Shown here piece after piece: positions 1-64,000 of a stretch of DNA of 64,000 bases (its first letter is position 1; every line of letters starts with the position of its first letter). The notes under the pieces were generated by a model that was not told where the DNA came from, did not search any database, and worked only from the letters and a program-made list of their open reading frames with translations. The stretch is from a virus, in IMG/VR virus record IMGVR_UViG_3300008259_000030, positions 19,490 to 83,489 of that record. One strand, given 5' to 3'. A program made the position numbers and the translations under genes.

Positions 1-2753
1 TTACTAAAAATAACTTCGCCAGTATCTTGATTAATATAAAACTGATCGCCTACACGGAAATCGCCTTTGTGATCAACCGATGTATAATAAATCTTAGCAC
101 GATTAGTTTCAACTACTTCGTTGGCTTGTATAACTGTGGTAGGGTCATTATTAGAGTCTCCTCCGTTGCCAATGTAGGCTAAGTTTTGTCCAATGAGATA
201 CGCAATAACGCCGTCGCCGTCGCCATATGCTCCATAGTTGCCGTATACGCAGGCAGAGCCAATACTTCTTAATTCAGCACCAAAGTCCGAATAGTCAGCA
301 AAATCTATAGCAGAAGCAGTTCCGCTTGTAGTTGTATTTCTGATGTCTTGTGTAGTGTTACCGTCATCTAAAATGATAGTTGAATTATTTGTACCATTAA
401 AATGTAATAACAATACTGTTGAAGTATCGCTGGTAAAGGCTGCTGTAGGTACAGTTACTGAAGTAGTATATTTGGCTACACCTTTGACTACACGCAGTTC
501 GTCAACATAACCAGTTGATGGAGAACTGCCAGTCCAGCTTGCTCCAACTCTCAATGGTCTTTCTGGATAATTGTTAGCATCTGTATAGGTAGTAGGTGTT
601 ACGGTTCCGTTAACAGCAAGTTTAGTTACTCCGCCGACTCTAAACAGTGCGATATGATTAAATGTACCTGCGGTACAGGCCGCACTTGATGTAATTCTAT
701 AGGCATTACTAACAAACAATCTAATGTTGCCGGCAGCGTTCATTTCAAGGTATACCGCTGTGTCGTTACTAGCTGTTCTACAGTCTAATAATACCTGCTG
801 TATTCCTAGGGCAGTTGGTCTCCAGAAAAATTCAATAGTAAAATCACCAGTACCGTAACCAAAATCTGGTTGACTAGAATATGTGATAAAATCCCCAGTG
901 CCGTCTAATACTAAACTTGCTGTGCCAAATTTTTTCTGTGCTGTGCTTAGTTTAGCGTCACCGCCTAATGATACTGTTTTGCCTATGCGATCTTCTGGAG
1001 TCTCCCATCCTAGACTCTTACCGTCAATATTATAAAAATCCCCGTCTATACTTTCAATAATACCACTAGCAAGTACTGTGGTTCCGTCTGTGTCATAATA
1101 ACTTATAGTATCGCCTACTTGCCAAGTTCCTGTAGTATTTGAAATTTTTATTCGAGTCTTTCCATCGCCAGCAAACCCATCGTTGCTGCTGAATAAACTT
1201 ATACCTTTGTTGGCATAATAAGTGAATGAATTTAACCATTCTACTCTAGCACCGTTGGTAGCCGATAGAGCATCTACGCCAGGAGTGATAAATGTTACAG
1301 AATGGAATAACATTGATGCTTCTCTAGATGTAGCAGTAGCATACGCACCGTCTACATAAGCACCTTTACCTGCGTCTGCTGATCCAAATCCCAAAGGATC
1401 GCCTACGCCAACTATAGTACCTTTGGTTAATACTGAAATGTTTCTTACATACGGTGATCTAGTTGTTACTTCAAAATCTGTAGCAAAACGGAAAGCATAA
1501 CCGTTGTCTGGAAATACCCTGTTGCCACCATTACAGCTAAATGTTAAGTTGGAAAGGAAAACTCTATCTCCAAGGCTAGCAGTTCCGCCGGTGTGTGTTA
1601 GTACCAGGACGCCTGTAGTATGAGTATAAGTTGCTCCTGTAATGTTTCCGCTGCTGCTGTCAATAAATTCAATAGTTCCGCCGCTAACATAAGCATGAGC
1701 GAACGGTGAAGTTCCTACGTCTACTGTAGTTGTTCCGGGTGCTGCTGAAGTAACTGTAAAATAATTTCCGCCGCTATAAAAATCTGCTACAGTTAAATCT
1801 TCTACGGTTGTTTCTCCGTTCATTAAGAAACAGTCATTGTATTCTGTAGCAGTAGTTGGTACAATTCTTACGGAGCGTATACCTGTGCCTTTTACCGTAA
1901 CTCCTACAGGAACTTCTAACGGAAATGCCTCTTCGTAAACTCCGGGATAAAGATATATGGTTGTTCCGGCAGGGGCTATGCTCAAGGCATATTTTAAAGT
2001 TCTTAAAGAATCGTTTGGATGTTCGCCTTCATGTGTATCGTTGCCGTTAACTGCTGACACATAAAGCATATTTCCGGGAAGTGCTGAAATATTAACACCG
2101 TCAATAATTAAATTCTGAGAAGTAATTATATCAGCGTATAAATTTCTAGTCCAAACATCGTACCAGCGTTTGCCGCCTGTAATCGGGTTTGATCCTATAT
2201 TGTATGCTTCGTTAGCATCAGGAATTATGTTACTGTTAATTTCTGCGTTGAAAGTAATAGTATCAGTAGTAGCATCTCCTAATACAATATTACCGTCTGC
2301 GGTAATTGCTCCATCAACTTGTAGATCTCCAGCAACCTGTACTCCAGACTTGATGTCTATTATACCAGTACCACTTGGGCGTATTTCTAAATTAGCATTA
2401 GATTCATTAGTAGCTATGATATTATTAAAAATATCTATTGAATCTATGGAAAACTTACTGGTTCTTAGAGCAGAACCTTCTGGCAGATTAAAAGTTAAAT
2501 CGCCGTCGTATGTTATCGTGTTTGGTGAAAATAAGAAGTCTCCAATTTGTGCCGTAGAGCCTGTGACTTCTAAATTTGTTGTGCGGGTCGTGCCGTTTAC
2601 TTGAAGTTCGTGACTAGGAGTAGCAGTCTTTATGCCGATTCGCCTATTGTTAACATCAAGATAAAGTAGGTCGGTCTCAAAGGCCAGATCCACACCTTGG
2701 CGTAGAAGGTTAGCCTTTAAGAGCGGACCGCTAATTCGACCAAGCTGGCTCAT
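1..2753 (-). CDS. Large virion fibre protein with beta-helix and LamG-like domains (C-terminus cut by window edge)
   Basis: The frame is open from an ATG at 2753 to the left edge, so about 917 N-terminal residues are seen. The first residues (MSQLGRISGPLLKAN) match the start of the neighbouring 2107-aa protein (MADLGRISGPMLKAN), so the two are paralogues. A repeat unit of the type 'SNANLEIRPSGTG' follows. Next comes a pectate-lyase-like right-handed beta-helix segment (nt about 2070-1800, 'SLRTLKYALSIAPAGTTIYLYPGVYEE'-type signature, given here in parts). A LamG/concanavalin-like segment ('FGTASLVLDGTGDF...GDFTIEFFW', nt about 960-490) is inserted before a second block shared with the paralogue ('DHKGDFRVGDQFYINQDTGEV'). 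The start is supported by AAGGAGAG about 5 nt upstream and by alignment to the paralogue. The role is inferred: a virion-attached tail fibre or adhesin, with the lectin-like fold as a glycan-binding candidate. The C-terminal part is unknown. Confidence 0.8.
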   Translation of the reverse strand, partial: MSQLGRISGPLLKANLLRQGVDLAFETDLLYLDVNNRRIGIKTATPSHELQVNGTTRTTNLEVTGSTAQIGDFLFSPNTITYDGDLTFNLPEGSALRTSKFSIDSIDIFNNIIATNESNANLEIRPSGTGIIDIKSGVQVAGDLQVDGAITADGNIVLGDATTDTITFNAEINSNIIPDANEAYNIGSNPITGGKRWYDVWTRNLYADIITSQNLIIDGVNISALPGNMLYVSAVNGNDTHEGEHPNDSLRTLKYALSIAPAGTTIYLYPGVYEEAFPLEVPVGVTVKGTGIRSVRIVPTTATEYNDCFLMNGETTVEDLTVADFYSGGNYFTVTSAAPGTTTVDVGTSPFAHAYVSGGTIEFIDSSSGNITGATYTHTTGVLVLTHTGGTASLGDRVFLSNLTFSCNGGNRVFPDNGYAFRFATDFEVTTRSPYVRNISVLTKGTIVGVGDPLGFGSADAGKGAYVDGAYATATSREASMLFHSVTFITPGVDALSATNGARVEWLNSFTYYANKGISLFSSNDGFAGDGKTRIKISNTTGTWQVGDTISYYDTDGTTVLASGIIESIDGDFYNIDGKSLGWETPEDRIGKTVSLGGDAKLSTAQKKFGTASLVLDGTGDFITYSSQPDFGYGTGDFTIEFFWRPTALGIQQVLLDCRTASNDTAVYLEMNAAGNIRLFVSNAYRITSSAACTAGTFNHIALFRVGGVTKLAVNGTVTPTTYTDANNYPERPLRVGASWTGSSPSTGYVDELRVVKGVAKYTTSVTVPTAAFTSDTSTVLLLHFNGTNNSTIILDDGNTTQDIRNTTTSGTASAIDFADYSDFGAELRSIGSACVYGNYGAYGDGDGVIAYLIGQNLAYIGNGGDSNNDPTTVIQANEVVETNRAKIYYTSVDHKGDFRVGDQFYINQDTGEVIFS

Positions 2754-2853
2754 TCGCTCTCCTTTTCACCCCGTGTTTCACGGTTAACCACCTTACATTG
2801 CGGGTTTACCACAGTTTAACCATACAAGGATTGGTCGTCCTTGTAATCAATAG

Positions 2854-2861
2854 TATTTATC
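2854..2861 (-). promoter_or_regulatory. Late promoter-like box GATAAATA
   Basis: Reads GATAAATA on the minus strand, one base from the T4 late consensus TATAAATA. It lies in the 119-nt gap upstream of the fibre gene starting at 2753 and just after the stop of the 2107-aa gene. A start site about 6-7 nt downstream would give a leader of roughly 95 nt. That leader holds two small hairpins, 2825-2843 (6 bp) and 2771-2783 (CCGTG/CACGG), the second just upstream of the ribosome binding site. The gp55 sigma factor encoded in this window supports use of such boxes. Confidence 0.5.
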
Positions 2862-2872
2862 GTTTGGGTAGA

Positions 2873-5800
2873 TTAACCAAGTAGGATGGCGTAGATCTCA
2901 TTTAGCTCTTGTATTTCTGCTAAAGTAGCGTTTGTTGATGTACCTGCTAGAGTAGAGTAAGCAATACCGTTAAAAACTTCAGGGGCACTAAGATCGGTAT
3001 TGAATCGAATATCACCAACTTCGGGCATTGCTGGTCGACTATCAGAATCGCCGGTGGGTATTACTAGTGCTGTGGTTGTGTTAAATTTAATGTATCCAGA
3101 TCCGGTATTTTGTAAAACCATATTTTCTGTAGGATCTGTATTAGTTAATGTAGTACCGGTAAACAGAATATCACCCATAACAACATTTAGGGTATCTGGT
3201 ATGAATTTTGAAATAGTGGTTGAGGTATGTAGATATAGATCAGTCGACGATGCTCTTTGATAAATGCCTTCAGTGTATGATAAAGAACTAGGATAGTCAA
3301 TGACAAAAGTCATTGTTGTAACATCCCAGGCTGTGCCTAGAGTATAGTTTCTTATAAATGTGTTTGATCCGTTGCTTATAATGGCCCAAAATGCTGTTCC
3401 GTCATCGTTAAACGCTTGTCCTTTAGCATAATATCCTGTAGGAAGTGAGAAAGTATATGTGGTTGGCCCAGTCATGCCAACTATTGTCCAAGCTGTCGCA
3501 CAGGTGTATACCTGAAATGATACTTGACTTACCGCAGTGTTCCGATTTATTTCATAAAATTTTGTTCCGTCAGCATTGAACCAAGGTTGAGATAACGCAA
3601 TTATTCCGATATTTACTTTATTGATATGGCTAGCCGTTGTTATATCCCAAGGGGTTGATAAACTATATTCAAAAACAAAAACATTAAGATTAAGAAATCC
3701 ACCACCATTGCCCATAACCCAAAATTTTGTGCCATCGTATTTAAAATAAGGCCCTGTATTGTTTAACGTTCCCATACCGCCAACGGTTATAGCATTTAGA
3801 TCTTGAATTGAAAAGGTTGTATGATCTCCAATTGACGAAATATCCCATGGTGTTGATAAGGGATAAGAAACCACATTGCGATTGTTATAAGAAAATGCCA
3901 CAGTTCCGTCAGGTTTAAAAAATATTCCTCTTAGAGTTCTTGCGGTAGCCGGAGCACTTAACATTTGTCCGGACGAGTCTATACTGTAGACTATATCCCC
4001 ATTAATGCCGCCCGGTGTTAAATTTATGTCACTGTTGCTGATGCTAGAAATAGTGTTACCACTGAATAGCAACGACCCTGTTAATAGTGCTGTAAGATTA
4101 ACTGTAGAACTGTTAATACTCATCCTAGAAACATTGTTTACTCTAAAATCTAAAACATCAGTATCTAATGCTCTTACAGAAGTAGCACGATTTCTAGAAA
4201 AAATACCCCCGTAAGTTATAGCACCGTTGTTAGTCCAACCTTCAAATCTAGATACAGAGGTATTAAATCTTAATTCTCCTGTTAGACCGGTTAATTTATT
4301 GAGACTGGTCCCTGTAGGTAATTTAACAGCATCGGTCTTATCAAAGTCTACTATTCTGCCAGTAAACGGAACCACATTCAAATTAGCATTAGTATCTACC
4401 GTAGATATGATATTGTTTAAGATACTGGTTTTTTCTAATATAACTCTACCAGTGCCTGACCCTAATAGATGTAAATTACTGTTTGATAGTGTGGTCTCTA
4501 TAAAATTATCTTTGATACGGATGTCGTCGTTAAACAATGTATCTGTGAGTATAGTTGTACCCGTAATGTTCCTAGAAAATATATCGCCAGCAACTGACAA
4601 ATTCTGACTCAGTAAAGCAGAATCATTTAGCAAGATTTTAGCAGAGCCTTGGGCTCTAAGATCAATATTGCTGTTTGAGGTAGTAGTGGCAATTCTAAAA
4701 TCAATAAAGTTATAATCTTCAAATAGAGCTTGACCGTTGGTTGTTAAATTACCGGTTAGATTATATTCCCCTGCTAGATTATATGCTCCAGTATGTTGTT
4801 TTGTTCCGGTTAATCCAAATATGCCATCAATAGCCGTAGCTGTAAAAGTAGAATTGCCAGTTAAGTTTAATTGTCCTGTAGCAATTTCTAGTGTAGGTTG
4901 TACAGTCACTCTTCCGGTACCGTGTGCAGCTAACTCTAGATCTGTGTTTGAAGTAATTGTTTCTATGTAATTGTTTTGGATTCTGATCTGATCAGTTTCA
5001 TAGATATCGCTGGCTACGTCATTAGGGAATGTTATGTTCTGTACAGCTATGTAAGCGTCATTTACAGTGAGATCATTTTCTATAACTACATTAGCATTCG
5101 GTATTACAATATTGCCGATCCCGCCCGATGCTATTAATTCTAAATCTGAATTTGAACTAGTAGTAGCAACCGTATTTCCAGATATAATTACATCGCCGTT
5201 GGTAAACTGATCTGCTATCAAATCCCCTGTAATACTCACATCGCCAGTCTGGATAATGTTTCCAGTTTGGTTTAACTGTCCTACTAATACTAGATCTGTT
5301 ATCTGAGTATTCAGTAATGTCGATGTTCCAGAAATGGTAAGGTTATTGTCAATTTCAAAATTGTCAGTGATATTAACTTGACCAGTACCGTTAGCACGTA
5401 ATTCAAGATCAGCGTTAGATACTGTGGTTGTAATAAAATTTTCTTGTACAAGAATATCATCGACAAAAATTGATAATCCTGTCGCCTGCGTTCTAACAGT
5501 TAGATCATCAGAAATTAACTCGCCTTGTATTTCTAAATTGTTTTCAATTATTAGGTCGTCATTGAATACGACAAGTCTAGCTGGTTGTGCCAATAATTCA
5601 ATATTTGTGTTAGATGATAATCTATTTCCTTCTATTCTTAGATTTTGATATTGGCCGGTTCCTGATACTGATAAAAATCCCTGTATTGTAGTAGCACCCG
5701 TAATATCAGCATTGCCTATTCTTACTAGATCGTTAGTGTGTGTTACCGTAGCTGATATGTTTAAATCTAATAAGTTGCTAGATCCCAAAACTGAAAGATA

Positions 5801-8800
5801 TGTATCAGCAATTAAATCAGTGTCTACTATGTTTAATAATCCAACAGGGTCTAATACTAAATTAGTGTTTAAATTATTAGATTCTATCGCATTACCTGTG
5901 ACGGTAACACCGTTTAAAATCATAGCAGACGATGTTACTTGATATGCTATAGATGCTAGATTAGTTGAAATTGTATTTTGTACTGATACATTATTGTCTA
6001 CAAGAACATTTTCCTGTAACAAAACTTTTCCCAAACCTGCTGCTTGTAATAATAAATCATTATTAGCTAGTGTGGTTGATATTACGTTGCCTTGAATAGA
6101 GATATCTTCAAATTCTATGTAATTAACATTTAAATTATTAGATATAGCAAGATTGCCAGTAATTGCAGCGTTGCCGGATAATATGATCTCGCTAGTGCTG
6201 TTTATAGAATCAACTGTAATTGATTTTAAATTTGTTGTTCCGTTTACGGTTAAATCTTGATCTATTAGTAGACTATCAGTTTTTACTTTTCCTGTGCCGT
6301 CGGCATTTACTATTAAATCTTGTGCGGGTGTTTCTATTACGTTTCCGTATATTTTAACTCCCGCATCAAAAATATCTGATGTTATCTGAGAGAGTTGTAC
6401 GTTAGACGAATTAATATTGTTGTATATTAAATTTTGATCTATTTGTACATCGTTAATAGGCACATAGATATTTCCAGTGCCGTTAGCACGTAATTCAAGA
6501 TCTGAATTTGATTGTGCTGTAGATATTACATTACTATCAACAGATATGTCGCCAAAACTTAAACTAGGAACTGATAATGCGAGGTTGTTAGATAACTGAT
6601 AATCGCCACTCACTGTTGTATTGCCTGTGAGTATTTGATTTCCAGTTTGTGTAAATGCTCCTAAGATATTTGTATCTTTGAGATTTAAAATATTAACAGC
6701 ATCAAACCCTGTCTCTACTTGTAATGCGTCAAAGATAACTTTTCCTGTGCCTGCGGCATATAATTCTAAATCACTGTTACTAGATTTAGTATAAATTTTA
6801 TTGTCGTCAAATACAATCTCACCAAAATCGGCTTTACCTAACCAGATAGAATTCCAAGTTAGTACTGACGAGCCTAATGAAGAAACATTAGGATATTTAG
6901 GAATAATATCACTATCAACCTCGCTGGCAAATGTTACAGTATCTATAGCACCAGCATTACCAATGTTGATAGTACCATCTATGCTAAGATTTCCTGTTAG
7001 ATCTAGGTTACCTGCGATATTACTAGTTTGTAGTGTTTGCGGAGCTACCGCAGATTTAATGTTTAAGTCGCCTGTAGCAGTTGATAATAAATTACCCTGA
7101 AATATAACGTCACCGGTTTCAATTTTTTCAGCATTTAAAATTGTTATATCGGTGCCATCTGAGAAAATAATTTCATTAATACCGCTGACACTTTGTCCAA
7201 TACCATTAAATGTTACAAGTCCGGTTTCTTGGTCTACAAAAAATGCTTCGCCTACACGGAAATTGCCATTATGGTCATCACTTTGCCAGTATATTCTAGC
7301 ATTGTTTAGGGTAACAGTTTCATTGACTTGTATAACTGTAGTAGGATCATTTGTGACATTAGTACCTGTGCCAATGTAGGCAAAGTTATGATTAATCAGA
7401 TACATCAATACACTGTCGCCGTCGCCCTCGGCACCAACGTTGCCATACACATTAGCAGAGCCAATACTCCTTAATTCTGCTCCATAGATTGTAGTAGATC
7501 CGTCTGAGCTTAATCTTCCTAGACTACCGTTAGTAGCATACAGACCTTTACTGGCAAAATATGTAAATGAATTTAACCACTCGACTCTAACACCGTTAGT
7601 CATGTATAGTCCAACAGAGTTAGGAACTATAAATGTCACAGAATGGAATAACATGCTGGCTGTTATTGACTGCGGCACTACAGCACTACCATCAACTAAA
7701 GCACCTCTACCAGCGGGTGCTGCGGCAGATCCTGTAGGAGATGAAAATATCGGAATACCAACACCGCCAACTAGTGATGTAGTTACATAAATTCTCCACT
7801 GATTAGTATTAATTGGGTCTTCAATTATATAATCAACAATGTATATTGTGCCTGCTACATTAATAGTCCACCCTGCTTCTACAGTAGTTTCAAAGTTAGC
7901 CGGTAAATTAGTTTTGAAATATGCTACCCATTTTTCACCAACTGAACTTCCTGAGGTATCCCAAATATCGTTTGTAATGATCTGTGTTGTTCCAACATCT
8001 GGATAGAAGCTAATAGGTTTAAGCTGACCGGCTGGATTAAAAGTTGTATCAACGGTCATTCTCCACTCTGTTGGAGATAAAGGTTCGGTGGCAATTGATA
8101 TAACTGTGTAGAATAGAGGAGGATTAGGATACCTATCAATAACTGCGGTTTGACCTACTAGCGAATCTACAAGAGCTTGGCTGTAAAATGTTTTAGATAA
8201 AGTTACACTATCACTAGTCAATGACACGCCAGTGGGTGCTGGGCCAACTGTGATATTAGTAGGTGTTAATGTTCCGGTAACTTCTTGTGTTATAACAGTT
8301 ACGTTTTGTACATATGGCGATCTTTCAGAAGCATCATATCCATCAGCAAATCTAAAACCGTACCCTTCGTTGGTTGTTTCGTTATAAAAGAAATCTCTTA
8401 CTGTGAGATTTGAAACAGTTGATCCAGCATTAAGTAAAAAACAATCTTTAAACTCACTGCTAGAGTCTGGTTCAACAATTACAGTTCTAATGTCTGTACC
8501 GTTGACTGTAACACCGGCTGGCACTTCTAACGGAAATGTTTCTTGATATACTCCTGGATAGATAGTAACCGTGTCACCGTTGGTGGCAAAACTTAAAGCA
8601 TGTTTGATAGTTCTAAATCCGCCGAGCTGATGAGTACCGTCATTCCATATACCACTGTCTTCACCTAATGTACTAACGTAATATGAATTTCCCGGTCTAA
8701 GAGCTACGTTAGGATTAATATTGCTCTTTAATGTTAACCCGTCATTTCCTTCTATGTTTCCCGCAATCGTAGCATTTCCGTCAAGTAATACTATACCTGT

Positions 8801-9196
8801 ACCGTGAGGCGATAGCTCTATATTTTCATTGCTAATAACGCCTTGAATATAGTTGTCATTGAAAATTAAACTGGGAGTTTCTAAAATGTCAGCAAACAAA
8901 GTGCCTGTGGCATTTATAGTTACATTGCCGGTATAGCTGGTTATAGTTCCAGTATCTCCGTCAAGGTAGAGATTAGTTAACTGTGCATCATTATCAACTA
9001 TTAACCCTACAGTGGATATAGTTCCGTCAACTGTAAGTTCTCTAGGCATAGCATTGGTATTGATACCAAGCCTGCGTGAATTTACATCGAGATAGAGATT
9101 GTTATCTCCAAACTGATTTTCAAAGACAAGGTCCACTCCCAACCGTTCAAGGTTGGCCTTAAGCATTGGACCGGAAATTCTACCTAGATCTGCCAA
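2873..9196 (-). CDS. Giant repeat-rich virion fibre protein (2107 aa) with beta-helix and beta-propeller-like regions
   Basis: N-terminus is shared with the paralogue to its left. Residues about 165-310 carry a pectate-lyase-like beta-helix signature ('FRTIKHALSFATNGDTVTI', 'YPGVYQE'). Residues about 810-1620 contain roughly eleven degenerate repeats of about 70-80 residues, each headed by a motif like 'SNSDLELRANGTG', typical of repetitive phage fibre shafts. Residues about 1740-1970 hold at least four blades with 'DGTKFW' and 'YSLSTPWDIT' motifs, suggesting a beta-propeller. The C-terminus has 'PEVGDIRFNTDLSAPEVFNG', a phage fibre motif. The start is TTG at 9196, with AAGGGG upstream; no ATG exists between it and the upstream stop, and alignment to the paralogue (M-x-x-LGRISGP) supports it. 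It is probably a long fibre or adhesin. The attachment site on the particle is unknown. Confidence 0.8.
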   Translation of the reverse strand: MADLGRISGPMLKANLERLGVDLVFENQFGDNNLYLDVNSRRLGINTNAMPRELTVDGTISTVGLIVDNDAQLTNLYLDGDTGTITSYTGNVTINATGTLFADILETPSLIFNDNYIQGVISNENIELSPHGTGIVLLDGNATIAGNIEGNDGLTLKSNINPNVALRPGNSYYVSTLGEDSGIWNDGTHQLGGFRTIKHALSFATNGDTVTIYPGVYQETFPLEVPAGVTVNGTDIRTVIVEPDSSSEFKDCFLLNAGSTVSNLTVRDFFYNETTNEGYGFRFADGYDASERSPYVQNVTVITQEVTGTLTPTNITVGPAPTGVSLTSDSVTLSKTFYSQALVDSLVGQTAVIDRYPNPPLFYTVISIATEPLSPTEWRMTVDTTFNPAGQLKPISFYPDVGTTQIITNDIWDTSGSSVGEKWVAYFKTNLPANFETTVEAGWTINVAGTIYIVDYIIEDPINTNQWRIYVTTSLVGGVGIPIFSSPTGSAAAPAGRGALVDGSAVVPQSITASMLFHSVTFIVPNSVGLYMTNGVRVEWLNSFTYFASKGLYATNGSLGRLSSDGSTTIYGAELRSIGSANVYGNVGAEGDGDSVLMYLINHNFAYIGTGTNVTNDPTTVIQVNETVTLNNARIYWQSDDHNGNFRVGEAFFVDQETGLVTFNGIGQSVSGINEIIFSDGTDITILNAEKIETGDVIFQGNLLSTATGDLNIKSAVAPQTLQTSNIAGNLDLTGNLSIDGTINIGNAGAIDTVTFASEVDSDIIPKYPNVSSLGSSVLTWNSIWLGKADFGEIVFDDNKIYTKSSNSDLELYAAGTGKVIFDALQVETGFDAVNILNLKDTNILGAFTQTGNQILTGNTTVSGDYQLSNNLALSVPSLSFGDISVDSNVISTAQSNSDLELRANGTGNIYVPINDVQIDQNLIYNNINSSNVQLSQITSDIFDAGVKIYGNVIETPAQDLIVNADGTGKVKTDSLLIDQDLTVNGTTNLKSITVDSINSTSEIILSGNAAITGNLAISNNLNVNYIEFEDISIQGNVISTTLANNDLLLQAAGLGKVLLQENVLVDNNVSVQNTISTNLASIAYQVTSSAMILNGVTVTGNAIESNNLNTNLVLDPVGLLNIVDTDLIADTYLSVLGSSNLLDLNISATVTHTNDLVRIGNADITGATTIQGFLSVSGTGQYQNLRIEGNRLSSNTNIELLAQPARLVVFNDDLIIENNLEIQGELISDDLTVRTQATGLSIFVDDILVQENFITTTVSNADLELRANGTGQVNITDNFEIDNNLTISGTSTLLNTQITDLVLVGQLNQTGNIIQTGDVSITGDLIADQFTNGDVIISGNTVATTSSNSDLELIASGGIGNIVIPNANVVIENDLTVNDAYIAVQNITFPNDVASDIYETDQIRIQNNYIETITSNTDLELAAHGTGRVTVQPTLEIATGQLNLTGNSTFTATAIDGIFGLTGTKQHTGAYNLAGEYNLTGNLTTNGQALFEDYNFIDFRIATTTSNSNIDLRAQGSAKILLNDSALLSQNLSVAGDIFSRNITGTTILTDTLFNDDIRIKDNFIETTLSNSNLHLLGSGTGRVILEKTSILNNIISTVDTNANLNVVPFTGRIVDFDKTDAVKLPTGTSLNKLTGLTGELRFNTSVSRFEGWTNNGAITYGGIFSRNRATSVRALDTDVLDFRVNNVSRMSINSSTVNLTALLTGSLLFSGNTISSISNSDINLTPGGINGDIVYSIDSSGQMLSAPATARTLRGIFFKPDGTVAFSYNNRNVVSYPLSTPWDISSIGDHTTFSIQDLNAITVGGMGTLNNTGPYFKYDGTKFWVMGNGGGFLNLNVFVFEYSLSTPWDITTASHINKVNIGIIALSQPWFNADGTKFYEINRNTAVSQVSFQVYTCATAWTIVGMTGPTTYTFSLPTGYYAKGQAFNDDGTAFWAIISNGSNTFIRNYTLGTAWDVTTMTFVIDYPSSLSYTEGIYQRASSTDLYLHTSTTISKFIPDTLNVVMGDILFTGTTLTNTDPTENMVLQNTGSGYIKFNTTTALVIPTGDSDSRPAMPEVGDIRFNTDLSAPEVFNGIAYSTLAGTSTNATLAEIQELNEIYAILLG

Positions 9197-9214
9197 AATA
9201 CGCCCCTTATTTGA

Positions 9215-9222
9215 TATTTATC
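9215..9222 (-). promoter_or_regulatory. Late promoter-like box GATAAATA
   Basis: Reads GATAAATA on the minus strand in the 41-nt gap between the 282-aa gene and the 2107-aa gene. Transcription would start near 9208, only about 12 nt before the TTG start, leaving room for the AAGGGG ribosome binding site. Spacing and position fit a late promoter for the large fibre gene. Confidence 0.5.
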
Positions 9223-9237
9223 GGAGCGATTGAGTGA

Positions 9238-10086
9238 TTATTGATCGTACCCGAAATAAACAATAACTGGTTTTGTGTCAGGTACTGCTGAAAGAAATTT
9301 AATATGCCAACCTGGTTTAGCAATCTTTACATTGTATGTACTAGGCCCAGTTTCGCCCGTAACTGTAACGGTTGGAGTGCTAGCACCTGTGTAACCAGTT
9401 CCCGGATTTGTAATATTAATTTCTGTAATAGCACCAGTGCCGTCTGTAGTTCCTAACCCTGTTGCTGTTACACCCGTTACATCCGGAGCACTAAAAACTA
9501 CAGGAATAGTTGTACTGCTTGGAGTTAAGCCTGTGCCGCCCGTAACTACTTCTACACCAACAACAATTCCGTCTGATTCTATTAAATCGAAGTTTGTACC
9601 CGAAACCTGAAATACGTTTTCTACAATGACTATCATGTTGTCAACGTAATCTAAAGGGTCGTGTCCTTGTTCTAACCCTGGAACATAGTCTAAAGGATCT
9701 CCGCTAATAGGAAACCATTTGCTGATATCTTCATTAGGTTGTAAAACTGCATCCCAGTTGCCTACTCCAAGTTCTTCTTTACGCACCCGGGCTGGTCCTG
9801 ACATTCTTAATGGATACCACTGTCCTTCGTAATACATTTCAAATCCTACTGGTCTAGTAGGATCCCAATAAACAGCAGTATCAGCGATCTCGTGGCCGCT
9901 GTTGGCATCTGTGTTATAGCGTATCATACCTTCTGTGGGGTAGTACGGTCTAAATATCTGTTCTCCAGTGGGCATTTTGATACTGCTTTTAGATTCAATA
10001 TTAACTTGGTTGGTAGGATATTGAATGATAAAAGTTTTATCATTTGGAGTATACTTAGAAAGATTTTGACTTTTAAGATATTTCAT
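9238..10086 (-). CDS. Virion structural protein, 282 aa
   Basis: Not recognised as a named T4 protein. The N-terminal half has the fibre/neck-type pattern 'MIRYNTDANSGHEIADTAVYWDP' followed by 'YEGQWYPLRM', similar to the 'W..Y.G..W' motifs of phage fibre N-termini. Residues about 185-260 contain two beta-rich segments, 'EVVTGGTGLTPSS' and 'ITNPGTGYTGAS', the Gly-x-Gly-Tyr repeats also present in the 4890-aa baseplate protein of this phage. Its ATG overlaps the stop of the upstream 123-aa gene (ATGA), indicating translational coupling in a late structural operon. It is likely a virion accessory or fibre-connector protein. The function is inferred from context only. Confidence 0.6.
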   Translation of the reverse strand: MKYLKSQNLSKYTPNDKTFIIQYPTNQVNIESKSSIKMPTGEQIFRPYYPTEGMIRYNTDANSGHEIADTAVYWDPTRPVGFEMYYEGQWYPLRMSGPARVRKEELGVGNWDAVLQPNEDISKWFPISGDPLDYVPGLEQGHDPLDYVDNMIVIVENVFQVSGTNFDLIESDGIVVGVEVVTGGTGLTPSSTTIPVVFSAPDVTGVTATGLGTTDGTGAITEINITNPGTGYTGASTPTVTVTGETGPSTYNVKIAKPGWHIKFLSAVPDTKPVIVYFGYDQ

Positions 10087-10454
10087 ACAGGTAGTACACT
10101 CACCGTAGCAACAACTTTGCTGTTTTCAGAAGCACGGGCACGTATACTGTCGCCGGCACCTAACACAACTCTTTCAGTATCAAAGAATACTGTTTCCCCT
10201 GCTGGGATTCTTAAAGATTTAATAATAGCATTTACCAACGGATCGGCAGCAGCTCCGGACTTTACAAGATACACATCAATATTAGTATCTCCTCCTGCGG
10301 CACCGGTACTTAATGCTAGGGTCGAGTCGTCTGGATCAGCAACGTTACAGAATATCATAGTTGTTACAGCACTTTGAGAATTTAAATCTCCTGGGGTGCC
10401 CGGTGCTGTAAAAATTGTTTCAATGTCAACTGTTAATAATTTATTTTCTATCAT
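10083..10454 (-). CDS. Small virion structural protein, 123 aa
   Basis: A compact, beta-rich protein without signal peptide or membrane segment. Phrases such as 'STLALSTGAAGGDTNIDVYLV' and 'LRIPAGETVFFDTERVVLGAGDSIRARA' resemble small single-domain phage structural proteins found beside fibre genes in T4-like marine phages. The exact family cannot be named by eye. AAGGA lies 7-8 nt upstream of the ATG. It overlaps the next gene by 4 nt and follows the 512-aa fibre-like gene by 9 nt, so the three are cotranscribed. Its role is inferred as an accessory particle component. Confidence 0.55.
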   Translation of the reverse strand: MIENKLLTVDIETIFTAPGTPGDLNSQSAVTTMIFCNVADPDDSTLALSTGAAGGDTNIDVYLVKSGAAADPLVNAIIKSLRIPAGETVFFDTERVVLGAGDSIRARASENSKVVATVSVLPV

Positions 10455-10463
10455 GTTTGATCC

Positions 10464-12002
10464 TTAAAAAAGCATACTCATTACAAGAGCTTTTTGTTTA
10501 CTTATTAGTTCATTTTTAACAGGGTATGTTAAAAGATTAGCAGGAGTGTTTTCTGCCGCTGGGTTATTAGTTACCCATTGATCCCAACTTAGACTTTGTT
10601 TTAGATTATTAAAATATAGTCCAGTGCCACCGGGCGTTGGTCTTACTAATACATCGTCGTTGGGATTTCCGTATACTACTGTTGATCCTGCTACATAATT
10701 TAAAGCTACTGTAGGTGTAGCCTGTGCTTCAAACTGAATACCTCTGTTAATTTCAACTTTACCACTGCCTAATGTTGTAAGTTTAATATTAGTGTCAGTA
10801 ATTATGTTAGCAATTTCATTATCTTCAATTTCAAAATCTTGTATCTTAACTCTATTTTCGTAGAACGTTGAAGATAAAACACCGTCTACCACAACACGAA
10901 CTTGACTTTCTGTCAGTGATGGGTTAGCACCAGCACTAAATGTAATTAACGGAACATAATCGTACTCACCAGGATCATTGACTGTAATAGATGATATGGC
11001 TCTGTAACTGGGCGAAAACACATCTAAGTCTACTGCGGCTATTGCTGAAGCAGTAAGTACGCCTGCTCCTAGGTCAGTTCCTGGTTGAAAATTAACTGTA
11101 ACTGTTTCGTAATCGTTACCAGAATTAGTAATTTCAACTTCTTCTACACCCCATACTACATCAAACTTAGCTCCAAACCCTAAACCGTTGGTACTAGTTG
11201 ATATGTTATAGATAGATGGCGGGATTCCAGCAAACAGTCCGCCATCTATAACGGTAAACGTTAATATTCCGCCGCTAACATCAACAGAATCAACACGGAT
11301 TTTTCCGTCTCTACGAGTCGATCCGCCTACTAATAATAATTCATCATTAACTGAGTAATTAGCACCCGGTACTGTTATTTGTGCTAATTGAATAGACATT
11401 ATAGAGATAGCACTAGCACCACCGTCAATGTCTTGAACTATTACATAAGTATCATCTCTTTTAATTTCGTTGTCTGGCTGTCTATTTAAAATAGCTACAT
11501 CAACGTATTTCTTATTAGGTACATCATCGTCTTGCGTAACTTGATTTTCGTAGTTAGTTGTTCCAGCAACAGAAATTACGCCTAATCCAGAACCAATAAC
11601 AGTAAGATCGCCATTGTCTATAAAAGGATTAGTTAAAATTCTTCTTACTTTTAAATTACTATCAGTGTACGATGATAGGCCTCCAGCAACAGTTACAATT
11701 TCCCAAGTACCTGCCGCCTCATCATACCAAAATGTTGGAAACGGGTTTCTAGTAGAATCGTCGCTGAAACCTCGATCAATTTGTATACCGGCATAACCTT
11801 CAGTAACACCATCACCCGTTTCACCTTTGTTTAAGGTGATGATGTTATCTTCAATATCTAAATTTGTCACATTTACAGTTACATAGTCGCCTTCAACTCG
11901 TAAATTTCCAGTGACTAAGACTTCATTGGTGTCAAGAGTTATCCTGCCATCAATCTGCGTTTTTATTTTATAATCGCAATTAGTCTGTAAAACCTGTGCC
12001 AT
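10464..12002 (-). CDS. Tail-fibre-like virion protein, 512 aa
   Basis: Residues about 25-110 contain a module 'VNVTNLDIEDNIITLNKGE' plus 'EGYAGIQIDRG'. It recurs in the 688-aa plus-strand fibre of this phage as 'VDVSTLRVEDKNIELGKK' plus 'AYGGGIVLKG', so the two are modular relatives. 'QDDDVPNKKYVD' near residue 160 is the usual end-of-module motif of phage fibres. Residues about 210-360 have repeated beta-rich 'PGANYSVNDELLLVGG' and 'NSGNDYETVTV' segments, also of the type seen in the giant baseplate protein. AGGATA lies upstream of the ATG. The protein is probably part of a fibre or whisker. No enzyme motif is visible. Confidence 0.65.
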   Translation of the reverse strand: MAQVLQTNCDYKIKTQIDGRITLDTNEVLVTGNLRVEGDYVTVNVTNLDIEDNIITLNKGETGDGVTEGYAGIQIDRGFSDDSTRNPFPTFWYDEAAGTWEIVTVAGGLSSYTDSNLKVRRILTNPFIDNGDLTVIGSGLGVISVAGTTNYENQVTQDDDVPNKKYVDVAILNRQPDNEIKRDDTYVIVQDIDGGASAISIMSIQLAQITVPGANYSVNDELLLVGGSTRRDGKIRVDSVDVSGGILTFTVIDGGLFAGIPPSIYNISTSTNGLGFGAKFDVVWGVEEVEITNSGNDYETVTVNFQPGTDLGAGVLTASAIAAVDLDVFSPSYRAISSITVNDPGEYDYVPLITFSAGANPSLTESQVRVVVDGVLSSTFYENRVKIQDFEIEDNEIANIITDTNIKLTTLGSGKVEINRGIQFEAQATPTVALNYVAGSTVVYGNPNDDVLVRPTPGGTGLYFNNLKQSLSWDQWVTNNPAAENTPANLLTYPVKNELISKQKALVMSMLF

Positions 12003-12015
12003 GACGTATCCTAGA

Positions 12016-12423
12016 TTAGATAGCGGTTAGTTGGATATAATCGCTAGTAGAATCGTTAACTAAAATCCAAGTATAACGATTATTACTAAAATCAGTAGCT
12101 ACACGTTTTGTGATCTTAGCAATTGGAGTTGGAGCAGCAGCGTTACCGCCAATGTATCCGTTTAATCTCATCTCGCCATTACTGTCAGGAATAGCAGACT
12201 GTAGTACGCATGGTCCTAAAATAGTGCCAGCTTGATTTTTTAGAACAAAAGTTTTAGCACCGCGTTGTTTGTAAATGTATGCGTAATTTGTTGAAGCATT
12301 GTACGTAGCATCAGTGTAAGCTGTGCCGCCTGCGTAGGCTTCAACTCTTACACCTGTGTTAGTAGTTGCTGGGGTACCGATGGCGTCTGTGCCAAGTACA
12401 TCTTTTCTTAATGGACGTCCCAT
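12016..12423 (-). CDS. Virion structural protein, 135 aa (head-decoration candidate)
   Basis: Small protein beginning MGRPLRKDVLGT, followed by a beta-rich domain with 'YAYIYKQRGAKTFVLKNQ' and 'TWILVNDSTSDYIQLTAI'. I know no named T4 counterpart. The position just downstream of the major capsid gene and upstream of fibre genes, the strong ribosome binding site (AAGGAGAAA) and its own late-promoter box suggest high late expression, as for a decoration or other abundant structural protein. That role is inference. Thirteen nucleotides separate it from the next gene. Confidence 0.55.
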   Translation of the reverse strand: MGRPLRKDVLGTDAIGTPATTNTGVRVEAYAGGTAYTDATYNASTNYAYIYKQRGAKTFVLKNQAGTILGPCVLQSAIPDSNGEMRLNGYIGGNAAAPTPIAKITKRVATDFSNNRYTWILVNDSTSDYIQLTAI

Positions 12424-12504
12424 TTGTTTCTCCTTAATTTGACGTTCTAGGTCTACGCTGCGGGTTACAGCATAAGTTACTCTGCGAGTACGCTCTAGAT
12501 ACTT

Positions 12505-12512
12505 TATTTATC
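12505..12512 (-). promoter_or_regulatory. Late promoter-like box GATAAATA
   Basis: Minus-strand GATAAATA overlaps the stop end of the small gene at 12508-12798 and lies 82 nt upstream of the 135-aa gene start. It would restart transcription after the terminator that follows the capsid gene. The 5' leader contains a small ACTC/GAGT hairpin near 12480. Confidence 0.5.
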
Positions 12513-12798
12513 CGCGGCTGAGTAAGGACATGAGTTCCATTTTTTCAGCTATAGCAATAATTCTATTAATTTCATCTAGTTCTTTCTGTGCTATTTCTAG
12601 ATATTTTTTGCTTTTTGTTTGTCTATAATGAACACCAGCAATTGAAAAATTTTGTATATGCCGCTCTATTATATTTTCAATTTGATTAACATCATGATTA
12701 AACATAGAAAACTTTTTTCGCCAAATCTCTATTTGACGTCTAAGTTCTGGAAAATCTTGATCTGACTCAACCTTCATGACGATATTTAAGTCAAACAA
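12508..12798 (-). CDS. Small alpha-helical protein of unknown function, 96 aa (or 89 aa)
   Basis: Not recognised. Charged, predicted helical sequence ('ELRRQIEIWRKKF', 'KELDEINRIIAIAEKM') with no membrane segment; it could form a coiled coil. The start is uncertain. The longest form begins at a TTG (12798) that has GGAG five nt upstream, but both that GGAG and the TTG sit in or at the edge of the terminator hairpin after the capsid gene. The alternative is ATG at 12777 (residue 8), which has no Shine-Dalgarno but follows a weak CTTAAATA box. It lies between the capsid gene and the 135-aa structural gene. Its function is unknown. Confidence 0.6.
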   Translation of the reverse strand: MFDLNIVMKVESDQDFPELRRQIEIWRKKFSMFNHDVNQIENIIERHIQNFSIAGVHYRQTKSKKYLEIAQKELDEINRIIAIAEKMELMSLLSRG

Positions 12799-12820
12799 AA
12801 AGGCTCCGAAGAGCCTTTTT
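12797..12820 (-). terminator. Rho-independent terminator after major capsid gene
   Basis: On the minus strand a hairpin with a 10-bp potential stem (AAAAAGGCTC / GAGCCTTTTT) closes on a C(TTCG)G tetraloop and runs straight into a T5-G-T3 tract. It sits 26 nt after the gp23 stop. The palindrome also ends in T5 on the plus strand, so it could act in both directions. It would limit read-through from the very abundant capsid transcript into the accessory genes. Confidence 0.85.
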
Positions 12821-12846
12821 GAAACATATAAAATGTTTTTACTAGA

Positions 12847-14022
12847 TTAGCTAAATTTAACGCTAGCGTAGTTGGTAGAAATATCAACTTTACCTAGGTA
12901 ATCAGCTGCGTTACCTAGAGAAGAAGCTGCATTTGTTAACTCAACATAACCATAACGTGTCATGAAGCTTACGACTGGTTCAAATGTTGCTGGATCAAGT
13001 ACAACACCGCTTGACATCAATGGGATGTATGGGCAGTAGAATGCTGGAGCATCAGATTCGCTAGAACCTTTGTATCCGATCAACACATCTGTGTTGTCAG
13101 TTGCGTATGCGTCAACATACACTTTCATAGCACTGTTCAATGTACCAACAAACTTGGTGTTTGTAGGTGCTTCGAATGTACCTTCTGTTGTTCTTGCGAA
13201 CGCAGAAGTTGTAGCACTTTGAAGAATTGTTAGTGCAAATGGGCTAACAACTGCGTAGTTACCAGCACCACGACGTGTACGCTGAGCGATCAAGTTAGCA
13301 ACACGGTTGATTTGAACAGCTAAAGCAGCGTGTTCGTCACCAACGAATGTAGCAGTACCTGAAACGGCAGCTTGGTTATAAGTCTCAACTGCTGTACCAG
13401 CTAAGGTACGTAGTGAGCCAAGAACCTCTTGGTCAATTTCAGCTGTAATTTCTTGAGCTAAAGCAGCCATAATTTCTGCTTCGATGTCAATGCCTTGTTG
13501 GGCTTGTGCATCTTGAGCAGCTTCAAACGTCCAGCGAGCAGACAATTTACGTGTCTTAGCTTCAACTGTTTGTTTCAAGATTTGGATGCTCATCTTACGA
13601 CCAGCCACACCTTCTAGGCTAGCAGTAGAAGCAGCTTTACCAGCAGGATCAGTACCAGTACCGGAGTAGCTAGTAGCGATCTTGAATGGGCTTAGAGCCT
13701 CTTCACCAGCTGATACGTTATCGTTAGCATCGCTGTAACGAACACGTAGAGTGTGAATTTGACCAACTGGACCAGTCATTGGTTGTACACCAACGAGTTC
13801 ATTAGCGATGACTGTAGGCATCACACGTCTGATCACTGGAAGGATCACACGATTTAGGGTTGCAACGTTACCGGCAGAAGTAGCACCAGCAGTGGCACTC
13901 TCCGACAAATACTTGCGGGTATTTTCAAGAGTAGTGGCCATTACTGAACGACGAGTTCCTTGTAGGCCTTCTAGAAGTGCCTCTTTGGTTTCCTGCCAGC
14001 GTGACTCGAGTAGTTCTGACAT
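12847..14022 (-). CDS. 23: Major capsid protein gp23
   Basis: Forms the hexameric head shell after cleavage of its N-terminal peptide by gp21. The T4-family gp23 signature is clear: 'LPVIRRVMPTVIANELVGVQ' directly followed by 'PMTGPVGQI', and later 'RKMSIQILKQTVEAKTRKL' and 'DVLIGYKG'. An N-terminal acidic/helical leader ends at 'KYLSE' (residues 37-41), which fits the gp21 cleavage rule Leu/Ile-x-Glu, so the mature chain may start at Ser42. At 391 aa it is much shorter than T4 gp23 (521 aa), with less insertion-domain material. AAGGAG lies 6-7 nt before the ATG. It is the last gene of the head operon 20-67-68-21-22-23 and is followed by a strong terminator. Confidence 0.95.
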   Translation of the reverse strand: MSELLESRWQETKEALLEGLQGTRRSVMATTLENTRKYLSESATAGATSAGNVATLNRVILPVIRRVMPTVIANELVGVQPMTGPVGQIHTLRVRYSDANDNVSAGEEALSPFKIATSYSGTGTDPAGKAASTASLEGVAGRKMSIQILKQTVEAKTRKLSARWTFEAAQDAQAQQGIDIEAEIMAALAQEITAEIDQEVLGSLRTLAGTAVETYNQAAVSGTATFVGDEHAALAVQINRVANLIAQRTRRGAGNYAVVSPFALTILQSATTSAFARTTEGTFEAPTNTKFVGTLNSAMKVYVDAYATDNTDVLIGYKGSSESDAPAFYCPYIPLMSSGVVLDPATFEPVVSFMTRYGYVELTNAASSLGNAADYLGKVDISTNYASVKFS

Positions 14023-14033
14023 ATTAGTTCTCC

Positions 14034-15125
14034 TTAAACTTTAAGTCCCGCGAGCTTGCGGATATGTATAATATCAGCAGTATTTTCCTGACTGCTGATT
14101 TGAGTTGCCTCTTTATTGCCTGTCACTTCCTTGCCTTCTGTTAGTGCCTTCTTTTTAGGAGCCTCGCCGGCCATAACGGCTGGGAGATATTTGTCAAATG
14201 CCGTATTCAACTTTTCAGTCTGTACAGACTCAAGAAGTTGACTCATAACTGTTTTCTTATCTCCAGTTAACGGATTTAACAATTCGCTCATGATCTTTTC
14301 ACGCTGAGCCATGCCTTTTACAACACGGATTTCGCGATCCTTAGATTCTACGATCTGTTCCTTTTCTTGAATTGCCTTAACGGCTTCTTCAAGTTCTGCT
14401 TCTTTTTGCTCAACTACTTTTAATAGTTTAGCAGTTTCGCTTTTCTCATTGAGATGGCTCGAAGCATATTCGCTTGCGAAGCTTTCAAAAATTCTGCGAC
14501 CAAAATCATTCTTACGAGCAGCTTCGATGTCTTCTTTAAGTTGTGTCATTTCTGCTGTTAACTTAGTGATAACAACGTTCTCGACTAGCTTAGAAGCCTT
14601 AGCAATAAATTCTGTTTTGACAGCATTGAATTTTTCTTTGCTCTCACGTACAAGTTTAACCTTGGTATCAACAAGGTCTTTCTTATCAGTGTGGAACTCA
14701 GAAATTTCTTTAGCTAGAGCATTTACAATGAAACTCTCTAATTTAGAAACATTCTCTGCTACAGATTTACGATCTTCGTGTAGTTCTTTTAATTCTGCCG
14801 CTAATTGACGTAGAACAAATTCCTTCATTTTCTCGGAATCGTCTTTCATCTTTTTAGCATATTTGGTTTTAGCTTCGATAAGTTGATTACGATCTTCGGC
14901 AAGCTCAGCAAGCTCAGCTTGTAGACGATCACCAACCATTTTATCAACGGCTTCTACCATGGCAGTTTTATCATGTTCGTATTTTTCTGCGAATTCTTCA
15001 CGAAGTTCTGCTGTCATTTGATCACGGGTTTCTTGAATTCTGCTGTTCCAAGCGGATTCAATTTCCGATTTGATTTCTTCGGAAATCACATTGTTTTCAA
15101 ATAATTGCTTAACGATGTCTAGCAT
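14034..15125 (-). CDS. 22: Prohead core scaffolding protein gp22
   Basis: Main internal scaffold around which gp23 assembles; it is later degraded by gp21. The N-terminal 'MLDIVKQLFENNVISEEIKSEIE' type start, long highly charged coiled-coil body (residues about 20-280, rich in K/E) and C-terminal 'IIHIRKLAGL' fit gp22. It is longer (363 aa) than T4 gp22 (269 aa), with several 35-40-residue internal repeats of the type 'AELKELHEDRKSVAENVSKLESF'. It lies directly between gp21 and gp23, as in T4, with 11 nt to gp23 and GGAG upstream of the ATG. Confidence 0.92.
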   Translation of the reverse strand: MLDIVKQLFENNVISEEIKSEIESAWNSRIQETRDQMTAELREEFAEKYEHDKTAMVEAVDKMVGDRLQAELAELAEDRNQLIEAKTKYAKKMKDDSEKMKEFVLRQLAAELKELHEDRKSVAENVSKLESFIVNALAKEISEFHTDKKDLVDTKVKLVRESKEKFNAVKTEFIAKASKLVENVVITKLTAEMTQLKEDIEAARKNDFGRRIFESFASEYASSHLNEKSETAKLLKVVEQKEAELEEAVKAIQEKEQIVESKDREIRVVKGMAQREKIMSELLNPLTGDKKTVMSQLLESVQTEKLNTAFDKYLPAVMAGEAPKKKALTEGKEVTGNKEATQISSQENTADIIHIRKLAGLKV

Positions 15126-15140
15126 GTGATTCTCCTACTG

Positions 15141-15770
15141 TTATTTGAGTCCTGAAATAATCTTTTTCAGGCTCTCTGCTATGTATTGCTGTGCCTTTGG
15201 ATCGCCTTGTACTTCCCTTGCTATTTTAAATGCCTTGTAACCACCTGCTTGATTCATCAAGTGTTCATAAACTGGTGTTGGATAAGCACCAGGAGCTGAA
15301 GGTTGAGCAACAACGTCAACGGTAATAATTTCAAAACCTTTGACTTTGCCGTCTCCATCAACATCACCGGAACCCCTCGAACTTACGCCTAATTTTACTC
15401 CGCTCTCCAACATGGTTTGAATTAATTGTCCCATAGGAGTAGGAAGTAGTTTTAATTTTCCGTAACCATTTGGACCGTCCATCCACATTTTTGTAATCAT
15501 GTGACTGACACGGTCTAGGTTGATACGTAGGTCTTCGGGGTGATCTACTTCTCCGAGAACTGAATAACCGCCCGCAATTTGATCATTGACAGTTTTGACA
15601 GCCCTAGCGATTTCAGAGGAGGGGTAAACTCTCTGATTTTGGTTTCTAATATCGCCTTGGATACAGATACCATTCAGATGTAGAGTTTTACCGCCCTTAT
15701 CATCTTCGGTACTTTCAAGGACCAGCTGTGCTTGGTCGAAACTCAGATTTTCTCTTAGATAGTTTTTCAC
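15141..15770 (-). CDS. 21: Prohead core protease gp21
   Basis: Serine protease (S77-type, herpesvirus assemblin-like fold) that processes gp23 and destroys the scaffold. 'GEVDHPEDL' carries the likely catalytic His77, and 'KLGVSSRGSG' carries the likely nucleophile Ser130 or Ser131. 'ITVDVVAQPSAPGA' follows, as in the family. The length of 209 aa matches T4 gp21 (212 aa). The start is GTG at 15770; an in-frame TAG immediately precedes it, so this is the earliest possible start. The ribosome binding site is weak (AGG), which may keep protease levels low relative to scaffold and capsid. It lies 14 nt after the gp68-like gene. Confidence 0.92.
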   Translation of the reverse strand: MKNYLRENLSFDQAQLVLESTEDDKGGKTLHLNGICIQGDIRNQNQRVYPSSEIARAVKTVNDQIAGGYSVLGEVDHPEDLRINLDRVSHMITKMWMDGPNGYGKLKLLPTPMGQLIQTMLESGVKLGVSSRGSGDVDGDGKVKGFEIITVDVVAQPSAPGAYPTPVYEHLMNQAGGYKAFKIAREVQGDPKAQQYIAESLKKIISGLK

Positions 15771-15784
15771 CTAGATCGTTCCGA

Positions 15785-16672
15785 TTATCTGCTACCGCGG
15801 ATGATTGATGTAGCATCTACACCACTTTCAGCAGTACCTTTCTTTTCAGCTCCATGTCCTTGGCTATTCTTGCTATAGAATGCTTTGGCGTTGGTGCCTC
15901 CAACTACGTTAACATTACCGGTATTCATATCTTGTGGCTTTTGCTTTGTTAGGCCGTTACCCTTAATGGTACCGCCAGCTCCAGCGTAAGATGGGCTATC
16001 TTCTTTGCTAGAAAGAATGTTAGCAGTTGTACCGCCCATGTCGTTTTTACCTGCTACTGATGACTTTGTATTGTCAGCTTTTTCAGCAGCACCTTTCTTT
16101 TCAGCACCGTGACCTGCTGGAACTTTCTCAACATATTCACGTACTGTTTCTAGATCAAATTCATCTTTCATCATGCCTGGCATGTTGTCCATGTCCATGT
16201 CGCTTGGACCGCCCATGTTATCAGCATCTGGCTCAGCATGGTCACCGCCGGCATATTTTGCGAAAGCAGCTTCTAGTTCGTCAACGATGTCTTTTAGATC
16301 GCCTTTAGTAGCTGGCTCATCGTCCTCGCCTTCTTCTTCACCTTCTTCGCCACCAAACTCTTCTTCGTCTTCTTCACCTTCACCCGGTGCTGCGATGTCT
16401 GTTTCGAGGTCGCCAGTTTCATCATCGCCTTCTGCGGTGATGTCTTCAAAATTTTCGTCTAGATCGTCTTCGTTTGTTTCGTCTAGATCTTCGTCTGCTG
16501 TTTCGTCTAGATCTTCATCTTTGACTTCTTCGTCGATTTCAGAATCGATAAGATTTTCATAAATTTCACGGGATTTACCAACTACGTACTCGTGAAACAT
16601 TTCTTCTGCTTTTTGTTGTTCGTTGTTCAGCAAGTGTTCTAACACTGCTGCGATTTGATTTTTATCTGCCAT
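15785..16672 (-). CDS. 68: Acidic prohead core protein, gp68-like
   Basis: 295 aa, with an N-terminal helical segment ('VLEHLLNNEQQKAEEMFHEY') and then a very acidic stretch (residues about 45-125) containing three copies of a 'DEDLDET'-type repeat. A low-complexity Gly/Asn/Asp tail carries two copies of 'GHGAEKKG'. Placement between gp67-like and gp21 genes and the acidic scaffold-like composition match the T4 core proteins gp67/gp68. T4 gp68 is only 141 aa, so homology is limited to the N-terminal part. GGAGG lies upstream of the ATG. It probably packs inside the prohead and is cleaved by gp21. Name by position and composition, not by a catalytic motif. Confidence 0.7.
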   Translation of the reverse strand: MADKNQIAAVLEHLLNNEQQKAEEMFHEYVVGKSREIYENLIDSEIDEEVKDEDLDETADEDLDETNEDDLDENFEDITAEGDDETGDLETDIAAPGEGEEDEEEFGGEEGEEEGEDDEPATKGDLKDIVDELEAAFAKYAGGDHAEPDADNMGGPSDMDMDNMPGMMKDEFDLETVREYVEKVPAGHGAEKKGAAEKADNTKSSVAGKNDMGGTTANILSSKEDSPSYAGAGGTIKGNGLTKQKPQDMNTGNVNVVGGTNAKAFYSKNSQGHGAEKKGTAESGVDATSIIRGSR

Positions 16673-16764
16673 GATTTTTCCTCCAAAATGGTTAGGCTGT
16701 CAAGTTATATTTAACTATTAATATAAAGATCGGGATTAAATGGTACTTTTTTGATGAATTTTGA

Positions 16765-17397
16765 TCATTTAAATATCGCCTTATGTAGATCTTTTTTCAA
16801 TTCATCATAAGTTACGTGACTGAAATTTTCTGTTATACCTGCTAGTATAGGAGGTATAAAATCTTTTTTATCTTCTACTATTCGATAGTATTTAATTTTT
16901 CTAAACTCTCTTATGACTTTTTCGGTCTGATTTACCCAATTTCCAAAATAAGTTGCTGGTTCGTAGCTGCGTCTATAGTTAGGAGTGTCGGCATATACAT
17001 TGTTTAATTTGCCTTCAGATCCTTGGAAATCAAAACCAGAAATATAAATTTCATCATAGCCATGTGTACTAGCTAACCACAATGCTGTAGGTCCAGAACT
17101 CCATCCTTTGTGCGGATTAAAGAACTGAAATCCTTCTAATTTTAATACATTTTTGTTAGGGTTAGTCCACACCTGTTTGCCAAATTGCCAACGAGAATTG
17201 GCAATTTCTCTTACCATTTTCTCATCTACTGCTATAAGAAAATCCGGCTCATACTCTCTATAAAGAGCGTTACACCCGTAGATTTTTCCGTATTTTTTTA
17301 GTTCTGGAAGGTTGAGTCGCAGCCTACTACGGCCGTTGCCTAGCACAAATGCGACACGTTTAGGCTGGTTGTTCTTCTGCGTTTGGTGGCTGTCCAT
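16765..17397 (-). CDS. Unknown protein with Rossmann-like nucleotide-sugar-type motif, 210 aa
   Basis: N-terminal 'VAFVLGNGRSRLRL' and 'YGCNALYREYEPDFLIAVDE' resemble the start of the DUF115/MAF-like or sialyltransferase-like Rossmann folds, where GNGxS and a following D line a nucleotide-binding site. 'GWSSGPTALWLASTHGYDEI' and 'YISGFDFQG' continue the pattern. I cannot assign a reaction. The ATG at 17397 overlaps the end of the gp67-like gene by 38 nt and has no clear Shine-Dalgarno, so translation is probably coupled. It is placed inside the head-assembly operon, but its role there is unclear; modification of a head protein is possible. Confidence 0.65.
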   Translation of the reverse strand: MDSHQTQKNNQPKRVAFVLGNGRSRLRLNLPELKKYGKIYGCNALYREYEPDFLIAVDEKMVREIANSRWQFGKQVWTNPNKNVLKLEGFQFFNPHKGWSSGPTALWLASTHGYDEIYISGFDFQGSEGKLNNVYADTPNYRRSYEPATYFGNWVNQTEKVIREFRKIKYYRIVEDKKDFIPPILAGITENFSHVTYDELKKDLHKAIFK

Positions 17398-17608
17398 ACA
17401 TCTGCTGTATAAATTCTAGTTCCGCAGCCTGCTCAAACTCATGTGCTTCACTTTGTTTTCTTAATTGATTAATTTGTCGTAGAGTAAGAGACATTTTTCG
17501 TGTGTCATCTTTGTCAAGGACAGACTTGTCACGCTGATTTTCGTAGCGTTTGTCGTCTACGTACTCAGCTTGTTTATCGTTAAAATAGAAAAATTCTAGA
17601 AGCTTCAT
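17360..17608 (-). CDS. 67: Small prohead core protein, gp67-like
   Basis: 82 aa, charged, immediately downstream of the portal gene, the position and size of T4 gp67 (80 aa). The middle 'RKMSLTLRQINQLRKQSEAH' and the start 'MKLLEFFYFND' match what I recall of the equivalent small protein of marine T4-like phages. Separated from gp20 by 11 nt, with an AATAAATA box at 17621-17614 in the end of gp20. It overlaps the next gene by 38 nt. The core-scaffold role is inferred from position and size. Confidence 0.65.
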   Translation of the reverse strand: MKLLEFFYFNDKQAEYVDDKRYENQRDKSVLDKDDTRKMSLTLRQINQLRKQSEAHEFEQAAELEFIQQMYGQPPNAEEQPA

Positions 17609-17613
17609 TCTAA

Positions 17614-17621
17614 TATTTATT
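17614..17621 (-). promoter_or_regulatory. Possible late promoter-like box AATAAATA
   Basis: Minus-strand AATAAATA spans the gp20 stop codon. It is only 6 nt from the gp67-like ATG, so a start site at the usual distance would fall at about the ATG and leave no leader for gp67. It could serve the downstream genes, or be chance in AT-rich DNA. Confidence 0.25.
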
Positions 17622-19338
17622 AGATTGCCGTCGGAGTTGTCGGCGTTGCTGCAGCTGTGTCCCCACCTTCTGGGGCTGGATTTTCAGCTTGAGCGGCTAA
17701 ATCATCTGGTGCTTCTTGATCTTGTGCCTCCATATCTGCTGATATTCCACCGGGTGTTACACCTACTGATCTCATTTCGCTTGCTGCATTCATTGCGGCT
17801 GATACCAGCGTTCCGTTTTCTTCTTTCCACATACGCTCGTTTTCTGTAATTTCTTCTTGACTTAATCCTAAGAAGCGTTTTAGAGCAAAGCGTTTACTCA
17901 TAAAAGGAACTTCCTGTAGTGCTGCGAATGTCTGTACTCGAGCATTATCAAGTTCACTCTGACGATAGGCCGCAAAGTTTTGCGGAGGATTAAACTTTAA
18001 TTCAAATAAACTGTTGTCAATATTAATGCCAGTATCGATCAACCATGTTTTAAATTCTAAATCGAATTCTTCAATTAAATTTGTCTGTAAACGTTTACAG
18101 TATTCATTAAAACGTAGCTCTTGGATGTAGGCTGTGCCTACTTTTCCGTCTGTGAATGCTGCTTGGCTATCGTCAGGCATTGTAGGAAGATAGCTGCTAG
18201 GAATACGTAACGCACGGAATAATTTATTAGTGAAATAACGTAAGTCGTCGATTTCACCTAGGTTAGTACCGCCTGGTAAAGTGTCGACTTTTGATCCGCG
18301 GCCTTCTGCTGTCTGCGGGAAAAAGTAATCTTCTGATATGCTTAATGGATTATAACTAGCATCGATCATATTAGCACCGCCGCCAGACTGACTAGGTATG
18401 CGTCTTTGATTAATTTCGTTTTTAACACGTTCTACAAAGCTCATAGCCATGTGTGCTGGCATGTTACCAACGTCAATATAGAACACTCTGCGTTCTGGAG
18501 CACGTTGTACACGATAGATAATAATAGCGTCTTCAAGCAGTTCTTTCTGCTTGTAGACTTTGAATACTGATTCTAATAATGAATTGCCGAACGGATAGTT
18601 ATTGTCTAACCCTTCTGACAAACTCAAATGTACAATATGTTTAGCATCAATGGCTAGTTCTTCTTGAGTAGTACTAAACCTAGTACCTGTCTGTGTAGGT
18701 GCTGTGCCTACCATACCTCGCCCAAAAGATCCGCCACTGACATATGAAGCAGAACCTGCTGGAGTTTTATTTGTATTATTCAGTAATGAAGTTGCTACTA
18801 GATTTCTAAAATTGAAATTCATATCACGAACTACATACTGCTCGGGCTTTTTACCTTCAGATTCGTTGACTATAATTTTTACTAGTTTAGCAGGATCGAC
18901 ATAATGAAGTTTTTGTGTTTCTGGATCTCTAATAAAAAACGAATCGCCGTATTTGAAAACGTTACGCACAATGCGGAACATACGTGTTTCAAATTGTTGG
19001 AACTTATGCCACTTCTGTAATCCATCTTTAAGGATTTTAACTTCTGTAGCTGTTGGTTGTCCTTTGAAATTAATTTGGAAAGCTGTGTTGTTTTCTCTGT
19101 TAGTTTGTGTACAGAATTCTGCTAGGATGTCTAGGGCAGCATTAACTTCTGAATCCATGTCCATAGTTTCATACTGCATGTATCGTTCTACACGATTTGG
19201 AGTACCAGCATATACATCAGGTAAAAAACTAGAATAGTTTGAGCGTGCCGGGCCTGGTCTAGAACCATTCCCTAATGGGCTCATGGATCCTGCTTGTTTA
19301 GCTACAGGTACAGGCGTAAAATATTTTTTCCAACTCAA
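17620..19338 (-). CDS. 20: Portal vertex protein gp20
   Basis: Dodecameric portal at one head vertex, the DNA entry/exit ring and packaging-motor dock. T4-family gp20 features include 'MDMDSEVNAALDILAEFCTQ' (residues about 60-80), 'FKYGDSFF', 'HIVHLSL', 'IYRVQRAPERRVFYIDVGNM', and 'YFTNKLFRALRIPSSYLP' followed by 'QELRFNEYCKRLQ'. At 572 aa it is close to T4 gp20 (524 aa), with an Ala/Pro/Glu-rich C-terminal tail. The start is TTG at 19338, with GGAG 7 nt upstream and no nearby in-frame ATG. It follows the shorter tape-measure-like gene by 21 nt. Confidence 0.94.
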   Translation of the reverse strand: MSWKKYFTPVPVAKQAGSMSPLGNGSRPGPARSNYSSFLPDVYAGTPNRVERYMQYETMDMDSEVNAALDILAEFCTQTNRENNTAFQINFKGQPTATEVKILKDGLQKWHKFQQFETRMFRIVRNVFKYGDSFFIRDPETQKLHYVDPAKLVKIIVNESEGKKPEQYVVRDMNFNFRNLVATSLLNNTNKTPAGSASYVSGGSFGRGMVGTAPTQTGTRFSTTQEELAIDAKHIVHLSLSEGLDNNYPFGNSLLESVFKVYKQKELLEDAIIIYRVQRAPERRVFYIDVGNMPAHMAMSFVERVKNEINQRRIPSQSGGGANMIDASYNPLSISEDYFFPQTAEGRGSKVDTLPGGTNLGEIDDLRYFTNKLFRALRIPSSYLPTMPDDSQAAFTDGKVGTAYIQELRFNEYCKRLQTNLIEEFDLEFKTWLIDTGINIDNSLFELKFNPPQNFAAYRQSELDNARVQTFAALQEVPFMSKRFALKRFLGLSQEEITENERMWKEENGTLVSAAMNAASEMRSVGVTPGGISADMEAQDQEAPDDLAAQAENPAPEGGDTAAATPTTPTAI

Positions 19339-19359
19339 TTTATTCTCCAGTGCTTGACC

Positions 19360-21843
19360 TTAGGTCATAGCTAACAGTTTAGAACGCTCTAATCCAACAT
19401 CTTGTTTTGCTACATCAATCATGCGATTAATATTACTATTTAAACGTTTTACTACATCTCTCATCGAGATCTGAGCACTTGTATTGATCACATTTTGAAG
19501 TTGTCCTGGTGATACTACTGCTTCTTTTCCGTGAAGCGTGGCCATTGTACCGCGTTTAAAGTTTCCAAACAATCCTCCAAGGGTTCCAAGAGTACCAGTA
19601 TTCATACCCATATAAGTTGAAGGATATTCTTTGCGTAACCTTTCTACTTCATCAGCATACTCTTTTCTCTCCATAATCCTTTGAATTTTAGGGAGATTTC
19701 TATTTTTTGTTTGGGCAAACAAAGCAGGATCAAACATTACTTGTCTTAAAGGATTTAGGTTTGTGCCTATTCCACGGATGCCTTTGTTTAAAAGATTAGC
19801 CACTGCTTCTCTTTGTAACAGCGTTAACCCTCCAAATTGATCTCTATCGTCTGGCATCGAAGCACCTGCCTGTGCTTTACGTTCTCTAAGTGCTAGAATT
19901 GCTGCGGTAAGAGCAGCATCTGTAACTCGACTGCCGCTGCCTCCTTCATAAGTGCTGTCGTAAGATCTAAAACGTCCATCTGAGCCTCTTAATAAATCTC
20001 TAATATAATATGTTTTGCCATCTATAACAACTTTTTCATCTTCTGGACTTACCGGCATCCTTCTTTCTTCTTTAGGCAAAATTAACTGGTCTCTATTTTC
20101 TCTGGCAAATCTAAGCCTAGCTTCAGCTTCTGCCGCCATCCGATCAAGGTCTGGACCAATTCCTATTTTTGCTAACCACTTTGCTGCACCTTCAACATTA
20201 AATGTTGAATATATTGCTTTTCGCATGTACATATGAAAATATATAATGGCCGCTTCAAACATGCTTTCAAATATATTTTTCATGTATACAAGCGTGTCAT
20301 CATCTGTGAGATTTGCAAAAAAGTTTTTTACATACGGTAACGCATCATTAGCTAATTGTATTAGATATTTGCTAAACGCTCTTAGTTGGTCGGGTATCAT
20401 AGCTATTTTAAATTCTTTGGCTAGTTCTTTCATGATAGGAAAGAATCCTTTTAATAGTGCTCGATAGACACGATATACCGATCTTTGAAATTTTCTTAGA
20501 GTATCTGTAAACGCATCTGTTTTTCCTTGCTCTTTTTTAGCTGCTTCAACCATCTTAACAAATTGACCTTCCATGTCTTTGCTTAGACCGCCTTGTTTAA
20601 TCATAAATTCCATTGCTGGTGTAAGAGCCTTAACTAGCTTTTTAGAACTTTCATTTCCCGATACTGAACCTTTTATTATACCTTCCAAATCTTTCATAGC
20701 TTCTTTAGAATTAGCTAATTGACTGCCTATGGTATTATTAACATAATCTTCAAATACTTTAGGACTAACACTGGTGTCTTTGGCCATTTTAATAATAGTA
20801 TCCATAGACCTTTCAAAACTTGGCCCTAACGCATACTGTAATGCTATTACAGTATCATTGATAGATTGAACACCTAATTCTCTAGATTTAAATAATTCTG
20901 CTCCTTGAGCACCAAATACCATAGAAAAACTCTGTAAAGCTGTTTCCATCCTAGCCTGCTGAGCAGGTAATAATTTTCCAACTTTTAGTTTATATGATAG
21001 GTCTTGGTTAGCTGCCGCTGCGGCTTCTTGACGCTGCTCTTTACCCATGCCTGTTATTTTTTGAAAAGCATCTATTTGACTAGCGTATTGTAAAAATTCG
21101 TTGCTAGTGCTATTAAGATTGTTTTCTGTTACAGCTTTTCCTCTTCTAGTTGCAGCATAGAATTCTAATAGTAAATCATTTTGTTGATATGTGTTATATC
21201 CCCATCGATCTAATATATCTGACACTCGATCAGAATCCATAAACATAGCAGCAGATAATTTTCGTAAATTATCTATACCGGTAGTCATTGTACCTCCGCC
21301 TAACGATACTAACGTTTCTGCGTTACTTCCAACCAACGATACAAGCTCGTCAGTAGACAATCCCATATCTAAAGCAGTTTCTTTAAATTTAAAAATACTA
21401 TAATTAAATGTTGCTCCGTGTTTGTTTGCTTCTCGCAGCCCGTCGTTCCAAGATTCTAAAGCCACTATAGTTTCTGTTACAATGCCGGCAAGATCACCTA
21501 AAGTGTCTCCCACAACTGGAAGTTTTTTAATTAAATCATCTTGTATAAATTTTCCGTAAGCACTGAGTTTATCTTCACCCCTAGCTATCATAGAGATAAA
21601 ATTCTTACCAGCACTAACTGTATTTGATAGTCCGGCAGTTAATGTAGTAAAACTTTTTTTTAGTAATTTAAGTGATGTACCAGCAGCACCAGCTTCGTCA
21701 GATACGTCGTCGCCGCCTCTATTATTGTTAGAGTTATCTTTATAGTATCTAACAATTTCTTGAAGCGTGGTTTCGGACGCAGCGTTGTTAATTACTCCGC
21801 TACCTAATTTTGAACTAAAGTATTCTACAGTATTTTTAGCCAT
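19360..21843 (-). CDS. Tape-measure-like tail/hub protein, 827 aa (no peptidase domain)
   Basis: Paralogue of the upstream 862-aa protein. Both start MAK-x-TVE and share 'NN-x-ASE-x-T' and a hydrophobic 'KLPVVGDTLGDLAGIVTETI' region (residues about 95-115). The C-terminal 'TGTLGTLGGLFGNF' plus 'LHGKEAVVSPGQL' is the motif typical of the ends of phage tape-measure proteins. The middle is long, helical and contains 'FFPIMKELAKEFKIAMIPDQL'-type amphipathic segments. No M23 domain is present. ATG and upstream stop overlap by one base (TAATG), so the pair is translationally coupled. The role inferred is tail-length determination or a hub component, equivalent in position to T4 gp29 but not alignable by eye. 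Confidence 0.65.
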   Translation of the reverse strand: MAKNTVEYFSSKLGSGVINNAASETTLQEIVRYYKDNSNNNRGGDDVSDEAGAAGTSLKLLKKSFTTLTAGLSNTVSAGKNFISMIARGEDKLSAYGKFIQDDLIKKLPVVGDTLGDLAGIVTETIVALESWNDGLREANKHGATFNYSIFKFKETALDMGLSTDELVSLVGSNAETLVSLGGGTMTTGIDNLRKLSAAMFMDSDRVSDILDRWGYNTYQQNDLLLEFYAATRRGKAVTENNLNSTSNEFLQYASQIDAFQKITGMGKEQRQEAAAAANQDLSYKLKVGKLLPAQQARMETALQSFSMVFGAQGAELFKSRELGVQSINDTVIALQYALGPSFERSMDTIIKMAKDTSVSPKVFEDYVNNTIGSQLANSKEAMKDLEGIIKGSVSGNESSKKLVKALTPAMEFMIKQGGLSKDMEGQFVKMVEAAKKEQGKTDAFTDTLRKFQRSVYRVYRALLKGFFPIMKELAKEFKIAMIPDQLRAFSKYLIQLANDALPYVKNFFANLTDDDTLVYMKNIFESMFEAAIIYFHMYMRKAIYSTFNVEGAAKWLAKIGIGPDLDRMAAEAEARLRFARENRDQLILPKEERRMPVSPEDEKVVIDGKTYYIRDLLRGSDGRFRSYDSTYEGGSGSRVTDAALTAAILALRERKAQAGASMPDDRDQFGGLTLLQREAVANLLNKGIRGIGTNLNPLRQVMFDPALFAQTKNRNLPKIQRIMERKEYADEVERLRKEYPSTYMGMNTGTLGTLGGLFGNFKRGTMATLHGKEAVVSPGQLQNVINTSAQISMRDVVKRLNSNINRMIDVAKQDVGLERSKLLAMT

Positions 21844-24431
21844 TATGCTATCGTCATTTGATTATTTTCTATGTAGGAAAGTTGAGATCTTGATAGATTA
21901 GTGCGTTCTCTCATTAACATTTCTAATCTTGCAAAATTTACATCTATAGATTCCAACAATTCTTTAGTGGCCATATTGCCAGCACCTGTCATAACATTAT
22001 TCATTTGCTCAGGAGTCATAACAGCTTTTGTACCTTCTAACATAACATCTGTAGCTGATCCAAAATCTTTAAACAAACTACCATAAGTTCCTAAAGTTCC
22101 TGTACTCATACCTGGCTTTATTAACGATGTAGGATCAAATTTTACTCCGTTGCGTCTAGCTTCTAAATGTAAATGTCGACCTGTAGAAGTTCCTGCTCCC
22201 GGATCGCCCTTGCCGCCTCCTGATATTCCTATCTCTGTGCCAGCCGTTACTGTACCGCCATGTAGTTTTCTAGTAAATTGGTCTTGTGTGTCTGTTTGGT
22301 GTAAATGACCGTAAAGTAATTCAACACCGTCAGCACCTAAAATTTTTGCATAGTATCCGTAACCTGATTCATATCCGTATGAAACTTTTCCGTCTATGCC
22401 GGCTCTTATTTTTGCTTTATCTGCCTTTACATCCACACCCGGATGTACACTTTCACGCATCACGTTACCATCAGCATCGCGATATTGACGTATATTACCA
22501 AATTCGCTGTTTATTGCTAAAGATGATCCTTTTCCTACGGGATTAAAAATAGCTAGTTTATCTTTTAATTCAGCAACTATTTTATCTGAAGCAGCTACTA
22601 CGCCCTGATCTTTTTTACCGGTTTCGGTTACTGAGCTTGCCCTACCACTCTTATTTGGTACTGCTGCCCCTCTTTCTGATTGTGGTGTATATCTTTCTGG
22701 TAACTTTGGACGAAGTATATTTTGTCTCTGTTCGTGATCTTCTAGGGCTTTTGCTAATGCGTTATCTCTATCTACAGCAAAATCGCCCATCCTATCTTTA
22801 TCAAACATGGTTTTAGCATGGTACATAAAATTAATGCCCATACGTTCAAAGAAATATGTTACTTCGTTCCAAATAAAGTCTCTGCCGTTTTCATCTCCTA
22901 GATATTTGAAAAATGTTATCACATCAGGCAGATACTTTTCAACACTATCTTTGATCCAGTTACCAAACGCTTTTACTTTACCTGGTAAATCTTGTCTTTC
23001 TAAAACTTTTCCTAAATCATCCAACAATGGATATAAAAAATCCATTAGCTGAAATTTTAAATCCTGCATAGCCATTTCAAAGTCATTGAGGAACTTAGTA
23101 ATTTCGTCTCTAGCTTTTTGTTCGTCTCTAGCTTTCTTAAACATGGCTCTAAGATCTTTTTCAGTTAACTTAGATACATCTCCGTATTTTACTAATTGAT
23201 TTAGAATAGGATTTATAGCAGCGGTAAGAGATTTAGCATCACCGTAACTAGCACCGGCAGCAGCTAATAATCCTTCTAAACCGGATGTTGATTTAGCAGA
23301 TTTTAGCATCACTGAAATAATATCATCTTCTATCCTACTAGACATTTTATCTATAGTAACATTAGTATCTAAAGCAGTGTTGATAGAATCTTTCATAGAC
23401 CTAACTAATTGCGGTTGTAATACCATTAAGTTTCTAGCACCTTCATCGCCCGGCGGCATTTGAAGATACAATGATTTAAACAGTTCAGCACCAGACTGGC
23501 CATACATAGCGGTGTAATTGGCTAACGTGTTAAGTAACTTAGATCGTTCTTTTTCATCTAGTTTTTGTAAAGCCATTTTGAATACAACGTCTTTAGTTGC
23601 TACAGCCATTTCTTCTTCTAATTTTTTTACACTTTTTCCTGTTAATGAAGTCAATCTCATTATGTTGAGTTGAAACTTTTCATAACTGTCTGCAACATCG
23701 GCATCTGAACGTTTATCTCTAAGTAATCCCCCGCCCATAATATCAATGTAACTAATCAATCCTTCATTAACATTCCTAGCATTCATACCCATTTGTCTTA
23801 GAGTTTGTGTTGCTTTGCCGCCATCTCTATTCAACAATCTGGATATTTTACTAAATCTCTCAGCACCTTCAGTAACTGTTTTTCCTAGGTTCAGCATCAC
23901 TGATGAGTTGCTAGAAATCATTTTCATATACGAATCAATATCCATAGCCGCATCCGTTGCTGCTTTTGAAGCTCTAAGGATACTGTTACCAAATGTTGCT
24001 CCAGTTTGAGTGCCTGTTTTTAAACTCTCATTCCAATCTTCAAACACTTCAATGCTGTCACTGATTATTCCACCTAGTCCACCTAACAGGCCTCCAACGA
24101 TAGGCAATTTAGCAATAACTTGATCATTTAATGTTTTGGTATAAGAACTCATCTTGGTGTTGCCTGTTAGCAACATTGCTCCCATACTGCCCACGGCACC
24201 TATTACGTTGCCAATCTGATTACCTAGACCGTTGGCTAATTTTGACATTACATCTAGATTTTTAGCTGGATTTTTTGTCTTGCTCGATCCGCCACCGCCG
24301 CCACCACCTGGAGATTTAGATTCTGATTTAATTGCGGCCAGTAGTTCACGCATAGTAGCCTCGCTAGCTATGTTGTTTAATACTGTACCGTCTAGTTCTC
24401 CGCCTAGGATTTCTACTGTAGTTTTTGCCAT
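21843..24431 (-). CDS. Tape-measure-like tail protein with M23 peptidase domain, 862 aa
   Basis: The N-terminal and central regions resemble the downstream paralogue, with 'KLPIVGGLLGGLGGIISDSI' (residues about 110-130) and long helical segments. Residues about 630-775 form an M23 (LytM-type) zinc endopeptidase. 'HPGVD' supplies His and Asp (near residue 660), 'YGHLH' follows, and 'GRHLHLEAR' gives the HxH pair, so all metal/catalytic residues are present. The C-terminus has the tape-measure motif 'TGTLGTYGSLFKDFGSATD' with 'LEGTKAVMTPEQM'. The peptidase probably cleaves cell-wall peptide crosslinks during DNA injection. It is the first gene of the minus-strand head/tail operon and has a late box at 24497-24490. 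Confidence 0.8.
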   Translation of the reverse strand: MAKTTVEILGGELDGTVLNNIASEATMRELLAAIKSESKSPGGGGGGGSSKTKNPAKNLDVMSKLANGLGNQIGNVIGAVGSMGAMLLTGNTKMSSYTKTLNDQVIAKLPIVGGLLGGLGGIISDSIEVFEDWNESLKTGTQTGATFGNSILRASKAATDAAMDIDSYMKMISSNSSVMLNLGKTVTEGAERFSKISRLLNRDGGKATQTLRQMGMNARNVNEGLISYIDIMGGGLLRDKRSDADVADSYEKFQLNIMRLTSLTGKSVKKLEEEMAVATKDVVFKMALQKLDEKERSKLLNTLANYTAMYGQSGAELFKSLYLQMPPGDEGARNLMVLQPQLVRSMKDSINTALDTNVTIDKMSSRIEDDIISVMLKSAKSTSGLEGLLAAAGASYGDAKSLTAAINPILNQLVKYGDVSKLTEKDLRAMFKKARDEQKARDEITKFLNDFEMAMQDLKFQLMDFLYPLLDDLGKVLERQDLPGKVKAFGNWIKDSVEKYLPDVITFFKYLGDENGRDFIWNEVTYFFERMGINFMYHAKTMFDKDRMGDFAVDRDNALAKALEDHEQRQNILRPKLPERYTPQSERGAAVPNKSGRASSVTETGKKDQGVVAASDKIVAELKDKLAIFNPVGKGSSLAINSEFGNIRQYRDADGNVMRESVHPGVDVKADKAKIRAGIDGKVSYGYESGYGYYAKILGADGVELLYGHLHQTDTQDQFTRKLHGGTVTAGTEIGISGGGKGDPGAGTSTGRHLHLEARRNGVKFDPTSLIKPGMSTGTLGTYGSLFKDFGSATDVMLEGTKAVMTPEQMNNVMTGAGNMATKELLESIDVNFARLEMLMRERTNLSRSQLSYIENNQMTIA

Positions 24432-24469
24432 TTGAGTGTCCGGAATTATAATACCAGAAAATCTGTGTA

Positions 24470-24477
24470 TATAAATA
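24470..24477 (+). promoter_or_regulatory. Late promoter TATAAATA for gp26/gp51-like operon
   Basis: Exact T4 late consensus on the plus strand, 31 nt upstream of the gp26 ATG. The predicted start is near 24484, giving a leader of about 25 nt with AGGTGG before the ATG. It is paired with a second exact box on the opposite strand 13 nt further right. Confidence 0.8.
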
Positions 24478-24489
24478 TCTTGCTACGTT

Positions 24490-24497
24490 TATTTATA
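24490..24497 (-). promoter_or_regulatory. Late promoter TATAAATA for the tape-measure/head operon
   Basis: Exact late consensus on the minus strand, with a predicted start near 24483 and a leader of about 50 nt to the 862-aa gene. Its -10 box lies inside the initially transcribed region of the opposing plus-strand promoter, so the two polymerase footprints overlap. Confidence 0.8.
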
Positions 24498-24508
24498 GGT
24501 GGAAAAAC

Positions 24509-25402
24509 ATGCCAGATTTTGATCCAAGTAAGTTTCAGTCTCAACAAAATGCTGCTCCAGCAGTTAATCCTCTAGCGGCGTTTTTTAGACAACCAAAGAT
24601 CTATGTTTCTCTGCCGTCAAAAGGTGAATTTTATCCGGAAGGGTCGTTAAAAAAGACCACTAACAACGAATATCCTGTGTTCGCCATGACGGCCAGAGAT
24701 GAATTGTTATTTAAAACCCCAGACGCATTGATGAACGGGGTAGCAACTAGAGAAGTTATCAGTAGTTGCATCCCTAACATTTTAGATCCTTGGAAGATTC
24801 CAAGTCTTGATGTTGATGCGGTGTTATCAGCAATTAGGATTGCCACATATGGCGAGGAAATGGAAGTTTCTGTTAGATGCCCGCAATGTGAAAATCTTAA
24901 TGACTCTATGGTTGATCTACGTGATGTGTTGGATAGATTAAACAAAATTAATTTTGATACCAAAGTTGAAATTGGTTCAGACATGATTGTGTATCTGCGT
25001 CCGATGACTTACGAAGAAATTACTAAAACTGCGTTGAAAGCGTTTGAGCATCAGCGAATTTTTCAAGTAATCAACGATGATACAATTGAAGAGCAGGAAA
25101 AATTAAAAATTTTCCAAGAAAGTTTTATTAAGTTAACCGATTTAACTATAGATACTGCTGTAAAGTGTATTACAAAGATTGAAAGTTCTGCTGGTATGAC
25201 TGAAGATCCTGCTTTTATAAAAGAATTTTTACAAAAGACTGATAAGTCTGTGTTTGAACAGATTAACACCGCAGTGAGCAAAACTAGAGAAACTGGAAAC
25301 CTTAGCAGCTTTCATAGTAAATGCCAAAAATGCGAACACGAATGGGACGTTGAGCTTACTATGGACCAATCGGATTTTTTCGGCAACGGCTTTCGACGTT
25401 AA
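24509..25402 (+). CDS. 26: Baseplate hub/tail assembly protein gp26
   Basis: 297 aa, matching the T4 gp26 family as found in marine T4-like phages. 'PKIYVSLPSKGEFYPEGS' lies near the start, 'MTARDELLFKTPDALMNG' at about residue 50, then 'LRPMTYEEITKTALKAFEHQ'. Two Cys pairs, 'CPQCENL' (about residue 124) and 'CQKCEHEW' (about residue 272), look like a split zinc-binding ribbon, absent from shorter T4 gp26 (208 aa). It stands alone on the plus strand with its own exact late promoter. The last codons overlap a -1 frame that continues for 76 codons after a slippery T-TTT-TTC (25375-25381), so it probably also yields a 367-residue frameshift product. Confidence 0.88.
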   Translation: MPDFDPSKFQSQQNAAPAVNPLAAFFRQPKIYVSLPSKGEFYPEGSLKKTTNNEYPVFAMTARDELLFKTPDALMNGVATREVISSCIPNILDPWKIPSLDVDAVLSAIRIATYGEEMEVSVRCPQCENLNDSMVDLRDVLDRLNKINFDTKVEIGSDMIVYLRPMTYEEITKTALKAFEHQRIFQVINDDTIEEQEKLKIFQESFIKLTDLTIDTAVKCITKIESSAGMTEDPAFIKEFLQKTDKSVFEQINTAVSKTRETGNLSSFHSKCQKCEHEWDVELTMDQSDFFGNGFRR

Positions 25403-25434
25403 GTATCCCCGAGGTATTAGCCGAGTCGAAAGCC
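25375..25434 (+). promoter_or_regulatory. Candidate -1 programmed ribosomal frameshift signal (gp26 to gp51-like)
   Basis: Seen directly: in the gp26 frame GAT-TTT-TTC, the heptamer T-TTT-TTC (25375-25381) fits the X-XXY-YYZ slippery rule. A 6-nt spacer GGCAAC follows. A perfect 10-bp inverted repeat GGCTTTCGAC (25388-25397) / GTCGAAAGCC (25425-25434) encloses a 27-nt loop that contains the gp26 stop codon. A -1 shift at the heptamer leads, from CGG at 25381, straight into the open frame ending at 25611. This arrangement is the standard -1 frameshift layout known from tail-assembly genes such as lambda G-T. Confidence 0.75.
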
Positions 25435-25611
25435 CTTGATGAACAGGCAAAGCAGATCAAACTGGAAGCTATGCGTTCAGTTTGGTATATGCGTGGCGGA
25501 TTGTCATTTGCCGAAGCCATGAACCTCAGCTGGGACGAAAGAGAGTTAGTCCTTGAGATAGTCAAGGACAACATGGATATTACTAAGAGTTCTGGACTAC
25601 CGTTTTTTTAA
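25381..25611 (+). CDS. 51: gp51-like baseplate hub assembly factor, probably made as a -1 frameshift extension of gp26
   Basis: Open frame of 76 codons in the -1 frame relative to gp26. It reads RQRLSTLSIPEVLAES at the overlap and carries 'MRSVWYMRGGLSFAEAMNLS', 'WDERELVLEIVKDNM' and the C-terminal 'TKSSGLPFF'. The position after gp26 is that of gene 51 in T4, and the 'WYMRGG' and terminal motifs agree with what I recall of small gp51-like proteins in marine T4-like phages. The first ATG is only at codon 31 (25471) and has no convincing Shine-Dalgarno, so an independent start would give just 46 aa. A fusion through the frameshift site is the simpler reading. The stop codon (25609-25611) overlaps the convergent minus-strand gene's stop by 3 nt. 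Confidence 0.65.
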   Translation, partial: RQRLSTLSIPEVLAESKALDEQAKQIKLEAMRSVWYMRGGLSFAEAMNLSWDERELVLEIVKDNMDITKSSGLPFF

Positions 25612-26684
25612 CCAGCACGTACAGCTTTTAATAACTGAAGTGCTTTAGCAGTCTGAGCAGGATCCATCTTAACCAATTCTCCAAAAGCATTAGACATTAC
25701 ATTCATTTGCTCTCTAGTTAATGGATTACCAGCCATATAGCTAGTAACTGATTTTCTTAATTGATTAGCATCGATACCAGGAAGCAATTCTGATAGTTTA
25801 CCGTAGTTAAGGCTACCTTTGGTTTTAGTTGGTTCTTCACCGCCTGACATACCTTGTTTAACTCCACGAATAAACGATGATCCTACACCGCTGCCGCCAG
25901 CGTCATCTCCAGCGTCACCGCCTGATCGGCTAATGTCTTGAGCTGAAGCACCTTGCCCACCAATGACCGCATCAAGTTGTTGACCCATTTTGGCTTTAAG
26001 GATATCAGTAACTGCTGCTTTGATAATACTGTCTACTGTTGAATTCTTAAGTTCTACTTCGTCAATGATTGTTTCACTAACTGGGTTGTATCGTAATCCT
26101 GCTAATTGAGCAATGCGTGATAATTCACCAATGCTCTCAGCTGATTTGTTCTTTTTTCCTTTAGGAGGAACTTCATCGGCAGGTGCTTCAGGAGCACCTG
26201 GAGCTGCTGTATCAGCGGGAGTTTCTGGAGCACCTGGAGCTGCTGTATCAGCGGGAGTTTCTGGAGCACCTGGCTCAGCGGGTGTCTCAGGAGCAGCATC
26301 ACTGCTTGGATCTGCTGGAACTTCTATCGTACCAGTAGGTTCAACTCTATCTGCCCCAAGTTCTTTGGCAATATCACCAGTTGCTGCACTACCCGATGCC
26401 ATAGCTGCTTGTTTTAACGCAGCTTCGGCTCCTGCTGTAGGAAAACCGTTGGATTTTAAAAAGGCAATTAACGCATCCGAATTAGGTTTTTGATCTGTTT
26501 GACCTAGATAAAAGTCAAATTGTTTTCTGAGGCCATTAGCATACTTGGCCATGTCAAGAGCACCCTTAGCAGAACTACTTCCAAACTTAGAAGCAATACC
26601 TAGACCAGCCCTTTTTAACATACCTACAGGTGCTTCAGATACCTGTTGTTGTTGTTTTTGAGATAATATATCAGTGATTTTCAT
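25608..26684 (-). CDS. Ala/Pro/Gly-rich virion-associated protein of unknown function, 358 aa
   Basis: Starts MKITDILSQKQQQQVSEAP and has a helical N-terminal part (residues about 20-115). A low-complexity linker (about 120-185) contains two exact 36-nt repeats encoding a 12-residue 'APGAPETPADTA' unit plus a partial third. A helical C-terminal half follows ('IIKAAVTDILKAKMGQQLD', 'MDPAQTAKALQLLKAVRAG'). No membrane segment or catalytic motif is visible. An exact late promoter at 26720-26713 gives a 20-25 nt leader, so it is a late gene and probably structural or internal to the head. Its stop overlaps that of the convergent gp51-like frame. The family is not recognised. Confidence 0.7.
   Translation of the reverse strand: MKITDILSQKQQQQVSEAPVGMLKRAGLGIASKFGSSSAKGALDMAKYANGLRKQFDFYLGQTDQKPNSDALIAFLKSNGFPTAGAEAALKQAAMASGSAATGDIAKELGADRVEPTGTIEVPADPSSDAAPETPAEPGAPETPADTAAPGAPETPADTAAPGAPEAPADEVPPKGKKNKSAESIGELSRIAQLAGLRYNPVSETIIDEVELKNSTVDSIIKAAVTDILKAKMGQQLDAVIGGQGASAQDISRSGGDAGDDAGGSGVGSSFIRGVKQGMSGGEEPTKTKGSLNYGKLSELLPGIDANQLRKSVTSYMAGNPLTREQMNVMSNAFGELVKMDPAQTAKALQLLKAVRAG
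26191..26276 (-). repeat. 36-nt tandem repeats coding a Pro/Ala-rich linker
   Basis: Two perfect 36-nt copies (26191-26226 and 26227-26262) are followed by a partial third copy that diverges after about 11 nt. They are in frame and encode the 12-residue linker repeat of the 358-aa protein. Exact identity suggests recent slippage or unequal recombination. Confidence 0.9.
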
Positions 26685-26712
26685 TTAAAAGTGTCCTAAG
26701 AACTTATAGAGT

Positions 26713-26720
26713 TATTTATA
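26713..26720 (-). promoter_or_regulatory. Late promoter TATAAATA for the 358-aa gene
   Basis: Exact late consensus on the minus strand, 28 nt upstream of the ATG at 26684, at the edge of the structured intergenic region. It marks the 358-aa gene as a late transcription unit separate from the gp47/gp46 operon. Confidence 0.8.
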
Positions 26721-26746
26721 TGTTTAGGAGTGAGCCAAGCTCACTC

Positions 26747-26780
26747 GTGTCTATCGCTAACGCTCAGACACATTTTTTTT
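26747..26780 (+). terminator. Plus-strand rho-independent terminator candidate
   Basis: GTGTCT / AGACAC stem with a 13-nt loop, then A and T8 (26773-26780). It is preceded without a gap by an 8-bp hairpin (26728-26746). On the plus strand it would stop transcripts coming from the gp26/gp51 unit after they cross the 358-aa gene in antisense. On the minus strand the tract is A-rich and cannot terminate. Confidence 0.55.
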
Positions 26781-26973
26781 AGAGTTAACTGCGAAGCAGT
26801 TTTAACTATTATCCAGATCGTTCAGTCACACTTAGCCCTTGCGGGCTAAAAGATGAACATTATCCGAGTCGAACATTGTCACACAGCAGTAGAGCATTAC
26901 AGAGGCGGTCAGCCGGTACCTCGAGCTCCGTCTTATTCCTGACGGCGAACTATAATTTGCCTGCTATCGCATA

Positions 26974-27120
26974 TTATAGTCGTGGGTTTTTCTCCCTCAT
27001 TAGCCTTTTAAACTTGTCTTTTCGTACAGTAAACCGGTTATAGGCGTATCCGATCATCGTCCTGTTAAGGATAGTACTGTAGTTATCCTTCGCCAATTTA
27101 GGATCCTTACCGTGCGACAT
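26974..27120 (-). CDS. Possible small basic protein, 48 aa
   Basis: ATG at 27120 to TAA at 26974 inside the structured intergenic region. The product starts MSHGKDPKLAKDNYSTIL and ends 'KFKRLMREKNPRL'; it is rich in Lys/Arg (about 13 of 48). Composition and internal spread look protein-like, but the third codon positions are much richer in G/C than in neighbouring genes, there is no good Shine-Dalgarno (GTGGTG precedes the ATG), and two palindromes (27066-27090 and the AGGATCCT site near 27100) lie within it. It could be a horizontally acquired mini-gene or a chance frame within a structured RNA. Confidence 0.35.
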   Translation of the reverse strand: MSHGKDPKLAKDNYSTILNRTMIGYAYNRFTVRKDKFKRLMREKNPRL

Positions 27121-27172
27121 CACCACGGATTTTGGGCACCATATTAGTCACCGGTGCGGGTTTTTTTGGCGA

Positions 27173-27607
27173 TTATTTTGCCTTTTTATGTTCTTCTAGA
27201 CGCTGTCTAAGTATGTTTGATCCGCCAACTCTGACGTTTATAATGCCATTATAATAGTCATCTGTTTCTAAAACCCTGCGTTCAAACTGCTCTCTTGCCT
27301 CTAGATATGACATTTCTGCCTTAGATTTACAAAGATAAATGATTTCTCTGGTGAAGTTTTCCGGACCTAGTGCTTGGACATCTGCTTGTAGCCTATCAGA
27401 AGAACTCCAGTAGTCACGCCAATCGCTTTCTACTACAGATCTTCTTTTAAGTTTTTTGCCTTTGAGTGGTGGTTTTGTGCGTTTAAACTGTGTTAGTTTC
27501 TTGCCTATGTATTTTTGTCCGGTCTTAAGATTCGTGATTAGATAAACAAAGCCAATGTAGCCTTCTGGAATTTCATCTACAGGTTGATTTTGATATGTCC
27601 ACAGCAC
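27173..27607 (-). CDS. GIY-YIG domain protein (putative endonuclease), 144 aa
   Basis: 'GFVYLITNLKTGQKYIGKK' near residues 18-36 is the GIY-YIG motif pair (here FVY and YIG). 'EMSYLEAREQFERRVL' supplies the helix with the catalytic Glu, and 'DYYNGI' the conserved Asn. Proteins of this layout ('ESDWRDYWSSS' in the middle) are common beside gene 46 in marine T4-like phages and are stand-alone rather than intron-encoded. The start is GTG at 27607, directly after the TGA of the 76-aa gene (TGAGTG), so it is translationally coupled. Nicking or processing of DNA is expected, but the target is unknown. Confidence 0.75.
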   Translation of the reverse strand: MLWTYQNQPVDEIPEGYIGFVYLITNLKTGQKYIGKKLTQFKRTKPPLKGKKLKRRSVVESDWRDYWSSSDRLQADVQALGPENFTREIIYLCKSKAEMSYLEAREQFERRVLETDDYYNGIINVRVGGSNILRQRLEEHKKAK

Positions 27608-27838
27608 TCACTTAGTTATTTTTGGGGGTCTGCCTAACATGCCTTTTCTGGCTCGCTTACGTGTTTGCCTTTTTTCTTGAATTTCTACTCGTCTTATACT
27701 TGCTTCGTTGCGTATTTCTGATAGCCAATACCGTGCCTTTATGCCTGCCTCGTCAGATCCTTTGTACTCAAAGCGGTCTTGCCACTTGAAGTACTCTTGG
27801 AATGCTTTAATCATACGATCGTGAGCATCTGTGCTCAA
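27608..27838 (-). CDS. Conserved small basic protein next to gp46, 76 aa
   Basis: 'MIKAFQEYFKWQDRFEYKG' and 'SDEAGIKARYWLSEIR', followed by an Arg/Lys-rich C-terminus ending 'KGMLGRPPKITK'. The pattern is familiar from small proteins adjacent to gene 46 in other marine T4-like phages, but no function is known to me. The 'GRPPK' end looks like an AT-hook-type DNA-binding tail (inference). The ATG overlaps the gp46 stop by 4 nt and its TGA abuts the GTG of the GIY-YIG gene, so it is part of the gp47-gp46 operon. Confidence 0.7.
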   Translation of the reverse strand: MSTDAHDRMIKAFQEYFKWQDRFEYKGSDEAGIKARYWLSEIRNEASIRRVEIQEKRQTRKRARKGMLGRPPKITK

Positions 27839-29613
27839 GCTACGATCTCCACATCATTTGAATAACTGGTAAAACCGTTTTCTTTTATTACTTTCAGCAC
27901 ATGATTTACCCTGCTGGTTAGATCATCCCTGTGCGATATTAAGAATACATTCTTGTTACGTTCACGGGTCATGCGTTTCAATACTGCAATAGAACTTTCA
28001 ACACCGCTGGAATCCATGCCGCTATCAACTAGTTCGTCAATAAACAACAAGTTGATGGGCTGATATAGGTTTTCCCATACATCGCGGAACGCCCAACTTA
28101 GACTTAATATAAGTCTATTACGTTCTCCACGGCTGAGATTATCAAAGTCTAGGTCTTGTCCTAGTTGTGTAATGATTACTGATAGATCGTTTTGGAATTC
28201 TACTATATGCGGTAACCCAATTTTGTCTAGATAATAAGTCAAACGCTGATTTAAGAACGCTAGATTTTGATCAATAATACGTTTGCGTACAAAACTGTCT
28301 TTGTTAGTCAACAGTTTGTATAAAAACTCTTGATGATCCTTAAGTTTTGTTAACTCATTAACTGCTTCCCAGTCTATTTCTTGTACTGCGGTATTTTTTA
28401 AATCATCGATTTGTTCGGCATAGGGATTGGTTTCTGCTTCTTTTATAGTGATATCTTTTTCTAAACCTGAAAGCGTATTTTTGTGATTTAATGCTTCTTC
28501 AAGATTATCATAACTTACCTGCGGACACGCATTAAGTTCGCCCAATAATCCTAGTGCTTCTTTGAGAGTATCTAATTCTTTTTGGTGTTCGTTAACAGAA
28601 TTAGTACTGTCTTCTAACTGTTTGGTTTTAGTAGAGACCATACTTTCATGTTTTTCGTCATGTAAGTCTTGGCCACAGCTATGACATTTATGATCAGCTA
28701 AAAGATTTAATTCTTTTTCTAGCTTGTCTAAGGTTTTTTGTTCTTTTTCAAAAGTAGTAACCTGTTTTGCGATCATCGCAGTTAGATTATCGTGTTCTTT
28801 TTTGTTTTTGTTCCACTCTATTAGAGCACGTTGATTAATAATTTCCTGATCAATATCGATAGTACCTAGTATGTCAATACTTTTTCTAAGGTTCTCTAAG
28901 GCTTTTTCTTTTTGATCTTCCCACAGTTTTTGTTTACGTTCTAAACTTTCAATACTCTGTTGTATTTTTTCGTTAGAGATCTTAATAGTCTCTATCCTTG
29001 TGTTTTCTGTGGCAATAGCATCTTTGGTCTGTTTGACTTGTTCTTTGAGATTTTCGGCTTTCTCGCTGAGTAAAGTAATTCCCAGCAGTTGCTCAATAAT
29101 ACTTCGTTGATCAGCAGCCTTCATTGACAAGAACGGCTCAGTGTAGGTATTCAAAGCCACAAGATGTTTGAACATTTCGTGTGTCATTCCAAACATTTCT
29201 TCAATGGCTTTTTGTGTTTCTCTAGAATCGCCCTGACTCTCGTCTAGGTCATCTAACTCTTGTTCTTGACCGTTAACACTAAACTTTAATAAGTTGGGCT
29301 TACGTCCACGTTCAATATGATATTCAATACCGTCTTTTTCAAACGTTACAGTAGCTAACATTCCTTTGCCGTTGATCTTGTTAACGAGATTGTCTTTCTT
29401 AATGTTAGTTAAAGCATTGCCGTAGATAGCATAACTTAGTCCATTAATGATTGTAGTTTTACCAGTGCCGTTACGAGCACCGCTGTCATCTCCGCCTAGG
29501 TCTAAATTTTCACCTAACACTAAAGTTAATTGTCCGCGGTCAAAATCAATAGCTTGGGTTTGATTCCCCACACTCATAAAATTTTTAACAGTAAGATTTT
29601 TTATTTTAATCAT
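27835..29613 (-). CDS. 46: Recombination endonuclease subunit gp46 (Rad50-like ATPase)
   Basis: SMC-type ATPase that with gp47 resects DNA ends for recombination-dependent replication and host DNA breakdown. Walker A is 'GARNGTGKTT' (residues about 45-54) after the family-typical insertion. A long coiled coil (about 170-440) is broken by the zinc hook 'CHSCG' near residue 309. The ABC signature 'NLSRGERNRLILSL' lies at about 490, Walker B 'INLLFIDELVDSGMD' at about 520, and the His switch 'FLISHRDD' near the end. The length of 592 aa is near T4 gp46 (560 aa). It overlaps gp47 by 4 nt (ATGA). Confidence 0.95.
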   Translation of the reverse strand: MIKIKNLTVKNFMSVGNQTQAIDFDRGQLTLVLGENLDLGGDDSGARNGTGKTTIINGLSYAIYGNALTNIKKDNLVNKINGKGMLATVTFEKDGIEYHIERGRKPNLLKFSVNGQEQELDDLDESQGDSRETQKAIEEMFGMTHEMFKHLVALNTYTEPFLSMKAADQRSIIEQLLGITLLSEKAENLKEQVKQTKDAIATENTRIETIKISNEKIQQSIESLERKQKLWEDQKEKALENLRKSIDILGTIDIDQEIINQRALIEWNKNKKEHDNLTAMIAKQVTTFEKEQKTLDKLEKELNLLADHKCHSCGQDLHDEKHESMVSTKTKQLEDSTNSVNEHQKELDTLKEALGLLGELNACPQVSYDNLEEALNHKNTLSGLEKDITIKEAETNPYAEQIDDLKNTAVQEIDWEAVNELTKLKDHQEFLYKLLTNKDSFVRKRIIDQNLAFLNQRLTYYLDKIGLPHIVEFQNDLSVIITQLGQDLDFDNLSRGERNRLILSLSWAFRDVWENLYQPINLLFIDELVDSGMDSSGVESSIAVLKRMTRERNKNVFLISHRDDLTSRVNHVLKVIKENGFTSYSNDVEIVA

Positions 29614-30620
29614 AAGTCTCTGTAAATGTCCAACAATAATTTTTTGTCATAGGAATCGCTTTCAATAGCATCAATCTGATTCATCACAATCGTATCAACT
29701 GATTCAAAATTAACGTCTATGGCCACTGCATTGCTTTCTACCTCTACTTTTTCAGGTATAAGCATAAGTTCTCTAAGATTATACTGAGGTATAAACTGTT
29801 CTTTGATAAAGTTAGCCTCTTCAAATGTAATAGGTAGATCTATAGTAACTCTACAGTGCATTTTTTCTTTAAGCAAAGAATCTGGACTATCTATAATTTG
29901 GCTTAACTTGTAGGTTCTAAACGTAGGCTGTCCGGGCCAAATACGATATTCTGGTTTTCCGCCCCACTCTAACATCATCATGCCGCGGTCGTCGTCTCCG
30001 GCATCGGCATAGTTGTGCGGAAAAGCATTACCAATGTAAGTGATATTCCTGCTAGTCTGACGCTTATGGAAGTGTCCAGAGAATACATATTCTTGATTTA
30101 CAAAATGTGTGCTCTGTAATTGTCCATGATCGGGCATCTGTACCATAGCATTCATGTAGAAATTTGGAAGCTCAAGATGTCCAAAAATATAACGACTCTT
30201 GATCTTAGGAACCTTTTGCCATTCATCACCTACTAGCCACGGTAGAATAGTAACATCGCCCTCAGTGAACGGATCTCTAATAGGTACTACATTAGGAAAC
30301 AATCTCATAAACTCTATAGAGTTAATTTCACGTTTATCTTTATAAAATAAATCATGGTTTCCTAAAATAAAATATACTTTTTCAAAGTTTTGGCTTAGAC
30401 GTTCTAGATTTGAAACGGTATAGTTCATGGTACTGACATCAGTGGTCGCACGATTGTGATGCCAGTCACCTAAAAATATAGCAGTTTCACACCCTTCATC
30501 TTTGGCAGTGTCGCAAAACCATTTGACAAACTCTTCACAATCGGCATTATGCGTTCGACTGCCTGATTTTAATCCAAAATGTATATCTGTAAAACACGCT
30601 GCTTTTTTGAATAGACTCAT
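29610..30620 (-). CDS. 47: Recombination endonuclease subunit gp47 (Mre11-like nuclease)
   Basis: Metallophosphoesterase partner of gp46. All Mre11 motifs are visible: 'TDIHFG' (Asp12, His14), 'LGDWHH' (about residue 50), 'LGNHD' (about 86-90), 'GHLELPNF' and 'SGHFHKRQ' (about 190). At 336 aa it matches T4 gp47 (339 aa). The start is ATG at 30620 with no Shine-Dalgarno; a sigma70-like promoter ends only about 6 nt before it, so the mRNA may be nearly leaderless. It is the first gene of the operon 47-46-76aa-GIY-YIG. Confidence 0.95.
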   Translation of the reverse strand: MSLFKKAACFTDIHFGLKSGSRTHNADCEEFVKWFCDTAKDEGCETAIFLGDWHHNRATTDVSTMNYTVSNLERLSQNFEKVYFILGNHDLFYKDKREINSIEFMRLFPNVVPIRDPFTEGDVTILPWLVGDEWQKVPKIKSRYIFGHLELPNFYMNAMVQMPDHGQLQSTHFVNQEYVFSGHFHKRQTSRNITYIGNAFPHNYADAGDDDRGMMMLEWGGKPEYRIWPGQPTFRTYKLSQIIDSPDSLLKEKMHCRVTIDLPITFEEANFIKEQFIPQYNLRELMLIPEKVEVESNAVAIDVNFESVDTIVMNQIDAIESDSYDKKLLLDIYRDL

Positions 30621-30626
30621 AAAGTT

Positions 30627-30655
30627 ATTATACTATTTTTGTTATAAAAGATCAA
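30627..30655 (-). promoter_or_regulatory. Sigma70-like promoter for gp47/gp46 operon
   Basis: Minus strand: TTGATC (30655-30650), 17-nt spacer, TATAAT (30632-30627). The -10 is a perfect consensus, the -35 matches 4 of 6, and the spacing is optimal. The -35 overlaps the gp55 stop codon. The predicted start falls at or next to the gp47 ATG (30620). It fits early expression of a replication/recombination unit by host-type holoenzyme, unlike the late boxes elsewhere. Confidence 0.6.
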
Positions 30656-31506
30656 TCCCAATCACCGCCTTCGGTTGTAACTGGCCCAGGAGCAGCAACT
30701 CCGCCGCCACCGCCGCTGTTCTGTCTAGTCCATGAAGGATTCATACCATTCATTTCGAGAATGTCGTCTCGAATGTTTTGATTGCGTTTTTCAATGTTGA
30801 TAATTCTAACGAATGAGTTAGTAACAGCAGCGGTATAATAAGCAAAAGGATTATTAGATTTACTTTCATCAAATTGTAGTCCTATCTGAGTTAGTTGAAG
30901 AATGGCTTGCCCTTTCATTTCGTCGTTATAGGTATAACCTCTAACGTTACCGCGGGTAGCATAGCGTTCACAGAGTTTGATAAACATGCGAGCTAGGTCA
31001 TTGGTCATCTGACCGTGATCCTTACAGAACTCTCCAGAGTCAATGCCGCCCTTCCAATGACTTTTTCCTACACATATAAGATTGTTATTCTCATCATATT
31101 TCCAGTGCTGAAATGGCGGAAAGTTGACCTTTTCATGACTGTCTGCTCTAGACTTAACTGTCTTCTTACGCCCTGGTGCTAGAGGTATATGATCAAAGGT
31201 CATGATTCTAAACACAAGGTCGTGTTTGTTAATTTTTTTATAATCTATTTCTGAATCTTTAGCAGATGCTTTTTTATTGGTCTGCTGTGCTATTTCGTGT
31301 GCTTTCTTGCTTTCTTTAGCAGCTCTGTTTCGTTTGGCCTCTGCAATAGTTCTCACATTTAGTTTGTCAAGATTGGGTACTATTAGATCATAATCTGAAT
31401 ATTCTGGGCTGGTATAAAAACAAAATGTATTTTTACTTCTGTGTATTTCTGCTAGTAAATCCTTGTTTGTTAAGTACTTTACTTTTGGTGGTTGTATTAT
31501 TGTCAT
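30652..31506 (-). CDS. 55: Late transcription sigma factor gp55 with long N-terminal extension
   Basis: Residues about 165-258 match gp55. 'MTNDLARMFIKLCERYATRG', 'GYTYNDEMKGQAILQLTQIG', 'NPFAYYTAAVTNSFVRIIN' and 'RDDILEMNGMNPSW' form the sigma region 2-like core that recognises late -10 boxes of the TATAAATA type found in this window. The protein is 284 aa versus 185 aa in T4. An N-terminal block of about 160 residues has 'RTIAEAKRNRAAKESKKAHE' and 'HDLVFRIMTFDHIPLAPGRKK'; its role is unknown. The C-terminus is Gly/Ala/Pro-rich and ends GGDWD, so the T4-type clamp-binding tail is not obvious. AGAGGA lies before the ATG. Confidence 0.88.
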   Translation of the reverse strand: MTIIQPPKVKYLTNKDLLAEIHRSKNTFCFYTSPEYSDYDLIVPNLDKLNVRTIAEAKRNRAAKESKKAHEIAQQTNKKASAKDSEIDYKKINKHDLVFRIMTFDHIPLAPGRKKTVKSRADSHEKVNFPPFQHWKYDENNNLICVGKSHWKGGIDSGEFCKDHGQMTNDLARMFIKLCERYATRGNVRGYTYNDEMKGQAILQLTQIGLQFDESKSNNPFAYYTAAVTNSFVRIINIEKRNQNIRDDILEMNGMNPSWTRQNSGGGGGVAAPGPVTTEGGDWD

Positions 31507-31577
31507 CTATTGATTCCTCTGGAAATATAATAATAGCACATTTTTAAGAAAATAAATAGTCTAAAGGATACCAATTT
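31507..31577. promoter_or_regulatory. Divergent promoter region between gp55 and gp48
   Basis: Plus strand: AATAAATA at 31551-31558 (late-type box), then AAAGGAT and the gp48 ATG at 31578. Minus strand: an extended -10 element TGCTATTAT (31540-31532), with AGAGGA further downstream before the gp55 ATG, fits early/middle transcription of the sigma factor. The switch from sigma factor to its target operon is therefore packed into 71 nt. Confidence 0.5.
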
Positions 31578-32597
31578 ATGCCATTACCATTAAACACGGA
31601 AACTACTATTGGCGGAGTAGCAGTTGTTGTGAAGTCAGCCCCGGAAAGATCGTCAGGACCAAATAGAAGTGGTTCCAGCGATACTCCTCAGAATGCTGCC
31701 GATCAGGCGGTGAGTGCGTATGCCGCCCCGGGTGGTAGTAATAGTTATAACAATAGGCCTAAGGGACTGAATATTCCTGATTTCAGTGGCTTAGACAAAG
31801 CGTTGGGAACTCTAGGATCAATAGCTGCTTTAATATCGCTTGGAAAGTCTGCTTATGAAAATGTCAAAGATCTAAAGTTTGATCTTGGTGCCTTATCGTA
31901 TAAACGATTAACAACTACCTCGGTACCAACTTTAAACATGTGGACGGCTGGGGTTGATCTCAACGACAAAGAACCAACTAGACGCAGTGTTACCGGCGAT
32001 TCTCGTATACGGTTGAACACTGATTTTACTGTATTTAATGGCTTTTCAGAAAATCCATATTTTAAACGGTTAATAGAAACCGGAGGTTTAATATTTCCCT
32101 ATACTCCAAATATTTCTTTAACATACAAAGCTAATTATTCAAGCACTGAAGGAATTGTTCATTCAAATTTTCCTTTCCAAGCATACAAAAATAGTCAGAT
32201 TGAAGATATAACTATACAAGGCGAATTTACTGTACAGAATGCTTCTGAAGGTCAATACTGGATGGCAGCAAATCATTTCCTGCGTTCAGCTACCAAAATG
32301 TTTTATGGTAAATCAGTCCCTGCCGGATTTCCGCCGGTTGTGTGTACGTTAACTGGCTACGGGCCAGAAATGTTGCCTTCTCTGCCAGTGGTAGTTAAAT
32401 CTTTTCAGGTAGACCTTAAAGATAACGTACAGTATCTAACAGTTCCGTCATTGGTACAGTCTGGAGCAAGCGGAAACAACAGTGTTCCAATGCACAGTAC
32501 TATAACGGTTGTTGTTAGTCCTATGTACAATAGAGAACAAGTACGAAGAGAATTTAATCTTGCTGAGTACTCAGCAGGTAGACTAACAGGATTTTAA
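31578..32597 (+). CDS. 48: Baseplate tail tube cap gp48
   Basis: 339 aa (T4 gp48 is 364 aa). Residues about 170-330 carry the family pattern: 'ETGGLIFPYTPNISLTYKAN', then 'NFPFQAYKNSQIEDITIQGE' and 'YWMAANHFLRSATKMFYG', followed by 'VVCTLTGYGPEMLPSLPVVV' and a C-terminal 'HSTITVVVSPMYNREQVRREF'. It caps the baseplate and nucleates the tail tube. The N-terminus is a low-complexity Ser/Asn/Pro linker. First gene of the plus-strand baseplate operon; two nt separate it from gp53. Confidence 0.88.
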   Translation: MPLPLNTETTIGGVAVVVKSAPERSSGPNRSGSSDTPQNAADQAVSAYAAPGGSNSYNNRPKGLNIPDFSGLDKALGTLGSIAALISLGKSAYENVKDLKFDLGALSYKRLTTTSVPTLNMWTAGVDLNDKEPTRRSVTGDSRIRLNTDFTVFNGFSENPYFKRLIETGGLIFPYTPNISLTYKANYSSTEGIVHSNFPFQAYKNSQIEDITIQGEFTVQNASEGQYWMAANHFLRSATKMFYGKSVPAGFPPVVCTLTGYGPEMLPSLPVVVKSFQVDLKDNVQYLTVPSLVQSGASGNNSVPMHSTITVVVSPMYNREQVRREFNLAEYSAGRLTGF

Positions 32598-32599
32598 TA

Positions 32600-32899
32600 A
32601 TGGCCACATATAAAAATACATCACCTTGGTTTAAGACTAGACAAAATTCTCTTTACTTAGATATCTTAAAGATTAGACCAGTGCCATCTAGCGATACTGA
32701 TTTTACCTATATCATAGATACAAAATATAAACATAGACCCGATCTATTAGCCTATGATCTTTATGGAACACCTAAGCTGTGGTGGGTATTTGTACAAAGA
32801 AATATGTCTATTATTAAAGATCCTATATATGATTTTGAACCGGGATTAGAAATAAAAATACCTCAAAAAAATAATTTAATGAATTATTTAGGAATATAA
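32600..32899 (+). CDS. 53: Baseplate wedge protein gp53
   Basis: 99 aa with 'YIIDTKYKHRPDLLAYDLYG' and 'LWWVFVQRNMSIIKDPIYDF', the core of gp53-family wedge proteins. It ends with the short LysM-like 'EPGLEIKIPQ' signature. Shorter than T4 gp53 (196 aa) but similar to the compact forms in marine T4-like phages. AGGA lies upstream of the ATG. The neighbours gp48 and the hub-like gene overlap or abut it, indicating coordinated baseplate assembly. Confidence 0.85.
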   Translation: MATYKNTSPWFKTRQNSLYLDILKIRPVPSSDTDFTYIIDTKYKHRPDLLAYDLYGTPKLWWVFVQRNMSIIKDPIYDFEPGLEIKIPQKNNLMNYLGI

Positions 32900-32900
32900 G

Positions 32901-35225
32901 ATGGCTAATCAAATAAATGCCGTAGTGGGGGGTACGTTGCCAGACCGGGCAATAGTTGACTTACGAAAAGAACTAGACAGCGGTAGTCCTGCTAAACAAT
33001 TTGGCAATGTAGAAGATAATATTTTAAAATATTATACCAATGTTATTCCTGTTTTTACCTTAGCACCATTGACACCAACAAATTTAGATTCTTTGCAATC
33101 TAACGGAACGTTTGGTACTGCTTTACAAAATGTAGTGCTATCTTCTGCCGGGCGGTACGATGCCGAGCGGGTTGCTACTTTTTATGGTTCTCCTGAATAT
33201 TTTATCAACAACGTTGAAATTTACACGTTTGCTACGCCAACAAAAATATCTGGCCTGTCTGGTAATCTTACTATAAATTTTGATGTTCATGAACCTTACA
33301 GTCTAGGCCTATTCATGCAGAGTTTACAGACTGCTGCTATTAAGTCTGGATATACAAATTATATAGAATGTGCTTGGTTATTAAGAATAGAATTTCTTGG
33401 ATATACACCTAACACTTTTAAACAACAGATAATTCCAGGCACAACAAGAGATTATCCAATAAAATTACAACAAATACAGTTTACGTCTAACGAAGGTGGC
33501 AGCAAATATACTGTGAGATGTTTAGATTTTAATCTTGAAGCATTTAATAACGTATATGGAAGTGTAGAAGGTAGTATAACAGTCGAAGGCGGCACCGTTG
33601 GAGAAGCTCTAGCAGATCTAACTAAGAAACTAAACGAAGCACAATTAAAATTAAAAGACAGTAAGTTGATAGTTAATGAAGACACATATAAAATTATAGT
33701 ATCCGGAGCCGAACCAGATAAAATTTTAAAATCTAAATTTGTCAACGCAGACGGACAACCTGCTGAGCGTGGATCAAACAGTACTACTGTTAAAAACGAA
33801 TCTGCGGACAGGGATCAAAAACAAGGAGGAAAACGAAGTTTTCCTTTTCCTGCGTTAGAAGGTCGTCCTCGAAAAATTGAAGACATCATTAAAGAAATAA
33901 TGAAAACTTCTGAGTACTGTGTTAACGCTTTAAAAAATATTCCAAAGGACGGTTATGTTGTTTGGTATAGGCCTTCGGCAAAATTAAAATATAAAGGCCA
34001 AAAATTTCAGTTAGATACTGTGCAAAACAGACCAGCATACGACATAGAATATTATATTAGGCCTTACAGAGCTCATCATTCAAATTGGAAACTGCCTTCA
34101 GACGAAACCAAAGGATTTGCCCCTGACGACATTCCTGCTCAAATTAAAAAGAAATATGATTATCTGTACACTGGACAAAACGATGATATTATTCGCTGGG
34201 AACTAAAATTTGACAATACCTTTTATACTGCTATGTCAGCTCAAGGATATAATAGTCAACGAGGAGCTATAGACAGCGACGGAAAAACTATTAAACCCGA
34301 GGATGTAGGTGGAAACACACCTGGTACTAATATTAAAGGATTAACTTTAGAAACTCATGCGGGAAAAATGTTAAGAGACAAAAGATCATCTTATGCTGCT
34401 CCACAAGGCGGCGGCACCAAAGATACGGCAGAAATAAGAGTAGCTAGAGCATTTGAACAGGCTATGTTGTTAGATACAGAAATGATAATGTTAGATCTTA
34501 CCATACTAGGTGACCCGTACTATCTAACTAAATCTGGAGTTTTTATAGACAATGTAGCACCAGTAGCACCAGGAGCTCAGGTCAACAGTGACGGAACGAT
34601 GGCCAGCGAAGAAGTTGAAATTCGACTTTATCTAAGATTTAAGAGTCCTGTTGATGCTCCTCCTAAAGGAAGGTCGCTGTTCCTATTTCCAGCAGCTGGT
34701 TTTACGGACAGTCCTTACAGCGGCTTGTTTAGAATCAGAACAGTTAAAAGTAAATTTATTGACGGAGTTTTTACACAAGAATTAAATTTATTTAGAGATC
34801 GAGGACAACAGCCTGAAGAATTAATCAACCAGAAATCAGACCCATTCTTACAAAGTCCAGGACTATCACCTACTCCTGATCCTAATAGAGCTCAGCTAAA
34901 CGGAACTCCGGCAGCAGCAGCAGTTGAACCTGCTATTGCAAGCACTCCGGAGGTATCTGCCGCACCTGCGGCTGCCGCACCTGCGGCTGTCTCCAGTGAT
35001 AAGTTTGATGTCCAGTCGAATTCACCAGTTGTTAAAGAATCAGCTACAGTGGAAGTACAAACATTTCCAGTAACTACTTCTACAGTTGAAGTTACTCGTG
35101 AATGGCGAGCTACCGATAATCAACCTCCGCCTTTTCAAAAGGAAGGTAATGTTAAAACTGGACCTCAGGGACAAAAACTAGAGTATAGTGAAGATTTAGA
35201 AAGACAGCTCAATAATGGCAATTAA
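32901..35225 (+). CDS. Baseplate hub-like virion protein, 774 aa (gp27-position candidate)
   Basis: Beta-rich N-terminal half: 'SSAGRYDAERVATFYGSPEY', 'INNVEIYTFATPTKISGLSG', and 'FDVHEPYSLGLFMQSLQTAA' with 'CAWLLRIEFLGYTPN'. The middle part (about 480-620) contains 'GLTLETHAGKMLRDKRSSYA' and 'IMLDLTILGDPYYLTKSGVF', a pattern of tail-hub proteins. The last 130 residues are an Ala/Pro/Thr-rich linker with two exact 15-nt repeats (34959-34988). It sits between gp53 and gp5, where the hub partner gp27 would be expected functionally, but direct homology to gp27 cannot be claimed by eye. AGGAAT lies upstream of the ATG. Confidence 0.55.
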   Translation: MANQINAVVGGTLPDRAIVDLRKELDSGSPAKQFGNVEDNILKYYTNVIPVFTLAPLTPTNLDSLQSNGTFGTALQNVVLSSAGRYDAERVATFYGSPEYFINNVEIYTFATPTKISGLSGNLTINFDVHEPYSLGLFMQSLQTAAIKSGYTNYIECAWLLRIEFLGYTPNTFKQQIIPGTTRDYPIKLQQIQFTSNEGGSKYTVRCLDFNLEAFNNVYGSVEGSITVEGGTVGEALADLTKKLNEAQLKLKDSKLIVNEDTYKIIVSGAEPDKILKSKFVNADGQPAERGSNSTTVKNESADRDQKQGGKRSFPFPALEGRPRKIEDIIKEIMKTSEYCVNALKNIPKDGYVVWYRPSAKLKYKGQKFQLDTVQNRPAYDIEYYIRPYRAHHSNWKLPSDETKGFAPDDIPAQIKKKYDYLYTGQNDDIIRWELKFDNTFYTAMSAQGYNSQRGAIDSDGKTIKPEDVGGNTPGTNIKGLTLETHAGKMLRDKRSSYAAPQGGGTKDTAEIRVARAFEQAMLLDTEMIMLDLTILGDPYYLTKSGVFIDNVAPVAPGAQVNSDGTMASEEVEIRLYLRFKSPVDAPPKGRSLFLFPAAGFTDSPYSGLFRIRTVKSKFIDGVFTQELNLFRDRGQQPEELINQKSDPFLQSPGLSPTPDPNRAQLNGTPAAAAVEPAIASTPEVSAAPAAAAPAAVSSDKFDVQSNSPVVKESATVEVQTFPVTTSTVEVTREWRATDNQPPPFQKEGNVKTGPQGQKLEYSEDLERQLNNGN

Positions 35226-35239
35226 ATTAGGAAATAATA

Positions 35240-36877
35240 ATGGCACAGACGCATAGATTAAATGAAGAGCGATATCAAGAACAGAGGTCGCTAGGAATCC
35301 GTTTAGCCAAAGTAGTTGCCCATAAAGATCCAAATTTTATGGGGAGATTAACAGTAACTCTAATTACTACAGATTCTGATCCAATAGGCCTAGAAGGTCA
35401 AACAGTGGACGTATATTATTGTCCTCCATTTTTTGGCTCTACAAACTATGTGTTCAATGGTTCTAATACTGGCAACGAAAACGCATTTAATGACACACAA
35501 AAATCCTATGGGATGAGTTTTATTCCGCCAGATATTGGAGTAACTGTATTATGTGTATTTGAATCAGAAACCGGCAAGGGATTTTGGGTAGGATGTGTTC
35601 CTGATACCTATATGAACAATATGGTCCCTGCTATAGCTGCTTCATCAGCAGTCGACTTATCACCCACTCAAAAAGAAGATTTTGGAAATATTCCGCTTCC
35701 TGTAGCAGAATATAATAGGGCAATACAAAGAAAAGAAGGCCCCGACGAAACTAAAAAACCAGTCCATCCTATAGCAGGATTTATGTTGGAACAGGGACTA
35801 ATCGAGGATGATATACGCGGTAGAACTTCATCTACTATGCGAAGAAATCAAACACCATCTGTGTTTGGTATATCAACACCAGGGCCCTTAGACAAACGTC
35901 CAGGTGCTAAAAGAATGCCCACTGGAACTTCAGATGATAAAACTAAACCAATACCAGTAAGCAGAGTAGGCGGCACACAATTTGTCATGGATGACGGCGA
36001 TGACAGATTTGTAAGAAAAACGCCAGCAGCAGAAGGTCCTCCAGAATATGCCAATGTTCTTAAGGGAGAAAAAGGCGATGTTAGAATTCCCATCAGCGAA
36101 TATTTTAGAGTAAGAACTAGAACAGGTCACCAGATACTATTACATAACTCTGAAGATTTAATTTACATAGGAAATTCAAGAGGAACATCGTGGATTGAAT
36201 TAACCAGTAACGGAAAAATTGATATCTTTGCGGCAGATTCTGTGAGTATACATACTCAAGGAGATTTTAATTTTAGAGCAGATAGAGATATTAATTTAGA
36301 AGCTGGACGTAATATTAATGTCCGTGCTGAAAAAAATTACACCCAAGATATTGAAAAAGATTTTTCATCGTATATTGGCGGTACCGTTAACAACTATGTT
36401 GGCGGAGAAATACAAAATGTGTTTGAGGGATCATTATTACAAACAGTAGGAGAAAGCCTAGAATTAACTGTTGGGTCTGATCAAAAAATTAAAGTTGCTG
36501 GTAACAGTCATCTAACAGCTGGTACAAGTATATTTTCAACAGCAGGAACAGACAGTCATTTTTTAAGCGGTAGTAAGCATGTACAATACGCCGAACGCAT
36601 AGAAATTAAATGTGATCCAGCAACCCCTGCTCAATCTCCGATATTAGCGGAGCGTATTGTAAAAGAGGAACGGATCAAACTTCATCCTAACGAAGTAGTT
36701 GATGCTTCGCAAAAATATGCTCAAACAAGATATCAATCATTTAATCTGGTACAAAGCATAATGAAACGTATGCCTATGCACGAGCCGTGGTACAAACATG
36801 AAAATGTAAATCCTCAAGAGAGTGCGTTAGAAAAGACTGATAGAGAAACTCGTCAAGCTCTTCCGCCCGCTACATAA
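35240..36877 (+). CDS. 5: Baseplate central spike/hub gp5, apparently without lysozyme domain
   Basis: Residues about 18-130 form the N-terminal OB fold: 'LGIRLAKVVAHKDPNFMGRL', 'FIPPDIGVTVLCVFESETGK', 'GFWVGCVPDTYMNNMVP'. The C-terminal part (about 290-470) is a gp5/VgrG-type beta-helix needle, with repeats such as 'INLEAGRNINVRAEKNYTQD' and 'SSYIGGTVNNYVGGEIQNV'. The middle (about 140-280) is Pro/Arg-rich and shows no T4-lysozyme Glu-Asp-Thr signature, unlike T4 gp5. The end 'MPMHEPWYKHENVNPQES' is typical of marine T4-like gp5. It pierces the outer membrane during tail contraction. Confidence 0.85.
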   Translation: MAQTHRLNEERYQEQRSLGIRLAKVVAHKDPNFMGRLTVTLITTDSDPIGLEGQTVDVYYCPPFFGSTNYVFNGSNTGNENAFNDTQKSYGMSFIPPDIGVTVLCVFESETGKGFWVGCVPDTYMNNMVPAIAASSAVDLSPTQKEDFGNIPLPVAEYNRAIQRKEGPDETKKPVHPIAGFMLEQGLIEDDIRGRTSSTMRRNQTPSVFGISTPGPLDKRPGAKRMPTGTSDDKTKPIPVSRVGGTQFVMDDGDDRFVRKTPAAEGPPEYANVLKGEKGDVRIPISEYFRVRTRTGHQILLHNSEDLIYIGNSRGTSWIELTSNGKIDIFAADSVSIHTQGDFNFRADRDINLEAGRNINVRAEKNYTQDIEKDFSSYIGGTVNNYVGGEIQNVFEGSLLQTVGESLELTVGSDQKIKVAGNSHLTAGTSIFSTAGTDSHFLSGSKHVQYAERIEIKCDPATPAQSPILAERIVKEERIKLHPNEVVDASQKYAQTRYQSFNLVQSIMKRMPMHEPWYKHENVNPQESALEKTDRETRQALPPAT

Positions 36878-36891
36878 AATAAGGAATAAAA

Positions 36892-37335
36892 ATGTCTAAT
36901 AAAATTTATAATGTAAAAAAAGTTGATTCGATCAAAGCGTCAACTGGAAATGATAGGATCAGCGGAGGCATTGCTTACAAGGGATTTGGCAGCAGGGCTA
37001 TTCGACAAAAATTTAAATTATATGATATAGATCTTGTCAAACAAGATATCATGAACGCCTTTAATATTAAAAAAGGCGAAAAGATGGAAAACCCAGAATT
37101 TGGAACTATAATTTGGTCTATGATATATGAACCGATGAATGATAATAATATCAAGGTAATAGAGGATGATGTTATAAGAATACTTAAAGCAGATCCTAGA
37201 ATTGAAGTTAAAAGTATAGCAGTTGTCCCTAATGAGCAAGGAATAAGAATTGAAGCTGATCTTAAGTATATAGAATTTGATATTACAGAAGAAATGTTTA
37301 TTGCCTTTAATCGAACCGATATTCCAAGATTCTAA
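36892..37335 (+). CDS. 25: Baseplate wedge protein gp25
   Basis: 147 aa (T4 gp25 132 aa), GPW/gp25 family. 'IRQKFKLYDIDLVKQDIMNA' is followed by 'MENPEFGTIIWSMIYEPMND', the conserved 'E-x-P-x-F-G-T' type core, and 'RILKADPRIEVKSIAV'. gp25 bundles with gp6 and gp53 to initiate the sheath at the wedge. AAGGAAT lies upstream of the ATG. It is followed by a 51-nt gap with a late-type box before gp6. Confidence 0.9.
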   Translation: MSNKIYNVKKVDSIKASTGNDRISGGIAYKGFGSRAIRQKFKLYDIDLVKQDIMNAFNIKKGEKMENPEFGTIIWSMIYEPMNDNNIKVIEDDVIRILKADPRIEVKSIAVVPNEQGIRIEADLKYIEFDITEEMFIAFNRTDIPRF

Positions 37336-37360
37336 GATAATATGCGTATATTTTAAAAAA

Positions 37361-37368
37361 AATAAATA
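37361..37368 (+). promoter_or_regulatory. Late promoter-like box AATAAATA before gp6
   Basis: Plus-strand AATAAATA in an A-rich run, 18 nt before the gp6 ATG; AGGACA serves as ribosome binding site. It probably boosts the gp6/giant protein transcript. Confidence 0.5.
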
Positions 37369-37386
37369 TTACACAGGACACATTAG

Positions 37387-40300
37387 ATGACTACAACTAC
37401 TAGACAAAATAACCTAATTTTAGCTGAAGACTGGACTAGAATTTATCAAACTTTCCGTAATGCGGATTTTCAAAGTTACGACTTTGAAAACCTTCGCAGG
37501 GTAATGATTAACTATATCAAAGAAAATTATCCAGAAGATTTCAACGATTTTATAGAAAGTTCCGAATACGTAGCATTAATAGATCTGATAGCTTTTCTAG
37601 GGCAGAGCCTAGCATTTAGGATTGACTTAAACAGCAGAGAAAATTTTATTGAATTAGCTGATAGAAAAGAAAGTGTATTACGTCTAGCTAGAATGCTGTC
37701 TTACAACGCCAAGAGGAACAAATCTGCGTCGGGGTTGTTAAAATTTGAATCTGTTTCAACAACAGAAGGGCTAGTTGATAGCAACGGAACAAATCTATCT
37801 AATCAAATTATTGTATGGAACGATCCAGCAAACTCTAATTGGTATGAGCAATTTATATCAATTTTAAATGCTGCTATGATACCAAACGTTGAGTTTGGAA
37901 AAGAACAATCAAATAAAATTATAGATGGAATTAGAACAGAGCAGTATAGACTCAATTCTTTTAGTTCTGGACTGCCAATTTTTTCCTTCAGCAAATCTGT
38001 AGCTGGCAGATCTATAGGGTTTGAACTAGTTAGTACAGGACTAGCTGAGTTTAGAGATTTTATATTTGAAGAAGCACCAGTTCCAAGTCGACAAGTAGGA
38101 TTTGTTTATAGACAAGACGGCAAAGGTACAGCAAGTAATAATACTGGATTCTTCATGATGTTTAAACAAGGAACATTAGAAAGTGCGGATTTCAGTATAT
38201 CTCGCCCAACGCCAAATGAAATAGTTTCTATTACTACTCAAAATATTAATAATGATGATGTGTGGTTATATTCTATTGATGGTTCAAGTAATATCACAAA
38301 CGCTTGGACAGAAGTTTCATCAGTTGCTGGAAACAACATTGTTTTTAATAGTTTAAGTAATAATCAAAGAAATGTTTATTCAGTAATCACACAAGCTAAC
38401 GATGCTGTAGATTTACAATTCTCAGACGGGGTGTATGGAAAATTACCTCAAGGAACTTTTAGATTTTATTATAGAGTAAGCAACGGTCAAAGTTATGTTG
38501 TAAATCCTTCAGAAATGAAGGCAATTACTATATCAGTTCCTTACATTAATAAACGTGGAACTCAACACAGTCTATCAATAACTTTAAGTTTAGAATATAC
38601 TGTTGACAACGCTTCATCATCGGAGACTATAGATTCTATTAGATCTAAAGCTCCGGCTTTGTACTACACTCAAAACAGGATGATTACCGGAGAAGATTAT
38701 AATATCGCTCCATTGTCAAGCTCGCAGGAAGTAATAAAAGTCAAAGCCATTAATAGAACTAGCAGTGGCATTAGTAGAAATTTTGATATCATCGACGCTT
38801 CTGGAAAATATTCTAAAATAAACATTTTTGCCGATGACGGATTAATTTATAGAAAAGACGAAGAACGATATTATTCTTTCAAATATACTAATTCTGCTAC
38901 AGTTTTAAATTTTATAAGAAATATAGTTCAACCAGCACTGAGCTCTTTTCAAACGTATAATTTTTATCTTACAAATTTTGATAAAATTTTTACAGCTGAC
39001 GTGAATGTCAAATGGATTAAATCTACTACAGAAGAAAACGCATCAACTGGATATTTTGGAAACGTATTTGATTCGTTTCCTATCAAAATTGGATCTTATA
39101 CAAGCAGTAATTTAAAATATATAGAGCTAGGAAGTCTCATTAAATTTATTCCACCTTCGGCAGACAAAGCATTCTATAACGGAGAAATAGTTAACTATGA
39201 TCCTTCAAATGCCAATCATAAAAAATTTATATGGACTAAAGTTGTTAAATTAATAGGCGACGGAACCAATGCTGGAAAGGGAAATCTAAGTTCGGGTAAA
39301 GGGCCTATAACCTATAGTGAAAATATTCCCACAGGATCTCTGCCTAGTCAAGTAGTAGCTAAATTTGTAACAACATTGCCAACAGATATTGAAAATGAAA
39401 TTTTAAATCTAACATTTAGTTCTGAGACGTTTGGTTTAAGATACGATGTATTAGATGGTATGTGGAAAGTAATAAGCTCTACAAACATCGATTTAGAAAA
39501 TGATTTTAATTTAGGACAAGCTGGTAATACCAGCAACGAAGCTGTTGACACCTCGTGGATTGTGGCATTTGTTTATGACGGTGATGAATATAGAGTTAGA
39601 GTAAGAGGTACAGAATATATTTTTTCTAGCATTTTACAAAACAGATTTTATTTTGATAGAGGCGAAAAAGTATACGACAGTCGTGCTAGAACCGTAATTA
39701 AAGATCAAGTTAAAGTATTGGCCATTAATACTTCGCCTTTAAGTTCTATATTAAGCAATACAGAAATAGCCAACGAAATAGTAAATTTAAGACAGGTAAA
39801 TCCGTTATTTTCCGTAGCAGACGTATTAGCAATAGTGGACAGGCAGCAAACACTAAAAGATGATATATCTTTTGAGATAGCTGATTCTGTGAGGTTTCAA
39901 GACGGTTATAAGAGCTCCGATTCTGTTAAGATATCGTTCTATGATAGCGACAACGACGGAGTTATAGACAATCCTGATTCATTTGATGAAATAGTAGGAT
40001 CTAATATCAATAACAAATATGTGTTTTTCCAACAAGTGCAAGATGAGAATGGATTTGATGTCTTTAATTATATTCCAAATGTTAATAACAAGTTTATTAT
40101 TGTAGACAAAGAAGTTAATGCTAACGTTAATGATTACGATCATAACCAATTAATTTATTTTTATGATAGGGCTGAAAATTTAATTAAAAAAGTTGACCTT
40201 ATAACTCGTTCTTTTGTCCTAGAACCTAGTTATGTAGGATATATCGGTAGAGATAATTTAAAATTTCAATACATTCATAATGCCAGTGAAAATAGAAGAA

Positions 40301-40899
40301 TTGACCCTAGTGTCAGTAATATTATTGACATATATCTTTTAACTAGGTCGTATGATGACAACTATCGATTATGGCTCACTGGCGGTTTACCAACTAAACC
40401 TGCAGAGCCCTCTTCTGAAAGTTTAAGCATACAATTTGGATCTACGCTCGGCCCAATTAAATCTATCAGCGATGAAATAGTTTATCATCCTGTAAAATAT
40501 TTTCCTTTATTTGGGGACAAGGCAAGTCCAGAGTTTCAGGCAATTTTTAAAGTTGTAAAAAATCCTAACCGAGTTATAAATGATAACGATCTCAAAGTGA
40601 GAATAATTAATAGTATCAATGAATTTTTTGATGTAGGCAATTGGGATTTTGGCGATAGATTTTTTGCTAGCGAATTGATCACTTATATTGTTTCTAATAA
40701 TTCTCCTAATATTAGTAATATTGCGTTAGTACCAAAACAAGAAAATCAAGCGTACGGAAGTTTATCAGAAATAAGAGCTCAGCCAGATGAAATTCTAGTA
40801 AGTGCTGCTACAGTGGATAGTATTGAAATATTATACAATATTACAGCTACAGAATTAAATCTTTTGAATAGTCAGGTTGTAACTAGGACAGCAAAATAA
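37387..40899 (+). CDS. 6: Baseplate wedge protein gp6 (enlarged)
   Basis: 1170 aa, nearly twice T4 gp6 (660 aa). The N-terminal signature is clear: 'DFQSYDFENLRRVMINYIKE', 'SSEYVALIDLIAFLGQSLAF', 'RIDLNSRENFIELADRKESV' and 'LRLARMLSYNAKRNKSASG'. The gp6/J-type core appears at about 420-470 ('TIDSIRSKAPALYYTQNRMI', 'TGEDYNIAPL'). The C-terminal part has a baseplate-J-like end ('NEFFDVGNWDFGDRFFASEL'). An internal 'DSVKISFYDSDNDGVIDNPD' (about residue 850-870) contains a DxDxDG-like calcium-loop pattern. gp6 forms the dimerising ring joining wedges. The stop overlaps the next ATG by one base (TAATG). Confidence 0.9.
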   Translation: MTTTTRQNNLILAEDWTRIYQTFRNADFQSYDFENLRRVMINYIKENYPEDFNDFIESSEYVALIDLIAFLGQSLAFRIDLNSRENFIELADRKESVLRLARMLSYNAKRNKSASGLLKFESVSTTEGLVDSNGTNLSNQIIVWNDPANSNWYEQFISILNAAMIPNVEFGKEQSNKIIDGIRTEQYRLNSFSSGLPIFSFSKSVAGRSIGFELVSTGLAEFRDFIFEEAPVPSRQVGFVYRQDGKGTASNNTGFFMMFKQGTLESADFSISRPTPNEIVSITTQNINNDDVWLYSIDGSSNITNAWTEVSSVAGNNIVFNSLSNNQRNVYSVITQANDAVDLQFSDGVYGKLPQGTFRFYYRVSNGQSYVVNPSEMKAITISVPYINKRGTQHSLSITLSLEYTVDNASSSETIDSIRSKAPALYYTQNRMITGEDYNIAPLSSSQEVIKVKAINRTSSGISRNFDIIDASGKYSKINIFADDGLIYRKDEERYYSFKYTNSATVLNFIRNIVQPALSSFQTYNFYLTNFDKIFTADVNVKWIKSTTEENASTGYFGNVFDSFPIKIGSYTSSNLKYIELGSLIKFIPPSADKAFYNGEIVNYDPSNANHKKFIWTKVVKLIGDGTNAGKGNLSSGKGPITYSENIPTGSLPSQVVAKFVTTLPTDIENEILNLTFSSETFGLRYDVLDGMWKVISSTNIDLENDFNLGQAGNTSNEAVDTSWIVAFVYDGDEYRVRVRGTEYIFSSILQNRFYFDRGEKVYDSRARTVIKDQVKVLAINTSPLSSILSNTEIANEIVNLRQVNPLFSVADVLAIVDRQQTLKDDISFEIADSVRFQDGYKSSDSVKISFYDSDNDGVIDNPDSFDEIVGSNINNKYVFFQQVQDENGFDVFNYIPNVNNKFIIVDKEVNANVNDYDHNQLIYFYDRAENLIKKVDLITRSFVLEPSYVGYIGRDNLKFQYIHNASENRRIDPSVSNIIDIYLLTRSYDDNYRLWLTGGLPTKPAEPSSESLSIQFGSTLGPIKSISDEIVYHPVKYFPLFGDKASPEFQAIFKVVKNPNRVINDNDLKVRIINSINEFFDVGNWDFGDRFFASELITYIVSNNSPNISNIALVPKQENQAYGSLSEIRAQPDEILVSAATVDSIEILYNITATELNLLNSQVVTRTAK

Positions 40900-43800
40900 T
40901 GTCAAATAAAATTTTCAAAAAAAGCGAACTACCAGTAAGAAGAACCGTTGATCTACTTCCTGATATTTTTAAAACAAGTACTAATGATAAGTTTCTTTCA
41001 ACTACGCTAGATGCGTTAGTCCAACCCGGTACTTTAGAAAGATTGTCGGGATTTGTTGGTCGTCGTTATGGAAAAACATTTAATTCTCAAGACATTTATG
41101 TTGATGTAGAAAAATCTTTAAGATCATCTTATCAACTAGAACCTGCGGTAGTAATAGAAAGCGGTCAGAAAGTAAAGAAAGTATACGACTATGTTGATTT
41201 AAAAAATCAATTAAAATTTTTTAATAACTTATCTGAAAGAGACGATTTAGCAACTTATCAAGAACAATATAGTTGGAACCCTCCTATCGATTGGGACAAG
41301 TTTATAAACTATAGAGAATATTATTGGTTGCCAGTTGGACCAGAAACAGTCTCAGTAGCCGGCCAAGCAGAAAATGTTATATCTAGCTATCGTGTACGTT
41401 CAGACGGCCAGAACGAATGGTTGTTCTACCCAGACGGATTAAAAAGAAATCCTCAACTTACTCTTTACAGAGGTCAAACATATATTTTTGATGTTAATAG
41501 TCCCGGTGATCCGTTTGTTATCAGATCCGGAAATCTCAAAGGTAATCAAGAAAATTATAATAAAGGTGTAACTAATAACGGAATTGAAGTTGGTACTATA
41601 ACATTTGAAGTTCCGTTAGATGCTCCAGAATTATTATATTATCAAAGCGAAAATAATATTAATCGTGTTGGCAGTTTTGTAATTGCGTCTGTTTTAGAAA
41701 ATTCTTTTATAGACGTTGAAAAAGAAATTCTTGGTAAGGTAAATTACACAAGTTCTAATAATATAAAATTTACCAATGGATTAAAAGTACAATTTGTAGG
41801 TAAAGTACAGCCTGCTATCTACAATGATAGTTTATGGCTAGTAGAAGGAGTTGGCGAATCTATTAAATTAGTAAATTTTGCCGAACTAGAAATTCCGCCT
41901 ATTATTTCTAATGAGATAGAAATTACTTTTGATGATGGCGGCTTCGATACTTTGCCTTTTGACGATGCTTCGTCATATCCTACACAAAAAGACTATATTA
42001 CCATTAATAAAAGTAGTAAAGATAAAAATCCGTGGGCACGTTATAATAGATGGTTCCATAGAGATGTTATAGAATATGCTGCTAATATAAACGGAGTACC
42101 GCCGTCGTTAACAGAAACTGACAGAGCCAAGCGTCCTATAATAGAATTCCTTCCAAATATTCAATTGTTTAATCATGGGTCAACGCCTAAGAAAACAGTT
42201 GATTTGATAGACGATTTTACTAAAGATGTATTTTCAACTATAGAAGGATCTGCCGGTTATAATATTGACGGGCAATCGGTTGAGGATGGCGATAGAATTT
42301 TATTTTTAAATGACACTGATCCATTTGTTAAGAATAAAATTTTTGAAGTAAAGATTATAACTGTTCAAACTAGTACAAACACTATTAATAGAACCCAAAT
42401 TAGTTTAGTTGAAACCAATGATACTGATCCTATTATAGGTGAAGCCATAATCATATCCAAGGGTAGTGTGCTAAACAAAGGTAGGATGTATCATTATGAT
42501 GGCGAACAGTGGGTACGTAGTCAAACAAAAACTTCTATAAATCAATTTCCGTTATTTGATTTGTTTGATGACGAGGGAGTTTCGTTTTCCGACAATCAAA
42601 AATATGAAACATCAACCTTTGCTGGAAGTGAACTTATTAGCTATAAAATAGGAAACGGACCGGTAGATAAAGAATTAGGGTTTTCGTTGTCCTATTTGAA
42701 TATTAATAATTCTGGAGATATTTTATTTGAAGTTGATTTTGAAAAAGATTCATTTTTATATCAACAGTCTGGACAAACTATTAATAAATTATCAGCGTCC
42801 GGTTTTTTTAAAAATCATCAAACTGAAGAATTTTTTAACGGGTGGATTAAAACTAATCCTAATTTAAGACAACCTATCCTTGACACTTTTATTATAGAAA
42901 GTGATACAAATTCAATAACATCGTCGGCGTGTATTTGGTCAGGCAATGCTACAGAACATATATTATTCTACATCAACGGTAAAAAAATTAACACAAGTTT
43001 TACCAGCACGTTTGTAGCAGATACAAGAACTTTTGTTTTTGACCAAACTTTAAAAGCAGGGGAAACTGTAACTTTAAAAATCTTTACGACCGACGAGCCA
43101 AATTTAGGTTATTATGAAATTCCTAATTCTTTAGAAAAAAATCCCCTAAATGAAAACCTAGAACAATTTACTCTAGGCCAGGCCAATGATCATTTAAAAA
43201 CTATGATTGAAGTAGACACCGGATTCCAAGGAGAATTTCCAGGAGCTAGTAATATCAGAGATATAGTGAATTATAGACAGAACGGTTCTAGATTTATGAA
43301 ACGAGCTAGTCTAGGAGTATTGGCATTTCCATTATTATGTGATAAAGATATTAATCTAATAAAGTCTATTAGACACGCAGCCAACGAATACGAAAAGTTT
43401 AAAAATAATTTTATTACTCTAGCTAGCGAATTAGATTTTGATCAACGTAGTATTGTGGAATTTGTAGATAAAATTTTAGATAAGATGTCTAAATCTAATG
43501 TTATTGATTTTCCTTTTGCTACATCGGACATGATCGGTAGCGGTGCTTATAAAGTAATTAATTATACTGTTGAAGATGAAGGCATTACAACTTTTGCTTT
43601 AAATGAAAAATTTGACTTAGATACAAATTCATCTCGTGCTGTCTACGTGTATGTTAACGATATCCAAATGTTACATGGGTTTGATTATGTATTTGATTCT
43701 ACCTTTGGATTTGTAAAATTATTAGTAAATCTAAACGAAAATGACAGAATCGAGATTAGAGAATATCTAACAACAACTTATAATTTTATTCCAGAAACGC

Positions 43801-46800
43801 CTACTAAATTAGGGTTGTACAAAAAATTTACTCCTAGAATTTATCTTGATGACACTCTGGTAGAACCTACAGAAGTAATACAAGGACACGACGGCAGTAT
43901 TACGATTGCTTTTGGTGATTTAAGAGATGATATTATATTGGAATTAGAAAAGAGAATCTATAATAATCTTAAAATAAAATATGATACAGAAATTTTTGAT
44001 GTTGATAGATTTTTTAAAGGATATCACGGCCAAGCAATATATGATGTATCTACAATAGACGATGTTATAGAGACAGATTTTTTAAAATGGTCTAATAATT
44101 TAGGAATTGACATTTATAAAAATGAAGTTTATCAGTCCGAAAATCCTTTTACATACACATATTTTAGAGCCACTGATAGAAACAAAAAACTTAAACTTCC
44201 GCAATATTGGAGAGGTATATACAAATTTTTATACGATACTGATAGACCTCACACATGCCCCTGGGAGATGTTAGGGTTCAGCGAAAAGCCCTTATGGTGG
44301 GAAGAAGAATATGGTCCTGCTCCTTATACCAAAGGTAACCTATTATTATGGGAAGATTTAGAACAGGGAATTATAAGACAAGGCCCAACTACGGGAGCAA
44401 ACCCTAGATATGCTAAGCCGGGTCTATTAGATTACATTCCTGTAGATGATCATGGAAATTTATTATCACCGCAAGACGCTTCTGCGATTATAGATTATTC
44501 ATTGAATAAAATAAATGAAGATTTTCAATTTGGAGATTACGGTCCAGTTGAAAATTCTTGGAGAAGAAGTTCGCTGTACCCGTTTTCTATAATTACAGCC
44601 GCGTGTCTCCTAACTCCTTTTGAATTTATATCTACAAATTTTAATAGGAACAAAATTGTAAAAAACAAATTAGATCAATTAATTGACAAAGATACTGGAA
44701 CATTTATCGATAAGCAAACCTTAACGTCTAGTGTAGACAGTGACCCATCGGGTTTGTTTACTTACATTCAAAATTATCTAAAATTTAACGCTATAGATAT
44801 TTCGCTATTGTCAAATACAATAAGCAATTTAGATGTAAGAATATCTCATAAGATAGGCGGATTTGTTGAAAAAGCAAGACAACGATATATTTTAGATAGT
44901 AAGAGTCCAACATCTAAATCTCCAGCAGTCTTTATACCGCCAGAAGATTTTCAAATTATTTTTAATACTGGTTCTGTAGCTAAATCTATTAGCTATTCTG
45001 GAATAGTAATAGAAAAAGTTGACGGCGGTTTTAAATTATTCGGCTACGATAAATTAAATTCGTACTTTAGTACGTATGAACCGTACACCAGGGTTGACGA
45101 TCCGACTATATCTGTAGGTGGTGTGAGCGAAAAATATGTAGACTGGGATGCTGAAAAATTTTATGGCAAAGGCTCCCTAGTACGGTATCAAGGATTGTAC
45201 TATCGTTGTACAGTTAATCATCTTTCCGCTAATAGTTTTCAAAATGAAAATTTTACAGTATTGCCAGCATTACCAATAGTTAATGATGTTACGGCAATAA
45301 AAAGGACTACCTTTAATAAATTTTTAGTAAAGCGTATTCCATATAATGCCTTTTTTTCTACAATACAGCAAGTAGTCGATGTAATACTAGGTTATAGTGA
45401 ATGGTTAGTAGATCAAGGAATTGTCTTTGATGATTTCAATAAAGAATTATTAGTTCCTAACGATTGGATGTTGTCAGTTCAAGAATTTATGTTTTGGACT
45501 TCTCATAACTGGGCCGTGGGTGCGTTAATAACTTTAAGTCCTGCTGCAACATTATTAAAAATTGTCAATGCCGGTAGCGTAGCAGATAATATTTTAGATA
45601 ATTTTTACGAATATAATATTTTTAAAAATGACGGAACTAAAATACCTGCTTCTGATATCCAAGTTTACAGAGGATATAATGAATTTATTTTAACTCCGTT
45701 AGATACACAAGCTACTGGAATATATTTTGCTAAGATTAATTTTGTACAAAAAGAACATGTAGCAATCTTTAATGATAGAACTATGTTTGGAGATGTTATA
45801 TTTGATAAAGGTCCGGGATACAGACAAGATAGAATGAAATTAGTAGGATTTAGGACTACTGATTGGGATGGAGACTACACCAGCCCAGGCTTTATATACG
45901 ATTCTGCTGACATTAATCCGTGGCAGGCATTTACTGATTACAAATTAGGGGATATTGTTCAGTATAGAGAATATTATTATGTTTCTAAAGTTTCGCAAAC
46001 TGGATCTAGCGATTTTAATTTTAACAATTGGGAAAGATTAGATTCAATCCCTACACCTAGTTTAGTTGCTAACATTGATTATAAGATTAATCAAATTGAA
46101 GATTATTATGAATTGGGTTATCAAGGAATAGATGATACTGAAAAAGAATTAGCTAGACATTCTATTGGATATCAAAAACGTGGATATCTAGACGAGTTAG
46201 CTCAGGACGAAGTTACACAATTTAGAATTTATCAAGGATTTATTAGAGAAAAGGGAACAACAAATTCTATTACTAAAATTTTTGATAAACTAAGTTCTTT
46301 AGATCAAGATGCTATTGAAATGAATGAAGAGTGGGCATTCTTAATGGGAACATTTGGAGGCTCATCTCAATTTAAAGAATTAGAATTATTATTAAATCAA
46401 AAGGATATAAGATTAAATCCTCAACCAATTATTATTGATAGCAGAGGGTTATCAAAATCAAATTATCAAAATTATATTTTAATAGGATCTAATGATTTTA
46501 CTATTGGTGGCCCAGAATATACCTTTCCAACAAAATCTTATCCTGTAACCGAATCATCGGCAGGTTATGTATATTCTGGCGATGTAGACTTTGTAGTAAA
46601 AACTAGAACCAACCTATATGCTTTAGATATAACTGAATTAAAAGATGGTTCTAAGGTGTGGGTAACTTTTGATAACCCAGGCTGGTCTGTATTAAGATAT
46701 ACAATTACAGATATTATTATAGGAGCAGTGGCAGTAGTTGATACTACATCGGTTGCTTTAGAGTGTAATAAACCACACGGATTGAAAGTAGATGATATTA

Positions 46801-49800
46801 TAGGAATTAATAATATCAAATACTTAGAAGGATTCTGGAGAGTTAAAGCAGTTGATCCTAATACAGTAATCATAGAAATAGCTGGATTTGACGAAGAACC
46901 AGTTATCGATCAAAGTTCTTTCGCCACAATATCTATTTTTGAAACTTTACGAGTGGGTCAATACAGCGACTTAATTTCTGACAGATTCGCAGCTTATAAA
47001 GAAGGAACTAAAGTTTGGTTAGATGACAACGGCGAAGGCAAGTGGGAAGTCTTAGAAAAGAAAAGAATTTATAAACCTGTTGATGTAGCTAATTATGGTG
47101 TAGCATTTCCTACCGGTTCAGGAAAAGATGTTTTATTTTTAGAAGCAAGAAATCAAATTATTTCGTCAAATCCTGGTCAAGTGGTACCTGCTGGAGAAGT
47201 AATTAGAGAATCAGCAGTGGTTGTCTACGGCCAGAGCGAAGAAGGATTAATTCCTTTACAGATATTAAATCCTAATTCAAATTTAAGATCAATATTTTTA
47301 GGATCTTACGGAGAAGTATTAGCATCGAGTAAAGATGGTCGATGGCTAATGGTAGGATCGCCAACTGTTTCTTATATCCCTAGCAATTATAAAGAAGTCT
47401 TTAGTCCTACAGCAACATATAATCCGGGCGATACTGTGTTATTTGCTGGTAAATTGTACCAAGCACAAACCACAGTTGTGGGTGACGGGTCAACGATTAA
47501 CATAGACAGTCAAGATTGGAAACCAGCTACGGAACATCTTGCTAACCCCTTAGGTATAGGATTGTATGACGTTAATCAAGGATACAGACAGCAAGGTGCT
47601 TTAGAAATTTTTGAATATGATGAAATTTTCAGCCAATATCAATTAAGACACACAATAATAAGCCCACGTCCGGCACACGGAGAAAAATTCTCGTCTACGA
47701 TTAGTTTATCAAAGAGAGAAGGAATAGAAGGAACCAGCGGAGACGTAACCTTAACAGTGGCCTCTATAGACAGTGTTGGCGGAATTTTAGAAGTATCTGC
47801 TCAAGGAGAAAGCGGTTTAGAAGACGCTAGATTTTCAAACGTCAGCGGATCAGATATCAGCTTGCCGGGATCTAATGCTACGTTTGATGTCCAAAAAACT
47901 AATAATACCTATAGTGTTTTAGTAAGAACTGGCGGATCTAGATATGCTATAGGTGACAGAATAAAAATTACCGGTAGTAATTTATTAGGGCTTACTCCTT
48001 TTAATGATTTAATTATAACTGTAGTAGCAGTCACAGCGACTGGGGAAATAGTTGGATCGGCAACCTATAATAATATCAAAGGTATTAATTCAATATTGCC
48101 TGACGAGGAAGCTACTTTTAGAGTAACTAAATCTGGAAACAGGTACGCAGTCACTCGCACTAGTGCTGGTAGTGGATATAGCTCAAGAAGTATTGTAAGA
48201 TACTCTGGTAGATTATATGCTTGTATCAAAGATACTAGAATAGATTTAGGTGTATGGAATCCTAGCCGAACATACCAACCTGGAGATGTAGTCAAATATC
48301 CAGCTAACTCTACAGCATATTACACAGCAACTGGACTAAACACTGGGATCGTTCCTACAGATACTTCTAAGTGGGAAAATGCTTTACCAATATTCCCAAC
48401 TAATCAAGCGTACTGGGAACAGGTGTCTGGTGCTGTGTTTGCCGAAACAGCAGTAGAATGGTCAGATTTAGATTTAACAGGAAATAAAATTAGATACACC
48501 GCAGGGTCTATCATAGTTATTCCTGGCAGCGAGTTAGGTGGCGAAGACGGTGAACATAACATTACTATTCGAGTAAATTTAGTTACAGCAAACTCTGCTA
48601 TTGATAATTTTTCTTTTAGAGGAACTGCGTCGTCGGGAATTATTTGGTCAGGAACTGCTACTGCTGGCGAAAGACAATTTAACGATCTACAAGGTGAAGA
48701 TGTTAGCGACCCAGGTCAGGGTGCTATTTTTGATCTTGTAAGAGAGGATGGAAGATATAATGCTATAGTTAATGTAGCAGGCACAAGATACAATGTTGGA
48801 GACCAAATAAGAATTTTAGGCAGCACGTTAGGTGGTGTTGAAGAAGCTTATTATATGGTAGTGGGTGCTCCAGGATCTAAAGACGATATGGGCCGTAGCT
48901 ATCTTTATAAATTTGATGGGGTGAGCTGGAAGCATCTTGACGATCCTAATTTTGTAGGAATATATTCGTCAACAAAAAATTATCCTATAGGATCTAGAGT
49001 ATGGTATAATTCTGATTATTGGCAAGCATTGTCAAATATACCCGCTGTCCCTAATAATCAACCCGGTGCCGGCGATTGGGAAAAAATTGCGGAGGTTACT
49101 AATAGTATACTTCCGCCTTCATTAGCCTATGCTGATGATGGATCTACTATACAACAACCCGCCAACGGCGATATAGAATTTTTGAATATCGGCAGCTCTT
49201 ACGGAACTTTCTCAGCATTTAATAAAGACGGTTCTTTAATGGTAATATCAGCTCCAGCAAATGATACAGCTAGCTTTGAAAATTTTAAAGGTGTCTGGAG
49301 AAACAATATTAATTATCTAGCCGGTGATACTGTAAGACGCGGCACTTTTTATTATAACTGTCTAGTAGATAATATTAATTCTATTCCAGAATTTTCTTCA
49401 TCGACTTGGCAAGAAAACTCAGATTCCACATTAGGGAAAACTGGTTCAGTTTTTGTATACGAAAAAACTTCTAATGAAACATTTACTCTTATTCAAACAA
49501 TAGATAGCGATGAAATTGAATTAGAAGCAGGTGACGAGTTTGGTCACAAAGTAGTATTGAATCAAGAAGGTACTCGATTATTTGTATCTGCCCCCAACTT
49601 TGATTATCTAGGCAAGGATCAAGGCAGTGTATTTGTTTTTGATAAAACAACCTCTGGATTTGTTTTAAAACAAAAATTAAATGGCCTAATTATGGAACCT
49701 GGAGAAAGGTTTGGGTCTAACGTATCTGTATCACCGGACGGTGTGACTTTAGCTATTTCGGCAGAAGGGGCAGCAAGTTATAAGACCACTATATTTGACC

Positions 49801-52800
49801 GAGGCAATACTGCGTTTGATAGATTCGTAACTAGATTTAGAGACAGTCAAGGAAAAACTGGTAAAGTCTATGTGTATACAAATTACACAGGATCTTTTGT
49901 ATTGTCAGAAATTTTAGATCAGGGATTAAACACTGATGAAGATTTTGGTAGAGGGCTGTCTGTTTCTAATAATTCTATAATAGTTGGTAGCCCGTCATTT
50001 ATATCTGAAGATCCTGCGTTCGAAGCTGTTAGGATTGGTAGACTTCAAAAATTTGATAAAATACCTAATTCAAAACCTTGGTTCACTATTAAACAACAAG
50101 ATGATCAAGTAAACATTGATTTGCTTAAGAATTTTTCTTTCTACGATAAATTTAATAACGTAAAACTAGCAGATGTTGATATTTTAGATCCTGCTAAAGG
50201 AAAAATTTTATCCCTAGCTGATCAGTATATTGATTTTAAAACATCATTTGATCCTGCGGTTTATTCTGTTGGAACTGAAGAATCTGCTACTGATCCTAAA
50301 CAATCATGGCAGTTAGATAAAGTTGGCACAATTTGGTGGGACTTATCTGCGGTTAAATGGGCGTTATACGAACAAAACTCTTTATCTTTTAGAAACGGAA
50401 ACTGGGGTTCTACAGCAGTTGGTAGTAGCGTAGATGTTTATGAATGGGTTGAAAGTTCTTACAGTCCCAGCGAGTGGAATGCTCTTACCGGAACTACTGA
50501 AGGATTTTCGTTAGGAATAACTGGAACAGCCCGATATGGTGATGATACTAATTACAGTGTCAAAACTAATTTTGATACTATTACAGGATTGCCATCTGGA
50601 TCAATGTATTATTATTGGGTAAAAAATAAAACTACTGTACCAGAAGATTTAGATAGAGACCTCAGTGCTAATCAAATAGCCAATTACATTTCAGCTCCTT
50701 CATCTGCTGGGATACCTTATGCTTTATTAACCTCTAAAAACACATTTAGTTTAGTAAATTTCAACAGTGTAATAGACGACGATGAATTTTTAGTTAATAT
50801 ACAATTTTATGATCAAGAAAAAGAAATTAATCTAATTCACAATGAGTATCAACTATTAGCTGAAGGCACAATACAAGTACCTAATTTAGAATTAGAAAAT
50901 AAATGGATTGACAGTCTAATAGGTGAGGACATTGCTGGACAAGCTGTTCCAGATAGAAAATTGCCAGTAAAATTAAGATACGGCATTTCTTCTAGACCAA
51001 GACAGTCAATGTTCATAAACAGGAATAAGGCTGTTAGTTTAATAATTGATTATGTTAACGATATTCTAAAGAAAAAACCATTTGCTGAGATAATAGACTA
51101 TGGCAATCTTAATTTACAAGATGAAAAACCTGCGTTAACAAAAAATCTCTATGACCAAGTATTAGAAACTGAAAAAGAATTAAGATTTATTGCTACTTCT
51201 AAAATTAAAACAGCAAAACTTAAAGCAAACATAGTAAATGGTCACATTAACACTGTAGATGTTATTGATGGCGGGTACGGATATAAAACCGCACCTGATA
51301 TAAAAATTCTTGGTTCGGGGTCTGGGGCAAAATTTAAACCAACCCTAGATAATAGAGGATCTATAACTTCTGTAGAAGTAATAAATCAAGGAAAAAAATA
51401 TCTAACTGCTAACTTAATAGTTAGACCATTTTCTGTTCTTGTTTCACAAGATTCTAGTGTAAACAATTTTTGGAGCATTTATTCTCTAGATGAAAAAAAT
51501 AAAGAATTTTATAGAACAGCTACACAGTCCTTTGATACTAAAAACTTTTGGAAAAAGGTTGATTGGTGGCTACAACCATTTAATGAAAAATCTAAAATTA
51601 AAAAAACCATTGCTGGTCTTTATGAAGAAGCTAGTGTAGATCTAGCAATTGGTGATTTATTAAGATTAGAAAATTATGGAATTGGTGGTTGGGCTGTTCT
51701 TGAAAGAGTCAATGCCACCGATGCTGACATAAGCGGAAAATATAAATTAGTAGGAAGAAAATTAGGTACTATTCAAATTATTAACGGTTTTTATAATACT
51801 GATGTTGAATCTACAGGATACGACTTAAGCCAAGCCTTTGATAGTAACAAATACGATAGTTCGGCATCTATTGAATTTAGAAATATCTTAAAAGCTGTAA
51901 AAGAAGATATTTTTAAAGAAGACTTATCTGTAGAGTGGAATAAACTTTTCTTTGTAAGTTTACGATACGTATTTTCAGAACAACTGTATGTTGATTGGGC
52001 ATTTAAAACTAGTTTCTTAAATGCTGTACATAACGTTGGTATTCTTGAACAAAAATTGAATTATAAAAACGATAATCTTTCTAGTTATCAATCTTATATT
52101 GAAGAAGTAAAACCTTATAGAACTAAAATTAGAAACTATATCAGTAAGTATTTCAATGTTGAATTAGCTAATCAATTAACTACTGATTTTGATTTACCAC
52201 CCGTGTGGAATCCCGAAACTTCATCTATTGATGTTATTGGTAGTAATTCTAACCAATTATCTCAATATCCGTGGAAGCTTTGGGTTGATAATAATCATTA
52301 TTCTGTTGTAGATATTAAGATAGTAAGCCCGGGAAAAAATTATTCTTCTGTGCCTCAAATTATATTTGATGGTGGAAATGGAACAGGTGCTCAAGCCCAA
52401 GCATATATTTCAAACGGCAAAATTTCTAAGATTGTAGTTACTAATCCGGGTAGTGGTTATATTTCTGCTCCTACTGTTATGATCGTGGGTGGTGTAGGCA
52501 GCGAAATACAAAATGCTGCTCGTGCTGTGGCTATCATTGGGGATTCAAAAGTTAGAACTTTTGATATGAAGATGAAGTTTGATAGAATTTCTAAAACTCC
52601 TAAGTTTAAATCTTACAGTTTCAACGAAAAGTTTATAGAAATTGAAACATTCAACGCTTCAGCAAAACAAACAACTTATAAATTAAAATATCCTTTATCC
52701 TTAGATAAATCTACAATCACAGTAACATTAGACGGATCTAGATTATTGTCTAGTCAATATTCTGTAACATTAACTGAAGAATTAATTAATTCTAAAACAG

Positions 52801-55571
52801 AACTCATTGGAAGATTAATTCTTAATTCTGCTCCTGACGAGGCAAGTATAGTTGTTATTGAATATCAGAAAAACAATGAAATACTAGATAGTCTAAACAG
52901 AATAGACAAATACTATAAACCTAAAGACGGACAGTTAGGTGTAGAAAAAATTAGAATTGATGATACTGAAGGCAGCGAAGTAGTTTCTGATTATTCTCAG
53001 TTAATCACAGGTATTGATTACGGCGGCACTATTGTTCAAGGAGCCACTTTTGACATTGGTGCGGGCTGGGATGCTCTACCTTGGTTTACTGAAGGATGGG
53101 ATAGTTCCGAAGTTAACGAAACTGATTTCTACTTCCTAGTTGACGGAAGCACTACTTCGGTGTTATTACCCGAGGTTCCTAAACAAGGCATAGACATCAA
53201 TATCTACGTTAAAAGAGTAACTACAGGAAAAACAGTAAGATTAGATTTTGAAACTTATAATGAATATCAGTTAGGTGATAGTTCTTATAGTGGTGAAGTT
53301 CCGCCCGAAACAGCAATAATGAATACATTTGTTGGCGACGGTTCTACAGCATCAATAATAATTCCTCAAGCAGCAAATTTAGAATCTGGAGATTTATTAA
53401 TCTTCCGTCCATCTACCAGCGATGGCAGTTTAGTTATTGGCGGACGTAACAGCATAGACGCTTATATATCAGGCGGCTCTTTATCGGGAATGTCGGCATA
53501 TTCGACTGCTACAGGAACCACTGCTGCTGAGATAGTACTTGACGGGGATAGACTTATTAGTCCTGAACAAGTTCCTGCTCCTGAAGAAAATGTTCCAGGT
53601 CAGGTCTTGGAAGCATTGAGCATCAAGGTGTTTCATTCTTCAAGAAGCGGCTCTTCGGCTGTTAAATCTAAAATTTATATAGCTGACGGAAATACTGTTA
53701 TTTTTGATATAGGACAAAAAATAATTGAAAAAACAAATATACTTGTATTTGTAGATAAGTTTAAAAAGGATATCGATACAGAGTTTGTTATATTGTCAGA
53801 AAATAATTCTATTAGATTTATTGGAACAATACCTACTGCTGGTTCTGTTATTGAAATTTTCACTATGGGAACAGGCGGCAAGGGAATATTAGACTATAGA
53901 GAATTTACCGGCACAGGCAACGATAGATATTTTATTACAGGGGCATCATTTAACGAAACGGTTACAGTATTTGCTAGTGTGGATAATCAGCCAGTTGATG
54001 TTGGATTTATTAATAGTGCTCAACTTACTGACACTCAAGATAAAACTCTTGTAGAATTTGGAGTAGCACCTACCGAAGGTTCTAGAATAGTATTAATAGC
54101 TTTGAATACAGACCAACGCCCGTTAGTTAAAATTAATCATGTTGAAATACCCCTTGACGAAGCAATTAAAGAATATGCTATACCGACTTTTAGCGGATTA
54201 GATATTGATCCAGCTGGCGACATGTTGGTAGAAATAAATGGTGAATTATTACGAACTGTTGAAACAACCTATAAGATTTATGACGGAAACAATAATATAC
54301 AAATAGGTGTTGATACTCCGAGAGATCCAGGAACAGTTATTTTTACTGATTTAAAAGTATTTGTTGATAATCAACTAAAAACATTTGGTATTGATTTTAC
54401 ATTTACGTCTGAAAACAACACAGTTACTTTTATTAAACCAATAACACTAGGAGCTGTTATACGTATAGAAGATTCGTCTGGTAGACAATATTCTATAGCA
54501 GATACAAATATTGTTTTAGAGCAGTTTACAGAATACTCAACTGGCGATACTTTATCTATAACTTGGTTTGAAAGATATACAGAATTAGATATTGTTAAAG
54601 ATGAATTTAATGGCGGAAAAGTTAGTTTCTCTTTACAAAGACCTCTAATAGGAATTTCATATGTATGGGTATACAAGAACGGTATTCGACTAACGCCCGA
54701 CATTGACTTTTATGTAGAATTACCAAGGGCTATATATCTAAGACAAGAAACAACTGAATCTGATATAATTGAAACTATTAGTTTTGGAGATCGTTTATAC
54801 AAGCAGCCGTTATCTTTTGAAATATTCAAAGATGTGCTGAATAGAAATCATTACAACAGATACAGAGTACTTGATCTAAAACTTGATAAAGATTTTAACT
54901 ATTTTGATAATGAAATTACGCTTGTAGATGCTAGTCCGTTAGCAAGTCCATCAAAAGATCAGCCAGGTATAATAACTATACAGGGAGAAAAAATTCAGTA
55001 CTACGAAAAAATTGGAAATGTGCTAAAAAATATTAGAAGAGGACTTTTTGGAACTGCTATTAGAGCAGTCTACCCAAAAAATACTCTTGTAGTTGATACT
55101 GGTTTCTTAGAGTTTATTCCTTATCAAGAAGCACAAGAAAAAGAAGATTTTATTTCGGACGGTACATCCCTATTAGTAGGGCCTTTAAATTTCCTACCAG
55201 GAAAAGCTAATATCAGTAACTGGTACAGAAATACTATTCCTACAAACTTTGGAAGATGTGATCAGATTGAAGTTTTTGTGGGTGGAAGAAGACTTCGAAA
55301 AGATGCTACTAAAATTTATGATTCTACAGTAGGTGCTTATAGCCCTGCGGGAGATATTGACATAGAAGCAGAATTTTCCGTAGACGGAATTAATGAAAAC
55401 ATAAGATTGACATACCCAGTTCCAGCAGGAACACGTATTACAGTTATCCGCAGACAAGGTAGATTGTGGTATGATAGGGGAGCATCGACTGCTACAACCG
55501 GCCAAGGACTCAGCTATAGTAATACCGCTATCGCTAAGTTCTTACAAAATAGCAGTACAAAATTACCATAA
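40899..55571 (+). CDS. Giant modular baseplate/virion protein, 4890 aa (gp7-position)
   Basis: One uninterrupted frame of 14.7 kb coupled to gp6, the position of T4 gene 7 (1032 aa). Starts with 'VRRTVDLLPDIFKTSTNDKF'. Residues about 1090-1170 have 'RPHTCPWEMLGFSEKPLWWE', a phrase I recall from giant proteins of cyanophages. Six carbohydrate-binding-like (CBM5/12-type) segments occur near residues 1415, 1670, 2170, 2455, 2690 and 2800, for example 'KNYPIGSRVWYNSDYWQAL'. FG-GAP-like propeller blades lie between about 2130 and 3035 ('GDEFGHKVVLNQEGTRLFVS', 'GERFGSNVSVSPDGVTLAIS') and are interrupted by other modules. 'NPGSGYISAPTV'-type repeats appear near 3460 and 3830. The C-terminal third holds many fibre-like beta domains. 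It is probably a wedge-anchored arm that also contacts host glycans. Confidence 0.75.
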   Translation: MSNKIFKKSELPVRRTVDLLPDIFKTSTNDKFLSTTLDALVQPGTLERLSGFVGRRYGKTFNSQDIYVDVEKSLRSSYQLEPAVVIESGQKVKKVYDYVDLKNQLKFFNNLSERDDLATYQEQYSWNPPIDWDKFINYREYYWLPVGPETVSVAGQAENVISSYRVRSDGQNEWLFYPDGLKRNPQLTLYRGQTYIFDVNSPGDPFVIRSGNLKGNQENYNKGVTNNGIEVGTITFEVPLDAPELLYYQSENNINRVGSFVIASVLENSFIDVEKEILGKVNYTSSNNIKFTNGLKVQFVGKVQPAIYNDSLWLVEGVGESIKLVNFAELEIPPIISNEIEITFDDGGFDTLPFDDASSYPTQKDYITINKSSKDKNPWARYNRWFHRDVIEYAANINGVPPSLTETDRAKRPIIEFLPNIQLFNHGSTPKKTVDLIDDFTKDVFSTIEGSAGYNIDGQSVEDGDRILFLNDTDPFVKNKIFEVKIITVQTSTNTINRTQISLVETNDTDPIIGEAIIISKGSVLNKGRMYHYDGEQWVRSQTKTSINQFPLFDLFDDEGVSFSDNQKYETSTFAGSELISYKIGNGPVDKELGFSLSYLNINNSGDILFEVDFEKDSFLYQQSGQTINKLSASGFFKNHQTEEFFNGWIKTNPNLRQPILDTFIIESDTNSITSSACIWSGNATEHILFYINGKKINTSFTSTFVADTRTFVFDQTLKAGETVTLKIFTTDEPNLGYYEIPNSLEKNPLNENLEQFTLGQANDHLKTMIEVDTGFQGEFPGASNIRDIVNYRQNGSRFMKRASLGVLAFPLLCDKDINLIKSIRHAANEYEKFKNNFITLASELDFDQRSIVEFVDKILDKMSKSNVIDFPFATSDMIGSGAYKVINYTVEDEGITTFALNEKFDLDTNSSRAVYVYVNDIQMLHGFDYVFDSTFGFVKLLVNLNENDRIEIREYLTTTYNFIPETPTKLGLYKKFTPRIYLDDTLVEPTEVIQGHDGSITIAFGDLRDDIILELEKRIYNNLKIKYDTEIFDVDRFFKGYHGQAIYDVSTIDDVIETDFLKWSNNLGIDIYKNEVYQSENPFTYTYFRATDRNKKLKLPQYWRGIYKFLYDTDRPHTCPWEMLGFSEKPLWWEEEYGPAPYTKGNLLLWEDLEQGIIRQGPTTGANPRYAKPGLLDYIPVDDHGNLLSPQDASAIIDYSLNKINEDFQFGDYGPVENSWRRSSLYPFSIITAACLLTPFEFISTNFNRNKIVKNKLDQLIDKDTGTFIDKQTLTSSVDSDPSGLFTYIQNYLKFNAIDISLLSNTISNLDVRISHKIGGFVEKARQRYILDSKSPTSKSPAVFIPPEDFQIIFNTGSVAKSISYSGIVIEKVDGGFKLFGYDKLNSYFSTYEPYTRVDDPTISVGGVSEKYVDWDAEKFYGKGSLVRYQGLYYRCTVNHLSANSFQNENFTVLPALPIVNDVTAIKRTTFNKFLVKRIPYNAFFSTIQQVVDVILGYSEWLVDQGIVFDDFNKELLVPNDWMLSVQEFMFWTSHNWAVGALITLSPAATLLKIVNAGSVADNILDNFYEYNIFKNDGTKIPASDIQVYRGYNEFILTPLDTQATGIYFAKINFVQKEHVAIFNDRTMFGDVIFDKGPGYRQDRMKLVGFRTTDWDGDYTSPGFIYDSADINPWQAFTDYKLGDIVQYREYYYVSKVSQTGSSDFNFNNWERLDSIPTPSLVANIDYKINQIEDYYELGYQGIDDTEKELARHSIGYQKRGYLDELAQDEVTQFRIYQGFIREKGTTNSITKIFDKLSSLDQDAIEMNEEWAFLMGTFGGSSQFKELELLLNQKDIRLNPQPIIIDSRGLSKSNYQNYILIGSNDFTIGGPEYTFPTKSYPVTESSAGYVYSGDVDFVVKTRTNLYALDITELKDGSKVWVTFDNPGWSVLRYTITDIIIGAVAVVDTTSVALECNKPHGLKVDDIIGINNIKYLEGFWRVKAVDPNTVIIEIAGFDEEPVIDQSSFATISIFETLRVGQYSDLISDRFAAYKEGTKVWLDDNGEGKWEVLEKKRIYKPVDVANYGVAFPTGSGKDVLFLEARNQIISSNPGQVVPAGEVIRESAVVVYGQSEEGLIPLQILNPNSNLRSIFLGSYGEVLASSKDGRWLMVGSPTVSYIPSNYKEVFSPTATYNPGDTVLFAGKLYQAQTTVVGDGSTINIDSQDWKPATEHLANPLGIGLYDVNQGYRQQGALEIFEYDEIFSQYQLRHTIISPRPAHGEKFSSTISLSKREGIEGTSGDVTLTVASIDSVGGILEVSAQGESGLEDARFSNVSGSDISLPGSNATFDVQKTNNTYSVLVRTGGSRYAIGDRIKITGSNLLGLTPFNDLIITVVAVTATGEIVGSATYNNIKGINSILPDEEATFRVTKSGNRYAVTRTSAGSGYSSRSIVRYSGRLYACIKDTRIDLGVWNPSRTYQPGDVVKYPANSTAYYTATGLNTGIVPTDTSKWENALPIFPTNQAYWEQVSGAVFAETAVEWSDLDLTGNKIRYTAGSIIVIPGSELGGEDGEHNITIRVNLVTANSAIDNFSFRGTASSGIIWSGTATAGERQFNDLQGEDVSDPGQGAIFDLVREDGRYNAIVNVAGTRYNVGDQIRILGSTLGGVEEAYYMVVGAPGSKDDMGRSYLYKFDGVSWKHLDDPNFVGIYSSTKNYPIGSRVWYNSDYWQALSNIPAVPNNQPGAGDWEKIAEVTNSILPPSLAYADDGSTIQQPANGDIEFLNIGSSYGTFSAFNKDGSLMVISAPANDTASFENFKGVWRNNINYLAGDTVRRGTFYYNCLVDNINSIPEFSSSTWQENSDSTLGKTGSVFVYEKTSNETFTLIQTIDSDEIELEAGDEFGHKVVLNQEGTRLFVSAPNFDYLGKDQGSVFVFDKTTSGFVLKQKLNGLIMEPGERFGSNVSVSPDGVTLAISAEGAASYKTTIFDRGNTAFDRFVTRFRDSQGKTGKVYVYTNYTGSFVLSEILDQGLNTDEDFGRGLSVSNNSIIVGSPSFISEDPAFEAVRIGRLQKFDKIPNSKPWFTIKQQDDQVNIDLLKNFSFYDKFNNVKLADVDILDPAKGKILSLADQYIDFKTSFDPAVYSVGTEESATDPKQSWQLDKVGTIWWDLSAVKWALYEQNSLSFRNGNWGSTAVGSSVDVYEWVESSYSPSEWNALTGTTEGFSLGITGTARYGDDTNYSVKTNFDTITGLPSGSMYYYWVKNKTTVPEDLDRDLSANQIANYISAPSSAGIPYALLTSKNTFSLVNFNSVIDDDEFLVNIQFYDQEKEINLIHNEYQLLAEGTIQVPNLELENKWIDSLIGEDIAGQAVPDRKLPVKLRYGISSRPRQSMFINRNKAVSLIIDYVNDILKKKPFAEIIDYGNLNLQDEKPALTKNLYDQVLETEKELRFIATSKIKTAKLKANIVNGHINTVDVIDGGYGYKTAPDIKILGSGSGAKFKPTLDNRGSITSVEVINQGKKYLTANLIVRPFSVLVSQDSSVNNFWSIYSLDEKNKEFYRTATQSFDTKNFWKKVDWWLQPFNEKSKIKKTIAGLYEEASVDLAIGDLLRLENYGIGGWAVLERVNATDADISGKYKLVGRKLGTIQIINGFYNTDVESTGYDLSQAFDSNKYDSSASIEFRNILKAVKEDIFKEDLSVEWNKLFFVSLRYVFSEQLYVDWAFKTSFLNAVHNVGILEQKLNYKNDNLSSYQSYIEEVKPYRTKIRNYISKYFNVELANQLTTDFDLPPVWNPETSSIDVIGSNSNQLSQYPWKLWVDNNHYSVVDIKIVSPGKNYSSVPQIIFDGGNGTGAQAQAYISNGKISKIVVTNPGSGYISAPTVMIVGGVGSEIQNAARAVAIIGDSKVRTFDMKMKFDRISKTPKFKSYSFNEKFIEIETFNASAKQTTYKLKYPLSLDKSTITVTLDGSRLLSSQYSVTLTEELINSKTELIGRLILNSAPDEASIVVIEYQKNNEILDSLNRIDKYYKPKDGQLGVEKIRIDDTEGSEVVSDYSQLITGIDYGGTIVQGATFDIGAGWDALPWFTEGWDSSEVNETDFYFLVDGSTTSVLLPEVPKQGIDINIYVKRVTTGKTVRLDFETYNEYQLGDSSYSGEVPPETAIMNTFVGDGSTASIIIPQAANLESGDLLIFRPSTSDGSLVIGGRNSIDAYISGGSLSGMSAYSTATGTTAAEIVLDGDRLISPEQVPAPEENVPGQVLEALSIKVFHSSRSGSSAVKSKIYIADGNTVIFDIGQKIIEKTNILVFVDKFKKDIDTEFVILSENNSIRFIGTIPTAGSVIEIFTMGTGGKGILDYREFTGTGNDRYFITGASFNETVTVFASVDNQPVDVGFINSAQLTDTQDKTLVEFGVAPTEGSRIVLIALNTDQRPLVKINHVEIPLDEAIKEYAIPTFSGLDIDPAGDMLVEINGELLRTVETTYKIYDGNNNIQIGVDTPRDPGTVIFTDLKVFVDNQLKTFGIDFTFTSENNTVTFIKPITLGAVIRIEDSSGRQYSIADTNIVLEQFTEYSTGDTLSITWFERYTELDIVKDEFNGGKVSFSLQRPLIGISYVWVYKNGIRLTPDIDFYVELPRAIYLRQETTESDIIETISFGDRLYKQPLSFEIFKDVLNRNHYNRYRVLDLKLDKDFNYFDNEITLVDASPLASPSKDQPGIITIQGEKIQYYEKIGNVLKNIRRGLFGTAIRAVYPKNTLVVDTGFLEFIPYQEAQEKEDFISDGTSLLVGPLNFLPGKANISNWYRNTIPTNFGRCDQIEVFVGGRRLRKDATKIYDSTVGAYSPAGDIDIEAEFSVDGINENIRLTYPVPAGTRITVIRRQGRLWYDRGASTATTGQGLSYSNTAIAKFLQNSSTKLP

Positions 55572-55577
55572 TAAATA
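55570..55577 (+). promoter_or_regulatory. Late promoter-like box AATAAATA
   Basis: Overlaps the stop codon of the giant gene. A start 6-7 nt downstream would fall at the first ATG of the next gene (55584), which favours translation from the second in-frame ATG (55608) if this box is used. Confidence 0.4.
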
Positions 55578-55583
55578 CATGAT

Positions 55584-56246
55584 ATGAATAAAGACGAGTC
55601 AAACACTATGCTAGAACAACCAACACAACAGCAACCTTACGATAAAAAACCAGACGAAACTGGCGGTTTTCACGTAGAAGGGCATATAAAGATTTTTGAT
55701 CCAGAAAATGGAGAGATTTTTATTGATAAAAGAAACGCTATCCACTATGAAAATATGAGTGTTGCTATGGCACAATCATTATCTAACCAGTTACAGGGGT
55801 GGATATCAGAAATGGTATTTGGCAACGGAGGAACTGTTGTAGACCCTACCGGACTAATTACCTATCTAACTCCAAACACTAACGGAACTAATTCAAGTCT
55901 TTATTCTCAAACATACAGTAAAGTAGTAGACCAAAACTCTGCTACAAACAACGATCCTGTTAGGAATAAAATGGAAATTCGCCATGTAACTGGTGCTACC
56001 TATACAGACATTGTTGTATCATGTCTATTAGATTATGGTGAGCCAGAAAATCAAGAAGCATTTGACAATTCTGTAGATATGGCAGGCGATTTTGTTTTTG
56101 ATGAATTAGGTTTAAAAGCTGCCGGAACAGGCAAATTGCTAACACATGTTATATTCCATCCTGTACAAAAATCTTTAAATCGATTAATACAGATTGATTA
56201 TACTATTAGAATACAGAGCCTAACAGGCTTTACTGAGGTACAATAA
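55584..56246 (+). CDS. Virion/baseplate protein of unknown function, 220 aa
   Basis: Features a Gln/Pro-rich start, then 'VEGHIKIFDPENGEIFIDKR', 'NAIHYENMSVAMAQSLSNQL' and 'QGWISEMVFGNGGTVVDPTG'. The C-terminal half is beta-rich: 'FVFDELGLKAAGTGKLLTHV', then 'LIQIDYTIRIQSLTGF'. No T4 name can be given by eye; its place between the giant wedge protein and the fibres suggests a baseplate-to-fibre connector. Two starts are possible: ATG 55584, and ATG 55608 (residue 9), which suits the overlapping late box better. The stop overlaps the next ATG (TAATG). Confidence 0.65.
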   Translation: MNKDESNTMLEQPTQQQPYDKKPDETGGFHVEGHIKIFDPENGEIFIDKRNAIHYENMSVAMAQSLSNQLQGWISEMVFGNGGTVVDPTGLITYLTPNTNGTNSSLYSQTYSKVVDQNSATNNDPVRNKMEIRHVTGATYTDIVVSCLLDYGEPENQEAFDNSVDMAGDFVFDELGLKAAGTGKLLTHVIFHPVQKSLNRLIQIDYTIRIQSLTGFTEVQ

Positions 56247-58441
56247 TGGCATATAAAGTATTTTTTACCGACAGCACATTACATCCAGAACCGTTAGACG
56301 TTCCAGACAATTTTCCTAACACGTCAACTAGTATTTCTATCCCTGGTAGAAATCAAACAGGATACGGAAAAATTATTGCTGAAAATTTTATTCATTTACT
56401 TGAAAATTTTGCTAGTGGTTCGGCACCAGAAACATCTAAATCCGTTATAGGACAACTGTGGTTTAATTCAGATGAAAATAAACTTTACGTGTATGATGGA
56501 ATAGAATATAAGACAACCAGCAACATCAGCACAGGGGTTAATGAACCAACCGGTGCTAGTCTTGGAGACTTATGGGTAAACTCTAGTACCCAACAATTAT
56601 ATCTATGGTCTGGAACTAACTGGGTTTTAATTGGACCACAATTTAGTGAAGGTACAAAATCGGGACCATTAGTTGAAACTATTCTTGACATCGATAACAT
56701 TGAAAGAACAGTTATTGTATTTTACACTAAAGATATACCAGTAAGTATTGTTAGTAAAGATGATTTTATTCCTAAAGTTGTTATTCAAGGTTTTCCAGAA
56801 ATTGGAGCAGGTATAAATGTTACCGCTAGAACAGATATTTCTGAAGAAGTAGTATTGCCTAGATTAATAGGTATAGCTAGATCAGCACAAAATTTATTAG
56901 TAGCAGATGAGGAAATACCATCTTCTAGATTTATTAGAAGTGACGAATCAGGAACAATACAGGCAACACTAGCTGTAAGGGACGATGCTGGGTTATTTGT
57001 AGGTACTAACGGTAATATTAACTTATCGGTAAGATCGTCTAACGGTACACTGTATAATTCTACTCCCGGTGCTGCTATTGATTTACAAACAACAAGAACT
57101 GGTGCCGCTGGATTACCAACAACTGTTGTAAAAATAGTTGAAGACAGAGTAGGTATTAACAACACCAATCCTCAGCAACCTTTAGATGTTGGTGGTAATG
57201 TAAAAATAGCGGGAGAAATAATTAATACTTCCGAACAGCAGTCATCTAATTTAAGCAACGGTGCTATACAAACTGCTGGCGGTATGGCCGTAGCAAAAAA
57301 TCTTAATGTTGGCGGAGACCTTTCGGTATTAAGCGGAAATATTTTTTCTAAATCTATTAAACCGTTAACAGGCTCTGAAACAATCGGAGATGCTTCTAAT
57401 AGGTATAGTACAGTTTATGCTAACACCATTGACGCTTCAATTATTAAAGGTAACCTAAGCGGTAACCTTGCTGGTAATGCCCAAACAGCAACATCTTTAC
57501 AATCGGCAACTAATTTTAAGTTAGAAGGCGATATTTCTAGTAACGTAGTAGTATTCAATGGTACAGGAAATCTTACAAAAACATTTGTTACTACTCTAAC
57601 ATCTGATATTATTTCTACAAAATCTGCGTTAGGTAATGTACGAGATACAGATGAATTATTAGTATATAGAAGTACTCTTGGTCTTCGTAAGATGACTAGA
57701 GAAACCTTTATTGATGACGCAGGTGTTCCACTTGGGGCAGTGTTGCCTTATGCTGGGACTACAGCACCAATTGGTTATCTACTTTGTGATGGTTCAGAAT
57801 ATGAAGCTTATAGATTTAGAGATTTGTATGATATAATCGGAGCAAATGTAAACTATAAAAATTTAGGAAGAACAGTTAATCTTGACTTAAAAGGCTCAGA
57901 CAAGGGTGCTACTTTCCGTGTACCAGATCTGCGAGGCAGATTTGTTTTAGGTAAACAGGATATGAACGCAGATACAACTGTTCCTTATCCAGGCGGAAAT
58001 AACAGTCCTGCAGCAGAAACTCCGTTATCTGAAGTAGGGGGTAACAGAGTAGCAGATACTGCTTCAGCAAATAGTTTAGGTAGAGCAGGCGGTGCTGATC
58101 AATACACGTTACAAACACCAAACGTCCCTGATCACGAACATGATATGTATGGTAGATCTAGTGCTAACATCAGAGCTACGCAATATTATGCCATTACAGA
58201 AACACCTACAGCTAATTTAGATTATCAACCAGGTGGATCTGTTTCTAATGTGAGAATAGAAGGCGGAACAGCAACTAACGGAGCACAAGCAATGGCATCA
58301 TCTGGTTTAGTCAAAGTCACAGATGAAAATAAAAGAAGACCAGGTTTTGCTGATTCGCAAACGGGTAAACCTTTTACAGTAATGAATCCGTTCCTTACTT
58401 TAAATTACATTATTCGAAGCGGTAGACCTTCTAATGATTAA
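56246..58441 (+). CDS. Tail fibre/collar-domain protein 1, 731 aa
   Basis: The N-terminal module (about residues 30-140) is shared with the three following genes: 'GYGKIIAENFIHLLENFASG', 'IGQLWFNSDENKLYVYDGIE', and 'GDLWVNSSTQQLYLWSGTNW'. The shaft includes 'GNLSGNLAGNAQTATSLQSA' near residue 410. Residues about 493-580 form a phage tail collar domain: 'LGAVLPYAGTTAPIGYLLCD', 'GSEYEAYRFRDLYDIIG' and 'TFRVPDLRGRFVLGKQD', followed by 'NVPDHEHDMYG' with the His pair used by gp12-type fibres to bind metal. It is likely a short-tail-fibre-like receptor-binding protein. GAGG lies before the ATG. Confidence 0.85.
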   Translation: MAYKVFFTDSTLHPEPLDVPDNFPNTSTSISIPGRNQTGYGKIIAENFIHLLENFASGSAPETSKSVIGQLWFNSDENKLYVYDGIEYKTTSNISTGVNEPTGASLGDLWVNSSTQQLYLWSGTNWVLIGPQFSEGTKSGPLVETILDIDNIERTVIVFYTKDIPVSIVSKDDFIPKVVIQGFPEIGAGINVTARTDISEEVVLPRLIGIARSAQNLLVADEEIPSSRFIRSDESGTIQATLAVRDDAGLFVGTNGNINLSVRSSNGTLYNSTPGAAIDLQTTRTGAAGLPTTVVKIVEDRVGINNTNPQQPLDVGGNVKIAGEIINTSEQQSSNLSNGAIQTAGGMAVAKNLNVGGDLSVLSGNIFSKSIKPLTGSETIGDASNRYSTVYANTIDASIIKGNLSGNLAGNAQTATSLQSATNFKLEGDISSNVVVFNGTGNLTKTFVTTLTSDIISTKSALGNVRDTDELLVYRSTLGLRKMTRETFIDDAGVPLGAVLPYAGTTAPIGYLLCDGSEYEAYRFRDLYDIIGANVNYKNLGRTVNLDLKGSDKGATFRVPDLRGRFVLGKQDMNADTTVPYPGGNNSPAAETPLSEVGGNRVADTASANSLGRAGGADQYTLQTPNVPDHEHDMYGRSSANIRATQYYAITETPTANLDYQPGGSVSNVRIEGGTATNGAQAMASSGLVKVTDENKRRPGFADSQTGKPFTVMNPFLTLNYIIRSGRPSND

Positions 58442-58453
58442 CGGAGCGATTTA

Positions 58454-60520
58454 ATGGCCTATACAGTAAACAAAACAGACGGATCAATAGTAGCTACAGT
58501 AGCTGACGGTCAGATAGATCAAGGATCGACCGATTTAACTTTAATAGGAAAAAACTTTAGCGGTTTTGGTGACTATCTTAATGAAAATTTTGTACACCTA
58601 CTAGAAAATTTTGCTGGACAGTCTCAACCAAATCAACCTTTGCTGGGACAATTATGGTATGACACAACAGAAAACAGAATTAAAGTCTATTCAGGTAATG
58701 AATGGAAATCTGTAGGAACTGCTGCGTTATCTATCGCACGACCTTTAGATATCAGTACTGGTGATTTTTGGTTCAACACATCATTAGCACAGTTATTTTT
58801 CTTTGATGGCAACCAAGATACACTAGTAGCTCCTATATATAGTTCGTCCCAAAATACCAGCGGATTTAGAATAGAAACAGTTGAAGATTCGGACAGAAGA
58901 AATAAAATTATATCTGGTGTTTATAATGCTGGAAGATTAATGGGGTATTTTAGTGCCCAGGAATTCACATTAAGAAATCCTATATCAGATTACAATACAG
59001 CTAATCAAAACGGCGAAACTATACCCAATACTTTAATTAAGATTGGATTTAATCCAGCAGATACTTCTTTTAAATGGCAAGGCACTACTTATAATTCTGA
59101 TAGGTTAGGAGAAGTAGATTCGTCAAATTATGTAAGAAAAGATTTAGCTAACGTTCTTACAGCAGCTTTAACAGTTCAAAACAATGAAGGATTATTTTTT
59201 GGAACAGGTCCTCAGGGTCAATTAGCTGTTGAAAATTTTAGAGATGTAACAATAAGAAACACATCAGATGAAGGAAGAATAACTTTAAGGGCTACACGGG
59301 CCGGAAATTTATTAAGTTATTTTTCAATTGCTCCTGATGCCAGCGGTTCAGATTTAATTGAGATTGCCCCATCAAATCCTTTGAGCTTAACTACTATTGG
59401 CGGCAGTGTTGAAATTACAGGAAACCTAACAGTATTAGGGAATATGGTCAGTGTCGATGTTTCAACACTAAGAGTAGAAGATAAAAATATAGAACTTGGT
59501 AAAAAATCCGACAATACAAACATCACCGACGCTCAAGCCTATGGTGGCGGGATTGTATTAAAAGGGGATACTGATCATTATATTGTTTGGAATCAAGTTG
59601 AATCAGCAGTAACCGATGAACAAGATTGGGACTTTAGTGAAAACATCGATATTCCTTCTACCCGTTCTTATAAGATAGGCGGTGTTGAAGTTTTACGAAA
59701 CAACGGTGTTACTATAGAATTAACATCGGCAGTGACAACAGCTCCGGGATTAGTTAGTTTTGGATCGCAAACATCACTTACAGCAGACAATATCACAATC
59801 GACGATAATAGGATTTCTAATAATGGACGTACAACTCCATATGTAAACGGAGATCCTGCTAACCCTACTAATTTAGTTTTTGAACCGTTAGGTGATGTAG
59901 AATTTACAGGTAATCCTAGATTGCTAGGAATCGCCACTGACGGCGAAAATTCTCCAGATCAAACTCAAGAAGGATACACATATCTTTCTGTTAACGATCC
60001 TGATCAATTAGAACAAGCAACATCTAAAAAATATGTTACTAACCTAGTTAGAACTCGCAGTATTCCGTTAACTTTAGATATTACAAAAAATACTAACAGT
60101 GGACAAGGTACACAAGCAGAACAACCATTAACTAACGCAGAAATTATTGCTATAGTCACTGACATTTGTCCTCCAGATGAGTACGAAGAGAATACATTGT
60201 GTCGCATAGCAACTACTAGGTACTATCAAGAAGATATTGCCCAGCAAACATTTACTATTAATTACTCTACTTTATATGAAGTTGATGGTTCTGAAACACC
60301 AGGCGGAGTAGAAACACCACATGGTGTTGTACTAGATATACAAAATCCTGTAGTAATACCTGCTAAAGCACCACCACTGTTATTTGTAAGAAGAGGGTTG
60401 ATAATATTAAAATTAGAAAATATTACATCGACGTTAATATGGACAGTTGACACTGCGTTGGTTGAAGATCCATCGCCATACGACATCCCGTATTCAACAT
60501 ACAGTACAAGATTACCATAA
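58454..60520 (+). CDS. Tail fibre protein 2, 688 aa
   Basis: The shared N-terminal module is present: 'LIGKNFSGFGDYLNENFVHL', 'LENFAGQSQPNQPLLGQLWY', 'ENRIKVYSGNEWKSVG'. Residues about 325-415 have the 'VDVSTLRVEDKNIELGKK' and 'QAYGGGIVLKGDTDHYIVWN' module also found in the 512-aa minus-strand fibre. 'EQATSKKYVTNLVRTRSIPL' near 515-535 is a module boundary. There is no collar domain; the C-terminal 150 residues are beta-rich ('VVIPAKAPPLLFVRRGLIIL'). GGAG lies 8 nt before the ATG. It is likely a trimeric fibre. Confidence 0.8.
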   Translation: MAYTVNKTDGSIVATVADGQIDQGSTDLTLIGKNFSGFGDYLNENFVHLLENFAGQSQPNQPLLGQLWYDTTENRIKVYSGNEWKSVGTAALSIARPLDISTGDFWFNTSLAQLFFFDGNQDTLVAPIYSSSQNTSGFRIETVEDSDRRNKIISGVYNAGRLMGYFSAQEFTLRNPISDYNTANQNGETIPNTLIKIGFNPADTSFKWQGTTYNSDRLGEVDSSNYVRKDLANVLTAALTVQNNEGLFFGTGPQGQLAVENFRDVTIRNTSDEGRITLRATRAGNLLSYFSIAPDASGSDLIEIAPSNPLSLTTIGGSVEITGNLTVLGNMVSVDVSTLRVEDKNIELGKKSDNTNITDAQAYGGGIVLKGDTDHYIVWNQVESAVTDEQDWDFSENIDIPSTRSYKIGGVEVLRNNGVTIELTSAVTTAPGLVSFGSQTSLTADNITIDDNRISNNGRTTPYVNGDPANPTNLVFEPLGDVEFTGNPRLLGIATDGENSPDQTQEGYTYLSVNDPDQLEQATSKKYVTNLVRTRSIPLTLDITKNTNSGQGTQAEQPLTNAEIIAIVTDICPPDEYEENTLCRIATTRYYQEDIAQQTFTINYSTLYEVDGSETPGGVETPHGVVLDIQNPVVIPAKAPPLLFVRRGLIILKLENITSTLIWTVDTALVEDPSPYDIPYSTYSTRLP

Positions 60521-60532
60521 TGGAAGAGCGAC

Positions 60533-62155
60533 ATGCCATATCAAATTAATAAATTCAACGGAGAGCGACTAGTTATACTAGAAGATGGTACACTAGATTC
60601 GACAACCAATCTTAATCTAGTAGGTAAAAATTTTGCCGGCTATGGAGAAACTCAAAATGAAAATTTTGTATGGTTGCTAGAAAATTTTGCCAGCGGTATA
60701 GCACCCGGAAAACCGTTAACCGGACAAATATGGTATGATACTGTTACTAAAAAAATTAAAGTTTATTCAGGATCAACATGGAATTTTGTAGGTGGAACTA
60801 AACTATCAGCTACTGAACCCGTTGATCCTTCAGAAGGCGACGGTTGGTACGATAGCGATGATGGAAAATTTTATGTATATGACGGCACAGACTTTCAGTT
60901 TATAGGACCAGAAACTGTAGCAGGTTTTGGAAATACAAGACACATTTCGGATAAAATAATTGATTCATTAGGAAACAATGTTCCAGTAATTAAAACTTTA
61001 ATTAATGATTCAATAATAGCTATTACGGCAGATAGATCTTTTAATCCGTTAACTCCTATTACAGGATTTACATCATTTGTAAAAGGTATAAATTTTTCTA
61101 GTACATCTGTTCTTAATGGCAACATTTCAGGAAATGCTGGTTCAGCAAATATTTTATCTACAGCTAGAAATATCAATGGTGTAGCATTTAATGGATCCGC
61201 AGATGTTACTGTAAAAGCATCAACTACTAATAAATTGATATCTGGAAATTATATTACAGGTTCTGATTTTGATGGATCTGCTCCTATTACATGGACACTC
61301 GATGCTTCGTCTAACAATGTTCAGGATACCGTAGTTGTTAGAGATAGCTCAGGAAATTTTGCTGCTAATACTGTAGTAGCTAATCTTACGGGTAATAGTG
61401 TAGGCACACATACTGGCCCTGTTGTCGGCGGTGTTACAGGAAATGTTATAGGTAATTTAACTGGTAATGTTTTAGGAAATGTCACTGGGGATGTTACTGG
61501 TAACGTAACAGGATCTTTAACAGGTAGTTTGTTAGGTAACGCTAAAGGTAGTTTAATTGCTGCAGACAATTCTGTAGCCTATGACGGAACTACAAAAATC
61601 TTTACAGGTACTTTTACAGGTAATGCTACATCTGCTACTAGATTACAAAACGAAGTAATGATTAACAATGTTCCGTTTACAGGACAATCTAGTATCACAG
61701 TTTTTGATAATACTAAATTTCCTAGTACCGGAGGAACATTAACTGGACCTTTGATCCTTGCTGATAATCCAAATACAGGATTAGGAGCAGCAACAAAACA
61801 ATATGTTGACGATAGAGATCAAATTATTAAAAATGAAGTTGTTGCTTTATTCCCAACAAATTATACAATAACCTATGGTAATACTCAATACAGCACCACT
61901 GGATATACTAATCAAGTTGGATCTTTTAACAACGGTGCTAACTTTTTTGATGTATATTCCCCCGCTGGTAAAACAATGGCTAATTTAGTTGCTTTTATTC
62001 CTTCAATTGCAGTTATACATTACGCTGGTGGAGTTGACGGCAACGACAGTTTACGATGTACTTGGTCTAATCTTGGAGACCGTATCCGTGTATGGGTACA
62101 AAACACAGAGCAAAGATCAACACCTGCTGCCAATTGGCTAGCTATTTGGAGTTAA
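60533..62155 (+). CDS. Tail fibre protein 3 with Gly-Asn repeat shaft, 540 aa
   Basis: Shared N-terminal module ('LVGKNFAGYGETQNENFVWL', 'LENFASGIAPGKPLTGQIWY'). 'NISGNAGSANILSTARNING' with 'VAFNGSADVTVKA' near 200-225 is the classic phage fibre joint. Residues about 283-342 are a period-4 Gly-Asn repeat ('GNVIGNLTGNVLGNVTGDVT') likely forming a thin triple-stranded shaft. 'GLGAATKQYVDDRDQIIKNE' near 420 precedes a C-terminal head ending 'PAANWLAIWS', a terminal Trp pattern typical of phage fibre tips. A chaperone-like gene follows by one nt. Confidence 0.82.
   Translation: MPYQINKFNGERLVILEDGTLDSTTNLNLVGKNFAGYGETQNENFVWLLENFASGIAPGKPLTGQIWYDTVTKKIKVYSGSTWNFVGGTKLSATEPVDPSEGDGWYDSDDGKFYVYDGTDFQFIGPETVAGFGNTRHISDKIIDSLGNNVPVIKTLINDSIIAITADRSFNPLTPITGFTSFVKGINFSSTSVLNGNISGNAGSANILSTARNINGVAFNGSADVTVKASTTNKLISGNYITGSDFDGSAPITWTLDASSNNVQDTVVVRDSSGNFAANTVVANLTGNSVGTHTGPVVGGVTGNVIGNLTGNVLGNVTGDVTGNVTGSLTGSLLGNAKGSLIAADNSVAYDGTTKIFTGTFTGNATSATRLQNEVMINNVPFTGQSSITVFDNTKFPSTGGTLTGPLILADNPNTGLGAATKQYVDDRDQIIKNEVVALFPTNYTITYGNTQYSTTGYTNQVGSFNNGANFFDVYSPAGKTMANLVAFIPSIAVIHYAGGVDGNDSLRCTWSNLGDRIRVWVQNTEQRSTPAANWLAIWS
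61380..61556 (+). repeat. 12-nt period Gly-Asn coding repeats
   Basis: Degenerate 12-nt units ('ggtaatgtt' plus a variable codon) encode about fourteen Gly-x-x-x steps in fibre protein 3. Divergence at third positions shows the protein pattern is selected rather than recently expanded. Confidence 0.8.
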
Positions 62156-62156
62156 T

Positions 62157-62516
62157 ATGTATTACGTCTGCTTAGAAAATAATCAAATTACAGCAATATT
62201 AAATTATCAACCAAACACACCTAATGGTGTAGAGGTGGTTAATATTACCAGCGAACAATATGATCAAATAGTCAATGACACACATTTTTTTAATGTAACA
62301 ACTAAAACTGTTGACGCATTAACTAATGAACAAGTAATTGCTAAATCAACATTTAATCAAAACAGTGTTCATAGAGAATTCTTAAATAGTACCGATTGGA
62401 AAGTGCTAAGACACTTAAGAGAGCAGTCATTGGGATTACCGACATCTTTAACACAACAACAGTTTTTAGAATTAGAGCAGCAAAGACAAACTGCCGCAGA
62501 TAGTATAACAGAATAA
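62157..62516 (+). CDS. Tail fibre assembly (Tfa-like) chaperone candidate, 119 aa
   Basis: Short protein starting MYYVCLENNQITAILNYQP, with 'STDWKVLRHLREQSLGLPTS' and 'LTQQQFLELEQQRQTAADSI' at the C-terminus. This matches the 'DWxxLR...L....ExxxLxxxRQ' pattern of tail fibre assembly and tip-attached proteins. It lies one nt after fibre 3, with GGAG overlapping the fibre stop region, so it is translationally linked to the fibre it probably helps fold or caps. Confidence 0.65.
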   Translation: MYYVCLENNQITAILNYQPNTPNGVEVVNITSEQYDQIVNDTHFFNVTTKTVDALTNEQVIAKSTFNQNSVHREFLNSTDWKVLRHLREQSLGLPTSLTQQQFLELEQQRQTAADSITE

Positions 62517-62528
62517 TAGGAGCAAGTA

Positions 62529-64000
62529 ATGCCATACCAGATAGATAGATATAACGGATCGTTTTTTATAGAAGTTCCTGATCAAACGGTTGACAGTTCT
62601 AGTTCCGATCTAAAACTTATTGGAAAAAATTATGCTGGATATGGTGAGGTCCAGAATGAAAACGTTTTACATCTGCTAGAAAATTTTAGAGGATTTTCTG
62701 CTCCTAGAAGACCTATTATTGGTCAGATATGGTACGACGAATTAAACAATAAATTAAAATTTTATGATGATACTCAAAAATGGAAAACTGTTTCTGTAAC
62801 CGACGTATCTAGCACAGCCCCAACAGGATCGTCAGTTAAAGACAAAGGAAATCTTTGGTATAACGATGCTCTAGATCAATTAAACATCTGGGATGGCACT
62901 GAATATAGAATTATTGGACCAGAAATCGCAGTAGGATTTGGAGAAACTAAATTATCATCAGGAACAATACGTGATAACGGAAACGTTGAATATCCTATAA
63001 TCAAAGTTTTTAACAATGATAAAGTTATTGCGGTTGTAAGTAACGATCAATTTGACATTGGAATTATTGACACTATTGATGGATTTACAACTATCAAGAA
63101 AGGATTTACTCTAGTTGATACTGCTGCTAGCGGTGTAACATCTTCGCAATATAGATACTGGGGAACAGCTAGTAACACAGAAAAATTCTCAGGATTTACC
63201 ACTGCTGATTTTGTTATGCGTGGTATGAACGGATCTACGTTTGGAGATACGGGTGTAACTTTAGGTGATGACAACGATTTAAAAATATTTGTTGAAGATT
63301 TTAACAAGATTGTTATATCCAGTCAGTTAAATGGTCCATTAAAAATACGTGTAAAGAACGGTGCTATTAACAATGATGTGGCTATTTTCTCCGAAGCAGG
63401 TATGGAGCCCAACACTACTGAAATATATAACTTAGGGTCGTCTGTTAAAAAATGGAGTGCTATACATTCCAAGGACGTATTTGGTAATGTCATAGGTACA
63501 TTACAAGGCGATCTACTAGCAGAAGACGATCAAGTAATGTTTGATGCTAGTCTTAAAGAATTTTATGGTACACATGTGGGTATCAATAAAGGCGATATTA
63601 GAGCAGCAGATAATTCTTTATGTTTTGATTCTTCTGCTAGAGCGTTTATTGGTGCTTCGGGTACATTTACTAATATAACTACGGATCTATTAACATTAGT
63701 TGACAGGGTTATTGGTGATCTCAAAGGCGACATTTACGCTAGTGATGATACTATTGCCTATAACGCAGGAACAAAAATATTCACAGGCTCGTTAGTTGGT
63801 AACGCAGACACAGCCGCTAAATTACAATCGCCTAAGTATATTAACGGTGTTGCTTTTGACGGATCAGAAAATATTAATGTTGTTGTCGAAACTAGAGTAG
63901 CTAAATCCGGTGGCATTATGACTGGGTATCTAACCTTAGTAGATGATCCTATTAATGATAAACATGCCGCTACTAAGAAATATGTTGATGATCAAATAGC
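62529..64000 (+). CDS. Tail fibre protein 4 (C-terminus cut by window edge)
   Basis: Open from ATG 62529 (GGAG 9 nt upstream) to the right edge, at least 490 residues. The shared N-terminal module is clear: 'LIGKNYAGYGEVQNENVLHL', 'LENFRGFSAPRRPIIGQIWY', 'NKLKFYDDTQKWKTVS'. 'FNLGSSVKKWSAIHSKDVFG'-type and 'VGNADTAAKLQSPKYINGVA' segments occur further on. It ends in the window with 'ATKKYVDDQIA', the usual boundary before the next fibre module, so at least one more domain lies beyond the edge. It is likely another receptor-binding fibre. Confidence 0.82.
   Translation, partial: MPYQIDRYNGSFFIEVPDQTVDSSSSDLKLIGKNYAGYGEVQNENVLHLLENFRGFSAPRRPIIGQIWYDELNNKLKFYDDTQKWKTVSVTDVSSTAPTGSSVKDKGNLWYNDALDQLNIWDGTEYRIIGPEIAVGFGETKLSSGTIRDNGNVEYPIIKVFNNDKVIAVVSNDQFDIGIIDTIDGFTTIKKGFTLVDTAASGVTSSQYRYWGTASNTEKFSGFTTADFVMRGMNGSTFGDTGVTLGDDNDLKIFVEDFNKIVISSQLNGPLKIRVKNGAINNDVAIFSEAGMEPNTTEIYNLGSSVKKWSAIHSKDVFGNVIGTLQGDLLAEDDQVMFDASLKEFYGTHVGINKGDIRAADNSLCFDSSARAFIGASGTFTNITTDLLTLVDRVIGDLKGDIYASDDTIAYNAGTKIFTGSLVGNADTAAKLQSPKYINGVAFDGSENINVVVETRVAKSGGIMTGYLTLVDDPINDKHAATKKYVDDQI

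Follow-up and report, generated by a model that had tools for sequence, protein, structure and literature searches.

How is the end of gene 26 decoded in giant-phage relatives of T4, and is the gp51-type reading frame beyond it a gene of its own or an extension of gp26? The question is raised by a locus in the window, i.e., the stretch of 64,000 nucleotides analyzed here, which belongs to an 83-kb IMG/VR virus record. The original prediction was that ribosomes shift to the -1 frame near the gp26 stop and fuse gp26 to a gp51-like protein, in the manner of the lambda tail assembly chaperones gpG and gpGT. At the level of sequence, our analysis supports this interpretation. We regard as very likely the explanation that a stimulated -1 shift yields two chaperone products from what was ancestrally a single gene, and that this gene was duplicated in T4; the shift itself is inferred, in the absence of peptide, ribosome-profiling or reporter data.

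The window virus is a giant-phage relative of T4. Among longer sequences, the closest to it is a 270-kb contig whose gp26 is 92% identical; among named phages, the closest are jumbo myoviruses, for example Sinorhizobium phage Phosso and Agrobacterium phage Atu_ph07. The gene 26 product is a zinc-ribbon-like protein of the T4_baseplate family (PF12322, E 4.5e-16, 59.6 bits against a curated cut-off of 24.5) and also matched phrog_150, "baseplate hub" (E 3.9e-21). The divergent neighbor of gp26, which occupies the same position in relatives (tblastn), is probably tape-measure-like; the evidence is weak and includes a TMP_2 match below the cut-off (E 8.6e-4). This protein and the large protein in tandem with it matched the same region in relatives and are thus probably paralogous. 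Features of the locus are listed in Table 1. Elsewhere on the minus strand, a 144-aa protein (27173-27607) matched phrog_447, named NAD synthetase, and homing endonuclease profiles, and two adjoining ORFs (27835-30620) resemble, by eye, the T4 gp46/gp47 recombination nuclease subunits. A gp46 exonuclease is likewise found nearby in the Atu_ph07 record.

Table 1. Features of the gene 26 locus and its neighbors, in window coordinates
Feature	Coordinates	Strand	Remarks
Large protein, 827 aa	19360..21843	-	In tandem with the 862-aa protein
Probable tape-measure-like protein, 862 aa, M23 peptidase domain	21843..24431	-	PF01551, E 3e-12
Gene 26 homologue (0 frame; short product, 297 aa)	24509..25402	+	Matches PF12322 and phrog_150
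Slippery heptamer T-TTT-TTC, X-XXY-YYZ phase	25375..25381	+	Codons GAT TTT TTC at 25373-25381
Spacer, 6 nt	25382..25387	+	
Stem 5' arm GGCTTTCGAC, 10 bp	25388..25397	+	Pairs with GTCGAAAGCC
Stem 3' arm GTCGAAAGCC, 10 bp	25425..25434	+	Pairs with GGCTTTCGAC
gp26 0-frame stop TAA	25400..25402	+	Within the 27-nt loop of the stem
-1 frame extension, 76 codons and TAA (25609-25611)	25381..25611	+	Probable relative of the gp51 C-terminal domain

The predicted signal, in which the heptamer is followed by a short spacer and a stem whose loop holds the gp26 stop, was recovered position for position. The -1 frame, which begins with CGG CAA after the slip, was indeed open to the predicted length, giving a fused form of 291 + 76 = 367 aa beside the short product. 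Folding of the junction gave -22.0 kcal/mol (z -3.7), and none of 200 shuffles folded equally well. It had also been claimed that the extension has no usable start, and this holds for the window, where no ATG, GTG or TTG occurs before codon 31, which already lies within the conserved domain.

Comparison with relatives provided the strongest evidence. Every one of the 145 scored loci, which dereplicate to 58, had NNT-TTT-TT[C/T] in frame with gp26 and an open -1 frame behind it, so heptamer, phase and open frame were kept wherever they were scored. The checks by which the original prediction could have failed thus went in its favor. These loci include jumbo phages (RaK2, 121Q, PA5oct and Atu_ph07), cyanophages (P-SSM2 and S-PM2) as well as Cr30, phiM12, phiW-14 and KVP40, and the slip site and -1 frame persist down to 26-28% protein identity. 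In 42 viral-contig relatives and in Phosso, Atu_ph07, PA5oct and 121Q, T-TTT-TTC was present and the -1 frame stayed open for about 70-77 codons. The same arrangement was detected in Vibrio phage 2.275.O, Munch, RaK2, CBB, GAP32, JNE01 and a 595-kb uncultured phage; the site reads TTTTTTT in Stenotrophomonas phage CM1. When classical T4-superfamily genomes were searched with PF12322, a single gene was found in each of P-SSM2, S-PM2, KVP40, HTVC008M, ViI, phiM12, phiW-14 and Cr30, and all of these except ViI had TTTTTTC or TTTTTTT, with the gp51-type domain encoded beyond it in the -1 frame. In 80 further cyanophage loci (46 distinct junctions), the heptamer was TTTTTTC without exception. The suggestion that the slip site is general in the T4 family thus stands for most superfamily lineages sampled but not for T4 itself, which lacks the shift and has divergent paralogues 26 and 51.

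Several features of this conservation are specific to the site. Other Phe-Phe dipeptides in the scored genes were slippery in only 3 of 36 cases. The codon preceding the slip encodes D, N, S, H, Y, R, G or A, yet its third base is always T. Among relatives, the 0-frame stop comes anywhere between 3 and 63 nt after the slip, yet slip and -1 frame are retained throughout, so the slip site does not simply mark where the gene ends. Under the assumption of independent rows, the observed heptamer conservation has a chance of about 1e-24; the rows are related, so this significance is overstated. A +1 shift in IME-SM1 was considered and rejected as a probable one-base undercall, given that 14 of 16 matching records have one base more and that Moby reads TTTTTTC. 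The IME-SM1 record has five T where related Stenotrophomonas phages have six, leading to annotation of a wrong 280-aa gp26.

The extension is a real coding region under strong purifying selection: beyond the 0-frame stop, dN/dS was about 0.03-0.2 for the window clade, with similar values elsewhere, in agreement with the expectation of a conserved protein. Its description as gp51-like applies to the C-terminal ~45-60 aa of T4 gp51 and not to the rest of that protein. Even this relationship is indirect: direct comparison of the jumbo-phage extension with the T4 gp51 C-terminus was too weak to be accepted alone (profile probability 4%), and a bridge through the cyanophages is needed, whose extension matched the T4-type gp51 C-terminus (E 5e-10, probability 97%) and, less securely, the window-type extension (E 9e-5, probability 59%).

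We propose that ribosomes would undergo a programmed -1 shift at T-TTT-TTC, stimulated by the downstream hairpin. One gene would then give mostly short gp26 and, less often, gp26 with a gp51-type C-terminal domain, the ratio being inferred. Conservation of the stem was borne out only in part. Stems occur in many clades (mean z -2.2 over 56 rows, below -2 in 28 of the 56), but their sequences differ from clade to clade, and z is near zero in some RaK2/Munch-type rows. In the window clade, all 10 pairs are retained in four distinct sequences, including one compensatory A-U to U-A change; two clades show a single compensatory pair apiece, and covariation remains weak evidence. In dnaX-type -1 signals, a Shine-Dalgarno (SD)-like element about 10 nt upstream accompanies the heptamer and the downstream hairpin. 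Cyanophage junctions are alike in all three elements, with an SD-like GGAGGG about 9 nt upstream of the heptamer that may also stimulate the shift in cyanophages and their allies. The window clade differs in that the hairpin is present but a strong SD-like element is not.

The alternative that survives best, although we consider it improbable, is that the -1 ORF stands alone as a small gene, "gp51", with translation from its own start or by termination-reinitiation, and that the run of six T reflects only a conserved Phe-Phe. Databases annotate the extension in this way in KVP40, P-SSM2 and 121Q, and cyanophages and KVP40 have an ATG in frame 2-3 codons after the slip (1-3 codons when several jumbo phages are included). 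A usable start is thus missing in the window clade but possible in cyanophages and KVP40, in which reinitiation cannot be excluded. Ackermannviridae are also relevant here. A gp51-type piece follows gp26 in the -1 frame in ViI, 3M and Vibrio 1.255.O, no TTTTTT heptamer was found at the gp26 junction in the members examined, and some of these junctions carry a TAATG overlap (ViI has no ordinary start there); reinitiation may have replaced the shift in this family. Against a separate gene, the PA5oct extension has no ATG, GTG or TTG at all, and those of the window clade, RaK2 and CM1 have none close to the slip. In the scored loci, the slip site was retained in all while starts were not, and the -1 frame was open across the slip everywhere. 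Moreover, the cyanophage GGAGGG is positioned for the slip and not for the ATG, which sits within a hairpin, and T4 has the same domain fused in frame to a gp26-type protein.

Slippage of RNA polymerase on the T run, which would yield mixed products without ribosomal frameshifting, is less probable still. In its favor, all cases contain six consecutive T; however, the run has not been lengthened, since 55 of the 58 dereplicated rows have just six T and then C, its codon phase is fixed, and the accompanying SD-like and hairpin elements are of the ribosomal type. Finally, a functionless heptamer present by chance in one genome can be set aside: TTTTTTC is about as frequent in the window as expected (31 observed, 29.9 expected), so that the case rests on conservation, and its retention in every scored locus, together with purifying selection on the extension, rules chance out.

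If the -1 shift is the preferred reading, its absence from T4 needs to be accounted for. T4 gp26 and gp51 both match PF12322 (phrog_150) over the full extent of the family model, gp51 having an extra C-terminal stretch. They are paralogues, gp26 the short form and gp51 the long form with the domain in frame. In the predicted structure of a T4-like gp51, the C-terminal stretch forms terminal helices following the shared core. The C-terminal domain of T4 gp51 is thus of the type predicted for the frameshift product; the difference is that T4 has two divergent duplicated genes and no slip site. Two PF12322 genes were detected only in T4 and four related genomes, with a single gene in the other records searched. 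The slip site was observed in one-gene phages and was absent from two-gene phages, Ackermannviridae being the exception. In two-gene phages, gp26 lacks the heptamer and stops close to where the slip used to be, and in Tevenvirinae the C-terminal EFFELL is encoded with TTC TTT. Both genes are in tandem on the same strand in RB43. In a tree of the shared core, gp51 rows formed one group (100/99) and single-gene rows another (99/96), with the gp26 of RB43 and Aeromonas 31 as long branches; the root is undetermined, and the grouping is compatible with a duplication in the T4 lineage. We infer that the frameshifted single gene is probably ancestral in the T4 superfamily, and that in the T4 lineage (Tevenvirinae and RB43) its two products would have become the duplicated genes 26 and 51, with loss of the slip site. 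Two further observations concern gp51 annotation: it ends at 120 aa in one T4-like phage although similarity continues, and two short baseplate proteins of Klebsiella phage KPV15 match the gp51 model.

A function for the two products can be suggested from T4, whose gp26 and gp51 have been classed as chaperones of hub assembly; gp51 is required yet absent from the virion, and gp26 is contested (PMC3004832). Most likely, both products act as hub/tail assembly chaperones in the fashion of lambda gpG/gpGT, a role that rests on T4 genetics and analogy, with the mechanism inferred. With lambda (Xu, Hendrix and Duda 2004, via PMC5009743), the gp26 system would share a -1 shift near the gene end that gives a short and a C-terminally extended product (inferred here from the sequence signal), products tied to tail assembly and, on weak evidence, a gene beside a probable tape-measure gene. 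The parallel with lambda lies in architecture and in T4 chaperone genetics, and no homology to lambda-type chaperones was detected. gp26 is larger than gpG, zinc-ribbon-like, without detected gpG homology and with T-TTT-TTC as its slip site, and T4 genetics links the gp26/gp51 pair to the baseplate hub instead. Pfam and PHROG profile searches gave no match to known tail assembly chaperones, and nothing significant was found in a PDB fold search with gp26 (pLDDT 78) and a T4-like gp51 (pLDDT 85). Hits in a viral fold library were mainly relatives of gp26/gp51, with a single weak hit to a phage Moon protein named "tape measure chaperone".

The open-access papers searched contained no account of frameshifting at gene 26/51; most subscription papers lay outside the search. 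The model bears on two published oddities. Sullivan et al. 2010 reported that gp51 of cyanophages and a marine vibriophage lacks the first ~200 residues, which was left unexplained (PMC3037559). This short gp51 (phrog_634 in cyanophages and KVP40) has the same C-terminal domain in the -1 frame directly after gp26 and is annotated as a truncated stand-alone gene, whereas we read it as the tail of a gp26 fusion. In addition, a 2016 recoding review described the tail G-T frameshift as conserved among long-tailed phages except T4 (PMC5009743). Both the truncated gp51 and the T4 exception would follow from one frameshift model.

The model also has consequences for annotation: the KVP40-type extension was found in 523 phage records, mostly called a separate gene or left unannotated, and hundreds of records would be affected. 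For the T4 superfamily, a single mechanism would cover both the short marine gp51 and the position of T4 as the G-T exception. On balance, and with less assurance than for the shift, we favor the view that the ancestral tail used frameshifted gp26/gp26-51 as the equivalent of gpG/gpGT, that T4 split the two products by duplication and lost the slip site, and that T4 gp26 and gp51 may be the missing chaperone pair.
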